Of a stretch of 64,000 nucleotides of DNA, positions 1 through 64,000 are shown in pieces. The position numbers were made by a program, and so were the translations under genes. Under the pieces are notes generated by a model that did not search any database, had not been told where the DNA came from, and worked only from the letters and a program-made list of their open reading frames with translations. The DNA comes from Thuidium tamariscinum (lineage: Eukaryota > Streptophyta > Bryopsida > Hypnales > Thuidiaceae): positions 10,480,501 to 10,544,500 of the forward strand of contig OX344758.2 in the NCBI GenBank assembly GCA_947034885.2, written 5' to 3'. Position 1 is the stretch's first letter, and each line of letters opens with the position of its first letter.

Positions 1-2
1 TT

Positions 3-128
3 ATTATTAATCCAAAAGGATCAACAGTATTAGTATATGATGTAGAAATAAAAAATCTACTATCTAGAATGAACCGGGGATGGGGAGATCTTTCTATTAA
101 ACTTTATTATCATGCACTGTACAAATAA
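3..128 (+). other. Partial reading frame at the window edge, possible 3' exon
   Basis: An open frame enters from the left edge and ends at TAA (126-128). It reads INPKGSTVLVYDVEIKN and then a tail GWGDLSIKLYYHALYK. The stretch 'GSTVLVYDVEI' resembles the last beta strand of FKBP-type prolyl isomerases, but 41 residues are too few to call it. It could be chance in AT-rich DNA. Confidence 0.18.
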
Positions 129-703
129 ATATCTTAATAATAATTTGAAAAGTTTTTTATTTAAATAATTTTATATAATAATTTTATATAATTCTCTGAT
201 TTTCTACAACGATATTATTATCAAAATACTAAAGATTTTGTAAAATAATTTTTGAAGCTTGAATCATTTTCAAATTTTCATTATATTAGGAGATATACTA
301 AGCATTTGTATAATCTGTACACCATGATGTAATGATAATGTATTAACTATAATCACCAGATCAATTAATTGAATTTTTATTTTTAATAAGGTGAATGGAA
401 TTATAACAAAAAAGTGAGATTTGGGGGATTAGTTGTAGCCATGTATTTAATCTCAGAAATTTTATGAAAATGAAATTTATCAAAAAACAATACAATCAAT
501 TTAGGATTTAGCAGTTTCTAAAGAGTTGATTGTGAATTATACATTTTTAGAGAATAATGAAATTTTTGGGAAAAAGAATTCTAATATGGTTTAAGACTTT
601 AGAATCTAAATTCTAAAGTATTCTTAACAAACAAATATCAAACAAAAATAAAATTTACCAATGTTTATTTAAGTTCAAGATTGCTTATTATAATGTACAA
701 GCG

Positions 704-843
704 TTGAGTTGTAATGAGATCTTCTATTGAAATGTTCATTTATATACTTAATTAGGATAAATTGTGTATTTGTTTGAGTTGTAATGAGATCTTCTATTGA
801 AATGTTCATTTATATACTTAATTAGGATAAATTGTGTATTTGT
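704..843. repeat. Perfect 70-bp tandem duplication
   Basis: Two adjacent copies of a 70-bp unit beginning TTGAGTTGTAATGAGATC (704-773 and 774-843) are identical. Perfect identity in otherwise diverged noncoding DNA suggests a recent duplication, or an assembly artefact. Apart from this, 129-1070 is AT-rich and I see nothing else in it. Confidence 0.9.
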
Positions 844-1070
844 TGGTAATTGATTATTGTTATTTATAATGTATTTGATCAGGCTCTTGGAGTGCAAAAA
901 GGTATAGTAAGAGATACCTTATGAACTTACAATTTTCTTTTATATATCAATTATCAAGGACTATTTGTCTTCATTTTTGCATTCAACAAACAATTATTGA
1001 TAGTAAATGATGAATTAAGTTACTTCAATTCAAATTCACATCATTAAAACTTCTACTAAATTGATTGTAG

Positions 1071-3420
1071 GTTTTAGAATTGGAGACCAAGAAAATTGAA
1101 ATAGCTTATCATGCCAAAAAAAGGAAGCAAGAGTAAGTAAAAGTCTTTATTGATTCAAAATTATGTTTTCTTCACTCTTTCTTCATTATTTTTTCAAATT
1201 TTATTAGATTTAATCAAAAAGATAGAATAAACAATATTAAAATTTTGAATTCATTTTTTTCATTAGCATTTGAATGATTAAACAAAAATGTTTTTATTTC
1301 AGATCCATTTGAAGTACTCTATATGAACTATTCAAGCCATTAAGATACACTTCAAAATGTTGAAATAAGTCATAATTGCCTCCCTTAACATGTTAGAATA
1401 AATCATTGTAGCATACCTCAAAACATTGGACCACATCATGATGTACCTGAAAAAGTTGGATTACATTTCGACACATTTCAAAATAATGGAGTACATCACC
1501 AACCTAATTGTAGTATCAACTCTAATAAGCTACAATATCAAGTCAACCAAAGAAATACAAGTTCATCAATGGTAAATCTACAAACTATTGGTTTCAATGT
1601 ATGTATTTTTGTAATGAAATATCAAATTAGATAACTTCAGTATATTCTAATACTTCTTGGAAATGAAGTTGAATTTCTAAATATACTTAGATAAAAAAAT
1701 CTATAGAATCAAAAAAACTTATAATATAAACTAAAAAAAATAGTTCATACACTCTACAAATATGCTAAGATGATTTTTATATAATTATCATGTAATTAAC
1801 CTACTTGTCTTATGTGAATCTTCTAGGAAAAAAATAGAAATAATTGGTCAATTGATACAAATGGTGTGAATCTTGGAAATATAAATCACATCAATGAAGT
1901 GTATCAAACTCCACACTACAAAACCAATGTAAGTGTTTTTTTTTCAATAACCTCATCTAATGCCATCTACAACAAATTCTCAGTATTATAGTTGTATAAA
2001 AATAATATTCATATTTTTAAAATTATCTTAAGCTCCTAATTGCCCTAGCATGTATTCTTCAAGCTCTAAAATTTGATATTTTCATTAATCCATTTTTCAT
2101 AAATGATATTAATTTGCAACATGTTACTTTTCAAGAAGCTTTTCAATAAGTTATTAATTGGCAGATGTAAAACAATTTTATACCAATATTGTTCTGAATA
2201 AAATTCAATTCAATTCAATCTACAATTAGTATAAGAATCACTCTTACTTTTGGTTCTAGATTCTAGTGATAAGTACATTTTTAAATCCAACAAAATGAAT
2301 ATAATCTAAAGTAGATTCACCTTATTCCTTCCCTCCCTCATTTCAATACATATGACATCAATTTACATTCACTTCAACCACAAGAATGCATGATCTCTTA
2401 TTGTTTTGGGAATTTAGGCTAAGTAATGAGAGATCCTGAAAGCTTTGAGATTCTTATTTTGAATTAAATACAAATAATTCATTTGAATGGAATTGGATAC
2501 AAAGATAGAATAATGTGCACTGACAATATGGGTCATAATTTGCAATTTTTCTTTAAAGTTGTCACTATAGAGTTCTTCTAAGTTGCTCCTTTAAAACTCA
2601 TTGTTCTTCACATTATTGAACCTTGGAATAACATTGTTTATATTCTATGTTTGTGTCCAGTTATAATTCATAGGGTAATGGATATGGATATAATATTGAA
2701 AGCCAAAGACATGCGAAGCATTATCAATCTCAAACAAACCTTCAAAATCCATTAGATCATTTAGTTGATGTCGATGGAAATAATCAAAGATACAACTATA
2801 ATTTTGAAGTCCAAAGAAATGAAGTTCATCATCAACTTTGGGCAAACCTTCAAGAACCATTAAACCATCAAATTGATGTAGATGATGATCATCCAAGAGA
2901 GGGCAATAATGTTGAAGATCAAAGACATGAAGTTTATCATGAGTCTTATTTGCTTCTTCAAGACCCCCTAGACCGTTCAATTGATGTAAAAGCTTTTGAA
3001 AAAGTATATCTAGTAAACACAAGTTCAAATCTAGAGGCTTTAGGGAACACAGAAAGCCTTCCATTGTGTAGAGATTTGAATGTTGTAGTTACAAGCTCAC
3101 CTCCCATTGGGCCCTCAATTCTATTGGAGGATGGTTCTTCAACATCCATTTCTAGGAATGCACCTTCCACTAGGGCTCCAACTCAAAAGGACATGCCTTT
3201 GATAGGAACTTCAACTTCTGGAGAATGGGGGCTAATGGAGTACTGGAACGACTTAGATGTGTTTGACTTAGAATTGGAGAATTTGGAGGAAACTAAAAGA
3301 AATTTAGAGGGACAAGGAAGACACAAAGGCAAAGGAGTTCTAAGAATTGAGTGGTGTTTATTTTCTTTTTCACATGTCCTTCACAAGAGAAAAATTACCA
3401 AGCCTAAAAACACCTCTTAA
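1071..3420 (+). pseudogene. Decayed multi-exon gene for a tandem-repeat protein, function unknown
   Basis: Four stretches read as exons. 1071-1132 follows a TAG acceptor and ends at a GTAAGT donor, reading LELETKKIEIAYHAKKRKQ. 1303-1571 lies between TTTATTTCAG and GTAAAT and is built of ~33-bp units encoding ~11-residue repeats (for example GPHHDVPEKV, GLHFDTFQNN). 1827-1928 lies between TTCTAG and GTAAGT and is 34 codons long. 2674-3420 is a long terminal exon with three 36-residue repeats (pattern QR...H...LQ-PL---IDV), then Ser/Thr-rich sequence, then an acidic stretch WNDLDVFDLELENLEE. The junctions 1571/1827 and 1928/2674 are phase 0 and keep frame. However, 1303-1571 carries two in-frame TAA codons, and the 1132/1303 junction is off by one, so I call it a pseudogene. 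I do not recognise the family. The last exon alone remains open, with an ATG at 2950, so a short product cannot be excluded. Confidence 0.45.
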
Positions 3421-3878
3421 ATTAGTGGACATATATGCACTTTGCACAATGGGATGGATAGTTTATCTTCAATTAGGTTTTTGTAGGCACACCAACTCGA
3501 CATTGAAGGATGTGTTTGTTCCCTTCAAATGTGTCCATGCTTACATCTCTATGATTTAGGATTTGTTTCCAAGAAGTTTGAAGGACGTTATCAAATAAAA
3601 GTGTATGATAAGGTAAACTCATTTATCTTTACCAAAGTCACACCACTATTTTAAATTAGTGTACATCAAAATATTACTACATAATATCAATTTCAACAAC
3701 TTCAACTACTAAATAAAATTTTGTAATGACTCTAATTTTATAGAAGATACTAATTTAGAAAAGAACACAATTAATTTTTTTTCTTGTGATTAATATTATA
3801 GAACAAGTCAACATGGTTTCAAGAAACTTCATACCTTCAAAGAATTTTTATTCTAGAAGTGGGACTCATTAAATTATA

Positions 3879-4613
3879 GGTGATTGCAAGAAACACTTGT
3901 CCTTTCTTTTGTCCCCTTGACTTTTACCAAGTAGTTTTTTGCTCATAACTTTTTCATCTTTTGTTTTTAGGACTTGAAATTTGAAACTAAGGTGCAAGCA
4001 AAAGTTTTACATGTTTTGTAATTTTTCCAATTTTTTCAAAATTATTTTACTATTTTTAAACTGCCCCTGATTGGGTGTCAACTTTGGCCATTTCGGGGGG
4101 GGGCGGGGGGTAGTCCTATTTTTGACCCAAAAAAGCAAATTTTGAGCTGAAAATTGGAATTCTTGGACCTATAGTATAGTTACACAATCCCTAGAAAGAA
4201 TTTTTGAAAATATTAAACTGTCCGATTTCCACATGTGCTCAAAGTGCACTACCAAGGTATACTTGTATAGAACACAAAATATTTTTTTTGAAGATGAAAT
4301 TTATTGGAAAAGAAGCATCTTTAAGTTAGAAGAAATGTATTTTTGAATTTTTTATTTTTGAATTTTTTTACTATTTTTAAGAAATCAAAGAAAAAAGTGT
4401 CTATTTTCATTGTATTTTCCATTGTTCTTTTATTGTGCATAACTTTTAGAGGTAAATTTCATTAGGTCTGAATTATAAGAGACATAATATCCTCATTGCT
4501 CTTAAAATTATCCATATTTTATTTTATTTATAAAAAAATTATTCCAAAAGTCATAGGACTCATGGAAAAAGGCCATTTTGAGCCAAAACGGATAAGTGTT
4601 TCTTGCAACGACC
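3879..4613. mobile_element. 735-bp TIR element (family 2, TGCAAGAAAC ends)
   Basis: The left end GTGATTGCAAGAAACACTTG and the right end AAGTGTTTCTTGCAACGAC are inverted repeats of one another. There is no coding capacity. A second copy at 36,522-37,257 has almost the same length (736 bp), which makes this a discrete non-autonomous DNA-transposon-like family. A poly-G run (about 4,096-4,110) lies inside. Confidence 0.65.
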
Positions 4614-5607
4614 CTTACATGCATTGTTGTGCATATCTCTATTTTCCCGTAAAAGTTGTTGAATTACTTTCACTATTATTGGCAAAAAAAAAAGCATGCA
4701 TCTATTGGTCCAAAACTTTGATTAAATACCTTGGTGATCAGCCTCATCCTTCTTACATTTTTTGCACACATTCATCCACCTACACATTTATACATAATTT
4801 ACCTAAATTTAATTAGTGGTTGTAAAGATTGAAGTATAGATTTTAGGTTTTTGAAAATTACTTTGGGTGAATGAAAAGTCATATAGACAAAGCATCACTC
4901 AAAACACTTTATTTATACTCTAGTATGTGAAACATGAAGTTTATAGGGATTAAAGTAGTATACTCATGAAGTGACCCTCCAAGGTTTGGTTGGACTTTTT
5001 GATGGATTCTAAATGCACAAGGGTGTTTGTCCATAATTTTTGACTTGAATACAATCTAATGTTTAATTTACTACAAGAGACTTCATATTTTTTGGATCAT
5101 TCATAAATTACTTATGTAATTTCAAAGAATTATGTGATAAAAACCTATTTATAATTGTAGCCCTTGCAAAACCCACATATGCATGTTCTAGAAGATTGCA
5201 GTAAGAGCACTCTACTATAAATACTTTACAGCTCGTTGGAATTAATAATGCTATCTATGTAGTATATTCATCCAAATTACTTAAATTTGTCATTAAAGAT
5301 TCATCACTTATATTACCAATGTAGGTGGATGTAGAGCATTCTTGTGGTTAGGTCAAAATTGATTTAAAGGAGGTGAGTTGTAAGTCTCACCCCCAATTGT
5401 GAAAGCACTTTAACAATTTAATCCTTAAATGACATTTTGGATCCTATTGGGCAATCTAAAATTGAATTTTATGAAGCTTATTCAAATGGCCAATGAATGA
5501 TCAATGTCCACCTTCCTCAAAATCTAGAGCAATCTTATAGCTACTAATAAAAAATTCTAACAAAATTTCTAATGCAAGAATTACACATTCAAATTTTGAA
5601 ACCCAGA

Positions 5608-6993
5608 TGTACAGTGGGGTACCAATCAAAATGTCGTTTTTGAATTCGCAGTGAGAAAAGTTTTAGTACTGCCAACTTTGAAAGCTTCCCGAGAGCTCAA
5701 AAATTGGTATTTTACCACGAAATGTTTTTTGCAGCATCATCTTTAAGTTAATTATATGTATGAAAAATTTCAAGTCCAAAAAATTCACCGAAAAAAAGTT
5801 ATTCAAAATCTACCAACATGGGTAGTGGTGAGAAACATTTCACTACTTTCAACATTGACACCTTCCTAAGGATTGAGTTTTTTTTCTTTTGCCATGAAAT
5901 TTTTGTCATGAAACAATATCTATGTTTTTAATATGTATAAAAAATTTCACGATAAAATAAATTATTTTTAAGAAGATATTTGAAATCTCCCAACAGGTGT
6001 AGTTTTGAGAAAATTTTCACAATTGCCAACTTTGACACCCTCCCAAGGACTGAGAAATTGGTTTCTTTCCATGAATTTTTTTTGTGAAGTAATCTCTATG
6101 TTGATAATATGTTCTTCAAATTTCAAATTCAAATGAATTACTAGGAAAAAGATATACAAAATCTCCCAACATGTGTAGTTGTGAGGAGGAGTTTTTGAGC
6201 CCTTAGTATAGTGTTATTTTGTGGAGCAAAGTTTGACATGAATGTAAAAACTCAACCTCACAATTACACATGTTGAGAGATTTTGAATATCTTTTTCTGG
6301 GTAAGCGTTTTGAACTTGAAATTTGGAGCATATATTATCAACATAAATTTGATCTTCTTCAAAAAAATTCATGTTAAATAGACAAATTTTCAGCCCTTGG
6401 GAGGGTGTCAAAGTCGGCAATAGTGAAAATTTTCTCACAACTACACATGTTGGGAGATTTTGTATATCTTTTTTTTGGTAATTCATTTGAATTTGAAATT
6501 TGAAGAACATATCATCAACATAGAGAGTACTTCACAAAAAAATTCATGGAAAGAAACCAATTTCTCAGTCCTTGGGAGGGTGTCAAAGTTGGCAATTGTG
6601 AAAATTTTCTCAAAACTACACCTGTTGGGAGATTTCAAATATCTTCTTAAAAATAATTTATTTTATCGTGAAATTTTTTATACATATTAAAAAACATAGA
6701 TATTGTTTCATGACAAAAATTTCATGGCAAAAGAAAAAAACTCAATCCTTAGGAAGGTGTCAAAGTTGAAAGTAGTAAAATGTTTCTCACCACTATCCAT
6801 GTTGGTAGATTTTGAATAACTTTTTTTCGGTGAGTCTTTTGGACTTGAAATTTTTCATACATATAATTAGCTTAAAGATGATGCTGTGAGAAACATTTCG
6901 TGGTAAAATACCAATTTTTGAGCTTTCGGAAGGCTTTCAAAGTTGGTTGCAAATTCAAAAACGACATTTTGATTGGTACCCTACTGTACTATG
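5608..6993. repeat. Foldback of ~177-bp tandem modules in two opposing arms
   Basis: The left outer end (ACAGTGGGGTACCAATCAAA near 5,611) recurs inverted on the right (TTTGATTGGTACCCTACTGT near 6,967). Within the arms a module marked by CTCACAACTACACATGTTGG recurs at about 6,256, 6,433, 6,609 and 6,786, a spacing of 176-177 bp. Its reverse complement recurs at about 5,806, 5,982 and 6,158. The whole is therefore an inverted pair of short tandem arrays, three modules against four. There is no believable gene; the short open frames mirror each other between the arms. Confidence 0.8.
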
Positions 6994-7713
6994 AAACACA
7001 AAATCTACAATGATATACAAATCACTTGAAGATAAAGAAAATGGTATTAACAAATTTTACAATTGAATATTGGAGAGACTATTGTGAAGATTCACTCAAA
7101 ACCAAATCCCTTGGAGGCTATAATTGTCCTTTGAAGGGTTAATTACACCAAAGAAGGCAAATTAATTATTTGACATACCATACACACTTCGAGAGGCAAC
7201 TAAAGATTAACCTCTAAGTGTCACAAACCAATTAGCTCTAAAGGCAGGACCATTCTAAAAAAAGGAACATAACTTGAATTTGAATTGATTATTACATTCT
7301 TCACCATACAAATCTATAGCCAACAACCTCATCAATCTAGACTCATTTCTTTGGAGGAAATCCATTATATGGATGCAAACGTTATAAGGATTGATGAACC
7401 CAATGTCCTAGAATCAAATGTCTAAAAAACATTCTCTCTGACGTTCAAGAATTAAGGTATGCTTGTAAGTCACATGCTTCTAACAGTCAAAAATGTGGGA
7501 TATGATTTTCTTAAAATTGGTACAATGATAAACTTGTTATTAAAATTACCACTTGGTCAATGGCATTTGTATTGGTTGTTGTTGGTCTCGTGGTGTATAT
7601 TCTCTACATGTTTGTAGTAGAAAAAAAGGAAAAATTTGTGAAGAAGGGTGCAAGGTTGAAAAAATTGAACACCTAAATTCTATTTATAAAATAGTCCCTA
7701 TTAAAAAACTACA

Positions 7714-8595
7714 TTAACTCCTAAAGGACCAAGCTACATTTTTTAGCAACATAGAAATTTTGGGTAAGTATGTGAGACTAGAGATTTTATTATTTTTCTT
7801 TGAAATTTTCACTCAACATATGGACAGGGAATATCTTTAAGGTCTAACAATTTTCATAACTTTTGACTACATAGTCAAAAAGTTATTGCATAATATGTTG
7901 TTTCTTTCTCAATTGGGGCAATTTAGGGCTTTGAATAGATTTTAAAAAAACATTTCTTTAGAAGTGTGTGTATATCTATTAGATGAAAGTTATGAGGAGT
8001 TTTAGTTTGTGGAAAATTATAGATTTTCTACTTTAAAATAAACTTAGAAGTCCTTTATTTTACTCAATTTTCAATTATTTTGAAAAATATATATATAAAC
8101 ATGGGGTGTAGATTGTTTATTACAACATTACAACCAATGGGATTGACATTATTCAATTTCATAAATAAGCTCTTAACCAAGTAGTGTTTTAAATCATTTT
8201 CTACTTCTTTTTATTTACATATTTTTCCTATATATTGTACAATTTTAAGTAATTTGAAAATTTTCAAACATGCCATCTTGTCTTAAATAATGAATCCAAA
8301 GAAGCACAACCATTTTGGACATTTTTTCATGTAAATTTAACCTTGTAAAGTGTAACTACTTGTTTTTTTAGGTCTAGTAAGAGAATTTTTGTAAATTCAA
8401 ATGCTAGTATCTTGGAATCCACATGGCAAAAATATTTGTAATTTTTTCTACATCTTTTCAAACCAATGTTCTACAAGATCCTATAATTACACATGTCATA
8501 AAATTATTCTTTTTCCAAAATTTGGTACTTGTACTAGATATGGCAGTTATTGAGTGTTTTGGGTGAAAACATAGTGAAGAAACTATAGGGATTAA
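7714..8595. mobile_element. TTAA-flanked TIR element (family 1), 882 bp
   Basis: The left end is TTAACTCCTAAAGGACCAAG and the right end is ACTATAGGGATTAA. The internal sequence (a 'GGCAACATAG' type left subterminal region, a 'GGTGAAAACATAGTCAAAG' type right subterminal region) matches the elements at 10,572, 19,919 and 30,213. TTAA at both ends with CCC/GGG-starting TIRs is the piggyBac pattern. There is no transposase frame, so it is non-autonomous and decayed. Confidence 0.6.
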
Positions 8596-9639
8596 AGAAT
8601 TTACAAAAAACCTTAGGATATTGAATATATGTCCTTTGTAGATTTTTATATAAAATATGTTCATCTTAAATGCAATAAATAAGGTAAATAGCCCTATATC
8701 AAATATCTTCTTAACTCAAGCAAGTTCCTATAGCATCAATTTTTAGTGAAACTCTTTGGAACTTTTTCATTAGATAATAAAAATTATTAGATTTATAAAT
8801 TTTTATTTATTTTTATTGCAATCAATGCTTAGAAGAAAAATTTATACTATAAAAAGTTTGAATTTTGACTCAATCTATACATAAGAGGATTTTTCAAGGC
8901 TCTAAGAGATTGTTTCAACCCTATTTTCTAGTCTATGAACCAGTCAGATTAAATAATAATAATAATAATAATAAAAATTTAAAATTTAAGAAATTATTTT
9001 GAAAAAAAAATTGAATTTTTAAATAAAAATATTAATTAAATATTATTCTGTGATGTGGCAATCTCTTGGCCTTAGTTGCCTCTATACGAGCTGAAAATCT
9101 TCATGTGGAAAGTAAATTCACATAAAAAATTGAAATTAAATTTTTCTTTTTTCTAAAATAGATTCTAATTTTTTCTACACATGAAGCATTGATTCATTCC
9201 AATTGAATTTCTTAGAACTTTGAAAGTTATGAGCAATCATGTTTTTTAGACAATCTAAGCATAATCTTGAAAAAATAACTCATAGAATTCATTTGTGATT
9301 GCAATTTTCACAATTTTTCAAAGAAAATCATTTGACAAGGTTAAATTTGTTTCTTACTAGAACAATCTCACAATTGAAATTATTGTATTTTAATCCCATC
9401 TTTGAGCTAATAATGATTTAATTTTTCTTTCAATCTCAAATCTACTTCTACTTAATAATTGTTTACAAAATGAAGATAAAATGTTTGATTCATTTTTTTA
9501 ATTCTTAGACTTTCAACTCAATTCTTCAATATTACTTTTAAGAAAATTCAAAGTCCATAGTTTAGAAAAAAACAAAACTTTACAAATAGTAGTGAAAGTC
9601 ATATAAAATTGCAAGCCAATGTTAAGAAAAAAATTCCAA

Positions 9640-9870
9640 CTAAAATGGCTAATATCTTCTAATCTCTTGGATCAAACGTCATGAAATTTTTACCATGTGA
9701 TCTCAAACAAGTAAAGTACAAGATTCTACAATTAAATTTTCTAAAAATATTTTTGTTTTGTTTCATTTTCTTGAATGAATACAATAGAAATTGCAGTTTT
9801 GAGGGGGGATTTTCAAAAAAAAGAAAAAAAGAAAAGGAAAAATAGTCTTAATTAGTCCTTTAGGGGTGAA
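9640..9870. mobile_element. Right end of a family-1-related element
   Basis: The sequence 'CATGAAATTTTTACCA' followed by 'GTACAAGATTCTAC' and the terminus AGTCCTTTAGGGGTGAA parallels the right part of the element at 55,857-56,636. TTAA has become TGAA at the end. I could not fix the left end; similarity to the left part of that element starts near 8,750. Confidence 0.45.
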
Positions 9871-10571
9871 GTAACAATAGTTGTATTAAAATTACAAAAT
9901 TTTATAATTACTTTGAAACTCCTTACAAGGTAGCAACTAAAAGATTGCAAGAAGATCAAATTAATAATTTGAATATGATAACCACCAAAGTTGAAAAAAT
10001 AAATTTAAAAAATAATATTCATAAAATTAAACATTTTAAACTCAAGAAATAAGAGATTTGCACTTTTGTTTAATTCACTTTTGCTACTTAAAAACATTTA
10101 GTTAAGGAAATAATCTAAAGATTTTGTAGAAAGATATCAATATTTAACCTTTAACTAAAGTGATTGCAAGAAACACTTGTACTATTTGTTGCGTTTTTTT
10201 AATAAGGCTTATGATTTTTTCTAAAGTACTTTAAAATTAGAAAGAGAACTTTTGAAAATTTTAAAATATAGATGAGGTAAGCATTTTTAAGATGAAGGTC
10301 ATTTCCAAAAGAAAAGCATAGAAAAATTGTCTAAGTAGGAGAACCAGAAAGTACCAAATCTTAAGAAAATAGACACTTTGGTGTTTTAATTAATAAAAAA
10401 TAGATAATAAAATTAATAAACTAAAAAGTATATTTGTAAAAACTTTATGGAGATGGTCATTCACCAAAATAATCACTAAAATAAAATTTTATATGTTTTG
10501 AGATGCAAGCTGAATGAAGCTTGTTTTGTAAACTTGTACATCACATAAAATTAACTATTTTTAAATTTACT

Positions 10572-11502
10572 TTAACCCCTAAAGGACCAACATGCCTTTT
10601 TTGGCAACATAACTATTTCGGGTAGGTACGTGTGGCTAGAGATTTCCATATTTTGGGACCAAATTTTAATAGAAGGTGTGGACGAGGAATATCTTCAAAG
10701 CCCAACAATTTTCGTGACTTTTGACTACATGGTTAAAAAGTTATCACATGATATGTTGTTTATTTCTCAACTCGGGCAGTTTGGGCAGATTAGAAAAAAT
10801 CACTTTTTTAGAAAATAAAAATTTGAAATTGGCTTAATAGATTTATATATACGTGGAAAGCTTTGAATCATTCCATTTGGACTAATGAGTCAAAAGTTAT
10901 GAAGAGTTTTAGTTTGCGGGTAGTTATAGATTTCCTACTCTAAAATAAACTTTGAAGTCCTTTATTTTACTCAATTTTCAATATTTCTGGAAAAAAATAA
11001 AAACATTGGGTGTAGGTTGTTTATTACAACATTTGAACCGTTGGGATTGGCAAGTTTCAATTTCACAATTTTTTTTTAACAATTTAGTATTTTCAATCAT
11101 TCTCTACTTCTTTTTACTTACTATTTTTTTTCTATATGTTGTCCAATTCCAAATGATTTGAAATTTTTTGAGCATGTAGACAACTTGACTTGGAGAATGA
11201 ATCCAAAGAAGCACTACCATTTTGGACTCTTTTTATGCAAATGTGAGCTTGTAAAGTGCAGCTGCCCGTATTTTTACAGTGATAAAAAAAGGATTTTTGT
11301 AACTTCAAACACTAATATCTTGTAATCCACGTGGTAAAAAAATTTGAAATTTTTTCCTCGTCTTTTCAAACCTGAATACTACAAGATCCTACGGTTGTAT
11401 GTGTCCAAAAACAATATTTTCCGAATATTTGATACTTGTGTTAGAAATGGCAGTTTTGGAGGGGTTTTGGTGAAAACATAGTCAAAGAACTTTAGGGGTT
11501 AA
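10572..11502. mobile_element. TTAA-flanked TIR element (family 1), 931 bp
   Basis: The ends are TTAACCCCTAAAGGACCAAC and AACTTTAGGGGTTAA. There is no coding capacity. The interior matches the other family-1 copies. Confidence 0.65.
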
Positions 11503-11539
11503 ACAATAGCTACAAGTCTTCTAGAAGACCATATCTCGA

Positions 11540-11834
11540 AAATTTCACTTCAAATTTTGTTTCTTTGGGTACTACTTTGCTAAAAAAACACAAATTAAAT
11601 ATTGTAATAAAAGAAATTGGATGCTATTTTTGGATAGTAAAACAATTCTGAATTTTTTTGAAAAATCAAACAAGGTGTATAATAGTTGTGAGTACCTTTT
11701 TATAAGTTTTGTATCACTTGGACAAAGAGTGCAAAAGTTATGGCCCAAAAAGAAGGTCAGCCTGTGATGTGTGATTGAAGATAGTACAATCTAGCAAAGT
11801 AGTATCCAAAGAAACAAAATTTGAAGTGAAATTT
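11540..11834. repeat. Small foldback with ~42-bp arms
   Basis: The arm containing AATTTCACTTCAAATTTTGT and a following TTTCTTTGG.TACTACTTTGCT is repeated inverted at about 11,793-11,834 (AGCAAAGTAGTATCCAAAGA ...). The pairing is nearly perfect. It resembles a MITE. Confidence 0.7.
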
Positions 11835-12136
11835 CTTGCAATCACCTTCTAACTCTTTATATTGAATTTTGGCGGAAGAACCTTTTTTAATTATAAGTTA
11901 ATTATTTTCATTCATATAGATTAAGGAAATTATAAATAGAATTAAAAAAAAACTCAACTTTCACTAAAAAACCAATATGAATAAAGAATTATTTGAAGAT
12001 GGTTCTATCAATTAAAGTAGATAAATTTATATGAAGAAAAATTGTATACAAGCTATATTGCTAATAATATCTTTATACATACCAAATAGAAAAAATAACA
12101 TCAACATCCATCAATAGCACTACAATAATAGGTAAA

Positions 12137-12380
12137 TTTATTGGTGTGCATCTATCTCACAGACATTAGACAATCATCCATCTATATTACAACTATACCT
12201 CTGTCATTGCATGCCCTCTACATTCACTTCTAAAGAGATGCTACAATCTCCTCCTATTGATGCATGTCTATCTCATACATGATAGACAACAACATCAACA
12301 CCATCAATCTATATTATAAATTTGCAATTTCATCTCTTTTTCAACATCTATGTTCACTTCCAAAGATAGGCTATGATCTC
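12137..12380. repeat. Imperfect ~126-bp tandem duplication
   Basis: The pattern 'CTATCTCA.A.A....AGACAA', 'CATC.ATCTATATTA', 'TTCACTTC.AAAGA' and 'CTA.GATCTC' occurs twice in succession (from about 12,137 and about 12,262), diverged. There is no coding signal. Confidence 0.5.
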
Positions 12381-14485
12381 TTTTCTTAACATTATAGATG
12401 GAATATTACAAAATAAATTGTGAATTTATGTAAAAGAATATTTTGTGACAACTACTACTTTGAAATATTTTGTATTGAATGGAACAATTTTAATTCAATT
12501 TTACAATATATATTTATGAAAAAACAAAGGCTTTTATTGTAGTCTCATTCCATAATATTGTATATCTTCAACATGTATATTTTGGAATACTTTGGTCAAT
12601 TTAATTATTTATAAAAAAATTGAACATTGAAACAATACTGATATGGAACAATATTTAAATGTAGTCTCTTTTGAATTTTTATTAATTGGTGTAATAAAAT
12701 CATGTTTGAATCAATACATGGTACCAACTCTTATAGAAATGTCAATTTAGACTTTACACATTTATACTATATGTCAATTTGAAGGTTCTAAATTAAATAA
12801 TGCACTTAATAGGATGAATCACTAGAAAGGAAGGCTCTATAAGAGGTTTTCTTACCATATTGGGAGATTGCGAGTTCCTGGACTATAGGAACTCGCTAAA
12901 AACTATCCCAGTAGCTAATCTAATGTAATTTGATGTGGCACAGAGACTGCCACATCAGATAATAATATTTTATTAAATAAAAAATTGATTTTTAAATTAT
13001 ATTTTTAATAGTTTTTTAGATTTTTAAAATTTAAATTAAAAAAAATCTGACCAGCAGTGGCTAGTTCATAAAATGAGGAATGAGGCTGAAATAGTCTCTC
13101 AATACCTTGAAAAAATCTCTTATGCAAACTCCCACCAAAAAGTAAACTATTACTCTGTAACTATCAATACTTAATACATGCTCAATTTTAATTGGATTTG
13201 GATTTTTTTTTTCTTAAAAGAATGAAAAAAAATTGTATAGTATACAATAAAATTATCCACCAACAGAGAAGACCCAAAGTTCCTAGCAAAAAAACAAGTT
13301 AAGTCTTAATTACTCAACTTACTCTTCTAATAAATGATCCATCAACAAGGGAATCTCCAAAACTCTCACTATAAAATCAAGTCAAGTCCTAGTCCTCAAT
13401 TCATGTTCAATTTCACTTATATTTAGGTTAAGAAGAAAATATGACCCTAAAAATAAAATAATTTGATAGAATTTATGAAATGATCTTCCAACAATTAAGG
13501 CCTTCATTCCCACAAAAAAAATAATGTCGACTCCTAAAGACTCAACTACAAGTTGATTGGCTTACATTTATATTAAAAAGCCAATAAGAAAGCAAAGCCT
13601 CATATAGACAAGAATTGAATACCATACCATAAAACTTAAGACCTGAAGGCCCATAGATTAAACTTACTCCCGAGTAAAAGTCAAGTTATCCTTAAAATAT
13701 TGTTGAAGACTCAAAATATTTTGGAGATGACTTCACCTTAGATTGTAGGTTGAAAAAAAAAGTTTTTCATCCAATATTTTTTTTCAAAATTTCTTGAATA
13801 CATCTTTAGTGAATTGTATTGCAAACTCTCTCAACATGGTATTATCAATTTTTTGTAAAAAAGAAGATGCTTAATCTATGAATCCCCTTTGAAGTGTAAT
13901 TTGGTCATTTCTTGTTATTTATAGTTTCTATTCTAATTCAAAATTTTGGAAGTTTTGGAAATTTCAATGTTCTATAGCAATAATAACTTTGGCATATAAT
14001 CATGGTTTCTTGATTTCTTAATTTTAAAGTGATACATTAACTTTTGTTCATGCCATGATGTTAGATACTATAATATTCATCTATGTTGACAATACCAAAT
14101 TTTTAAAGTATATTTTGTACTCAAGAGTATTTGATATCAATTTATTTTCATTTTTTCTTTATAAAAAATTTACATAATTTCAAACTTTTCCCAAAAAAGA
14201 TTGGAAAGTTTTGTGGCTTGCAATAGATATACGACTTCACCTTTGAAAAATGAATATAAATGTTTTGGTCATATTCAATTGCAAAATGGCAACAAATACA
14301 GAAGGGCGTTAAATCCTACCATCAAAGGTGGGCCCAACAAGCTAGATTTTATCCTAGGAATAAATGCTGAAATTTTTTATTTCTTGCACAAATTTATTTC
14401 TAACAAATTCTGAATTCATATTTGCAATTCGAGACCCCAAATTAGCAAGATAGAATGAAGAATCTATCCAAAAACACTGCCCCAA

Positions 14486-15036
14486 ATGGGGTCTTTTTTA
14501 CTTTCACCCTTGGATAACACAAGTTTTACCCCTCTGGGCCCACCTTTGAAGGATACAGCAATGGCTTTGAAATCAGTGCTCATGGGCTCGTCTTTCCACG
14601 GTAAAGCCCTCCAAAAGTTACTCCACCATCCTCAATTTGACTTGTATTTGGGTTCCCAATCCCAGAAGAAGCCCCAAAAGGAAAGACTTGGGTCGAGTGC
14701 CGTAGAATGCCTCCCCATGCCCGCACCTGGCTGGGCCTACGCTTCCCCTTCCAACACTCTTGCCCCCAATTTCATCTCCGTCGACGCACTCTGCTTCTCA
14801 CCCCTTCAGTTGCCCATTTCGACTTCGATTGCGCCGTTCTTCCCCTCCCCTCCCTCGCAGATTGCCTCCTCCGTCCTCCGCTTCCTCCACTTCTTCACCA
14901 TGATTCCCCTTTCTTCGCCATTTCATCCTAACCCCTGCATCCCGATCCCGATCCCGCCCTAGCCCAGCTTGTCGGGATTCACGACGAGATCGTGGCGATG
15001 GTGACAAGGCCCTTGCGGAGGATTTGAAGCTTTGGG
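14486..15036 (+). promoter_or_regulatory. GC-rich upstream and leader region of ATG13
   Basis: Base composition switches sharply from AT-rich to GC-rich around 14,500, marking the promoter and 5' leader of the gene starting at 15,037. Several upstream ATGs occur. The longest open frame (14,486-14,962) would make a 158-residue low-complexity Pro/Ser-rich product with no recognisable domain. If transcription starts this far upstream, these would be uORFs. I saw no clear TATA box. Confidence 0.5.
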
Positions 15037-18000
15037 ATGGCGCCGTTCGGGTCTCTCCCGCAGACGGAGAAGGCGAAGATCGAGCAGATCGTGGCGGAGT
15101 ATTACGCCAAGGCGCTCCACGTCGTGTTGGAGTCCCGGATCCCGCACCACGGGCACAGTAGTGAGCCTGCTGCCGATGCGCACCGTGGTGCCACCACCAA
15201 CAAGTGGTTCAATTTGGAGTTGGAAAGCGCCAGCCATGTCATGGAGAGCGTGGAGCCGTGGAGGCGAGGGTTGTGCCAGGAGCCGATGGTGGTGGACATC
15301 TGGTTGCACCAGCCATCGGGAGGACAGCAGGAACCTCCGTCGTCGTCTCTAGAGCGACAGCGCAGTTTCGGCAACAAGTGGAGCTCCTCGCCGCAGCGCG
15401 TGACGAATTTGAGGGCGGAGTCGTGGAATGAAGACGACGCGGGAACTTCCTCGGTGTCGCGGACCCTGTTGGAGCGATGGGTAGTGCACTACGAGCGGAC
15501 GAAGAAAGGCTCTTGGTTAGGGTTTGGGCCTGTGTTGAAGGGGGTGTCTGTAGAAGGGGGTGCGTCTCTGGAGGAGGACTTAGGTCGGGCAGGGTTGCAG
15601 GCGAATCATGTGTTGGAAAGGCCCGTGGTGTACAAGCGGACGGTGATTATGTTGCGGTCACTGTACTGCTTGGTGCGCACTTTGCCTGCGTTTCGGCTGT
15701 ATAAGCTTGCGACGTCGTCGTCGCATAGCCGCAGCTTCTCCCTGTCTTACTCGGTCTCGCCGGCGACGTCGACGCTCTCGGAGCAAGACGAAGGCGCCAT
15801 GATGAAATGCAATTTGACGCCGATTGAGACGCAGTGGGGGAGGCTCTGCATCTATTCGATGTACAGGAATGCCACGGCGGTCACGGCTTTGGAGGTGACG
15901 CCGCGAATTCTGTCTCGGATCATTCCGGATTATGTCGGGAGCCCGACGACGGATACCTTGCGGAGGTTTACGAGCGTGGGGTCGTTACCTTCGGGCGGGC
16001 TTTCGGGAAGACATGGCGTGCATGTGGTTTCGTTACCAGGTGATTCCTAAATCTCTGATCCCTCGATTGCGAATTAGGGCAAGACTGTTTTTGCAATTCT
16101 TTCTCCTCCTGCCACCCAGGCTCTCATTACACTTGCAGTAACTTCATCTTGCTAGTTTGAAATACTCGTTCCATGACTGAATGTTGAAATGTTTACTCCT
16201 CGACTGTGAAAGTCGGCTTCCGAGTTTTGTAAGCTTTGAACTCAATGAATACTCGGATTTCTAAATTGCTCTTCATAAATGTCCTGCCGCCTTCTTCTTG
16301 GGTTGAAACTGCAGGTAGACCAGTAAGGTGCAATGTTTATAACTTTAGACTGCCACTGCAATACTCTCTTGTCTTTCCTTCTGGAGCCCAGAGCTCCATT
16401 TAGAATTTTCGTTGGATTTACTACTCGTGCATTGGGTTTTGAAGTCTCGTGTCAGAATCACCTTTTATTGGAGAACGCAAGTCTTTCACTCCGAAAACCC
16501 TATTATATATCAGTGTTGGAGGGGTCCCTTTTTCCTCCTTCGCTCTGACATCTGACGTCTAGGTACTTTTGATCTTTTGGAAAACCCAACTCTGACCCTG
16601 CTCTGCCACCAAGCGTGCGTATTCACCACGGGATTGGTTCAGGGGGTCCTTGTGCTCTTAATCTTTCAGTGAAGATTGGGACACCAGGCATCCTGGCAAA
16701 GCGTATTCTTCCCCACGTCTTCACGAAGGGAGGACAGGATCCCAGTGAATGATTTTTCGTGATGCTATAAAAGGACATGTGTTCTAAGGATGCTATGACA
16801 GGATTCTTAATCGGGGAGTTATTTCGGTATAGAACGTTATGTTGCTGTAAAACACTAGGCGGATGGGGTGAGTGTTGCGAAGCTTTTGTTTTGGTGTGCC
16901 CTGTGCTCATCTTGAGGTGTGGTTTATTTCAGGTTCTGTTCCGAACTCTCCATCGGGGGCATTTGGACGACGCCACAGTTGGAGTGGGGGCATAAACAAG
17001 ATACAGTCACAGCCTCCGCTATTGCCAATGTCGCCTTCCTACAAATCTTCCTCACCTTCTCCTTCCCACCCGTCTCATGACTTTCAAAACTCTCCACCTA
17101 AAGCTCCGCTCTACTTCCACCACTCATCCTCCCCATCTGGGACGCACGCTCCGTCTAATCTCTCTCCTCGAAATTCCCCTCATCAGAGGCAGTTCGTTCA
17201 TCCTCCATCCTACCATCACCCTCATCACGACTCTCAACCTATTCCCATCCATGCTCGGCATTCTCCTCCGTTCTCCCCCTCTCCTTCCCCCTCTCCCCCT
17301 CAGCATGGCTACAGCCGTTCCAGGAGTGACCCTGTAAGTATTCCCCGCCCCACTAACCTTAACCGCCCTTTGCCTGCTGGCACCCGCGCTGCCGATCCTC
17401 ATCATCAAAGCAAAAGCCCTCTCCCTCCACCTTCCCCTCAGACTCGAACTTTGGAGAGGACTCCTTCTTTCAATTCCCGACTTCATTCGGGATCTGCTGG
17501 TCATGTCTCCAACTTGTCATTAGATAGCAAGATTGCGGCTCGATCGGCTGATTCCTCACAATTGGTCTCCCCCCAGAGTCGGTTTCGCAGAAATCAGGTA
17601 CTCCTTTTTTTTAGTTTTGCTGCGTTGCCGAATTTAGTTTTGAGCATTAACAATTGGTTGCTTGACTCTAAGTTCAACAGAGAATTAGAATGGCAGTTCT
17701 TGGTGAATATGAAGTTCGAGTGTTTCTTTTCTATCATAGGACAACACCTGCTTCTCGCATCTGAAATCTACAGTTGTCCTGCGAGTCTTTCTAGTTTCAC
17801 TTCAGCACCGGGATGGAGATTTTGTAATGACAAGATATTCTATTGCTGGTTTTCAGACTTTCGGAGAAGATCAGGGGGACGAACTTGCACTGTCAGGCAT
17901 AAAACGGTCTGTGTACAGTCCTCCAGGGCTTGTATTACCTGGTTTCAGAGCTACCAACAGGGTTTCAAGCCACAATCATGAGGATCCAGAGGATGTGAAC

Positions 18001-18904
18001 CTTGAGTGTCCGTTCGCAATTGACAACGATGAATCGGAGGATTATCTGAGCAGGTACTCCCTCACATGCGATCATACTGTTTACTATACAGCTCACCTTA
18101 TTTCCTGTTAACTTTAAATTTTGTAGTCTGCGTAGTTCATTATTTCCATATCTGCTTGTGAGCGTCATCGTATATCTGTCCTGTCTTGACTTGGAGTTGT
18201 TCGAGGTTTTATTTCTGATGCCTTAGCTACTTAGGTACACCTTTTTGAGAAAACTTGCACCTTGAAGGTTACTGAAGCATCCCTCAATAATCAGCAGTTA
18301 TGTTTGTAAAGCTTGGGTTTTGATGGGTTCCTGGAACCTTCCAGCGAGCGGCGTTGCTGCAAAGGTACCTATTTTCTTTTGTGCTTGCGTAATTGCTCAC
18401 CTTCTGTGACTGATCGTTGACAGAGTTGGGAGTCCCAAGCCGAAAGTCCCTGATTCGCCTGACTTTCAGGGAAGCACTCCAGGGTCGGCAGTGGGGGCTC
18501 TAGTTAGGATCCTTAAGGGTGCAGCCCCCTTACGCCAACAAAGTGCTCCACCTGCCTTTGCGGACCTTCCTGGGATCAAAGTGGGTGTTTCTCCATCCTC
18601 TCCTGTTGCAATTGCAGGAAGAGCCAAGAACAGTCCACCTCAACCGAATTCCCTTGGTGCGCGTAATGTTTTGAGGGGCCGACCTTCTGACTTTCGACCG
18701 ACTAGTTTGGTAGGCCATGGAGCGTCATTTGGTACTGGAGGGATTGGCTCCCCACCATCGATAGGAGTTAGACAAGCCAGCTCGAAATCAGCCGCTGACG
18801 CTCTGGAAGAGTTAAGGCAGTACCGAGAGATGCGGGATTTTTTAATTCATCAAAGTGGGGAGGCCAAATCAGGGCCGGGTCTGCTAGCAGTGAAACGTAT
18901 GTAA
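15037..18904 (+). CDS. ATG13: Autophagy-related protein 13 (ATG13), four exons
   Basis: ATG13 is the regulatory subunit of the cytosolic ATG1/ULK kinase complex that starts autophagosome formation. Exons 15037-16039, 16933-17597, 17857-18053 and 18424-18904 are joined through GT-AG introns of 893, 259 and 370 bp (phases 1, 0, 2). They give 781 codons plus stop without a break. The HORMA-type N-terminal part is clear: KIEQIVAEYYAKALHVVLES (14-33), KWFNLELE (56-63), MVVDIWL, LLERWVVHYE (144-153), YKRTVIMLRSLYCLVRTLPA (199-218), TPIETQWGRLCIYSMYRN (271-288) and DYVGSP. FGRRHSWS (345-352) opens a long Ser/Pro-rich disordered middle. CPFAIDND (607-614) and ALEELRQYREMRD near the C-terminus are typical of plant ATG13. 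The length is somewhat above the usual ~600-residue plant form, because of the longer Ser/Pro region. Start: first ATG in the conserved frame, in GC-rich context. The identification rests on remembered family motifs. Confidence 0.9.
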
Positions 18905-19830
18905 ATGGAGCAGCGTTACTCAAGGTTTATGACCATGTATAGAGTGGAAGATGAAGCTGGGGGAAAAAACTGGTATTGTACAGGCAAGTTTAGGTGACAC
19001 TAGAAAAAGGAGAAGAAAAAAGGGGGTCTTTCCCACAGCTGGCGGACCTGATACAATTTGTTGTTGTAGTGAAAACTCTAAAGGAAGTTGAGCATTGATT
19101 CATGTCTCTACAACTGGTACGTACCCCTTGGATCTCCTTTTATCATCTGTTTACAATCCAGAGCATCTTTCTTTGGGGTGAACTGCGGCGTAACATAGCT
19201 GTTCACATTCCTGGTATCTTATCAATCCATTCTGGCATGTAGTGTTGGTGTCCAAGTACTCAACCAATGCCATCTGAATTCTCAAAAGCCAGGACTCGTT
19301 AGTTTCGAGATTCTCTGATCACTGGACCAGAATTGTGCTACTGAGAATTAGAGAAGAAAGAAAATGGTGCTACACTACTATTGACAGCGAATATTTCTCA
19401 TTTTAAAGTGTACTTGTGCCTTAAGAAATCTCTCAATTGTTTCGGTACTAGTGTGTAGAGATCTCCTGGTAATGTGCACAGGCACCTTAAATTATCAAGA
19501 CAAGTTTTCATTGTCTTCAGCGTGCCCACATTGTGAAATTTTTTGTCCTACTACATTAGCAAACTGTAATGAAAGGTTTTGCAAGTTGAATCTGAAATTG
19601 TTGTGACTCATGGAATGTCTCAGAGATTTTCAAAAGGAGTTCATGGTACAATTGGTCATAGGTAACAACACATGTGGAACCTTGGAGCTGTATAAAGTGA
19701 TGCATGAATAATGCTATCCCCAAATAGCCACTTCGATTAACCCTGAAGCTCTCCGACGTCCATATTTTGGATGATGAACAAAGGGCTTGAAGGCACTGTT
19801 TCATCCAACTAACCTTCTTTAATGACCAAA
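18905..19830 (+). other. Presumed 3' UTR and downstream flank of ATG13
   Basis: Composition stays intermediate for about 900 bp after the ATG13 stop, then drops to AT-rich. No open frame here looks coding. I could not place a polyadenylation site with confidence. Confidence 0.4.
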
Positions 19831-19918
19831 TTCATTAAATTCTGGTAATTGATATATCTGTACAAAATTATAAGCAAAAATGTGCAACAATTCAAAAAAG
19901 GATTGAGGCATTTAGGGG

Positions 19919-20807
19919 TTAATCCTTTAAGTTCCTTGACTATGCTTACTCCGAAAACTATCATTTCTATTTACCAATACCATATATTTTTTAGAAAACA
20001 TATTTTGAGATTTGTAATTGTAGGATTTTGTAGTAAATTGGTTTGAGAACATGTGGAAAAAATTTGAGTTTTTCACCATGTAGATTGTTAGATATTAGCA
20101 TTTTATCCTTGCAAAATTCTAAGCAATTGTATTTCACAAGGTCACACTTGTATGAAAAGATATTCAAAATGGTTGTTACTGTTTGAATTCATTGTTCAAT
20201 GCAAGTTAGGTAGATACTCAAAAAATTTCAAATCGTTTGGAATTGAAAAAAAATAGTAAGTAGAAAGAAATAGCAAATGATTCAAAATACAAAATTGTTA
20301 AGAATTTCTTTAAGGAATTGAAAAATGCCAATCCCAATGGTTGTAATGTTGTAATAAACAATTTACATCCTATGATTTTATTTTTTTTGAAAAATATTGA
20401 AAATTGAGTAAAATAAAGGACTTCAAAGTTTATTTTAGAGTAGAGAATCCATAATTGTCCGCAAATAAAAACTCCTCATAACTTTTGACTCATTGATCAA
20501 AATGAAATGATTCAAAGCTTTCCACTCAAACATAAACGAAGAAAATCAATTTCACATTTTTGTTTTTGGAAAAAGTAATTTTTTCCAATTTGCCCAAACT
20601 ACCTATTTACATAAAAAAGCAACATAATAGGCCATAATTTTTAATTCATATTTCCAAATGTCTTGATTTTTAGTGCTCAAGAAAGATATTCCTTGCCCCC
20701 ATATTCTATTAAAATTTGGGCCAAAAATATAGAAATCTTTACTCACATGTACCTACCTAAAATTTGTTATGTTGCCAAATTTAGCAGGGTGGTCATGTAG
20801 AGGTTAA
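19919..20807. mobile_element. TTAA-flanked TIR element (family 1), 889 bp, reverse orientation
   Basis: The sequence runs from TTAATCCTTTAAGTTCCTTG to CATGTAGAGGTTAA and matches the copy at 10,572-11,502 in reverse, including the 'CCATA.TCTATTAAAATTTGG' and 'GGATTTTGTAG' segments. Directly before it stands CATTTAGGGG, which looks like the end of a second element sharing the same TTAA. Confidence 0.6.
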
Positions 20808-23800
20808 TTCCTCAAGTTTTGAATATGATAGTGATTATACATGATGATTGGAGGTTTGCTTAAGATACTTGACTTTTCAAATACTATTGCCTAATTGAAG
20901 GAATAAAAACCTTTAAACTTATACTCAACTTGATTCAATTTGTCTTTTATTCCTACATGTATAGTATGCTAACCTTCACAAATTATATATACTATGTATT
21001 GGTATTTGATTTTTAGAAGAAAATTGCAACAATGGTCATTCTTTAATGTAATTATTCACAATCAACATTGCAATCTTGTTCAATTGCATTATCAATCACG
21101 ATAAAGTTCACTATCCCCCCAAAATCTCTCCATTCCTAGAGATTTTTTATATATTAATTCTAGAAAATGGTGACCAATGAAATTTTGAATATGAGTTGTA
21201 CAGTACATATTTATTGGAAACTTCAATTCATTGAAAATCAACCTCAAAATTTTTTAGGGATTTACTTTAGATAATTCAATCAAATACATATTATCACAAA
21301 TTTTAAGTATATATTATCATATATATTATAATGAACAACCATTCATTGTAATATCAATATACCTAAACTTCCCAAATTAAGTATTTATAGCCATTTTCAA
21401 AGACAAAGTTATCTATTTAAAAAAAACAGAAAAAATAAAGTCATGTACTCCATAACTTTTGCATTTTAGTCAAATGTTAGAAATTTTTTTTCAAGTACAC
21501 GGAAAAAATTTGAACAAAAGAACTTATATTCAACAATAGAAGAGTTTTGTAGTCAAAGGTGGTAACTAATGAATGTGAAAATTAAAAAGGAATAACTTTG
21601 ACAGAAAATGGAGAATTATAAATTCAAATGGTGAAGATGTTTAAGGAAGCATTGTGTTCCCTTTGTGTACATTTCAACTTTGCAATGTTAAAAAAAGAAA
21701 TTAAAATGGCTTTCTATTTTTTTTTCTATGTTCCTCATACCTTTCATTTCATAGGTTAGATATAATGGTTTAAGTGTTTTTGTATAGGAATCAATATATC
21801 CAATCCAATCCAATTAATTATTTGTTTCTTAGAATATTATTTTAGATACTTGCTTCAACATTGAAATCACAAAAATCCTTACAATTGTTGCAATATTTGT
21901 TGAATGACAATAGACAAAGCATTGCATGTAGAATATGATGATTAGAAGCTATACTAAACTTTCATTCAAAATTTCTCAGTGAAGAGCAATACAAGTTGCC
22001 AAAATTTAAAAAAAAATCTAGAATAGGCTCTAAAGTTGTAAAGAAGCTAATAAGTTTCTCAAACACAAACTTTGACCATCAAATAAAATTTTGACTACCT
22101 ATAAATCTATAAATTTTTCTTTATTTATCTATAAATTTTTGCTTAAATTTTATTCATCTTAATCTCTACTAGCACAAAGGGCCTTGAACAAAACTTAAAT
22201 GTGCTATAAAATATACCTCTTACATCTTTTTTGAATTTTTTATCAACAAATATTATAATATGTATTATAAATAGAAACTACCTATATAGACAAAATCTAG
22301 AAAAATGTCTATGAATATTTTTCAACTAAATTTCAAATATATATGTTTTGAAAATTAAAAATAAAATAAATTCTTTGAATTTAAATATTTTATGATCTGC
22401 TAAAATGTCATCTTTCACAAACAAGCACTAAAATGTTAAAGATTTGATCAAAAGTATATTATTAAAGTCACTTGAATAGGAAGATTTTAATACTTTAATA
22501 ATATCATATACTTAGTATACATTTCTTCATTAAGAAAATTTAGGTAATAGAAATTTCAAAATCTAATATATTCGAAGAATCCATTTTTCTATACATTAAA
22601 CAAATAACACTTGGAAAAACAAATTCTTGACATCCAAAAATGTTGCCTCAAACTAAGCAATGATGGCAAAAAGGATTCATGAAGCTTTAACGGGGTAGGA
22701 TTTCAAATGCCATGTTACTATAAATGTGAACCAAAACAAACTAATTTTAAATTCACCTTATTATTCAAAAATCAAAATGAGCTATAAATTGAAAATTTAA
22801 GACCTAGTTTACATCAAAGAGAAAATTCAATCATTTTCACTATAGAGAGTTGAATATTTGGCATTAATTTGGTATAAACTATTATATTCAAAAAAAGGTT
22901 TTATAGAAACTTAATAGTTAGTCACATTAATAAAGAATGAATAGAATTTGATTTTTCAATATACTTAGTTGTACTTCACCTACTTTGTACAGCTCTTGAA
23001 GTAAACTCTTGAAATCTTTTTTTATACACCCCATGGATGTTGGGTGATTTAGAGGTTAATTTCTTCTTACTTGAAGGGTTTATCTAAGAAATCTAGTTGA
23101 TATTGTCTTTTTGTATAGCAAGATTCAATGAAGTGTTTGACTCTTTAACCTATTGTGGTTGATTCTCTAGGTGGGCTAGATGTTTTCTAGTTCAAGGCTA
23201 AACATAGAAAGAATACCAAATGATGATGCATTCTAGAATTCTGAATGCACCACCTTTGCTGTAAATTTTGTGGCAATTGAAGGTTCCCTTGCTAGAGTAT
23301 TTTTTTAATTTATATCCCATATTTTGTTAGTTTCATCAACTTCTAAATTGCATGCCACTATAGATTGTCTTGATTCTTTCCCAATTCATTCAGTTCCCAA
23401 TTTCCTTCACACGTCTCTTTTCTTTTGACATTATATTCATTCTAAAATTCTAGCTATGGATGAAAAAAATTCAATTTCAACCAAAAAATAGTTGGCTAGT
23501 CATTAATGGGTTAAATTTTTTTTTAATTCAAATGATTTTTCCACAATGTATTTTATTACAAATCTTGCAAATTTTCAAAATCATAGAAACCAAGGTGTAT
23601 CCTTTAGGAGTCAATTCCCAAGCCTATCTAGCATTTTTGAGCTTAGTAACATCATTGCTTTTGAAGTGTTTTAGGTCTAAATCTCAACTACATAATCTTC
23701 GAGTGTACATAATGTAGATGAATTGAATCAAATTTGGAATCATTTGGTCACATAGATTGTAAGATTGTAAAATTGCAATATTTTAGTGTTGAAAAAGGGT

Positions 23801-24392
23801 ACTAAAATTTTCATGTAGCATTATATTAGAGGTGAAATTCAATTTCTAAACTTCAAACTATAAAGTGCTAACTTCAAAACTAGCATACAAGCACATTGAT
23901 AAAAGAAATTATCATTCAAACACGCATTCAAATGATTCACTATGTCTCCAAAATGACTTTGAAATGTCAAAAACTAGCAAAATTGGTTGCAATAAACAAA
24001 TCTAAAGATGAGTACCCTTCTACCATTCTTCTTCTCAAACACTTGTTGGATTAATATGAAACTTTAACCACACAAACTAGACTAATATGTGCAACTTTTT
24101 TTTTTAAATGATTGGAAATGTCCACCATATGAAGAAGGAAGAGGTCACCAAAGTTCATAGCAATCCAAAAATGTCTAGATTTTGAATTTTGAATGGTTAC
24201 CAAATATTCAAAACAACTTGGATTGACTTGAAAATTTTACCACGATAACTACAATTCAAGTGGAATGTAACCCTTTTTCTCTTTAAAAAGATTGTCAAAA
24301 AAGAAGGTTTAAATAAAAGGTAAACAATTAAATTTAAAATTTAAAAAAAACTAGAAAACTAAAGATGAACATTGGATGAAGGAGATAAGTTA
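20808..24392. other. AT-rich gene-free stretch
   Basis: No gene, RNA gene or defined element found. Open frames are short and AT-driven. Confidence 0.6.
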
Positions 24393-24655
24393 GGTACACC
24401 CAAAATGGCACCTGACCTTAAAGCGCCATCTACAATGTGCATACATTTCCAAAATCAATCATGTACCCAGACTGTAGATGGCGCTTTCAGAAACAGACTT
24501 TGACCATTAATAATTTTTGCATACAGTATCCAAATCCTTTGTTCTTTGGTGCGTTGGAACATGCTTTCACTCGCCAACAAGACTCTATTAAAATCTGAAC
24601 AGCATGATAATAGGACCTAGGCCCAGTAAGAATAAGTGGTGCTTTTGGGTGTACC
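24393..24655. mobile_element. 263-bp TIR element containing a strong internal hairpin
   Basis: The ends GGTACACCCAAAATGGCACC and GGTGCTTTTGGGTGTACC are inverted repeats. Inside, 24,419-24,487 folds into a stem (AAAGCGCCATCTACA against TGTAGATGGCGCTTT, continuing with mismatches) around a ~15-nt loop. Confidence 0.6.
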
Positions 24656-25781
24656 CACCTTACAAGTCCCCCCAAGGTTGTAGCCACCAAAATGCAGTTT
24701 GGCAAACTCAAATTAAACCCATGAACTTCAAATGGCTCCCAAAACTTCAATGTACCTTAGAATGGTCTGAAATTTTTTGCACACCAACTAGAAGAGAGAA
24801 TGCAGATTTCCATACAAGTTTAATTGAATTCGGACCTCCAATGCAAATTTTACAGCACTTTGAATTGGACTTCCCGCAAAGCTAACTTCTCCGGGGCCCC
24901 TGCTGGGACCAGTTTCCCCTTGACGGATGTGAATGTACCAACGCAGACAGAGGTTCAGTTGATTGAATGTGACAGTGCTGCCCATGATTAGGATGGAATG
25001 CTCCTGCGGAAATAAGTTATAAAAAGTCCAGTTCAAAATTCACTTCACTTACTGTATCCTGATGGCCCTGCCTGTGCATCAATGGGCCTGCTGTGATCAA
25101 TGCTCTAATCATCAATGGGGCCTCTTCAATAAGAAGTTGAAGTTTTGAACATTATAACAACTAACTTATTCATATTGATTTGCTTAATTTAATATGTGGC
25201 AAATTGGGTCTGAAGAGGTGGGCGGGATCCATAAGATTCAGCTAAGATAAGTTAGGTTATTCTAGAGACTAGGGTCATAATTGTCTTCACTTACTTAAGG
25301 TTGAGGCACCAGTAGCCGACCATTTAAACAATTTCAGAGCAGATTTTGCACAATATGAGGGGGTGGGAATTTTTCTCATGTAGGAAGATAAGAAGTATGG
25401 GGATAAAAAAAATTTCAGAATTTTATTTCTAGAACTGAATTTACAGTGAATTTTGGGAAGCAAAAAGTACTCCAAACCAATAGCCAATATTTAGAGTCTC
25501 CTAATTCCGATAATGCTTTAACTGCTTTCCGTTCACTTCTTCCACTCACTAATTTGGACATGTGTCATTACCTTATTAGTCTTGGCCTCAGAAAGGACCA
25601 AAACACGCAATTCACCCTACACGTTGATTGATTGGAAATAGGCCCCCTACATGTTGGCTACGTGGTCGACATTTGGTGCCTCAACCTTACAAGCACTAAC
25701 ATGGAATCAAAAGAAAATTTTAAGTTTGGATTATAGCTATTGATGCAAGAAATCAATGAACTAAAGTGACATAATGTACGG
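24656..25781. other. Low-repeat stretch of mixed composition, no gene
   Basis: GC is slightly higher than the surroundings. The short open frames on both strands carry no recognisable motif. Nothing further is supported. Confidence 0.45.
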
Positions 25782-26159
25782 TAGAAGCACCCAAAACTGT
25801 CCAAATAAGGAATTCAGTATAGTTGGAGGCAACTTTTTCTTAAAATGATATTTTTCTAGTATTAGGGAGTGAAAATCATGAATATTCAAAAATAAATAAA
25901 AATTGGGATGTCGTTTGTAATTTCTATAATTTTTCAAAGTATTGACTCCCTAGACTACTAAAGTTGTTCAGTAGATGCCCCACAATCTGAACACTACTAA
26001 AATCAGCAGTGAGCCAATCAGATTTTGGTATGTGTCCTTTAATTGTGTTAGTGAATTACAATCAAACATTTGGTGAACACATTCACCGAAGTCTAGGGAC
26101 GGTTTTGGATGAGTCTAGGGTCCACTACAAGGTACAAGTGCGGTATTGGGTGTTTCTCC
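25782..26159. repeat. ~380-bp dispersed repeat, copy 1
   Basis: It begins GAAGCACCCAAAACTGTCCA and ends near ATTGGGTGTTTCTCCC, so the ends are roughly inverted (CACCCAA / TTGGGTG). Copy 2 lies inverted at 33,976-34,358, and a truncated copy 3 lies direct at about 35,572-35,880. A shared internal marker is GTGAAAATCATGAATATT. Confidence 0.75.
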
Positions 26160-26229
26160 CTTAGGAGGTTTGTAAAGTGCCCATTTAGGAGTTGACACTA
26201 AATTTGGGGAGGTAAAAGTGCTTGAAATA

Positions 26230-26510
26230 TTTTTAAGTTAATTGTCCTTGAAAGAGAAATGGAATTTTCATCTAATTCAAGTTGTTTCATATTTTTTTGG
26301 AGTGTTGTGGAATTAGATATGAAATTTTGAAGTTGAAATGACATAGGACTCTAAAACTACACACCTCCTCAAATGTCCATTATTTGTACATTGTTGGTAC
26401 AACAAAAGAGCGTGTGTACAAATAGGTATACATTTGAAGAAGTGGGTGGTTTTAGAGCTTGAATGCTTTAAGAACCTCCTAACATTAACACTTGCATTCT
26501 TCACTAGCTC
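26230..26510. repeat. ~270-bp dispersed repeat, partner of 59,245-59,510
   Basis: Direct diverged copies share GTCCTTGAAAGA, GTTGAAATG.CAT.GG, CACCTCCT.AAATGT.CATT and ACATTTGAAGAAGTGGGTGG. A fragment also appears near 28,690-28,740. Noncoding. Confidence 0.7.
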
Positions 26511-28203
26511 TTGTAACAAGCATGAATCCTCATTTGTGTGGAACAATTTTGATGATTGCCACTATTGAAATGAAATAAGACTCATAAAATTTTCCTATAG
26601 AGAAAAGATTGATAGAATTGCATGATTTTTAGAAAATGCCATTGTCAACAAGATTGATGAAAGATGTTCTATTAGGCTAGACTTTGCACATATGCTAAGA
26701 TCAAAATGTTGAAATTGGAATGCTCAAAGGTGCTTCAAATTTTTCAATTTTTCAATTTTCAATTTCAATTTTTTTCCGTGCATTGTATATAAGATCATAA
26801 TTTTGTGTACAATTCTTTTTTTAATCATTTTGATGCAAGGAAAAAATATATGAGTGTTTGGAGTAACGTGCCTAGAGCACCTTCTCCATTCTAATGAAAT
26901 TTACCAAAAATTGTATAGATGATTATTTTCATATTGGATTGCACAAATGGATTTAGCAAAAGAAATTGTGTAGGGTATCTTTGCTATTTACAGACTATTA
27001 CTAAGGTTCATTTTTTGAATTTTTTGAAAACGTAGTTGAAGATGCCTAGCACATGCTGGGCCTATAGTCTTTTAGGGGCATTAGGAAAAAACTTAGACCA
27101 ACAGAGGACCAAGAATTTGCATAGCAATAATGCAATTATAGAAAAATATTATTATTATTATTACTATTGTCATTGTAGGAATCAAGTGCGGCACTACAAG
27201 TGCCATGTCAAAGTGGTAGTTTCAAACAAATTAAATTAAATTAAACATTTTTTTCAAATTAAAAAAAAATACGTGTGCTTCACAATTACATTGTGGCCAA
27301 TAATCAAACAACCTTCTACAAGGTTCTCATTTTTGTAATGTTCACCCTAGAACACCATGCATGTTAGTTACCATGGATATCATACTTTAGTATACTATTT
27401 GAATAAGTTGTTTAGGAAAATCAAGAACACTCATTTGAGGTCAATTATTGTACAAGACCCTCTTTTTTATAAAAATTTCAAATATAAATATTTACACTTC
27501 TATTTTATATTGAAAGATATTTTGTCATCAATTGCATGCTTAGTGTCAACAATATTAGAAGTTTAATTCTTGATGAATGAAGGTCACTTTCTTGGTCAAA
27601 GAACGCTTTATCTTATACCAAATGTATTTTATTAGTAATATTAGTAATCAATTGAGTGTAAACGGATGGATGCATACATTGGTTGTCATTCCTATTTGTA
27701 TCCATAGAGCTTATGAGTGTATTCACATTAACCATTTCACCACCAAAAGAGGGTGTTGTTTTCAACATTTTTTTACACTAAAGTTTTGAAAACAACATTA
27801 ATTTTTTTTCCTACATTTTAGCATCAAACAAATGTTAAAAATCTATATTGTTAAAAAGATGTCAAAAAGAGTAATAGGTATAGTGTCAAAAAATTTGTTC
27901 TTCAATTTGAAAGCTCATAAGTAACTCATAACTACCAAAAAGTTCCAAGTAACTCAAAACAACTTGGATATTGGAATTTGTACACCTTTAAAAAAGAGAT
28001 ATATAGTGTAAAAAATGCTAAATAGATACTTCACCTTATATGAATTACTGAAAATCTCCAATTTCACTTCAATGACATGACATTAAGAATTTCCACTACT
28101 AAGCATGAATTGGGTTCAAATCCACCATCACTTGCATATTAGTTGCCTTAGGCATCTATAAGCACAAATAACATTATTTTCAATGTCTTCTAGACATTTA
28201 TTT
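26511..28203. other. AT-rich gene-free stretch
   Basis: A short (TAT)n run near 27,148 and isolated short frames only. Confidence 0.55.
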
Positions 28204-28356
28204 CACTACAAGAAAATGGGGGTATAAATGACTTGTCCACAATGACTGCATTGACAACAATGACTGCAAAACAGTCATTTTGTAATCATTTTACAGTCAT
28301 TGTTGTCGATGGAGTCATTGTAAACAAGTCATTTATACCCCCATTTTCTTGTAGTG
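28204..28356. mobile_element. 153-bp CACTA-type MITE
   Basis: The ends are CACTACAAGAAAATGGGGGT and its inverted copy ACCCCCATTTTCTTGTAGTG, nearly perfect over about 30 bp. The element is flanked by TTT on both sides (28,201-28,203 and 28,357-28,359), a 3-bp target duplication. CACTACAAGAAAA is the well-known terminus of plant CACTA (En/Spm) transposons. The interior is itself palindromic around AGTCATT words. No transposase. Confidence 0.88.
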
Positions 28357-28956
28357 TTTAGAAAATCTTTCAAGCACATAAAGATCAACACTTTATTTGA
28401 CTCTAGCGTATCAAAACTTGAGTTAATGTATCAAAGCTTTAGTTTTCTTGTGACACTAAAGACACATTATTGCCAAAAAGAATGTTCAAAACAATTCCCT
28501 TTTGGTTAGTGTTTGCAAATGGAGTCTAGAGTGAAGTTTCCTAAATGAAGCATTAGCCAATTCATTCATGATTTGGAAGAAGTTGACTTTTACAAATATA
28601 TTTTATTAAACTTTTCTAGAAAAATAAAAATAAAAACTATTCTGATCCAAATAGTTACATATATTTTGAACATTAGTGGGAATTAATCATGAATTTTGGA
28701 GTTTGAATCACATGGGGCACTAAAACATCCACCTCCTAAATACATTATTAGTATTTTGATGAATTTTCGTAATTGGGACATTAAATGAAGCAAATATGTA
28801 CCTTTGCATTAGATAATGCTTTTACGGTTTGGTATCAATCACTTCATGGACGTCTTACCTCACTTCAACATAATGTTATTTGAAATTTTAGGACACTACA
28901 AAGTTGTAAAGTGGTTATGATTGACGCAATGTTAGGTTTGGTAGAAAAGCAACAAC

Positions 28957-29180
28957 GCTAGTATGTGAGCATAGAAGTGTGAGCCTATGAGCCTTGAGCC
29001 TAAGTATAAATAAGTATCCTACACTCATTGAAGGTGTTTATAATATAAACAACTATAATATAGGTGTTTGGAACATAGATACACTACAGCCATTGAGGTG
29101 TCTATAATATAAACACCTATACTATAGGTGTATAGAATTCTAGGCTCATAGGCTCACACTTTCTATGCTTGCATACTAGC
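28957..29180. mobile_element. 224-bp foldback element with ~38-bp TIRs
   Basis: The left end GCTAGTATGTGAGCATAGAA (continuing through GTGTGAGCCTATGAGCCT) is mirrored at the right end, which finishes TATGCTTGCATACTAGC. AAC stands on both sides, a possible 3-bp duplication. A degraded relative lies at about 60,018-60,225. Confidence 0.75.
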
Positions 29181-29183
29181 AAC

Positions 29184-30212
29184 TGTTGGTAGGAAAGTTT
29201 CAAAACACAATATAGTTAGGGTTCAAATATATAGAAGATGTGACACCAATGCATGCTCCAATCTAACCACCTTGTCTTACATGTAAATGTAGAAGATTCA
29301 TAATTATAGACTTATAGGTGATGTTTAGAAAAGATTAGAACCATTGTTTAAGTTTAGAGGCCTTGAACTAATTTACCAATTTTATTAACACTTAGTATGA
29401 AGGGATCAATTGATAATAGAGCATAGATAAATCAAAGCCTTTCCTAAAAAGTTTTTATTAAATGCCAAAGTAACCATATAAAATGTTATGGTGGTACTTT
29501 GAATTTTGACATTCATCTACATATTGGATAGAAAATATAATATTAGTACATATCACATGTCTATACTTTTGTTTTCATCCACAATCTAAAAATTCATCCA
29601 AGAATTTTCTTAAATTCTAAATTTTCTAGCAAAGAAACCTTGGATAAATCTACCGGTAATGCTTGCAATCCATTGCAAGTGGAATGGCCGCCTTCATCTA
29701 ATGGAGTAGTTGAATTTTCATTTTTTAAATATTTTTAATATTTATAGACAAATATTTTTTTAAATGATTATTTAAGTTACGATTCCTCAATGAATGATGA
29801 TTTTTGATATGGAATTTTGAAGTCTGATGTCCAAATACACCAATAGAATCATTAGATTGCCCCCAAATCAATATAAATGATCATATTATTCTTTTAAAAT
29901 TGTAATTTTTATTTAGTATGGGTTTATCTTCTTGTTTAAAAATAAACCATTATTTTTCCTTCCTAAAATGGATAAAACTTCAAGGTTCTAAAAAAATCTC
30001 TTTTTAAAAAAATGGTTTTACATACAAACAAACAAAATTCATATTGTGGTTATCCTCTCTAAGTTAATATTGTATTGTGATTACTAACTAACTCACTGGG
30101 ACTCAAAATTTTGATTGTGATTTTTACTCATTCCTAGCAAAAATTCGAATTATTGAAGATTGACTACTTTAGGTTGAATGCAAGATTAGAAAAGGCCCAT
30201 TCCTAGCTCCCA
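29184..30212. other. AT-rich gene-free stretch
   Basis: No feature supported. Confidence 0.5.
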
Positions 30213-31153
30213 TTGATCCCTAAATGGTTTTGACTACGTTTTCATCAAAATTGTTCCAAAACTGCCATTTCTAATATATGTACAAAAACTTAGAATTTTT
30301 TTTTGATACATGTAATCATAGGGTCTTGTAGTATGCTTGTTTACAAAGAGGTAGAAAAAATTTCAGAATTTTCCACCTAGTTGATTGCAAGATATCAATG
30401 TTTAAATTGACAAAAATCATTTTTTTGGCCTTGCAAAAAACTGGAAAGCTGCACTTCACAAGATCACATTTGTATGAAATTTTTTCGAATTGGTGGTTAT
30501 TATTTGGATTTGTTTTGAAAGGCAAGTTGGATACACGCTTAAAAAATTTCAAATCATTTTGAATTATACAATATATAGGAAAAAAATAGTAAGTAGACAA
30601 AAGTAGAAAATGAGCTAAAATACTAAATTGTAAACAATTTCTTTATGGAGTTGAAAAATGCCAATTCTAATGGTTAAAATGTTGTTATAAAAAATTTACA
30701 CCTAGTGTTCTTATTTTTCTAAAAATATTAAAAATTGAATTAAATAAAAAAAATTTAAACTTTTTTTTGTAGTGTAGAGATTCTATACTAACCACAAACT
30801 ACCCTAAACTAAAACTCCTCACAACTTTTGACTCATTGATCAAAATGGAATGATTCAAAGATTTTTGTTTAGATAAAAATCTAATAAATCAATTCTAAAA
30901 TTTTATTTCTTAAAGAGATAATTTTTAAAGAAATTTTTTTGTTGCCTGGACTACCCTCTAAGCTATAAAAACTACATATCTTATAATAACTTTTTAACAA
31001 TGTAGTCAAAAGCTATGAGACTTGTTGGGTATTGAAGCTACTCTTTGGGCACATGTTGTGTGAAAATTTCAAAGAAAAAAAAATCTCCATTTGTAGTAAG
31101 CCGCCCAAAATTACTATATTGCCAAGAAACATAGTTTGGCATTTACGGGTTAG
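30213..31153. mobile_element. Decayed family-1 element, about 941 bp, reverse orientation
   Basis: The termini are diverged (GATCCCTAAATGGTTTTGAC and GGCATTTACGGGTTAG). The interior matches the reverse of 10,572-11,502, including TTTTCATCAAAATTGTTCCA, a 'TAGGGTCTTGTAGTA' segment and an 'AACTCCTCACAACTTTTGAC' segment. TTAA is no longer intact at either end. Confidence 0.5.
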
Positions 31154-33387
31154 TGGAAAAATTGTTTAGAATCCTAAGGTCTAGAAATGACCCTCTTACT
31201 TTATATCTTCGATAAATTGGCCTTCATTCATTCATTCAAACCTTTATTATAAATTATATACTTCTCCTTTAGCAAATGTGGTTGGCAAATCTAAAAAGTA
31301 CTTTGTTGTTAAATTGATATTTTTCTTCTTTTTGCATAGAAATAAATTGTTTTTTTAAATGAAAAGTCTATAATATACTAGAAAAGACAAACTCATGAGT
31401 TCTCTAATGCAAGCAATTTAATGTCCATTGATTTGGAGAATCGAATATAGTTATTTCTCAATAGATATTAAAATAGTCCTTGAAAGTTCTATATAGATAT
31501 TTCTCAATATTTATCTTACAATATCTTGAAATACATTTATTTTCTAAAATCTATAAGCATTTTGTTTATAGATTCATTTTTTTATCTAAGTGAAATTTGA
31601 TTTCATGTACATATTTGCAAAGTAATAAAAATTGATGTATTCAATAAAATTGTTGACATTCTTTTTTAGTTATAGTTGTAAATTACTAAAGTAAATTAGA
31701 TGCAATCATAAGAAACAAAAGAATATGTAGATATTGGTTCATTTTAGAGAAACTTTAAATAATGTAGCCAAATTTTATATGATTAAATAATATCTTGTCA
31801 TCGACAGTTCTATATGATCATGCAAAAAGGTCTATTGCTTTGAACTAATTTTACATCCATATTTTGATATTTTACATTAAATATTTGCATTAGAATATTT
31901 ATTCATTCATATTTTTGCCACAACTAATTCAAGACCTTCATGAGAAATTCTAAGACAATTTTTATAGCACAATTTCTTTTAAATGCACATTCTAAAGAAT
32001 AAAAAGTTGAAAAAATAATTAATTATAAGTATATTTTTAAATAGTTTAAGGTTTTGAAAATAAAGCTAAATACAAAAATATTAAAAAATTCTAAAATAGT
32101 TCTAATAAGTTTCATATTCTTCCATATTTCTACAATTAGCAACATTTTGTAAATAGGTATTGAAATTGTTTTAAAATCTAAAGAGTGGACATCGGCAACA
32201 ACCATCATAATTTCCATTTAGAACATGTTCTATAATAGCGACAGTATTCTAAAAGCAACCACTAAAATAAAGGGATATTTTTCTTTCTTCAATTTATTAA
32301 TGGTGTACATTTAAGGAGTTAGTAACTTTTAGTGACCTCTACATTCCAACTTCAAAAATTTGTAACTAATTTGACAAAGATTCAAAAAATATAAAATGAC
32401 TTGTGTTAGATGACAATTCCATCTTTATTTGTACAAAAATTTACTAAACATTGTTCCAAGGAAGTAAGCTTAATGTACCTTTGAATGCAATTAAGGTAAA
32501 CCAACCCACAAATTATTGGCACCCATGAAATGACCCATTAAAATTTTGCATGCTTATAAATGAGATTTAGGCTACAATAGATGTCATGGGTGACAATTAG
32601 TGTATGTACGTGTAGGTTAGTTTTGTAAATAACTTGGAAAATTTGGAAGCTGTCAAAATTATTTGTGATTATTTTTAAAATTTTGAAAAAATTATTCTTG
32701 AGAAAAATTATAAAAAAGAATACATTTGTGCATGAGTATAAAAAATCAATCCAAAATTAAGAGTTTCCTAATAAAGTGTTAAAAACAAAAAAATCCTATT
32801 TGCTTGTTGGATTGTTGAATTGAGAAAAGTAAATATTTTGGTATGAACTTGCCAAGATAGACCTATATATAGGATATAGAGTGACTAAGTAATTGCAATT
32901 GAAACTTCTACGTATTGAATCTAAATCCATCATATAAAGTGTGTTATTTAGCTTTGATTTTGCAACCACTTTAGAAATATTGTGACTACTTTAAATGTAT
33001 AAGTTGATGACTATGGATGGTGGTCTTGGGATGCTCTTAGGCCTTTTGGGTTTCACATCTCAAAAACTCATAACAAATTTGTACTTTGTCAAAAATATAT
33101 AAGTTCAATTATTATTGCATTTCTTGCATTTGTCTTTATGTTCAAGAAAACAAAATCAACAATGCCTACTAGTTGTTTTTGCTTATAATGGGTTGGTTTA
33201 CCTTATTTTAGTTATTGAATAAAGTAGTCAAAAAGTAAAATGTGCAGCCTTTTTCAAGCAATAAAATTTGAAAGTAGCACTTAGAATTTGGAATTTTTAT
33301 ACATTTGAAGATTTGTTTGTAACATTTGATGAGTTTGTTTGTTTGTTTTGGTATAATTACCAGAACCGTGCATCTCTAAGTTGAATT
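31154..33387. other. AT-rich gene-free stretch
   Basis: No feature supported. Confidence 0.5.
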
Positions 33388-33585
33388 CATTGTATCATTT
33401 GAAAGCCCTCAATGAACACATGTGTGTGGACTTTGTTTTTGTGGTGTTCCGATTCACAACAAAAATTATATTGAATTTGTATCATTTGTATCATTGTATC
33501 ATTTGAAAGCCTTCAATGAAGAGAGTTGTATGGACTTTGTTTTGTGATGTTCCAAATCAAAACAAAAATGATATTGAATTTTGTA
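33388..33585. repeat. ~105-bp tandem duplication
   Basis: TCATTGTATCATTTGAAAGC starts two adjacent diverged copies (about 33,388 and 33,493). Both continue through ATGGACTTTGTTTT.GTG.TGTTCC and AACAAAAAT.ATATTGAATTT. Confidence 0.7.
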
Positions 33586-33975
33586 GTTTTTATGAAAGAA
33601 AATGTTTAAAAATTTACTTTTATTTTTTACTTTATCATGCTATGGCAAAAGTACAGGGCATACTACTAATTACCAAAGAGAGGTTGGAGTGAATTGGCCC
33701 CTTTGCTTGTTCCTTGTAAGTCACTCCAAAGGTGCATGTAAAAAAGTCCATTATTTTGTGTTGTGTTTAGGATATGTTCTTAACCTCTCCTAGCTAATTT
33801 GGTGTCCCTAGTTGCAAATATGAATTCATAATTCGCAAATTTCATCATGCGTAGAAACTAAAAAAATTTAGCAAGAGGGGGGCAGTTCTCCCTACCTTGA
33901 AGAGAGCAATCCAAATAAAATACATGCACCAATTCTCAGGCAATAACATTTGGAAAAAGCATGTGGAATTTGATA

Positions 33976-34358
33976 AGGGAGAAACATGGAATACTACACT
34001 TGTACCTTGCATTGGACCTTAGACTCATCCAAAACCATCCCTAGACTACAGTTAATGTATTTTTCAAATGCTAAACTCTAATTTGCCGTCACAAAATAAG
34101 GACACATACCAACATTTGATTGGTTCATTGTTGATTTTAGCAACGTTCAAATTTGGGGGCAACTATTGAACAATTTCATTGGTATAGGAAGCCAATACTT
34201 TGGAAAATCATAGAAATTCCATACGACGTCCAAAAAAATCTTTTTTTTTAGTATTCATGATTTTCACTCACTAATACTGGAAAAATATCAGTTTTAGAAA
34301 ACCCTACCTCCAATTATGCTTAATTCCTTATTTGGACAATTTTGGGTGTTTCCACAGT
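33976..34358. repeat. ~380-bp dispersed repeat, copy 2 (inverted)
   Basis: Reverse orientation relative to copy 1 at 25,782. It ends in TTATTTGGACAATTTTGGGT. Confidence 0.7.
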
Positions 34359-35254
34359 ACAAGATTGCTCCACCTCCATTGACAAGGGCATCAATGTGAT
34401 TTTGCAAACATTATGGTTGCCATTAACCCTTGAAGGACAAACCGGTGGCCGTGGAAACTATGCATTTTGATACCGTGTGACATCACCTGCTTTGAAAAAG
34501 CCAAATATATGCATTGGAAGTCAAAGTATTGTCCAAGATCTTCCCTTTCCACCCCCAATACTGAGGATGAGAAGTTGCATTTCTGTCCTGGAAAGAAAAA
34601 TTCTGTCATTCAGCAGATGCCAAACGTCCGTGGCATCGTTCAAGGGTTAAGCTCTTAATATCGAGTTTTTTTTCCTGATGCTGGCTCCCTCCATTGCTGA
34701 CAAGTCAAAACCCGCAAATCCTGTAGAAGAAAGACCAAATTCTCCTAGTAATGTAAAAATGGGTGCAATAATACCCCAAGCCACCTGGTTTGGGGTTGTC
34801 CCTTTTGTTGAACAGGAGGGAGCTTCCAAATAATCAGCCCATGATTCCGAGGATGCTTCATGCCTTGAGGTCATCAAGTCAGTTCAGTTGCTCCAAATCC
34901 CTGCCTGCAACTCCAACAGTGTTGGCCATTGTTGGAAAAGGGAGAGACAAAGACAAAAACAACATTGAATGAGATAACCTGAAGGAAATAGTAATAATAA
35001 GTTAAGAAGCTCCCCAGATAGGCAGGCAGGGAGGGGAGTTCCTTGCGTGAGCCCAGCCCCGCATTAACTTATGAAGCCCTCTTCAAGAGAGAGAGAGCCT
35101 TGGACTTTGCCTAACTTTAGAAAAAGAGCAGCTGGTGGCAAATTGGGCAACTGCCTTGTAATACAACGAGCTTCTTGCGGAGGTCCACACCAGGGTGAAA
35201 GTAAAAAGAAATAAAAACAAAAAACAATTTTGTGCTGTGTTAACTCTGTTGTAA
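34359..35254. other. Intermediate-GC stretch without a recognisable gene
   Basis: Composition rises here, as it does near ATG13, but the frames are short (at most 77 codons), occur on both strands and show no known motif. It could be the remnant of a low-copy gene or of an older element. Nothing firmer is supported. Confidence 0.35.
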
Positions 35255-35530
35255 GAGCATCCCCACTCCAGCTTCCCTATCTCTATCTCTATAGAGCTTT
35301 TTCCATCCCTGATCATTGCAGTAGGGAACCCAACTCGCAGTGGGTGTTCCCTAAATTCTGCGAATAGGGATTACCATGCAAGGCTTCCCTAAACAAGAGC
35401 CAGTTTGGGGAATTGAGACCCCCCCTCCCCCAAAATTTAGGGATACAGCATGCCAGTGGGGGGGGCCTCTTCCCTATCCGGATGAAAAACATCCAGATAG
35501 GGATAGGGACAAGCCCTAGTGGGGATGCTC
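35255..35530. mobile_element. 276-bp Tourist-like MITE with TAA target duplication
   Basis: The TIRs are GAGCATCCCCACT and AGTGGGGATGCTC. TAA flanks both sides (35,252-35,254 and 35,531-35,533). A 3-bp TAA/TTA duplication with this style of TIR is the mark of PIF/Harbinger-derived Tourist MITEs. No coding capacity. Confidence 0.8.
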
Positions 35531-35571
35531 TAAACACTCCTCTCCTAGCTGATTTGGGGCTTCTACGGTGC

Positions 35572-35880
35572 AAACACCCAAAACTGTCCAAATAAGGAAT
35601 TCAGCATAGTTGGAGGCAGCTTTTTCTAAAAACAATATTCTTCTACTATTAGTGAGTGAAAATCATGAATATTAAAAAAAGAAAAAATAGATTTTTGGAT
35701 GCTATATGTAATTTCTATGATTTTCTAAAGGGTTGGCTCCCTAGACCACAAAAATTGTTCAATAGATATCCCCAAATTTGAATGTTGCTAAAATCAGTAG
35801 TGAGCCAACTAGATTTGGTATTTGTCCTTAATATGCATGAGCGAGCATTAATGTTAGAGTCAAGCATTTGGCAAATACAC
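35572..35880. repeat. ~380-bp dispersed repeat, copy 3 (truncated)
   Basis: It starts AACACCCAAAACTGTCCAAA and follows copy 1 through the GTGAAAATCATGAATATT marker and the 'GTGAGCCAA.' segment, then loses similarity before the right terminus. Confidence 0.65.
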
Positions 35881-36521
35881 CAACCAACAAAGCCCATGCA
35901 TCCCTCTTTTCCAAGAGCTTTCCAATGGTATCAAGAACACCTCGAAAAGTTTCTTCTTTAACTGCAAATATGAATTCAAAATTTGCAAGTTTTTAGATTT
36001 CTGGAAAATATAAAGTTCTTGTATTTTCTCTAGGGATAAAACATAGTGGAAAAATGGCCTCTATAGGAAGCTCATTGAATTACAATAGACTTGACCTTGT
36101 AGAAGTTTAGAGCATTTTCTACAATCCTTGGAATATTCCAAACCCTTTAGTTCGTGGATGATACTCTATAAGTAATCAATTTTAGCATGTGCGAGCCTCT
36201 ATTTTTACTTCAACTCACCAAATTAGCCATACTTGAAGGGGTCCCTAATCCCTCTACAAGTTATATTTTCTTCTAGGATTAGCAAGTTGTTATAATAAAC
36301 GATTGCTTATTTTTTGTTCTTCAAAGTTATGTGACTTGTGATTGGTTGAAAGTATATTTTAGTGAATTGTATTGTTGAAGATACAAGTGACCATCTCCTA
36401 TAAATTTGATAGATTTCAATAAAAGGGGCAAGGATATTTCAAAGGCTGCAAGAGATGCTATTACAATCCATTTCCGATGACTTAAAAAAAATCAACATAG
36501 TTCTTGATTGGTTTTGTGGGG

Positions 36522-37257
36522 GGGTCATTGCAAGAAACGGTGGTCCTATTCTCCGTCACAATGGGAGTGACGTCATTCTTTTCTGCTATAACTTTTGAAT
36601 AAAAATATTCGAGAATATGAAATAATTATTGGACCTCTCTAACTTGATGGTTTTTACATCCCTTATTTTTCAGAAATTAAAAAAAATCATTTTATATTTA
36701 AAATTATTTTTTGTTAATTTGTCACAAATTGAGGTTTAGGGGTTTTTACTACGTTAGGAGTACCCAAATTTAATGATCTAAAGTTGAAATTTTCATGGTT
36801 CATTTGCGTAGTAGCAAAGTATATTCCTACCAACTAGTTTTCTAAAAATATATTATTTTATGTCCTCCACATGCATGTAAACAACACTCCAATTGCACGC
36901 AATTCCTGACCATTGACAATAGTACTAAGATTATTTTTTTGGTGAAATCTCATCACCATTAACTCTTCTCAAATGGCCAATTTTTAGATTTGAGAAAAAG
37001 AGCTTTTCCTATTTTTTACAAATTAAAATGTAATTATGCCCACTTTCATGAGATTTTCCACTTTTCTAGTTCTCCTACTTAGAGAATTTTCCTAAGGTTT
37101 TCCTCCATAGGGTACCTTCTCCTTTAAGGTGTGTACATTGTACATATTTTTCATATTTTTTAAAAATTGTTTTTCTAATTAAATAGTACTCCTAAAGAAA
37201 AAGGGGGAGTACTATTGAAACGCTACGCTTTTTGAACGCCGTTTCTTGCAATGACCC
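36522..37257. mobile_element. 736-bp TIR element (family 2)
   Basis: The ends GGGTCATTGCAAGAAACGG and CCGTTTCTTGCAATGACCC are perfect inverted repeats over 19 bp. The size is essentially the same as the copy at 3,879-4,613. This is the best-preserved member of the family. Noncoding. Confidence 0.8.
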
Positions 37258-40200
37258 GGGGGTAAAAATTTTGTGTATGGGAAAATAGATTTTCAAATAG
37301 GTTAGCAATTTCTAAAAAAATTCACCCAAAAACAAAATTCCTATGAATTTTTTCCGTCAAGATAAAATGATACCTATTTTAGACCATGTCTAATTCCAAC
37401 TATAGGTCAATCAAGAAATTTAGAAGAAATCAACAATTTATAATGCATCATAATGGATTGGTTACTCCCACTTCCTATGCTCGAAAATAGAACAACCTAG
37501 GCTCTTGAAACTAGGGGGGATCATTGGAAAGGGATTCTCTACCTTAGTGTAGTCTATTAAGCAATCACAAGGTATCCTACATGAAGATCATATTCGAAAT
37601 TAATTAAGTCATTTTTTGGGGAAAAAAAGCACTACATATCATCTTGCGATTGGTTTGAGGTGATGTGGACCTTTGAGAATCTAATGTGGAAATTCAATTT
37701 TGATATCAAAGGGCCAAATCAGACCTTCGTATGTGGTAAAGTTTATTAGATTGCATTTATAAAGTTGTTTGGTAAAAGTGGTTCCATTCTCTAAGTGTAT
37801 TGTATCTCTAACTCTTGGCAAAAGATCCATGGAATCAAATTTAGCATTCCAAAAGAGCATCTCCATTGAGTGCAAAATACTAGCCTAGTTAATGCTTTGG
37901 CACAACTAAGCTTTGGGGAGAGTTCCAACAAACAAGTAGAATAATGGCCTAAGGCTTTGACAAAGTTGAGTGTCAAAGAGAGTCTTGCAAGGGACATGTA
38001 GGTGCCTTGTGATTTTCTACCCTTGGAATTAAGCCAATTATACAACTAGGCTTTATGTTATGCCTTAAGTTCTATGGTTGTCTATATGTCAAATCTAAGA
38101 TTGCCTTCTAAGTAATGGATTTTAAATATGAATACTACCTTGAAACTTCCCTAGTTAAAATTGCTAATTTTAATTTGGTGAAATGGTTTTGATATTAGGA
38201 TTGTTTTCTTAAATTGAACCTACCAAAGATTATTCAAATAAAAGGCCTTGTAGATTAGGTTGTAGGGTTTCTTATTTCCTTTTCAAATTGGTAAAGAACT
38301 CCCAAATTTGACTGTCCTATAGAAAAATAAATGTGGTTGAAGTTTCACTATTATTGTAATGTCTAAAATTTCATCTATCAACTTCTCATATGGCATATGC
38401 TAGCCTTCAAAATTAATTTTGGTTTCTTGAGTTATCTTTTATTTTGATATCTCTATCTAAATTAAGACTTCCAAGAAAATTGGTCAAATCTATTTGACCT
38501 TCATCCAAATCTACTTTATTTCCAAGCAACATTTCATTCTACTCTAATTTCTTCAATATTGCTTCTATTCCTAAAGCTAGACTAGATTTGGAGACCTAGA
38601 ATTATAATTTAAAGGTGTCTATCCTTCACTTGTTTCTAAGATCCCTTGAAAGATTTTTTTTGCTACTCTTGAGTTATTCGTAAAGTCCCCCCCACTTTGG
38701 GCATGACTTTTTTTGAAGTTGAGAAGGCAATTATAGTTGAAGCGTCAAACTTTTTTGCAAGATATTTATGTCATACGACTTCAAAGTGGGGACCAAACTT
38801 TTTAGGCACCATTTTGATGGAAAAATAAGTTTCATACCCACTTTTATTTCGACTTTTTTTTAACTCAACTGGCTTTTTCACAAAACTCATGGATTTAAAC
38901 CCCGATTTAGTGTACTTTACAAATAACTCATCTATTCTTCTCTAATTACTTTTATTTTTTAACCTTGTTTTCTATCTTTAGATCTAAAAATAAAATTCAT
39001 GAAATTACCTTTTTAAAATGTTAAAACACTATGACTTTTGACTTTCCTTTGAAAAATTATCTATGGGTGAAGTTTGACTACACTATAAGAAATCCACATT
39101 TGAAGTTTGACTACACTATAAGAAATCCACATACTTGGAGGGGTCTTAAGCGCCTCATAAGCTCTCTTTTTTGACAAGCAGTGCCACATGGGACAATTTT
39201 TCATCCAACACCATTTTAATGGGGGTTGTGATGAGGACTTGGAAAATAAGTGACGTGGCCCCTTGAATAATGCTAACATGGTATGCCTTGCCAACACACT
39301 TTTGTATCATTTGAAAATTTTAATGGTGTTTTTTGAGATGTCAAATTAAACATTTTTTGAAACATCAATAAGTGCATATACTACCCGTAAGGCAAGATTA
39401 CAAAAAAATTAATATAAAAAAAAATTAAAAAATTAAAAATTGTTGAATTCAATAAGAATTGAAGAGAACTTATCATCTACCATTAAGAGAATTTTTGATG
39501 GCAATATGAAGAATTACTTCATTAAAAGTTAGTGAGACTAAAGGGTAGAGGGATTATATTTATACCCATTCTTTGTCCATGGTAAGACAAAAGATATGGG
39601 ATGACTAGAATATGGCAACTTGACCATTGTATGTGTTGATGTTGTTTCAAACATTCAAATGTTGTTTTAGACATGTAAGTGTTGTTTTAGACATTTCACA
39701 CTAAATACAATTGTTGCTACATATATCCAATTCGGATTGTTTCTCTTCCTACTACTCTACTTATATAAAGACAATCTCTTTTCATCCACCCTATACATCC
39801 ATCTATTTCCCTTTTTTTTTGCAAAGTATGCCATGTAGCTACCCTTTCTCTAAATTTTTCACACATGGTCAATATTATATGACAGAATATAGTAATTTTT
39901 ATTAATTTATCAGTAGTAATAATGAACTTTTTATTAATGTGGCAGTCTATGTTTTTTAGGATGTCACAAAAAAACATTAACTTGTTTTTCAACTTAGCTA
40001 GATATGTTTTCCACAACATCATATTAAATTCACACTTCCGCACCCATTCATTGCTTAATATATGATGTTTAAGAAAACATTATATGTTTTGGAAACAACG
40101 TGAGTTTTTATCTAGCTAGTGATTACTTTATCAAACTTTCTCCATCAGTTTCTTTAACTTCTACTTCTAGGATTGACTTTTCTTTTCATCCTTATCTTCT

Positions 40201-40766
40201 ATTTTTTGCCTAGGTTCTAATATTCTTAAGTATATTTCATTAGATGAATTCTCCTAATTTCATCCATTTAGTAGACTACTTTTCATTCTAGTAGAGTTTG
40301 TATCCAATTTTTGAGTACAGTACCTTTTGGAAGACCTACTAAGGTGCATTAACTATGTCTAAGATCCAATTCCATATTCCTAATGACTAGAATGATCTAA
40401 CCCTAACTTTAAGTTTTAAAGCTATCATTCAATTCAATCTAACCTCCTTTGGATTGAAAATGATAAGGGATAAAGATCATATATACCTCTATGGTTGCGA
40501 CTTTTATTCTCATTTCTATTGTCTTGTATTCAAGTGCTATATGTCATAATCTATTGGATTGAATGTCCCTAATTAAAATGTCAATTTTTTTTCTTTAACC
40601 ACCATTTCATCCTTGCCTACTATGAGCAACTAATTATCCATCTATGGTAAATAATCTAACACATCGAGGTTCTTTGTTCAATTCAAGTTAATTTCACTAA
40701 TGGATGCCTAGGTGTCAATCCACTATGCCTTCCAAGTGATGGATCTTCTTTTATACATAAATTGAC
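37258..40766. other. AT-rich gene-free stretch
   Basis: No gene found. Near 39,066-39,130 a 36-bp unit containing ACACTATAAGAAATCCACAT is present twice in tandem, a CACTA-like terminus that does not resolve into a complete element. Confidence 0.5.
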
Positions 40767-41513
40767 TTAACCCCTAAAGGATCAAATTGTGTTTTTTGGC
40801 AATATAGCAATTTTGGGCAGTTGACTACGTATGGAGTTTTTATTTTCTTTCTTTGAAAATTTCACACAATGTATGCCCAAGGAGTAGCTTTAAGACCCAA
40901 CAAGTTTCATAGGTTTTGAGTACATGGTTAAAAAGTTATTGCATGATATGCCATTTTCATTCGATAGTGGGCAGTCTGGGCAGCCCAAAAAACTTCTTTA
41001 AAAAACACTTTTTAAAAAATTAAAATTTTGAAATTGATTCTTTACATTTATATTCACATGGTAAGCTTTGAATCATTCCATTTGGATTAGTTAAATGAAA
41101 GTTATGAAGAATTTTTGTTTGGGGGTAGGTATGGATTTCAAAGACTACATATAGACCCGCAAACTAAAATTCCTCATAACTTTCATTTAATTAATCCAAA
41201 TGGAATGATTCAAAGTTTATCGTGTGTATATAAATGTAAAGAATCAATTTCAAATTTTTAATTTTCTAAAAAGTGTTTTTTAAAGAATTTTTTTGGGCTG
41301 CCCAGATTGCCCGCCATCAAATGAAAATGACATATCATGCAATAAATTTTTAACCATGTACTCAAAAGTTATGAAACTTGTTGGGTTTAAAGCTACTCCT
41401 TGGGCACACATTGTGTGAAAATTTCAAAGAAAAAAAATAAAAACTCCATGGGTAGTGAGCTACCCAAAATCGCTATGTTGCCAAAAAACGCAACTTGGTC
41501 CTTTAGGGGTTAA
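40767..41513. mobile_element. 747-bp TTAA-flanked element that is one long palindrome
   Basis: It is bounded by TTAACCCCTAAAGGATCAAA and GGTCCTTTAGGGGTTAA. The two halves are inverted copies of each other along almost their whole length (about 370 bp each), with the centre near 41,140. For example, ATCATTCCATTTGGATTAGT near 41,074 mirrors the sequence near 41,190. The termini are those of family 1. The transcript would fold into a long double strand. Confidence 0.8.
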
Positions 41514-44500
41514 AGTCATAAAAATGGCTCACAATGTAAATTTACCATGTGTATTTCAAGTTTTAGTCAAACAAATAAGCTACTATAGTTTTCTATACAA
41601 GATGGTTTAGACTAATCATACCATCTTATAAATGATTTTTTTTCTTTCCAAAAATATAAAATTTGACCCAATCCAATTTTCCTATCATAAGGTATCAACG
41701 GATGAAGTTTTATCCTTGGAAAGATGAATAAAATTTCATCCATAGATTTCTAATGGTTCTCAAATTCAAATTGACTTGAAATTTTTGGAGAAGGTTAAAG
41801 ATGTTAACTTCTATTGATAACTCAAATTTAGTCTATACTAAGTGAATTCTCTAATTTTTCATCCAAAACCAACTTAATACTTCATCTTATTATTACTTTT
41901 ACAAGTCTTTTCTACACTTCTGGATTCTAATTTATTAGTTCTACAAACCTATGATCTTAACTTCCCCTTCTTAATCTATCTTATGAGTTCTTCTAGTTGG
42001 GATTTCTCAATTCTTACGTCTTGGTTTAAATACTATCAATTTACTATTTTATTTTTTTAATATTTTTTCTTCCTAGGTACTAATTGTATCTTTCTAAGTT
42101 GATATACCACTTGCTGATAGGACTTTTCTACTAGAAGTTATGAGCGGATGAAGTTTAACTGCTAATTGGTTAACACTTCATCCATGTTTTTTTTCTAACT
42201 GACAATTTAATCTTAAGCTTAATTTCACTCATGGATTCTGAATTTTATACTTCCTCCCAATTCACTCAACTTATTCCAAAAATTTTAATGCTAACTCTTT
42301 TTCATCCAATTTGAGCTCTGAACTTCATCCACTCCTATCTTTCTCAATTTAAGTTTGATTTCTAAGTTTAAGATGATTTTAGAAACCTTTAAGCTAAATC
42401 TACAACATTATAAATCTAAAACTTGAAAAAATCTAGTCTAGACACTCTAACTTAGACCTCTAGTTTGGCTATATGATATAATTGTGAATTTTTGAGAATC
42501 AAAATAAAGAGTGTAAGTTAGAATTTTACGTCAACTTGAGTTGCAGCCAATAGATTATTGACTACTCCTTTGAATCCTCTATTGTTTTTCGTCATTTGAT
42601 GATATTTGGTAGTTTACCTATGGCTTAAAGTAGGGTTAGAATTACAATTGTGGGGACTTTCTAATACTACATCTTTTTTTTCCTTCCTCTTCCTTCTACT
42701 TCAAAACTATTCTAACTACATGATTGTATTCAAAGGTTGACCATGGAATAATTGATTTCAAATTTCAAAATGATAATTGATTTTTGAACTTTTATCTTCT
42801 ATTTTGCTCAATTATTATTTAATCCTCACTCTAATGGTTCAAATCCCTTCTCACGAATTTTTGCCTAATCTACATTTCTAATGTTCTAAGTGTCAATTCT
42901 TACTTCACATTTAATTTCCATTTCGTACTTTTATTCTAACTACAACTCTTCTCTCTTCTCTCTATTCTATTCACAATTTGTTTTGGAGCCTTGAGTTTGG
43001 AAAAAGTAAGAACTTGGAAGGTTGCCTAATTTCTATTCTATTCTACTAGTTGATTTTGTGAGTTTGGAGAGTGTGGGAGAAAAGATGAGTTACGAATTTT
43101 TATTCTATTCTTCAAAGTGTTAGCTCAAGGTTTAGTTTTTAATTCATTCCTACTTCTAATTCCCCCAAACAAAAAAAATATTTATTTCTAGTTGCCAAAG
43201 GCCGAACTCTTTGGTCAAATCACGGGGAGGACACTCTCACTACATTTGGGGTACCCATGTGTGGTAAAGTGATTTTTTGACCCCCTATTTACTTTGGAAT
43301 AAACAATAATTTCATCCTACAATTTTGAGCTTTGTTTAATAATGACTAAAGGTTTCTATCAATCGACAAAAATTTCAATTCCAAATAACATAAGATATGT
43401 TGTCTAGAAAGGGTTGAAAAATGAACTAAAATGACATGTTTTTCAACTAAAATATTTATAGAGATCACATGAAGATGACTATTGCATCAATATTCAACCA
43501 AAATAAACTTTCAATAGAAAATTATTCTATAGAATTCTTTTTTTATTTTTCAAATTTTCTTTTCTTATATAATATAGGGGTGTGAAAGTCATTTTCAACT
43601 TTATAATGTATCTTTTTTCTTTAAAAATTTATAACTAATTACTATTAGCATAAAAAATACCAATAATTCAAAACATAAACTTTTAAAGTAGTACAATCTA
43701 TTCATAAATTTTTTTGGAAAAGAAATTAAATTTTAGGATGTACTACATGTATTACATATTCCACCACACGTATGGTTCTAAAACACAGGGAGTGTCCCCC
43801 TTGTGAGTCAAACTGACTTCCTGATTGAACTCAACTTCCTAATCTAATTGATCTCCTTGGCCAATTAACTCTTTGGCTAAATTAAACCTCTGCGAACAAA
43901 ATGAGCCTTCCCTAGATGACTCAACCAACAATCACGTAGTGTGATCTAGTTGACTGGACTCCTCCGAGATAATGATGAGGTAGGAACTGCTAGGACACTT
44001 GCATAGCAAGCCCTAGTTGGCTTGGACCCCTTCCAAAGTGGTGACGGTGGGAAGAGAGATTGAGGGGGTTCTAGTTTCTTTGGCTGCTTATTTAAGATTC
44101 CTTCTAGCTGCTTATTTTGTTCAATTGTTGGAGAATCTTTGATTCCTCTTTTTTAAATACATACCTTTCTATTTGGACTTGAATATACAAGTAGTTTACA
44201 ATATTTTTAGGTATTTTTTGGAAGAGCAAGGGTGAGACTTTTGGTATTTAAATTTTATAACTCTATGACATGAAAAGGGAAGAAGCGACCACTATTTTTC
44301 CTACTAAATCTTTTGTCCTACTTTCACTATTTTTTCAAAATTTCCTCCTTAGTCAAAGCTTTGTTGTCCTTTGAAAATATTCTAAATTATAAGACAATTT
44401 ATAAGTGACAAAGTCAAAGCTTTGCCATATTTTTCAACAACTACAAAACTTCAACACAATTTAAAACTCACAAAGTCAAAAGCTTTGCTATTCCAAATAG

Positions 44501-44747
44501 AATGTTCACAAGTAGGGACAAGAACTCAACAAGACCCTTCTTTGTAAAATCACACAATAACATAGACAAGGTTAGTATAACTCAAAAATGTAACACGTAT
44601 GTTAGTACAAAATATTGAATTGCTCTAAAACACAAGTGTTTGTACAATAGGTCAGTACACCAAAATACTTTAAAACAAAGCACTAGAGGCCTTCCTAAGC
44701 AGTATTACTAAGGTATAGAAGGGGATTGTCTCTAAGATTAGTACAAA
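41514..44747. other. Gene-free stretch
   Basis: AT- and pyrimidine-rich, with only short frames. No element boundaries resolved. Confidence 0.5.
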
Positions 44748-44958
44748 TGGTCAATTTCGTTAAAATGGCGGTATTCCAAGTGTCATTTTGACATATTCCA
44801 TGTACCACTTTGACAAATTTCAAGTGCCATTTTGACATATTTCATGTACCATTTTGACATAGAGGCCTAGAGGTAGAGGAAGAAAATGTGCCATTTTAAC
44901 GGAATGTTGTGCGATTTTAATGGAATATCATGCTATTTTATTTGAATACCGCCATAAT
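44748..44958. repeat. ~210-bp element with CATTTTAAC/GTTAAAATG ends, copy 1
   Basis: It starts ATGGTCAATTTCGTTAAAAT. Inside are tandem ~25-bp units of the form TTCAAGTGCCATTTTGACAT, then inverted ones (GTGCCATTTTAACGGAATGT), ending TGAATACCGCCAT. The right terminal repeat is incomplete. Confidence 0.65.
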
Positions 44959-46109
44959 AATGACTAAAAAAGGTAAAAAATTCAACTTTTAGAGGTTGGT
45001 TTCTCTAAAAAAAGTAACTAGCCTAGAGTCTTTAGTAGGTATAAGGGAGTTAAAAAAAGGCTTAACTTAAACCTCATTCTGATTTCGTATGCTTCCGAAA
45101 TGCCGATCAAACTCCATTGTAATCTTTAGTTTTGTCAGGACTTGAAGAAATTGTGAGTTTGGATACTTTTGGTTATGAAAATGTCTTGAAAGTTGAAACA
45201 TATCGGAGTTTTTTAAGAATTTAAAAAAGTTATTCTAGTTTTTAGTGAGATTTTACTACAAGTTGGATAATTTTTATGAATTTTCTATTAGAGGTTAAAG
45301 TGGTTGCCTATTTAGAAATGCATATTTTGAGTATTAAAAAATTCCAAATTGTTTTGTGAAACCTCCTATGAAATTCTATAAAAGATGTGTTAGTCTATAT
45401 TCGGACTTTACACAATTGTCAAAAGAGAATAAAATCTCGTGCCATCTTTTAGTTATTAGGTTCCAAAGAATCCTTCACATGGAGAAGAAATTTTGCAAAG
45501 TGACTTCACCTTTGAGTTTTTAATGTGATTTCAACTTTAAATCATAGTATTTTAGTTATAGGTTACCTTCAGTGGTTTGTCGTGATGTTTTTCAACCTTC
45601 AAGTTAACAATTGGGGTTTCTACAAAAAATGAAAATCAATTAGGAAACTTGAAATCTATGTCTAAAACTAGGTTATAGGATCCTGGCCATGTTTTCTCGA
45701 ACCTATTTTATCCAAATTCATCTCATGCACAATAAGTGGGATTATTTGGGTAGTTCTACTAAGAGTAGATATTATTTGATTTTTGGTAGTTTCTTACATA
45801 TTTTCAAGCAGAATTTCAACCTAATTGGATAAAAACACTGAAAATATGACCAATTACTACATTAGTATATGACATAATTGTTTTGGTTTTACACTCTTTT
45901 TTTGGGGGGGGGTTGTACTATTTTCCATACTATATTTTACAAAAAAATGATTAAAAAAAATTTAATAAGTCTCAAGTCACAAAATGGAGGCTCACAGTCT
46001 CACACCTAACATTTTATAATTTTTTATAATTTTAGTTCTCAATACAAGTCCTTTGTTCAAGTTTGACTTCATCTCCTATAAACTTTCATGTCCTCTCTTT
46101 TTTTCTTTT

Positions 46110-46352
46110 ATGGTCAATTTCGTTAAAATGGGGGTATTCCGAGTGCCATTTTTACAAATTCCAGTGCCATTTTGACATATTCCATGTGCCACTTTGACAA
46201 ATTTCAAGTGCCATTTTGACATAGAGGCTTAGTGGTAGAAAAAAATGTGCCATTTTAACGGAATGTTATGCCAATTTAACAGAATGTCATGCCATTTTAT
46301 TGGGGTATTGCCATTTTATTGGGGTATTGCCATTTTAACAAAATTGACCATT
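46110..46352. repeat. ~240-bp element with CATTTTAAC/GTTAAAATG ends, copy 2
   Basis: It is complete at both ends: ATGGTCAATTTCGTTAAAAT on the left and ATTTTAACAAAATTGACCAT on the right are inverted repeats. It has the same internal GCCATTTTGACA / GCCATTTTAACG units as copy 1, plus a duplicated TATTGGGGTATTGCCATTT segment. Confidence 0.75.
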
Positions 46353-48410
46353 TTTTCTTCTTCTATCTTTTCTTTCTAAAACTTCCCTTTTTACACCTTC
46401 GATCAAAGTAGTTGGTACTCCAAATTCTTTCCTATAAAATTCAAGGTAGGATCCCAAGGATCCAAATTTGTTCTTGTAAGATATGCTTCTATTTATAAGA
46501 TTCAATGACACATACTCTACTTCCTACTTAAAACTATTCTAACAACTATCTAATTGCCAATTCAACAATGGCAATGGTTCTTTGAGATTTCCTTCCCAAT
46601 TCCATCTTGTGGTGAAATATTCTTCAAGCCTCCCAACCTTCATTCCATTCTTCTTTATGGCCTTTGAAAGCCTCTCTTGTTGTTATTAGGGAGAGACTTA
46701 GGGCCTTGATGTGCTACTTATTGTTCCTACTTTTAACTTGTCATCCTTTCAATTCTATCTTTTTTTAACTGTACACTTCCCCTTTCTTCTAATTTTGTTC
46801 CCTTCTACTAGTATTCTTCCTTTTAACATTGATTTTGGGCCAACCTACTGTGAGCCCTCGAGATGGCACTCAGGACTCTGGGTCCATTTTTCGCGATTAA
46901 ATAGCGAAAATTAGCCAAAATATTCAAGAAAAAGACATAAAAAGAGTGTTGAAGGAGTTTTGGTGTCAGTCTATGCCAAAATGGTGGAAAACCAACTTAG
47001 AAGGTGGAGAATTCCTAATCCTAGAAATTTTAATCATTCTAAGTCTCCAAAGTAAGTCTGTGTGAAGATTTAGTAGTTTTGAGAGAATTGAAGGATTGAA
47101 AGTTAGTCAGTCTTAGTGACTGTCTGTGCAAAATCAACCTTTTAAGGATGCACATGACATACTGGCTAAGCCAAAAGAGTCTACAACGAACCTAGAAGAT
47201 TTACCAAGGCCTAAATCCAATATTGGAACAAATTGGATTTAAAGGCAAAACCACTGCAAATGACTTGGAGAATTCGAGCTTCACGAGACAAAAGATGGAG
47301 GATTGGAGATTGAAGACTACAGAGAGGTGTTCCAAGGGTAGGAGCATGCCAGGAGCGAACAAGAATCAAACAATTGTCCAAGATTCCCGGGCATCGGGAA
47401 TTAAATTGTCCAATTGGGCAAAGTAATTCCAAATTACTAAAATTAGAAAGGTTTAAGGTTGCGTGGGACTTACACCAAGAATCTAGGAGTGCCCTAGATG
47501 TTACCCAAATTATTTCGGATTTTTCCGAAATTCCACGTTGACTCCATGGAAAGTCAACCGCACATAGAAATGTTCGTAAATTCATAGAAATTACGTACGA
47601 TGCGGTAAAATCTCAATAAAAATTAGGATAGGTTTTTGTGTTCTTAATAAGCGCCCGGTCAAGTTTGAAGACATTCCGACATTCCCAACTACCAGAACCG
47701 GCATTGACATCGAATTTCACTAAAAATTACAAGTTGGCGGCGGGTTGACCGGCGTATCAGGAGCGAATGATGTCCGATTGTCACAAATAAGGAGTCATTC
47801 CTTACTCTCACGGACATTCCTAACAACCCTGGCCTGACAGATTCATCAAAATGCACAAATCCTAAAAGTTAGATTTTTGACTTTTAATTGGAGTTACCGT
47901 AATTCCAATTTGGGTGCGCAAACGGCCTATGAGTGAGGGGTGAGGGGTCTCTTAGGCTAATTGGGGTCTTCTGAAGACAATGGGGCAAACGGTTTTCCAT
48001 TTCGAGTTGTTCCCTAAAAGATAGAGAGGGTCAGCTCTTAGTTTAACTTTTTAATCGTTAATTGCGGTTAATTAGAAGTGATTTTGGAAATATCTCTTGG
48101 GAAATCAAAGATTGGATTTGGTCAGATCTCTTTCTTGCGTAAAAAGCCATCTTTGGGCTAAAGAAAGACAATTTCCAAAACAACTTTTGGTTAATTTGCA
48201 AAATATCTACGTAAATTAGGGTTAATTCCAAAATATTTTGGGTTAAGATCTTGGATTTGATTTGGCCAAGATTTCGTTAGCCAAATGGGGATGTTTTTTG
48301 AAATTTCCACCATTAAACAACTAATGTTTTGGAATTACATTAGGGTAGTTTAGGATAAGAAGTAACAAAGTGTTTTCACTGGCAATTACTGAGAGGGGCC
48401 CGGCCACGGG

Positions 48411-48417
48411 TATATAA
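48411..48417 (+). promoter_or_regulatory. TATA box of the LTR-like element
   Basis: TATATAAGGGCCCCCC follows CGGCCACGGG, a TATA box set in a GC-rich context inside the 4-kb LTR-like element. The downstream CTCGAGG...TTATTTCTCACACC would be the start of the transcript. Inferred from sequence only. Confidence 0.55.
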
Positions 48418-49233
48418 GGGCCCCCCTCGAGGTTGCCAATACCCTTATTTCTCACACCGACACCTTGTTATTCTTCCGTGCTACCGGCATGGTCGGAGCA
48501 CCTCTTGGACCAAAGATCTTGGCCAAGTCTTGTTTACGTTTAGTTCTTTGAATTTGAAGGCTTAGGGCCCCTTCAATTTTTATTCATTTGTCACACATAC
48601 TCAAGAGGCAAGGCCTCAACACTTTCTTTGTCACTAGTTCACGGAAATTTTGAGCATTGAGCGCCAAAGTTTGGTTTAAACACTGTCATGTGTACTTCCT
48701 TTGGTTGCAAAATCCCAAAATACTAAAAAATTTTAAGAATTTAAAGTGAAAGTTCGGTTAAACACCGTCATGTGTACCTCTTTTTGCGAATAAAGCTCTT
48801 AAAATACCATCCGATAAATTCCCTATGGCAAAGCTTTGAACTTGATTTCATCACAATAAAAGCACTAGGGAACCAAACCGATTTATCATTCCAAAACCAC
48901 GTCACGGATTTGGGTAAACGGGAATAAAGATAATTCCCCAAACCACCAAGAATCCGAAAAGAGTGAGGAAAGTATAATACCAACCACTCCTCAGTGGTTC
49001 TCATTCATGCCCACCCCATTCTAGCCTTGGAAAGATCAACCCACAATACTTTCATTTGGTAGAGTGTTTCCTTAGTTATTAGAGTCTTAATTTTGTTTTT
49101 ATCCAAAACCCCAAAAAATTAGTTAGTTAGTTTAGTTTAGTTTTTTGTGTTTGTTTTAGTTTAAAACATAAGACCCAAAATCTAGTTTAGAATAGAAAAC
49201 CAAAAATCCAGTTAGGATCTAGTCCATGCCAGA

Positions 49234-49349
49234 CTCAAAGGCCAGAGATAGACCAGCGGCCAACTCAAAGGCGGACAGACCCAGCGGTCGGGCTCAAAGG
49301 CGGACGGACCCAGCGGCTAGGCTCAAGGCGGATGGACCCCCAGCCACTC
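49234..49349. repeat. 29-bp tandem array, GCGGACGG-containing
   Basis: Four diverged units start CTCAAAGG(C)... at about 49,234, 49,264, 49,293 and 49,322. The middle units read CTCAAAGGCGGACGGACCCA followed by GCGG. The core GGCGGACGGAC matches the words that fill the islands upstream of the three genes at 51-64 kb. GC-rich sequence continues to about 49,460. Confidence 0.75.
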
Positions 49350-50507
49350 ACGCCCCGCCACGTGGCAGGCCGCGGCGGTGAGGTGGCCGAGGGGCAGACT
49401 CCGATCAGCAGGCTTTGAAGGAGCCAGGCCGGGGCTGGAAGGCTGGTCCAGGGACTGGGAAGGGAGTTCGGAACTCTTTTTTGGACATTCAAACACTACT
49501 TACACACAAATTCATTATCACTCAAGTAAGCAAACAATCACTAACACTACACTCTCACATTGGATATTGTAAACACTAGATTTTTGACCAAAAACAAAGA
49601 GTTCCAAGGGAAAGTCAAAACTCATAATTTTGATTTTTGCATCAAAAATCTAATATTTGAGATATCCACCACTCTTCACTAATTAAGCTTCATCACTCAA
49701 CCTCCATAGCCAAATCTTGTTGCAACAACCTCAATTGCAAGAGTGAGGTACACGGGAGAAGTTAAGAGAGAATTAAGGTTGAAGGAGAAGCACCCACGTG
49801 AGGGAATTAACAATACACAATTAATATTTGGGGGAACATTACTATTGAATTGGTATCATTCTTTGACCTTTGGATTTAAAAACTAACATTCAAAGAATCT
49901 TACTATAGATTTGGTTCTTGTTCTTAGGAATGTTCTACATTCTTTGGTAGTTAGTCATTAATTAGATTCTTAGAAGGTTTGGATTTTGTGGTTTTGTTTT
50001 ATTAGGCCTAATAAGCCAAAAGGGAAACAAACAAATTGACAACCAATTTCTTTACGAATTAACGCAATTTCAAAATTAATTAGATTTGAAGAGATTTGAT
50101 GATAGTTGTTGATTTAAAATATTTCAATAAGACAAGGGGGAAGGGACAAATTGACAACTAATTTCTTTAAGGATTTAAAATAATCTCAAAAATTAATTGG
50201 ATTTGAAAAGATTTGAAGATAATTTCCCATCCAAACTCATTTAATTCAATTTGAATTTGTTGGGATTTTACCAATTTAGAATTAAAACTAAAAACAACAA
50301 ATAGATAACTATTAGATTTCTGTTGATTTCTTTGGAATAAAACATTAACAAAATAGGTAGACTAATTAGAATTGCCGTATTTTCTAATTACCGGGGATTT
50401 AAGAATTAAAAGAATTACGCAATTGAATTAGCACTACATAACCCGTAGTTTCTTTTTAACCAGGATAGACTGAATTGACCAACAACGTGAGAATTATTAT
50501 GAATTAG

Positions 50508-50678
50508 ATGGAGAGCCGGGATGATTTTGATGGCAAGGTTGTGGGGGAGTATTTACACATGATGATGTTCGATGACGGGACTATGGAGATTTACGCAGAG
50601 GAGGTAAACCGTTCCCATTTGATTTTCATTCTCGTTGTTTTACTGTTAAGTTTCTCTTTACCGAATGCTTGGAACTAG
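50508..50678 (+). other. Small open frame or exon near the end of the LTR-like element
   Basis: ATG opens 32 codons of acidic sequence (MESRDDFDGKVVGEYLH...) ending at GAG|GTAAAC, a good splice donor at 50,604. Reading through gives 24 more residues including a hydrophobic run (LIFILVVLLLSF) before TAG. It could be a first exon, a small membrane peptide or chance. Its position is within the presumed LTR. Confidence 0.25.
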
Positions 50679-50964
50679 AACTAGATACAATTTCAACCAA
50701 TAAAATAGAATAGGATAGAGTAGGATAGTTGAACTTTGACCATAACATTAGATTAGAAACATTCAAAACGTGACTAAAAGAGTTCATTGCTTGGAAGGCT
50801 TTCTTTTAATACCCAATTAGAAAGAAAACTCAATTAGACACAGGACCCGTGTGACAAACTTCTAACTCGAGGGTGGAGTTAGGAACGCTCACACCTACTT
50901 TAATTATTCTTTGATTAGAATCATAATCATGATTTTTTTCCTTAGAGAATTCATGGGCCTTGAA

Positions 50965-51110
50965 CTCTTTGGCTCCTTAAACTTTGTTTGGCTTCCTCAA
51001 CTTCATGACTTCCTTGACTCTTATGGCTTCTTCAACTCCCTACGCTTCCCCAATTCCTTTGGCTTCTCTAACTTCCTTGGCTTTTGATTCTTTCTAGCTT
51101 CTCCAATCCC
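50965..51110. repeat. Degenerate ~23-bp pyrimidine-rich tandem repeat
   Basis: The pattern 'TTGGCTTC.TCAACTTC' recurs about six times with changes, just upstream of the GC-rich island of gene A. Confidence 0.5.
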
Positions 51111-51221
51111 ATGCTCGATCCACTTTGTCCTCTAATCCCTAGTGTGCTCAGGGATGACGAGACGTAGACGCTAACCCACGAACGTCCATTGACATTTGAA
51201 ATTTTGTTTCCGTACGTCCAG

Positions 51222-51770
51222 CGGACGGACGACCAGACACTTCCGCGGACGGCATTTCGGACCGACAGAGTGCGGACGCACGGACGGCCCCGATCGCGCG
51301 GACGGGTTGCAGCTGGCTTGCGGACGCGCGGACGGGTTGCAGGTGGACTGCGAACGGCACCGATCGGACGGTACCGATCGCGCGGACGGGTTCCAGCCGG
51401 GTTGCGGACGCGCGGACGGCCCCGATCGCGCGGCTTGCAGACGCGCGGACGGGTTGCAGGCGGACTGCGGACGCATTGCGAACGAGTGGATGGTGTGGAG
51501 AGCGTCCGCAGGCCGTCCGCAAGCCGTCCGCACTGTGCCCGCTCGTCCGCAGTCCACCGACATAGCGTCCGCAGTCCGTCTACACTCCGTCCGCAGTCCG
51601 TCCGCACCGCCGAATCCGACTGGCGATCAATCCTGGCCGCACGATCTTCCGTGAGTCCGTCCACGCTGAATGCCGTCCGATTTTGATGGAGACGTCGCCC
51701 GCTGTCCGCGAGTATAAGTAGCATCGCGGACGGCTCATTGAGGCACAATCGTCCGCCTTCCGAAGTGGGT
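51222..51770 (+). promoter_or_regulatory. GCGGACG island A with TATAAG box, upstream of gene A
   Basis: A dense CpG-rich island of repeated GCGGACG words, partly as ~30-bp units (GCGCGGACGGGTTGCAG...). In the first half the words read GCGGACG. In the second half (from about 51,505) they read CGTCCGC, so the island is an inverted arrangement. TATAAGTA at 51,713 is followed by another CGCGGACGG and CGTCCGC, and the ATG of gene A lies 219 bp downstream. The long frames across the island on both strands are products of the repeat and not genes. Confidence 0.7.
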
Positions 51771-51931
51771 AATCCAGTGCCTCGAGCTCTGTGAGCCCCT
51801 TTCAACTTGGTGAGATGGTTGTGATTAAAACTTGAATACTTTCATAGTATTGAGTTTTAATTATTATTTGCTTTTGCGGGCCCCGAAATTCCCATCACGC
51901 TAATTTTGAACTTTGGGGTAATTTTATTACC

Positions 51932-53011
51932 ATGCCTCGCAATGATAAACCAAAATCCAGTTCCAAGGGCAAATCCCAAGACATGAATTGGGAGGATTGG
52001 GCAAACCCTTTGTGTGTAGCAGAACCTGGATGGGAGGAGGAGCCGAAGAAATCTTGGGACTGCACAACATGCAAGAAGTACGTCAAAATGACGCACCTCT
52101 CAAAAATGTGGTCAAGAGAACGTGCTGAACAGCAAGTTCGTCGTTGGGAGGGACAAATTTTGACGTGCCTAAGCAAGCAGTTTGTCCACCGGTATGAGGA
52201 AGTCACACGGTCAGCTGAAATACGTGACTCCAAACCAAATGTGATGAACTATTCCAACATGGCCATGGTCTGGGCTGAGATTGTGCTCCACAAAGATGTG
52301 GATTGGCGCACAATTTACGGCAAAAATGTCCACCAACTGCATCGTACTGATGCTGTTATTTATACGAGTTGGACTGGTATAAGTGATTGTATGCCAGAGT
52401 GGTCTAACCGAGGCCAACTTGGATATGCACCGGTTGTATTGCCGGATGCTGAGGATGATTGGTCGGATGAGGAGGAGGAGGAGGAGAAGGATGCTTCAAC
52501 GCCTGTGTCATTTGAAGAGATACCTGGGCGTAGACAAGAACGCGAAGACATCCAATACCAGCAAGAAATGCGAGATGCAATGCAACGAAGTCTCGAGGAT
52601 CGTGGTCGACCACATGGGCATCATGGATTGTATCAACATGACCATGGTGTTTATGGGACACAAAATCGCCAAACTGATCCACACTACAGTAATGACCCTC
52701 GAGGTGGCTATGGCAACTACCAAGGCAGCCAAGGAACCACACATGATTATGGTTCCAACCAAGGTAGTTCTCAGTACTATCCTGGATTCTCTGGAAGTAG
52801 TTCTTATAATGATACACGGCACAGGGGATCTCAGCGTGATGATTCAATTCCTCCTCCAACTTTTGGAGGACCTTACTATGGAAATTATGGGCATGGAGGT
52901 GCATCAAGTGGATCTGGAGACATGTGGGGTGGTGGACCATTTCTCGGGACTTTTGGATCTGGTTCAACTGGCCCAACTCGCAAAGATGACACCGATTCAG
53001 AATCTGAGTGA
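51932..53011 (+). CDS. Gene A: 359-residue protein with GWEEE/CKKYVKM domain, function unknown
   Basis: A single exon starting at ATG in ACCATGCC context, 219 bp after the TATAAG box of island A. The basic N-terminus (1-15) is followed by a ~90-residue domain (33-125: GWEEE, W, CTTCKKYVKM, FVHR, MNYSNMAMVWAEIVLHKDVD) shared with gene C at 62,873. Then come an acidic run (174-187), a stretch matching the ubiquitin-interacting-motif pattern (about 207-223: YQQEMRDAMQRSLED with the A-x3-S core), and a long Gly/Tyr/Ser/His-rich low-complexity tail (227-345) ending in DDTDSESE. I do not recognise the family. The low-complexity tail would suit condensate formation, and the UIM-like helix would suit binding ubiquitin; both are inferences. 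A domesticated transposon protein is another possibility, as similar acidic and Gly/Tyr-rich tails occur in plant transposon-derived proteins. Confidence 0.75.
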   Translation: MPRNDKPKSSSKGKSQDMNWEDWANPLCVAEPGWEEEPKKSWDCTTCKKYVKMTHLSKMWSRERAEQQVRRWEGQILTCLSKQFVHRYEEVTRSAEIRDSKPNVMNYSNMAMVWAEIVLHKDVDWRTIYGKNVHQLHRTDAVIYTSWTGISDCMPEWSNRGQLGYAPVVLPDAEDDWSDEEEEEEKDASTPVSFEEIPGRRQEREDIQYQQEMRDAMQRSLEDRGRPHGHHGLYQHDHGVYGTQNRQTDPHYSNDPRGGYGNYQGSQGTTHDYGSNQGSSQYYPGFSGSSSYNDTRHRGSQRDDSIPPPTFGGPYYGNYGHGGASSGSGDMWGGGPFLGTFGSGSTGPTRKDDTDSESE

Positions 53012-53287
53012 GGGAAAAAAATTTGGAAGATTGTAGCGAAACAATGCTTGCTTTAAAATAGAAATATAGTAATTAGCAATCGATTTTTGTATATTCTTGC
53101 CATAGGATACAGATTGGCATAAGGACGATATGAGGATGTTCGCCATTTTTTGAATACAAATTTTGAGTACGCCTATTTGTAAATTCCGATCCAATTATGT
53201 CCCATTTTCTGTGTGAAGCTTCTATGCTGCCTCCTTATTTACAAAGCTGTGAGTTTGTGTGTTCATTATGTTTGCCCCCAAAACAAA

Positions 53288-55664
53288 TTAACCCTTAAGT
53301 TACCAAGGCATTTTCTGGCTGTAAAACCACTGAAAACTGCCATTTCTGCTGCAATCACTCAAGAAACCTAAAAACACTTTTTTTCTTAGAATCTAACCGT
53401 ACGATCTTGTACTTCACTTCTCTAACAACATGTGGTAAAAATTTCATGAAGTTTGACTGTACGGATTGGAAGATATGAGCATTCAAAGTTGGAAAAGAAA
53501 GTTTTTTTCAACTACGTCCTGCAATTTCAGGTGACTTTCATGGCCATTTCTGGATTTGTTTTGCACTACACACCATGAGGTCAAAATTTTTTATCTTGAA
53601 CATTTGAGTTGAGAGTTGGGGATAAAAATTTTACAATGCCTGAACTTGATTTTCACATAAAAAAAAATTGTTAAGTAGAAGTAGGTCCAAAGTTGAACAA
53701 AATACTGAATTCTTAATAGCCCTTATATTGAATTAAAAAATCATAATCCCAACGGTGGGATTGTTCTTGAAAACAAACTTAAGCTTTTAAAAAAAAAATT
53801 GGTAAAAATTTAAAATTGCATTCAAAAATGAATTCTACAAGTTGTTTTCTGAAGAAGATGCGTAGATTGCCCAAAAAACAAGACTGTCCATAACTTTTTC
53901 ATTTTTAGTCCAAATAGGATGAATCAAAGCTTCAAATGTACACAAAAACTAAATTGGTGATAGGTCTTGCATCAAATTGAAACACATTAATTCCAATGGT
54001 GAAACCGTTTTGAAAAAAAAGAACTAAACCTTATGCAATTCTCTATTCAACTATTAAAATGGATGTAATGCATCTCCTTCTCAAAAGTTTACTATGATTG
54101 CTTGAAAAACAAGAAGATTCATAGCCGTCACAGCGTCTTATCCAATGAAAATAAATTAAGTTTCTCTACGTAGAAAAAAATGCTATTTTAAAAAAAAAAG
54201 GAATTTTAAAAATCATTCATGTTTTTCTTTCTATTGCCTACATTGGGCCTTAGGGGGAATAAATTTTCTCTCAAAATACAATTGAAACAAAATTATATTA
54301 CCAAAAAGGCAAAAACCCAATCAATTTTTCCATACAGAAAAAAGGCCCAAAATTTGTTGCCACAAACTTAGTTGAAGTGTACTTCTTCAATACTTCAATA
54401 CCCCAAACCTTCAAAAGTCCTTGAATATATAGGACTCCTCAGACTCATGGAATTAGTACTTTAGTAGATCTTCACATTTTAAAAAAAAAAAAATAATGAA
54501 CAAGTTCAAAAGGCCGATGCATTTTGAACCCCTATAACCCCAACGGGTTAGGACAAAACACAAATATGTTATAAAATATAAACATTACGATTGTTTAGAA
54601 GTTAGTATCAAAGAAGAATGAGAAGATAATGTAAAGCACAAAAAATAGACACTATCCATCCAGTCGAAGTAAAAAAAAATTCAGATTATTTTTAAATGAA
54701 TGTTGAATATAAATTTTCAATAACTCACCAAAAATTCAATTTCTATTTTTATGGTTTGAAATTCTTTTTGATTGGTCTAAATTCTGTTTTTTATTGACTT
54801 ATAAAGAAATGCAAAATATTCAACCTCTAACAGCACAAGGTATTAAGACAAAATACGAATGTGTCATGAAATATAAGATTTACAACATTTTTGAAGTTAG
54901 CATCAAAGAAGACAATGTACAACACAAAAAGTAGAAAGTACCCATATGATCAAAATCAAAAAATATTTATAGATTCTCTTCAAATGAATTTTCAAGATAG
55001 AACTTCAAAAACTCACCAAAAATACAATTCCTATTTTTAGGGTTTGAAATTCTTTTTCATAGGTCAAAATTCTGTTTTTCATTGATTTATAAAGAAATGC
55101 CAGAAATTCAACCTCTACAAGCCCAACGTATTAAGACAAAATACAAATGCGTTATGAAATATAAGATTTACAACATTTTTGAAGTTAGCATCAAAGAAGA
55201 CAATGTAAAGCACAAAAGTAGAAAGTACCCATATGGTCAAAATTAAAAAATATTCATACATTCTCTTTAAATGATTTCTGAAGATATAACTTCAAAAATT
55301 CACCAAAAATACAATTTCCATTCTTAGGGTTTGAAATTTTTTTACTTTGGTCAAAACTGTGGTTCTTATTGCTTTGTTGAAAAATAAATAGTGTTTATCA
55401 ATGAGAGCCTTAGTACTTCTTCCAAATAGTACGTTCCTCAACACTAAGCAATTTTAGACACTTTGTACTATTTCTCCTTTTTTTGGCTATACCTTTTGTT
55501 TGATCGTACTGATCTTAGTTTTCAATATCAATGTTCAAATGAAACCTAATTTTTTCAAAACCGGGAAGAAAAAAGGTCAAAAAAGTTTTTTTTTGGGTTT
55601 AGTAAATTTTCCCAAAGTAAAGAAGAACTTTCAGAAAATGATCGTTTGAGCAATTAGGGGTTAA
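53288..55664. mobile_element. Long TTAA-bounded repeat region with family-1-like ends, 2.4 kb
   Basis: It starts TTAACCCTTAAGTTACCAAG and ends CAATTAGGGGTTAA. The left ~250 bp are the reverse of the right end of the element at 55,857-56,636 (shared 'AACTTCATGAAATTTTTACCA' strand and 'GTACAAGATC.TACGGTTA'). It may be one long element or several. Inside, about 54,520-55,380 is a tandem of ~290-bp units marked by CATCAAAGAAGACAATGTA at about 54,608, 54,901 and 55,190. No gene. Confidence 0.45.
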
Positions 55665-55856
55665 TGTAGAAGATTGTTCCAAAGTTTTAAAACCTGTCCT
55701 ATTCAATCTATTGAAGAAATAAATAAATAATTTTTTTTTTCCAATGTATTTCACAATTTCGAAGGAATTTCAAAGAAGAAACCTTATGAACATTATGAAC
55801 ATTCAATCTATTATCAATCCATTTGTTTAAAAAAAAAAAATAAATCTATAATCAAT

Positions 55857-56636
55857 TTAACCCCTAAAGGACCATTGTCCCCTCGGGGGACAATTTGGAG
55901 TTCGGGCAGGGTCCGTAGACCTCAATTTTTAATGAATCTTTTTGAAACTTTCTCATAAGATAGGAAAACTGATTAGCTTCATGGGAATGTAAATTTGATT
56001 TCAATTGGTGACCGGGAGAAAAAGTTATACCACAAAAAGGCCAAATTTTCATTTGGCGGGCCGAACTTTACAATTTCTTGAAAAAATAACTTATAGGATT
56101 CATTTTTTAATGCAGTTTTCAGAATTTTTCAAAACAAATTGTTGGACAAGGTTATGTTTACTTTCTAAAACAATCTCACCATTGGGATTATTGTATTTCG
56201 ATCCCATCTTAGAGTTATTAACCATTTAGTTTTTCTTTCAATCTTGGACCTACATCTACTTAACAATTTTTTAAAGAATGAAAATCAAGTGTTTTTTGTG
56301 TGAAATTTTTTGCCTAGACTCTCAACTCAATTTCTTAACACAAGAAATTATAAATTCAAAGTCTATAGTGCAATTTTTTAATACAAATTCCAGTCAAAGT
56401 CATCTGAAATTGCAAACCACAGTTCAAGAAAACTTGTATTTCCAACCTTGAATGCTCATATCTTCCAATCTGTACGGTCAAACTTCATGAAATTTTTACC
56501 ACTTCATCTCAACCAAGTTAAGTACAAGATCCTACGGTTAAATTCTTAAATTTTTTTTTTCTTGGATGAATGCAACAGAATTGGCAATTTTGAGAGTTTT
56601 TTGACAGAAAAAAGGCCTTGGTCCTTTAGGGGTTAA
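55857..56636. mobile_element. 780-bp TTAA-flanked TIR element (family 1 relative)
   Basis: It runs from TTAACCCCTAAAGGACCATT to TTGGTCCTTTAGGGGTTAA; the ends pair over 17 bp including TTAA. Noncoding. Confidence 0.8.
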
Positions 56637-57188
56637 GAAGGATTTCCCAATTATTAATGTTCAATTTTTTTCTTAAATGTAATTGATATAGCAATAGAGT
56701 TATCGATATGGCTGTAACCATGGGTCATGCTTCAAAATTTTTAACTAGAAGTGACACATGTAACCCTAAGATCTTCTAGTGCACAAATTGGGGTCTTGGG
56801 GAAGATGTACACAAAATTTTAGAAAAATTAGTAAGTCCCATAAGGCCATAACGTTCATCTTACAAATCAAAATGGAATTATTCAAAACTTTCCAAGTAGA
56901 TCAAAATCTAAAGAACCAATACTTCAAGGCTTCAAGGGTCAACTCATCATGACAAGTTCAAAAACACCAAATCTCGTAGAAATACTTCAAGGGTGAACTC
57001 ATCATGAGGGGTTCCAAAAGACCAAAACATGCAAAAACAAATGTGAGATAGAAGTGAATTGCACATATATTTGGGAAAATTTGTGATGCACACATCTTTT
57101 TATGACATAGTTGAGGTACATAGGGATATATTTCCTTGCCGGTACATCTATTCAATACTTCTATACTTCTACGTATAACACTAAAATA
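56637..57188. other. 3' flank of the kinase-like gene, nothing recognised
   Basis: AT-rich, with a duplicated CTTCAAGGGT.AACTCATCATGA segment near 56,930 and 56,987. No feature supported. Confidence 0.4.
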
Positions 57189-58685
57189 CTAATATGAATG
57201 GCGGAAATGTTCATCTGGGATAGGCCAATTGTAACCTGGGCCAGTAAATCGTTGGACGATTTTAGTCAAACTTACTGCCCTCTCTACATCTGTAGAACAC
57301 AGAAGTTCCAAATAATTATGAAACACAAGTCCTAACTGATGGTGGCTCCACTTTGTATGTCCTCTGTTATCATGATGAAGCGCCGCGTACTCCTTGGACA
57401 TGCATTGCCTGTTGATCTGTTGAGCTAGTTTACCAACCGCAAACTCCTCTGATTTACGTGATAAATGTGGAATCGTTTCCACATCTATATCTTTTCTATG
57501 CACATACACAATAGACGGATCCACCCACCATCTTCTTTGTAAAGCTTCTTTCTTCTCACTTTCAGATGTGAAAGTGTACAAGGATTTGGGTGGATCACTA
57601 TGTACGGTAGTCATGCCCCAATCGCAAACCCCAATATATACACGTGACTCATCATCCGGAAAGTGAAACATGATGTTGTCCGGCGAGAGATCGTTGTGTA
57701 GATGCCCAGCTTGATGCACCGCATGCAAAATGTGCACCAATGCCCATGCGAGCTCCGTACGTTTCTTTCTCCATCGACCTAGAAAGAATGCTCGATTCAC
57801 CTCTTCGGGTGATGGCTTGGAATAAGCCAATCGAATGTGAATATCATCTGGATAGTCCCTATCCATATTCAACATTTGCCTCAACGTTCCGCCATTCCAC
57901 CAATACATGTACCCTTCATTATTTGTTGCATGTACAGCTGCAAATCGTATAACTCCGTCATGTGGAATCCGCACTGCCATTGACTCGTTCTGGTGTTTCA
58001 ACTTTGCGAGTTGAGGCCTCATGCGTTGTTGATGCAATACCTTCGCTGCAAACTCCCAAGATGCTTGTATCTCAGCACATCCTTCAATTTGCACCCTCTG
58101 GATTGTTGCATAGCCCCCCTTCAACACTGTACTGTCTTGTGGAATCACCCTTGCGGTAATGGGCAATGCCACGAGATGCCGCCGCCCACGTTGCAATTCT
58201 ACAGCTCCTTCATCCGTGTTCCACCAACCCAATGATCCTTGTCCCTTCCGTTTCCTTGCATTCTTTGTAAACGGAGCACATTGTTGTACAAACAAGTCCA
58301 CCTTCAAAATGACTTCTTCAAATGTGGGATCATCCACACGATGTTCCTTCCCGTACTTTGCCAATACCACTTTGGCATTCCACAATGAATCTTGCACCCT
58401 GTTCTGCAGAAACCTTTGAAAGCCCCTCTTCTCCGTTTCATGAATCCATCCTGGAACGTAGAGAGCATCCATCATCCTCTTCGTCATATCCGATTTGAAC
58501 TTCTCAATGCACTCCTCTTCATATCGGATGTACTTGCTATCAAGGGATGCAGTGCTCTCCTCCTCATAAAACTGCACTATGATACGGATGAGATATGCCT
58601 TGCAATCATCCGAGGGCATGTCCTCAATGTCTAGCGACTCTAGCACCACAGGTCTTGCCTTTGCTACCTTCTTTCCTTTCAGCAT
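57189..58685 (-). CDS. Gene K: divergent protein-kinase-like protein, 498 residues
   Basis: A single exon on the minus strand. The first ATG of the frame is at 58,685 (a longer frame to 58,694 has only TTG). Residues 1-170 form an N-terminal region I do not recognise (LFVQQCAPFTKNARKRKGQG, SLGWWNTDEG). The C-terminal part is kinase-like: GGYATIQRV (190-198) as glycine loop, FAAKVL with Lys215, YMYWWNGGTL in the hinge area, HLHNDLSPDNIMF (328-340) as catalytic loop and VCDWG (353-357) as metal site. The catalytic Asp and Asn and the metal Asp are kept. HRD has become HND and DFG has become DWG, and no APE motif is visible, so it is a non-RD kinase-like protein that may or may not be active. 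The substrate is unknown. It has the same island-plus-TATAAG promoter type as genes A and C. Confidence 0.8.
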   Translation of the reverse strand: MLKGKKVAKARPVVLESLDIEDMPSDDCKAYLIRIIVQFYEEESTASLDSKYIRYEEECIEKFKSDMTKRMMDALYVPGWIHETEKRGFQRFLQNRVQDSLWNAKVVLAKYGKEHRVDDPTFEEVILKVDLFVQQCAPFTKNARKRKGQGSLGWWNTDEGAVELQRGRRHLVALPITARVIPQDSTVLKGGYATIQRVQIEGCAEIQASWEFAAKVLHQQRMRPQLAKLKHQNESMAVRIPHDGVIRFAAVHATNNEGYMYWWNGGTLRQMLNMDRDYPDDIHIRLAYSKPSPEEVNRAFFLGRWRKKRTELAWALVHILHAVHQAGHLHNDLSPDNIMFHFPDDESRVYIGVCDWGMTTVHSDPPKSLYTFTSESEKKEALQRRWWVDPSIVYVHRKDIDVETIPHLSRKSEEFAVGKLAQQINRQCMSKEYAALHHDNRGHTKWSHHQLGLVFHNYLELLCSTDVERAVSLTKIVQRFTGPGYNWPIPDEHFRHSY

Positions 58686-58874
58686 TGTGATCAAATCAAT
58701 GATAAGAGTTTAAAAACTCTTGATTTCAAGCACAAAGCAGAAAAGACGTACAAAAAAAGGGCAACAACTTGGCCCCAAATCCCACTCCTAACTTCCCTTA
58801 GAAAGGAGCCAATGGAGGATTAACCACCAAGCTCTCCGCTCTCTCTTGTGAAACACAAGGGGGAAGATAGGAAT

Positions 58875-59063
58875 GCGGTTGCGGACAGGCCGTCCGCCCA
58901 TCTTATACCTTGCGGACGGATCGACCCGTCCGCAACCTCGTCGGGGCCGTCCGATCGCGCTGGCCGTCCGATCGTGGCCGTCCGCCTCACCTCGTCGGGG
59001 CCGTCCGCCTCGTCGTCCTCGGGGCCGTCCGATCAGTGTGGCCGTCCGATACTCTGATCGGGG
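58875..59063 (-). promoter_or_regulatory. GCGGACG island B with TATAAG box, upstream of gene K
   Basis: A GC-rich island of about 190 bp with at least eleven CCGTCCG/CGGACGG words in both orientations (for example GGGGCCGTCCGATC). On the minus strand AGGTATAAGATGGGCGGACG places TATAAG at 58,907-58,902, 222 bp before the ATG of gene K, flanked on both sides by the repeated word. Confidence 0.7.
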
Positions 59064-60654
59064 CCTTATGGCATTTCAACTTCAAAATTTCATAACTAAT
59101 TCTACAAAGCTTTAAAAAATACAAAACCAAATGGGGTACACATCAATTCCACTTGTCTTTTAAGGGAATATTTTTGAGAACTACTTCAAAGAAGTTTTAC
59201 CTACCTATTATTTACTTTTAATCCTTCAAGGCTTCAATGGTCAATTGTCCTTGAAAGATATGTGCAATTAGCATGTAAACCAAGTTCTTTGGAACTTTGT
59301 GGAAGTATGTCAAATTAGTTATGATTTATTGGAGTTGAAATGGCATGGGGACCTAAAATCGCCCACCTCCTAAAATGTACATTGTTTGCACATTGCTCAA
59401 GGGTACAGAAAAACAACATGTTTAAATAACTTACATTTGAAGAAGTGGGTGGTCTTGGATCTTGAGCACTTTTAGGACCCCCTCTCATTTAGTGATTGCA
59501 CAACATGTTTGTACGAGCATTTTTGAGTCTTTAGAATTGTGAATAAAACATTTGTTATGATAAAAACAGGAGTACTTATTATATTCCTAGTATCTTAGTT
59601 TCTTATATATAATATTTTATTTGTAGAATTTGGAAAAAATTGTAGTGTAATAGTATTTACTACTTTAAAAAAATTAACCTTTAAATTGTATGACTATGCG
59701 TAGAATATGTTTGAAAAAAAATATCAATACACAAATCCATTATGAACACTTATGTTTTCATGTGTAAAATAAAACAATGTGGTCTCATTAGTCCTTTATT
59801 ATGTTTATTTTGAAAATGTCAATTCAAATATTATTATGTCTACAAATTTCAATCTATAACCTCTAAACAACGGAAAAAAAATTGAAGCAACTTATAAAAA
59901 TTTGAACATAAATTAGTGCGAACTTCATGGATGGAGTGATTGACTAAAACTTATTTCACTTTCTTCTGATGTAGATGGGATTCTAATTCATGAAAACTTG
60001 AACATAAAATAGTGCAACGATGCTAGTAAATGAGCATGAACACGAGCATGTGAACTCCTAATATGTATATAAGTACTTATACTTCCACCTAAGAAGGTGT
60101 TTATAGTCCTAATACCTATAATATAGGGCCCTATAATATAAATACACTCTTATTATAAAAGGTTTCTATAGTATAAACAACTACATTATAGGTGCATCAT
60201 CTTTGAGGCTTAGAAGCTCACACTCAAGGCATAAATTAGACACCCTAGCCAAATTTCTAGGGGACACCCTGGTCAAAATTTTGGGTGTCAAAAGGACACC
60301 CTTGTCCAATTTTTGGGTGTCCCAAATTTTCCATACATTTTTTTTGGTGAGTTAGAATATTCTGATTATTCTCAATTTTGAAAAATTTGTAATATCAATA
60401 TGAATTTTTTGTTACAAATGAAAAGAGTCACTATATACCATAGCGTACAAAAGAAAACAAACCTACAAGCCGCGACCTTTCATGGCACACCATTTCACCC
60501 AAACTTGTTCAAAGTCAATGGCTTCTATATGAATTTTTGCCATTGCAAGTTTGCAACTCTCATTTCTCCTTCCAAAGTCTCCAATACTAAACTAGAACGT
60601 AAATTAGACTTAATATGATTTTGAGTAGAAAATCCCCTCTCACAAGAAGCTGTG
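59064..60654. other. AT-rich gene-free stretch with dispersed repeats
   Basis: It holds the partner of the 26,230 repeat (59,245-59,510) and a degraded relative (about 60,018-60,225) of the foldback at 28,957. A short triplication GGACACCC.GGTCAAA.TTTTGGGTGTC lies near 60,240-60,330. No gene. Confidence 0.5.
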
Positions 60655-61038
60655 CTAGAGGGAATTACAAGAATACTTTGCCACAGCTTGGACATGTGAG
60701 GCTACCAAAATCTGCTGAAAAAGAAATGGGGCTAAATAGATTGTAGTTGCATTGAAGATCTTCAAATCTGGAAATCGTTGTCGCAACGTCTCTAACACTT
60801 TGAGCACATAAGCCTGTGTAATCACTGTACACCCGTGTAAGGTGCCATCACCACCGAATTCAACTGCATACGGCAATGGTGCATAATGCAATATATTTGA
60901 ATTTACAACTCCTATGGAGTCTTGGAACTGAATTTTACCACCTCGAGAAATGTCCAAGAAATGTGCCACAAATTTTGTATCTGCACCAAACTCCTCATTA
61001 TTTTCTAGTAATCCCTTATTTAAACATTTATAATCTTC
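60655..61038 (-). pseudogene. Fragment resembling a hAT-type transposase
   Basis: An open frame of 127 codons begins directly after an in-frame TGA (61,039-61,041), with no ATG at its head. It includes FGADTKFVAHFLDISRGGKI and TQAYVLKVLETLRQRFPDLK followed by IFNA. The 'L..RFPDL.IFNA' pattern is like that of hAT-related, zinc-finger-862-like transposase proteins as I remember them. Sequence beyond both ends shows no continuation, so it is a truncated relic or one exon. Confidence 0.4.
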
Positions 61039-62275
61039 TCAAAAATAGAAGATTGGAAAAAAATCATCATCCCATGTTATTTGGAAAAATATTTTAGAAT
61101 TGATGAATGTACAAATCAAAGTTCTAGACTTTGAATTTTAGATTCCGTTTGCATATTAGTATATTACCTATACCAACATTGTCACCATTCTCTTTTTCCA
61201 AAAATAAAAACATATATATAATTATCTTTTCATACATTAATGCTCTATTGGATATTTGATCCATTAATACCAATTTTTGAAAGCAAAAATCTACAGTTCA
61301 AAATCCAATGTTTGAGCAAAGGACTATCCATTTTTGAACAAATGGATAGTGTAATATAGATAAGACCTAGACATCACGGTAGATGGGGTCTTTCGCTCTT
61401 GGTGGATGGAGTCAGGTAAGACAAGAGCTTGGACGGTGAAGGAAATCCGGTTAAATAGGTGAGCGGAAGGGTGCCTCAATAATTAAGGTTTTGACAAACA
61501 GACAGACATGATTGCGTCAGATAAGATTGAAGTGTATAGGGTTGGTATACATGGGGTTGGGGTACAAATACTTTAGGAGGTTTGTTTGGATATAACTAAT
61601 GTGTTTTACATCCCTTGGGGGCATGAGTGCTAGTAGTCATAGTGAAACAAATTTGCCAAAACTTTATATGGGCAAGTAAAATTTCCTAAAAATTTCACGT
61701 ATGCTCTATATTATGTATTTATATAAGACCCTTTGGGTACAATCGTACGAAAAGTGGTTAAACATGTGTAATGTAGACCTAGTGAAGTCAAACATGAATG
61801 ACTACAAATTACCTTGTGTCCAACAATGGCTTTTGTCAAACATAAGTTAGAGGACATTGTGGACTAAGTAGTAAAAGTATTGGATGTTGTAAATCCTATA
61901 GTTCCACCTAATCCTTGAAATTTTATTTATTTTGCTTATTGCTCAATTTTAGAATTAGCTTGGTAAAAAACAACAAAAAAGAGTATTCATAGAATGCTTG
62001 AAGGGATTCCCTATAACGATGAAAAATTAGTTAGAATAGACCAAGAATTGCCCAATATATACATGTAAAGTTCAAATCATTCTATTTTGATTAGTGACAT
62101 GAGTACATGACAATATAAAAGTAGTGCATTCGAAAGCAAATTCATAAATGTGTCGTTGTGTCTCTCTTCTAAATTATTGGATATTCACTTTAATCATTTA
62201 TATAATGATGATATTTGGCATACAAATTTCTTTTTCAATAGAATGTTATGAAATATGAAAATTGCCACTAAACAA
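61039..62275. other. Gene-free stretch
   Basis: AT-rich apart from a slightly G-rich patch at 61,370-61,640. No gene or element resolved. Confidence 0.45.
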
Positions 62276-62304
62276 TAAACCCTAAACCCTAAATCCTAAA
62301 CCCT
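62276..62304. repeat. Interstitial telomere-like repeat (CCCTAAA)n
   Basis: Four units, one with a single change (AAACCCTAAACCCTAAATCC...), of the plant telomere repeat. Single or few AAACCCTAA copies are also known as telo-boxes in plant promoters. This one is about 570 bp before the ATG of gene C. Confidence 0.85.
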
Positions 62305-62504
62305 CGACCTTCAAAAAGTCTCAGAAATATTAAAAAATTGCACATATTACCATTGCTTGCTTTAAATTCCTTGAATAATTTTACAAGAACTAAATTTAAA
62401 TAACTTCAACATTGGATCCCTATCCTGAATTCTTCTTTGCGCGCTGCTTGCTTTGCTGGCGGACTTCGAATCCGAGGACACACGCAGAGGAGAATCCCAG
62501 ACTT

Positions 62505-62732
62505 TAACGCGCGGACAGAGCCATCGGACGCGTGGACGGCACCTGCGGACGGGCGGACGGACTAGGTTTGGGCGCGCGGACGGGAGCTTCGGCGGCGCTT
62601 TTAGGGTCGGGAGCGGACGGCGGCGGACTGTCCGCCCTCGTGGCCGCTTCGCGTCGTTTGGGCGGACGGTCGGTGCCGATTCAAGTTAGGTTCGGGGTCG
62701 GACAGGTATAAGGGCGGACGGCGGACGGATTT
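62505..62732 (+). promoter_or_regulatory. GCGGACG island C with TATAAG box, upstream of gene C
   Basis: A GC-rich island of about 230 bp with about a dozen GCGGACGG-type words, mostly in one orientation. GGTATAAGGGCGGACGGCGG puts TATAAG at 62,707, 166 bp before the ATG of gene C. Open frames inside the island are repeat artefacts. Confidence 0.7.
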
Positions 62733-62872
62733 CTTTCACTCCTCTCTCCATTATTGGGTTCAACTTTGTCGGAGGCTCTACTGTTGCTTCATTGTGCCAG
62801 TTGCTCCTACGAGGTAGAGAGTTGGGTGATCAAACTGATTGTTTATTTCACGACACTCGTGGACTCGAAGTC

Positions 62873-64000
62873 ATGGCAAGTGAGGGTGATGAACGTGGTG
62901 GGGGAATAAATGCAGCGGGTGGTGGCAATCGAAGGCATAAGCCAAAGGGCGCCAGCCACGAATTACATTATGAGATTCTGGATGACCCAAACATCAAAGC
63001 GGAAAACGGATGGGAGGAGGAGGCAGCACCGTATTGGTCTTCGAAAATGTGCAAAAAATACGTGAAAATGTACCACATTGACAAGTTGTGGCCTAGGGAG
63101 GCCCATGAACTTCATACACGTGGTTTTGCTTGCAAACCCACCAACTGCAATAACGCTCATTTTGTGCATCGCGCTTTGGAAGTTTGGCGGGCCCTCTTTG
63201 GAAAGAAAGCAATGAGTAAAGGGTACATAAACTACAGCTTGGCTTCTATGGTGTATGCAAAATTGATATTGGAACGCAAGGTGGATTGGAGCACGTATCC
63301 GGCGACAGCACAAACTCCATTTGTACAAGAAATGAATGGAAAAGACATTCCCGATTTGTACAATCCTCAAGGAGGGCCAAGTGAGGTATCGAAGCCCAAA
63401 AGAGTATTAAAAAATACTAGAAAAATTGAAACAAAAGTCTCAGAGGTACCAAGTGATGGACCACGCTTGCAGCCTACACACACTTTGAGGACAATGGAAG
63501 ATACTGAAGGTGAAGGTGTGGAAGGAAAAGTGTTTGCAACTCCTCCTACGGATTTAATATGCACTCCAAATGTTACGACGGTGGCTGAACAGGGCATTCT
63601 TGAAGATATACAGAGTGGGAAGAAAGAAGGTGGGCCCCCATTGGCTCGATGTGAAGGTAGTGAAGATACGGAAGAGGTAGCCGAGGGAGAAATTGCAGAG
63701 GCCAATGCTACAATTCATGATATTATTGACAGTAATGCTCTCGACATCTTCGGGCTTGTACATTCGAAACCATCATGTTTGAGCAAACCGAGCGTTTCCA
63801 GCCCCGTACAGAGCGCAACAATTGAAGCAGCTACTGCCAAAAAAAATGGAGAGGCATCTCAGGGAAAAGGAAAAGAAGTAGTCATCGATGTTGAAGTCAT
63901 CCCCAACCAATACCCGCATTTGTCCACCTTGAACACATCACAATTGGAGGCTCTTTCGAACATGCCGAATGCCGCAGAGCTGGAACGGTTGTTGGAGGCT
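62873..64000 (+). CDS. Gene C (partial): paralogue of gene A's N-terminal domain, runs off the window
   Basis: ATG at 62,873 (context AAGTCATGG) opens 376 codons with no stop before the window end. After a Gly-rich N-terminus, residues 46-141 carry the domain of gene A: GWEEE, YW, MCKKYVKM, HI-KLWPRE, NAHFVHRALEVW, YINYSLASMVYAKLILERK and VDW. The insert CKPTNCNN before FVHR is absent from A, as is the first Cys of A's CTTC, so a zinc site is unlikely. The rest is acidic and disordered-looking (DTEGEGVEG, SEDTEEVAEGEIAEA), then KGKEVVIDVEVIPNQYPHLS, then a Leu-rich possible helix (LEALSNMPNAAELERLLEA) at the edge. The family is unrecognised. It is intronless so far and has the shared promoter island. 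Confidence 0.75.
   Translation, partial: MASEGDERGGGINAAGGGNRRHKPKGASHELHYEILDDPNIKAENGWEEEAAPYWSSKMCKKYVKMYHIDKLWPREAHELHTRGFACKPTNCNNAHFVHRALEVWRALFGKKAMSKGYINYSLASMVYAKLILERKVDWSTYPATAQTPFVQEMNGKDIPDLYNPQGGPSEVSKPKRVLKNTRKIETKVSEVPSDGPRLQPTHTLRTMEDTEGEGVEGKVFATPPTDLICTPNVTTVAEQGILEDIQSGKKEGGPPLARCEGSEDTEEVAEGEIAEANATIHDIIDSNALDIFGLVHSKPSCLSKPSVSSPVQSATIEAATAKKNGEASQGKGKEVVIDVEVIPNQYPHLSTLNTSQLEALSNMPNAAELERLLEA

Follow-up and report, generated by a model that had tools for sequence, protein, structure and literature searches.

A four-gene hAT transposon in Thuidium tamariscinum carries arrays of one short word at its ends and at its predicted promoters

Most hAT elements are small and have a single gene, and their terminal inverted repeats are short, with the consensus start CAGGG. 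In Spm/En, which belongs to the CACTA superfamily and has one promoter at one end, TnpA acts on subterminal repeats that overlap this promoter (autoregulation). Binding to subterminal repeats has also been described for hAT elements: in Ac, the transposase binds AAACGG repeats that lie within 200 bp of the ends (PMC3260210), and in Hermes the BED domains bind left-end subterminal repeats (PMC10368747). Giant algal DNA transposons of 15-30 kb (KDZ, EnSpm and Sola-1, among them the 21.5-kb Sola1-1_Ec32) carry accessory genes, one of them on the strand opposite the transposase, and include presumed non-autonomous families; hAT elements make up 0.05% of that algal genome (PMC12477816).

We analysed a stretch of 64,000 nucleotides of the T. 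tamariscinum genome (the window; contig OX344758.2, positions 10,480,501 to 10,544,500), and found that it contains the left 12.9 kb of a hAT DNA transposon (Table 1). The element is 21,979 bp long; its last 9,127 bp lie in the downstream flank of the window (L022:1-9127). This flank holds the rest of gene C, gene T with an island of repeated words of its own, and a fifth island; one pair of ends encloses the whole. The four genes follow in the order A(+), K(-, kinase-like), C(+, RING finger) and T(+, the hAT transposase), with one open frame each. The terminal inverted repeats are alike in 10 of 11 bases. As expected of a hAT element, it has the 8-bp target-site duplication, the short inverted ends and, in the T protein, the C-terminal dimerisation domain, although its length and four genes depart from the typical single-gene size. 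A search of Rfam gave no match at the gathering score. The window also contains an ATG13 gene at 15 kb and a CTAAACC array at 62268-62304, both of which point to a genome of the plant lineage.

Table 1. Positions of the transposon, its genes and its word islands in window coordinates, or in those of the downstream flank (L022; L022:9127 corresponds to window coordinate 73127).
Feature	Position	Strand	Remark
8-bp target-site duplication AGTGTGCT, left copy	51141..51148		right copy at L022:9128-9135 (window 73128-73135)
Left terminus, first bases CAGGGATGACG	51149..51175	+	10 of 11 bases like the right terminus
Part of the 21,979-bp element in the window	51149..64000	+	other 9,127 bp at L022:1-9127
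Island A	51221..51756		24 CGGACG and 12 GCGGACGG words; at once A promoter region and left subterminal array
TATAAG box of gene A	51713..51718	+	219 bp before ATG at 51932
Gene A	51932..53011	+	one open frame of 359 aa; shares its N-terminal domain with C and the second-lineage RING protein
Long inverted repeat	53388..56546		72-81% complementarity in its three arm pairs; takes up most of the spacer between A and K
Gene K	57189..58685	-	498 aa, one open frame; divergent predicted protein kinase
TATAAG box of gene K	58902..58907	-	222 bp before ATG at 58685
Island K	58882..59049		5 GCGGACGG and 9 CGGACG words
Island C	62460..62728		7 GCGGACGG and 8 CGGACG words
TATAAG box of gene C	62707..62712	+	166 bp before ATG at 62873
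Gene C, first 376 of 1,034 codons	62873..64000	+	stop at L022:1975-1977
Island T	L022:3996-4239		TATAAG at L022:4277, 263 bp before T ATG
Right terminus, reading CAGGGTTGACG on the opposite strand	last base L022:9127 (window 73127)		10 of 11 bases like the left terminus

The element is present in dozens of copies. Exact 27-base left ends were found 98 times and exact 16-base right ends 64 times genome-wide, while the reversed controls gave 0 and 0. Within 60 kb of each other these ends formed 33 pairs, 25 of them spaced 21.3-22.6 kb; the other eight had other lengths, from 3.2 to 50.3 kb. Both ends were read for 20 of the 25 pairs, and perfect 8-bp duplications flanked 17 of these, in contrast to 0 of 380 mismatched pairs used as a control; three pairs lacked the duplication. 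The internal layout was constant as well: 13 A-K-C units were identified, and their A-to-K distance was 7,154-7,183 bp. In the window, the long inverted repeat, probably an old nested element, fills most of the spacer between genes A and K. Two short derivatives without genes (L010:4558-5037, 480 bp; L014:4842-5427, 586 bp) have both ends, a perfect 8-bp duplication and 15 and 22 CGGACG words, respectively. Since they retain only the ends and the words, the words may serve transposition.

On the two strands of the window together there are 26 copies of the word GCGGACGG, as against a mean of 0.02 and a maximum of 1 in 100 dinucleotide shuffles; the reversed word GGCAGGCG is absent from the window. 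All but two of the 26 fall within islands A, K and C. In the whole element, 56 of the 57 CGGACG words lie within five islands that total 1,673 bp, one at the start of each gene and one at the right end. Island A is at the same time the left subterminal region; the arrays occupy the terminal 620 bp on this side (in common with the A promoter) and 250 bp at the other end. In each of the in-window island regions a single TATAAG stands on the same strand as the gene, and the same layout is seen at all four genes: an array with a GGACG core (GCGGACGG) around or just before TATAAG, 166-263 bp before the ATG. The in-window islands have a GC content of 65-68% and a CpG observed/expected ratio of 1.30-1.44; for the part of the window to the left of the element the values are 33% and 0.42. 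The initial annotation had described the islands as sharply set off from their surroundings, with TATAAG boxes 219, 222 and 166 bp before three ATGs and two related proteins among the products, and all of this agrees with our measurements.

That annotation also proposed a genome-wide count. The pattern TATAAGN{0,12}GCGGACGG occurred 236 times, compared with 9 for the reversed pattern. Of the 236 places 100 were listed, and 99 of those fitted five promoter types (1 was other), namely the three of the window's element and two of sister forms. In the sister promoter type of the K form a K match adjoined in 3 of 3; for the A form, three of nine places were read (L032, L036 and L045). Comparison of copies showed that in island A word bases diverged by 5.7%, other island bases by 9.6% and flanks by 2.5%, and in island K by 5.2, 9.9 and 3.4%, respectively; in island C word bases and other island bases scarcely differed (3.9 versus 4.3%). 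The copies were picked by the TATAAG-GCGGACGG pattern, so that retention of TATAAG among them is not an independent observation.

Gene K encodes a divergent predicted protein kinase. Kinase motifs AAK, HND..N and DWG can be read by eye, the match to Pfam Pkinase (PF00069; E 4.3e-7, 30.0 bits) falls just under the 31.7-bit cut-off, and the best kinase among solved structures matched with E 0.0018. Gene C extends 1,977 bp past the window end, where a RING finger is encoded that scores above the cut-offs of zf-RING_11 (30.9 versus 27.0 bits) and zf-ANAPC11 (26.2 versus 25). Its N-terminal domain resembles protein A (BLASTP 39% over 117 aa, E 1e-23). An AlphaFold model of this common domain, built with 7 sequences, had a mean pLDDT of 67, and a PDB search with it gave no match better than E 6.5. 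Comparison of A with three sister copies gave dN/dS of 0.20-0.23 at dS of about 1 over 282 codons. Among close copies dN/dS was moderate (0.22-0.64, one 1.16), and stops were present in 3 of 7 A, 3 of 6 K and 4 of 11 C copies examined.

The T protein matched DUF659 (PF04937, E 7e-33) and Dimer_Tnp_hAT (PF05699, E 1.5e-9) above the Pfam cut-offs. At least 42 scored matches to T were found genome-wide, itself included, at 92-100%; among these 42, 24 had no stop and 18 had stops. For 40 of the 42, an opposite-strand K lay upstream within 60 kb, and for 38 it lay at 8.6-11 kb. T had no match to the zf-BED model, and the transposase of a second lineage, T', scored below its cut-off (E 0.021, 15.3 bits against 20.6 bits); a CCHC pattern (CxxC..H..C) can be read by eye in both T and T'.

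This second hAT lineage is about 17 kb long and has its own ends and GGACGG arrays. T' is 39% identical to T over 690 aa, the RING protein is about 30% identical to C, and K' is 28-29% identical to K. Exact-end pairs of 16.5-17.5 kb numbered 23, on three chromosomes (C1-C3); perfect 8-bp duplications flanked eight of ten tested pairs (control, 0 of 90), and two had none. Among the copies of the two lineages, that at C1:6508992 has a target duplication alike in seven of eight bases. At C2:29.17-29.18 Mb lies a sister form that has A' and K'; it shows a possible right end, and no CAGGG was found within 1.5 kb on its left side. An LTR retrotransposon had been considered, since GCGGACGG clusters were seen in pairs some 5 kb from each other; we dropped this idea because two such places (L012 and L016) contain a RING gene close to a CAGGG end that belongs to the second lineage.

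One mobile hAT DNA transposon thus comprises genes A, K and C together with their matching promoters, and the promoters belong to this element, not to three host genes. The kinase-like gene and the other gene family had been annotated as unrelated; they are genes of one element. The best overall explanation, to which we assign a probability of about 0.85, is a 21,979-bp four-gene hAT transposon with array promoters; the use of one word for both ends and promoters is graded apart. Co-regulation of A, K and C is likely. We infer an old lineage of giant hAT elements in which predicted transposase-binding repeats double as promoter arrays. A putative zinc finger of T would bind the words at the element ends, leading to assembly of the transposition complex, and could bind the same words at the gene promoters too; the element would thereby control its own transposase and switch its four genes together. 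We give this dual role slightly less than an even chance. The kinase and the RING protein may be working accessory factors, since the second lineage has the same trio although the two transposases are just 39% identical. The fullest version of the model is more tentative, and we lean against it as a whole: a long-lived giant hAT lineage with a kinase and a RING-type ubiquitin ligase as working parts, whose repeats spread to every promoter, so that one word would set transposase, kinase and ligase levels as well as end-binding, and whose four-gene regulon would act on host proteins by phosphorylation and ubiquitination.

A serious alternative, to which we allow somewhat less than an even chance, accepts the same element but holds that the internal islands are bound by a host factor, or are simply CpG-dense unmethylated promoters, free of transposase control; their likeness to the subterminal arrays would then come from array duplication or a common host factor. 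The high CpG ratio of the islands and the weak conservation of words in island C are in line with this, and a common host factor would easily explain why GGACGG arrays persist beside a 39%-identical transposase. However, words fill the two gene-less derivatives together with the ends, which points to a role in transposition. It is also conceivable, though unlikely, that A, K and C are passengers from a Pack-type capture by a hAT element and neutral for it. Gene capture by DNA transposons is common, and the stops in close copies would fit neutral cargo; yet each gene has one open frame and a promoter of the element's own type, A differs from the sister form with a low dN/dS, and the transposase-kinase-RING trio is found again in the second lineage at about 39, 29 and 30% identity.

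Other origins appear far less probable. An endogenised virus, or a Teratorn-like fusion of virus and transposon, is very improbable: several genes lying on both strands, each with a promoter of its own, would suit the layout of a small dsDNA virus, but the Pfam matches of the four proteins include no capsid, polymerase or packaging gene, the ends and duplications are of hAT type, and IMG/VR yielded no relative of K or A to back-translated patterns and tblastn, a search that reaches close relatives only. More improbable still is the mobile promoter or retrogene unit, placed before unrelated genes, that the initial annotation had suggested from single open frames with a common module. Part of that suggestion holds, as the module is shared, non-random and mobile and stands at the starts of single-exon genes; the promoters, however, move with their genes as one hAT transposon, 99 of the 100 listed places match promoters of the element or its sister forms, and the A, K and C sites keep a fixed spacing. 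A retrogene or retrotransposon unit, which would have LTR or poly-A ends and target duplications of other lengths, does not fit the short inverted ends and 8-bp duplications seen here.

A 22-kb hAT element that has four genes, kinase and RING partners retained in two lineages, and a promoter word in common with its subterminal arrays would mean that a cut-and-paste transposon can grow into a small gene network with no virus involved. It also allows direct tests of the old question of how such an element keeps its transposase in check. When plant genomes are annotated, genes of this kind, which come as dozens of almost identical kinases and RING proteins in single frames, may be taken for expanded host gene families. 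A literature search, which covered few subscription papers and no bioRxiv preprints, found no multi-gene hAT element with a kinase or RING gene.

The element resembles Ac/Ds, hobo, Tam3, Hermes and Tol2 in its 8-bp duplication, its hAT dimerisation domain and a terminal inverted repeat some 11 bp long; like Ac/Ds and other hAT elements it has many copies of a short word in its subterminal regions, and its short gene-less derivatives with ends and words are reminiscent of Ds. In contrast to Ac, which is 4.6 kb long (PMC3260210) and has one gene, it is 22 kb long with four genes, and, unlike Ac and other hAT elements, it has kinase-like and RING genes and repeats its subterminal word at internal promoters. 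It shares with the algal giants the 15-30 kb size class and accessory genes, one opposite the transposase strand, but those belong to other transposase superfamilies, and a ParB/methyltransferase protein is named for them, not a kinase and a RING protein (PMC12477816). Starship elements of fungi and Teratorn of medaka are likewise giant, mobile and rich in genes; Starships use a tyrosine recombinase and Teratorn is a 180-kb piggyBac-herpesvirus fusion, which sets both apart from a hAT element. If the words do serve both ends and promoters, the closest parallel would be the autoregulation of Spm/En, with four dispersed promoters here in place of a single one at the end.

Genes A, K and C belong, together with a transposase gene T, to one hAT DNA transposon, which starts in the window and ends in L022, the contig stretch directly after it. 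In seven fetched A-side copies, the match to the window breaks off just left of the A island (an island being a word-rich promoter or end array), at a common sharp terminus, CAGGGATGACG. The two ends of the window copy thus define an element of 21,979 bp with an 8-bp duplication, its terminal bases being inverted at 10 of 11 positions. Genome-wide, exact searches returned 98 left ends (27 bases) and 64 right ends (16 bases), and none for the reversed controls. Pairing within 60 kb gave 33 pairs, 25 of 21.3–22.6 kb and the other eight of 3.2–50.3 kb; the window copy is outside this set because its left end deviates from the 27-base pattern. Perfect 8-bp duplications were found in 17 of the 20 pairs (from the 25) read at both ends, and in 0 of 380 mismatched pairs. 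The element is a two-ended hAT with four promoter arrays. The same left terminus also faces itself at C3:26222139-26256380 (34 kb) and C5:29242133-29311367 (69 kb), and the left member of the C5 pair has, in addition, a right-end partner 25.3 kb off; these are either nested or composite insertions or neighbours by chance.

Features of the window, of the 22-kb element and of a second-lineage element
Feature	Location	Description
Host ATG13 gene	window 15037-16050	GC-rich exon; Pfam ATG13, E 3.7e-37; informative on host lineage
Two repeat arrays	window 44772-44940, 46135-46337	21-22 bp repeat (TATTCCAAGTGCCATTTTGACA type); ~1.4 kb apart
Left end	window 51149	preceded by AGTGTGCT
A		359 aa
K		498 aa; divergent kinase, just under Pfam cut-off
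C		1,034 aa in total; A-like N-terminal domain and RING finger
T island	L022:3996-4239	TATAAG at 4277, 263 bp before T ATG
T		1,087 aa; DUF659 and hAT dimerisation domain
Fifth island	final 250 bp of element
Right end	L022:9127	ends in CGTCAACCCTG, then the same eight bases, AGTGTGCT
Second-lineage element	C1:6508992-6525961	16,970 bp; duplication 7 of 8

The window contains 26 copies of the island word GCGGACGG (0.02 expected), of which 24 lie within three islands; every island has TATAAG on the strand of its own gene. The initial annotation had placed TATAAG 219, 222 and 166 bp before the ATGs of A, K and C, and all three distances were right. The word-plus-TATAAG layout that it described was confirmed and, since T has its own island and TATAAG, is common to all four genes, although the TATAAG of T sits ~40 bp past its island. 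Of the element's 57 shorter CGGACG words, 56 lie inside the five islands (1,673 of 21,979 bp). Genome-wide, GCGGACGG occurs 10,510 times versus 2,859 for the backwards word, and TATAAGN{0,12}GCGGACGG 236 times versus 9 for the reversed pattern.

The TATA regions of A, K and C each have their own wording and recur in fixed order on several contigs, in both orientations: A(+), K(-) ~7.17 kb on, and C(+) ~11 kb from A. Among the 100 places that were listed, out of 236, five promoter types cover 99 (A, 24; K, 19; C, 44, which takes in doubled words; sister forms of A, 9, and of K, 3), with one other. K and C follow in order after 13 of these 24 A sites, at an A–K distance of 7,154–7,183 bp. The three promoters travel together. 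Within the element, a long inverted repeat with CCCCTAAAGGACC-like borders (window 53388-56546) resembles an old nested insertion, given that A–K spacing was constant in the 13 units measured; by eye, a stretch between C and T (L022:2765-3675) resembles it.

In the window copy, A, K, C and T are stop-free open frames. K has at least 87 matches, 79 at 87–100% and 8 at 58–60% identity. T has at least 42 scored matches, itself included, 24 of the 42 without stops; an opposite-strand K lies upstream within 60 kb in 40 of the 42 (38 at 8.6–11 kb), a count omitting one short K row of the 87. When A was compared with its sister form, dS was ~1 and dN/dS 0.20–0.23 in all three comparisons (282 codons). 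Among close copies, dN/dS was 0.39–0.48 for A, with one at 1.16, and, compared in part, 0.23–0.62 for K and 0.22–0.64 for C; stops occurred in 3/7, 3/6 and 4/11, respectively.

A second hAT lineage has a transposase, T' (in stretch L015), 39% identical to T over 690 aa, with at least 44 scored copies at 98–100%, 36 without stops. Its tabulated element carries T'(+), a kinase relative K'(-) and a RING protein(+) with an A-like domain. Exact searches gave 129 left and 233 right ends; on chromosomes C1–C3, 40 of 57 left ends paired within 60 kb (23 at 16.5–17.5 kb, 13 at 860–929 bp, 4 at 15.5–32.7 kb). Duplications were perfect in 8 of 10 pairs tested (nine on C1–C3, one on C4). The arrays are GGACGG-rich, with 16 copies in the T' island and 12 at the right end.

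Thirteen ten-kb stretches of C1 (L009-L021) were chosen around GCGGACGG places, which in 11 cases were repeated hits. Six (L009, L010, L012, L013, L015, L016) encode proteins related to A, K, C or T, and no such relative was found in L011 or L017-L021. Gene-less elements of 480 bp (L010) and 586 bp (L014) are bounded by the two ends of the 22-kb family and flanked by perfect duplications; they contain 15 and 22 CGGACG words, respectively. Their retention of ends and words suggests that these are what the transposase needs; Ds elements have the same layout. The 480-bp derivative lies ~10 bp before the ATG of a kinase relative (L010:4558-5057), which adjoins a T' gene, and might act as a promoter insertion. 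A small hAT-like element of 167 bp, of the CAGGGTTGTTATATC kind, has inserted into one of the GCGGACGG words at L017:4793-4959 (C1:6.547 Mb), so that this word forms its 8-bp target duplication. Another protein family, possibly an additional accessory gene, recurs near the hAT elements (L014:6460-8139, 560 aa; L014:2389-3018; L015:730-1998; L013:9655-9969). C1:4222000-4241999 (L018, L019) is a large inverted duplication with the same open frames in mirror order.

Between copies, word bases of islands A and K vary less than other island bases and more than flanks; in island C they differ hardly at all from either. A putative zinc finger of T may read the GGACG core at ends and internal promoters, which would tie the expression of the genes to the amount of transposase. 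The words might instead be read by a host factor, a serious rival to which we give somewhat less than even odds. Among related elements, Ac has AAACGG repeats within its terminal 200 bp to which its transposase binds (PMC3260210), and Hermes has subterminal repeats bound by BED domains (PMC10368747).

No hAT carrying several genes, a kinase and a RING gene among them, turned up in our literature search. Accessory genes are already known from giant DNA transposons of the KDZ, EnSpm and Sola-1 groups (PMC12477816), and from Starships and Teratorn.
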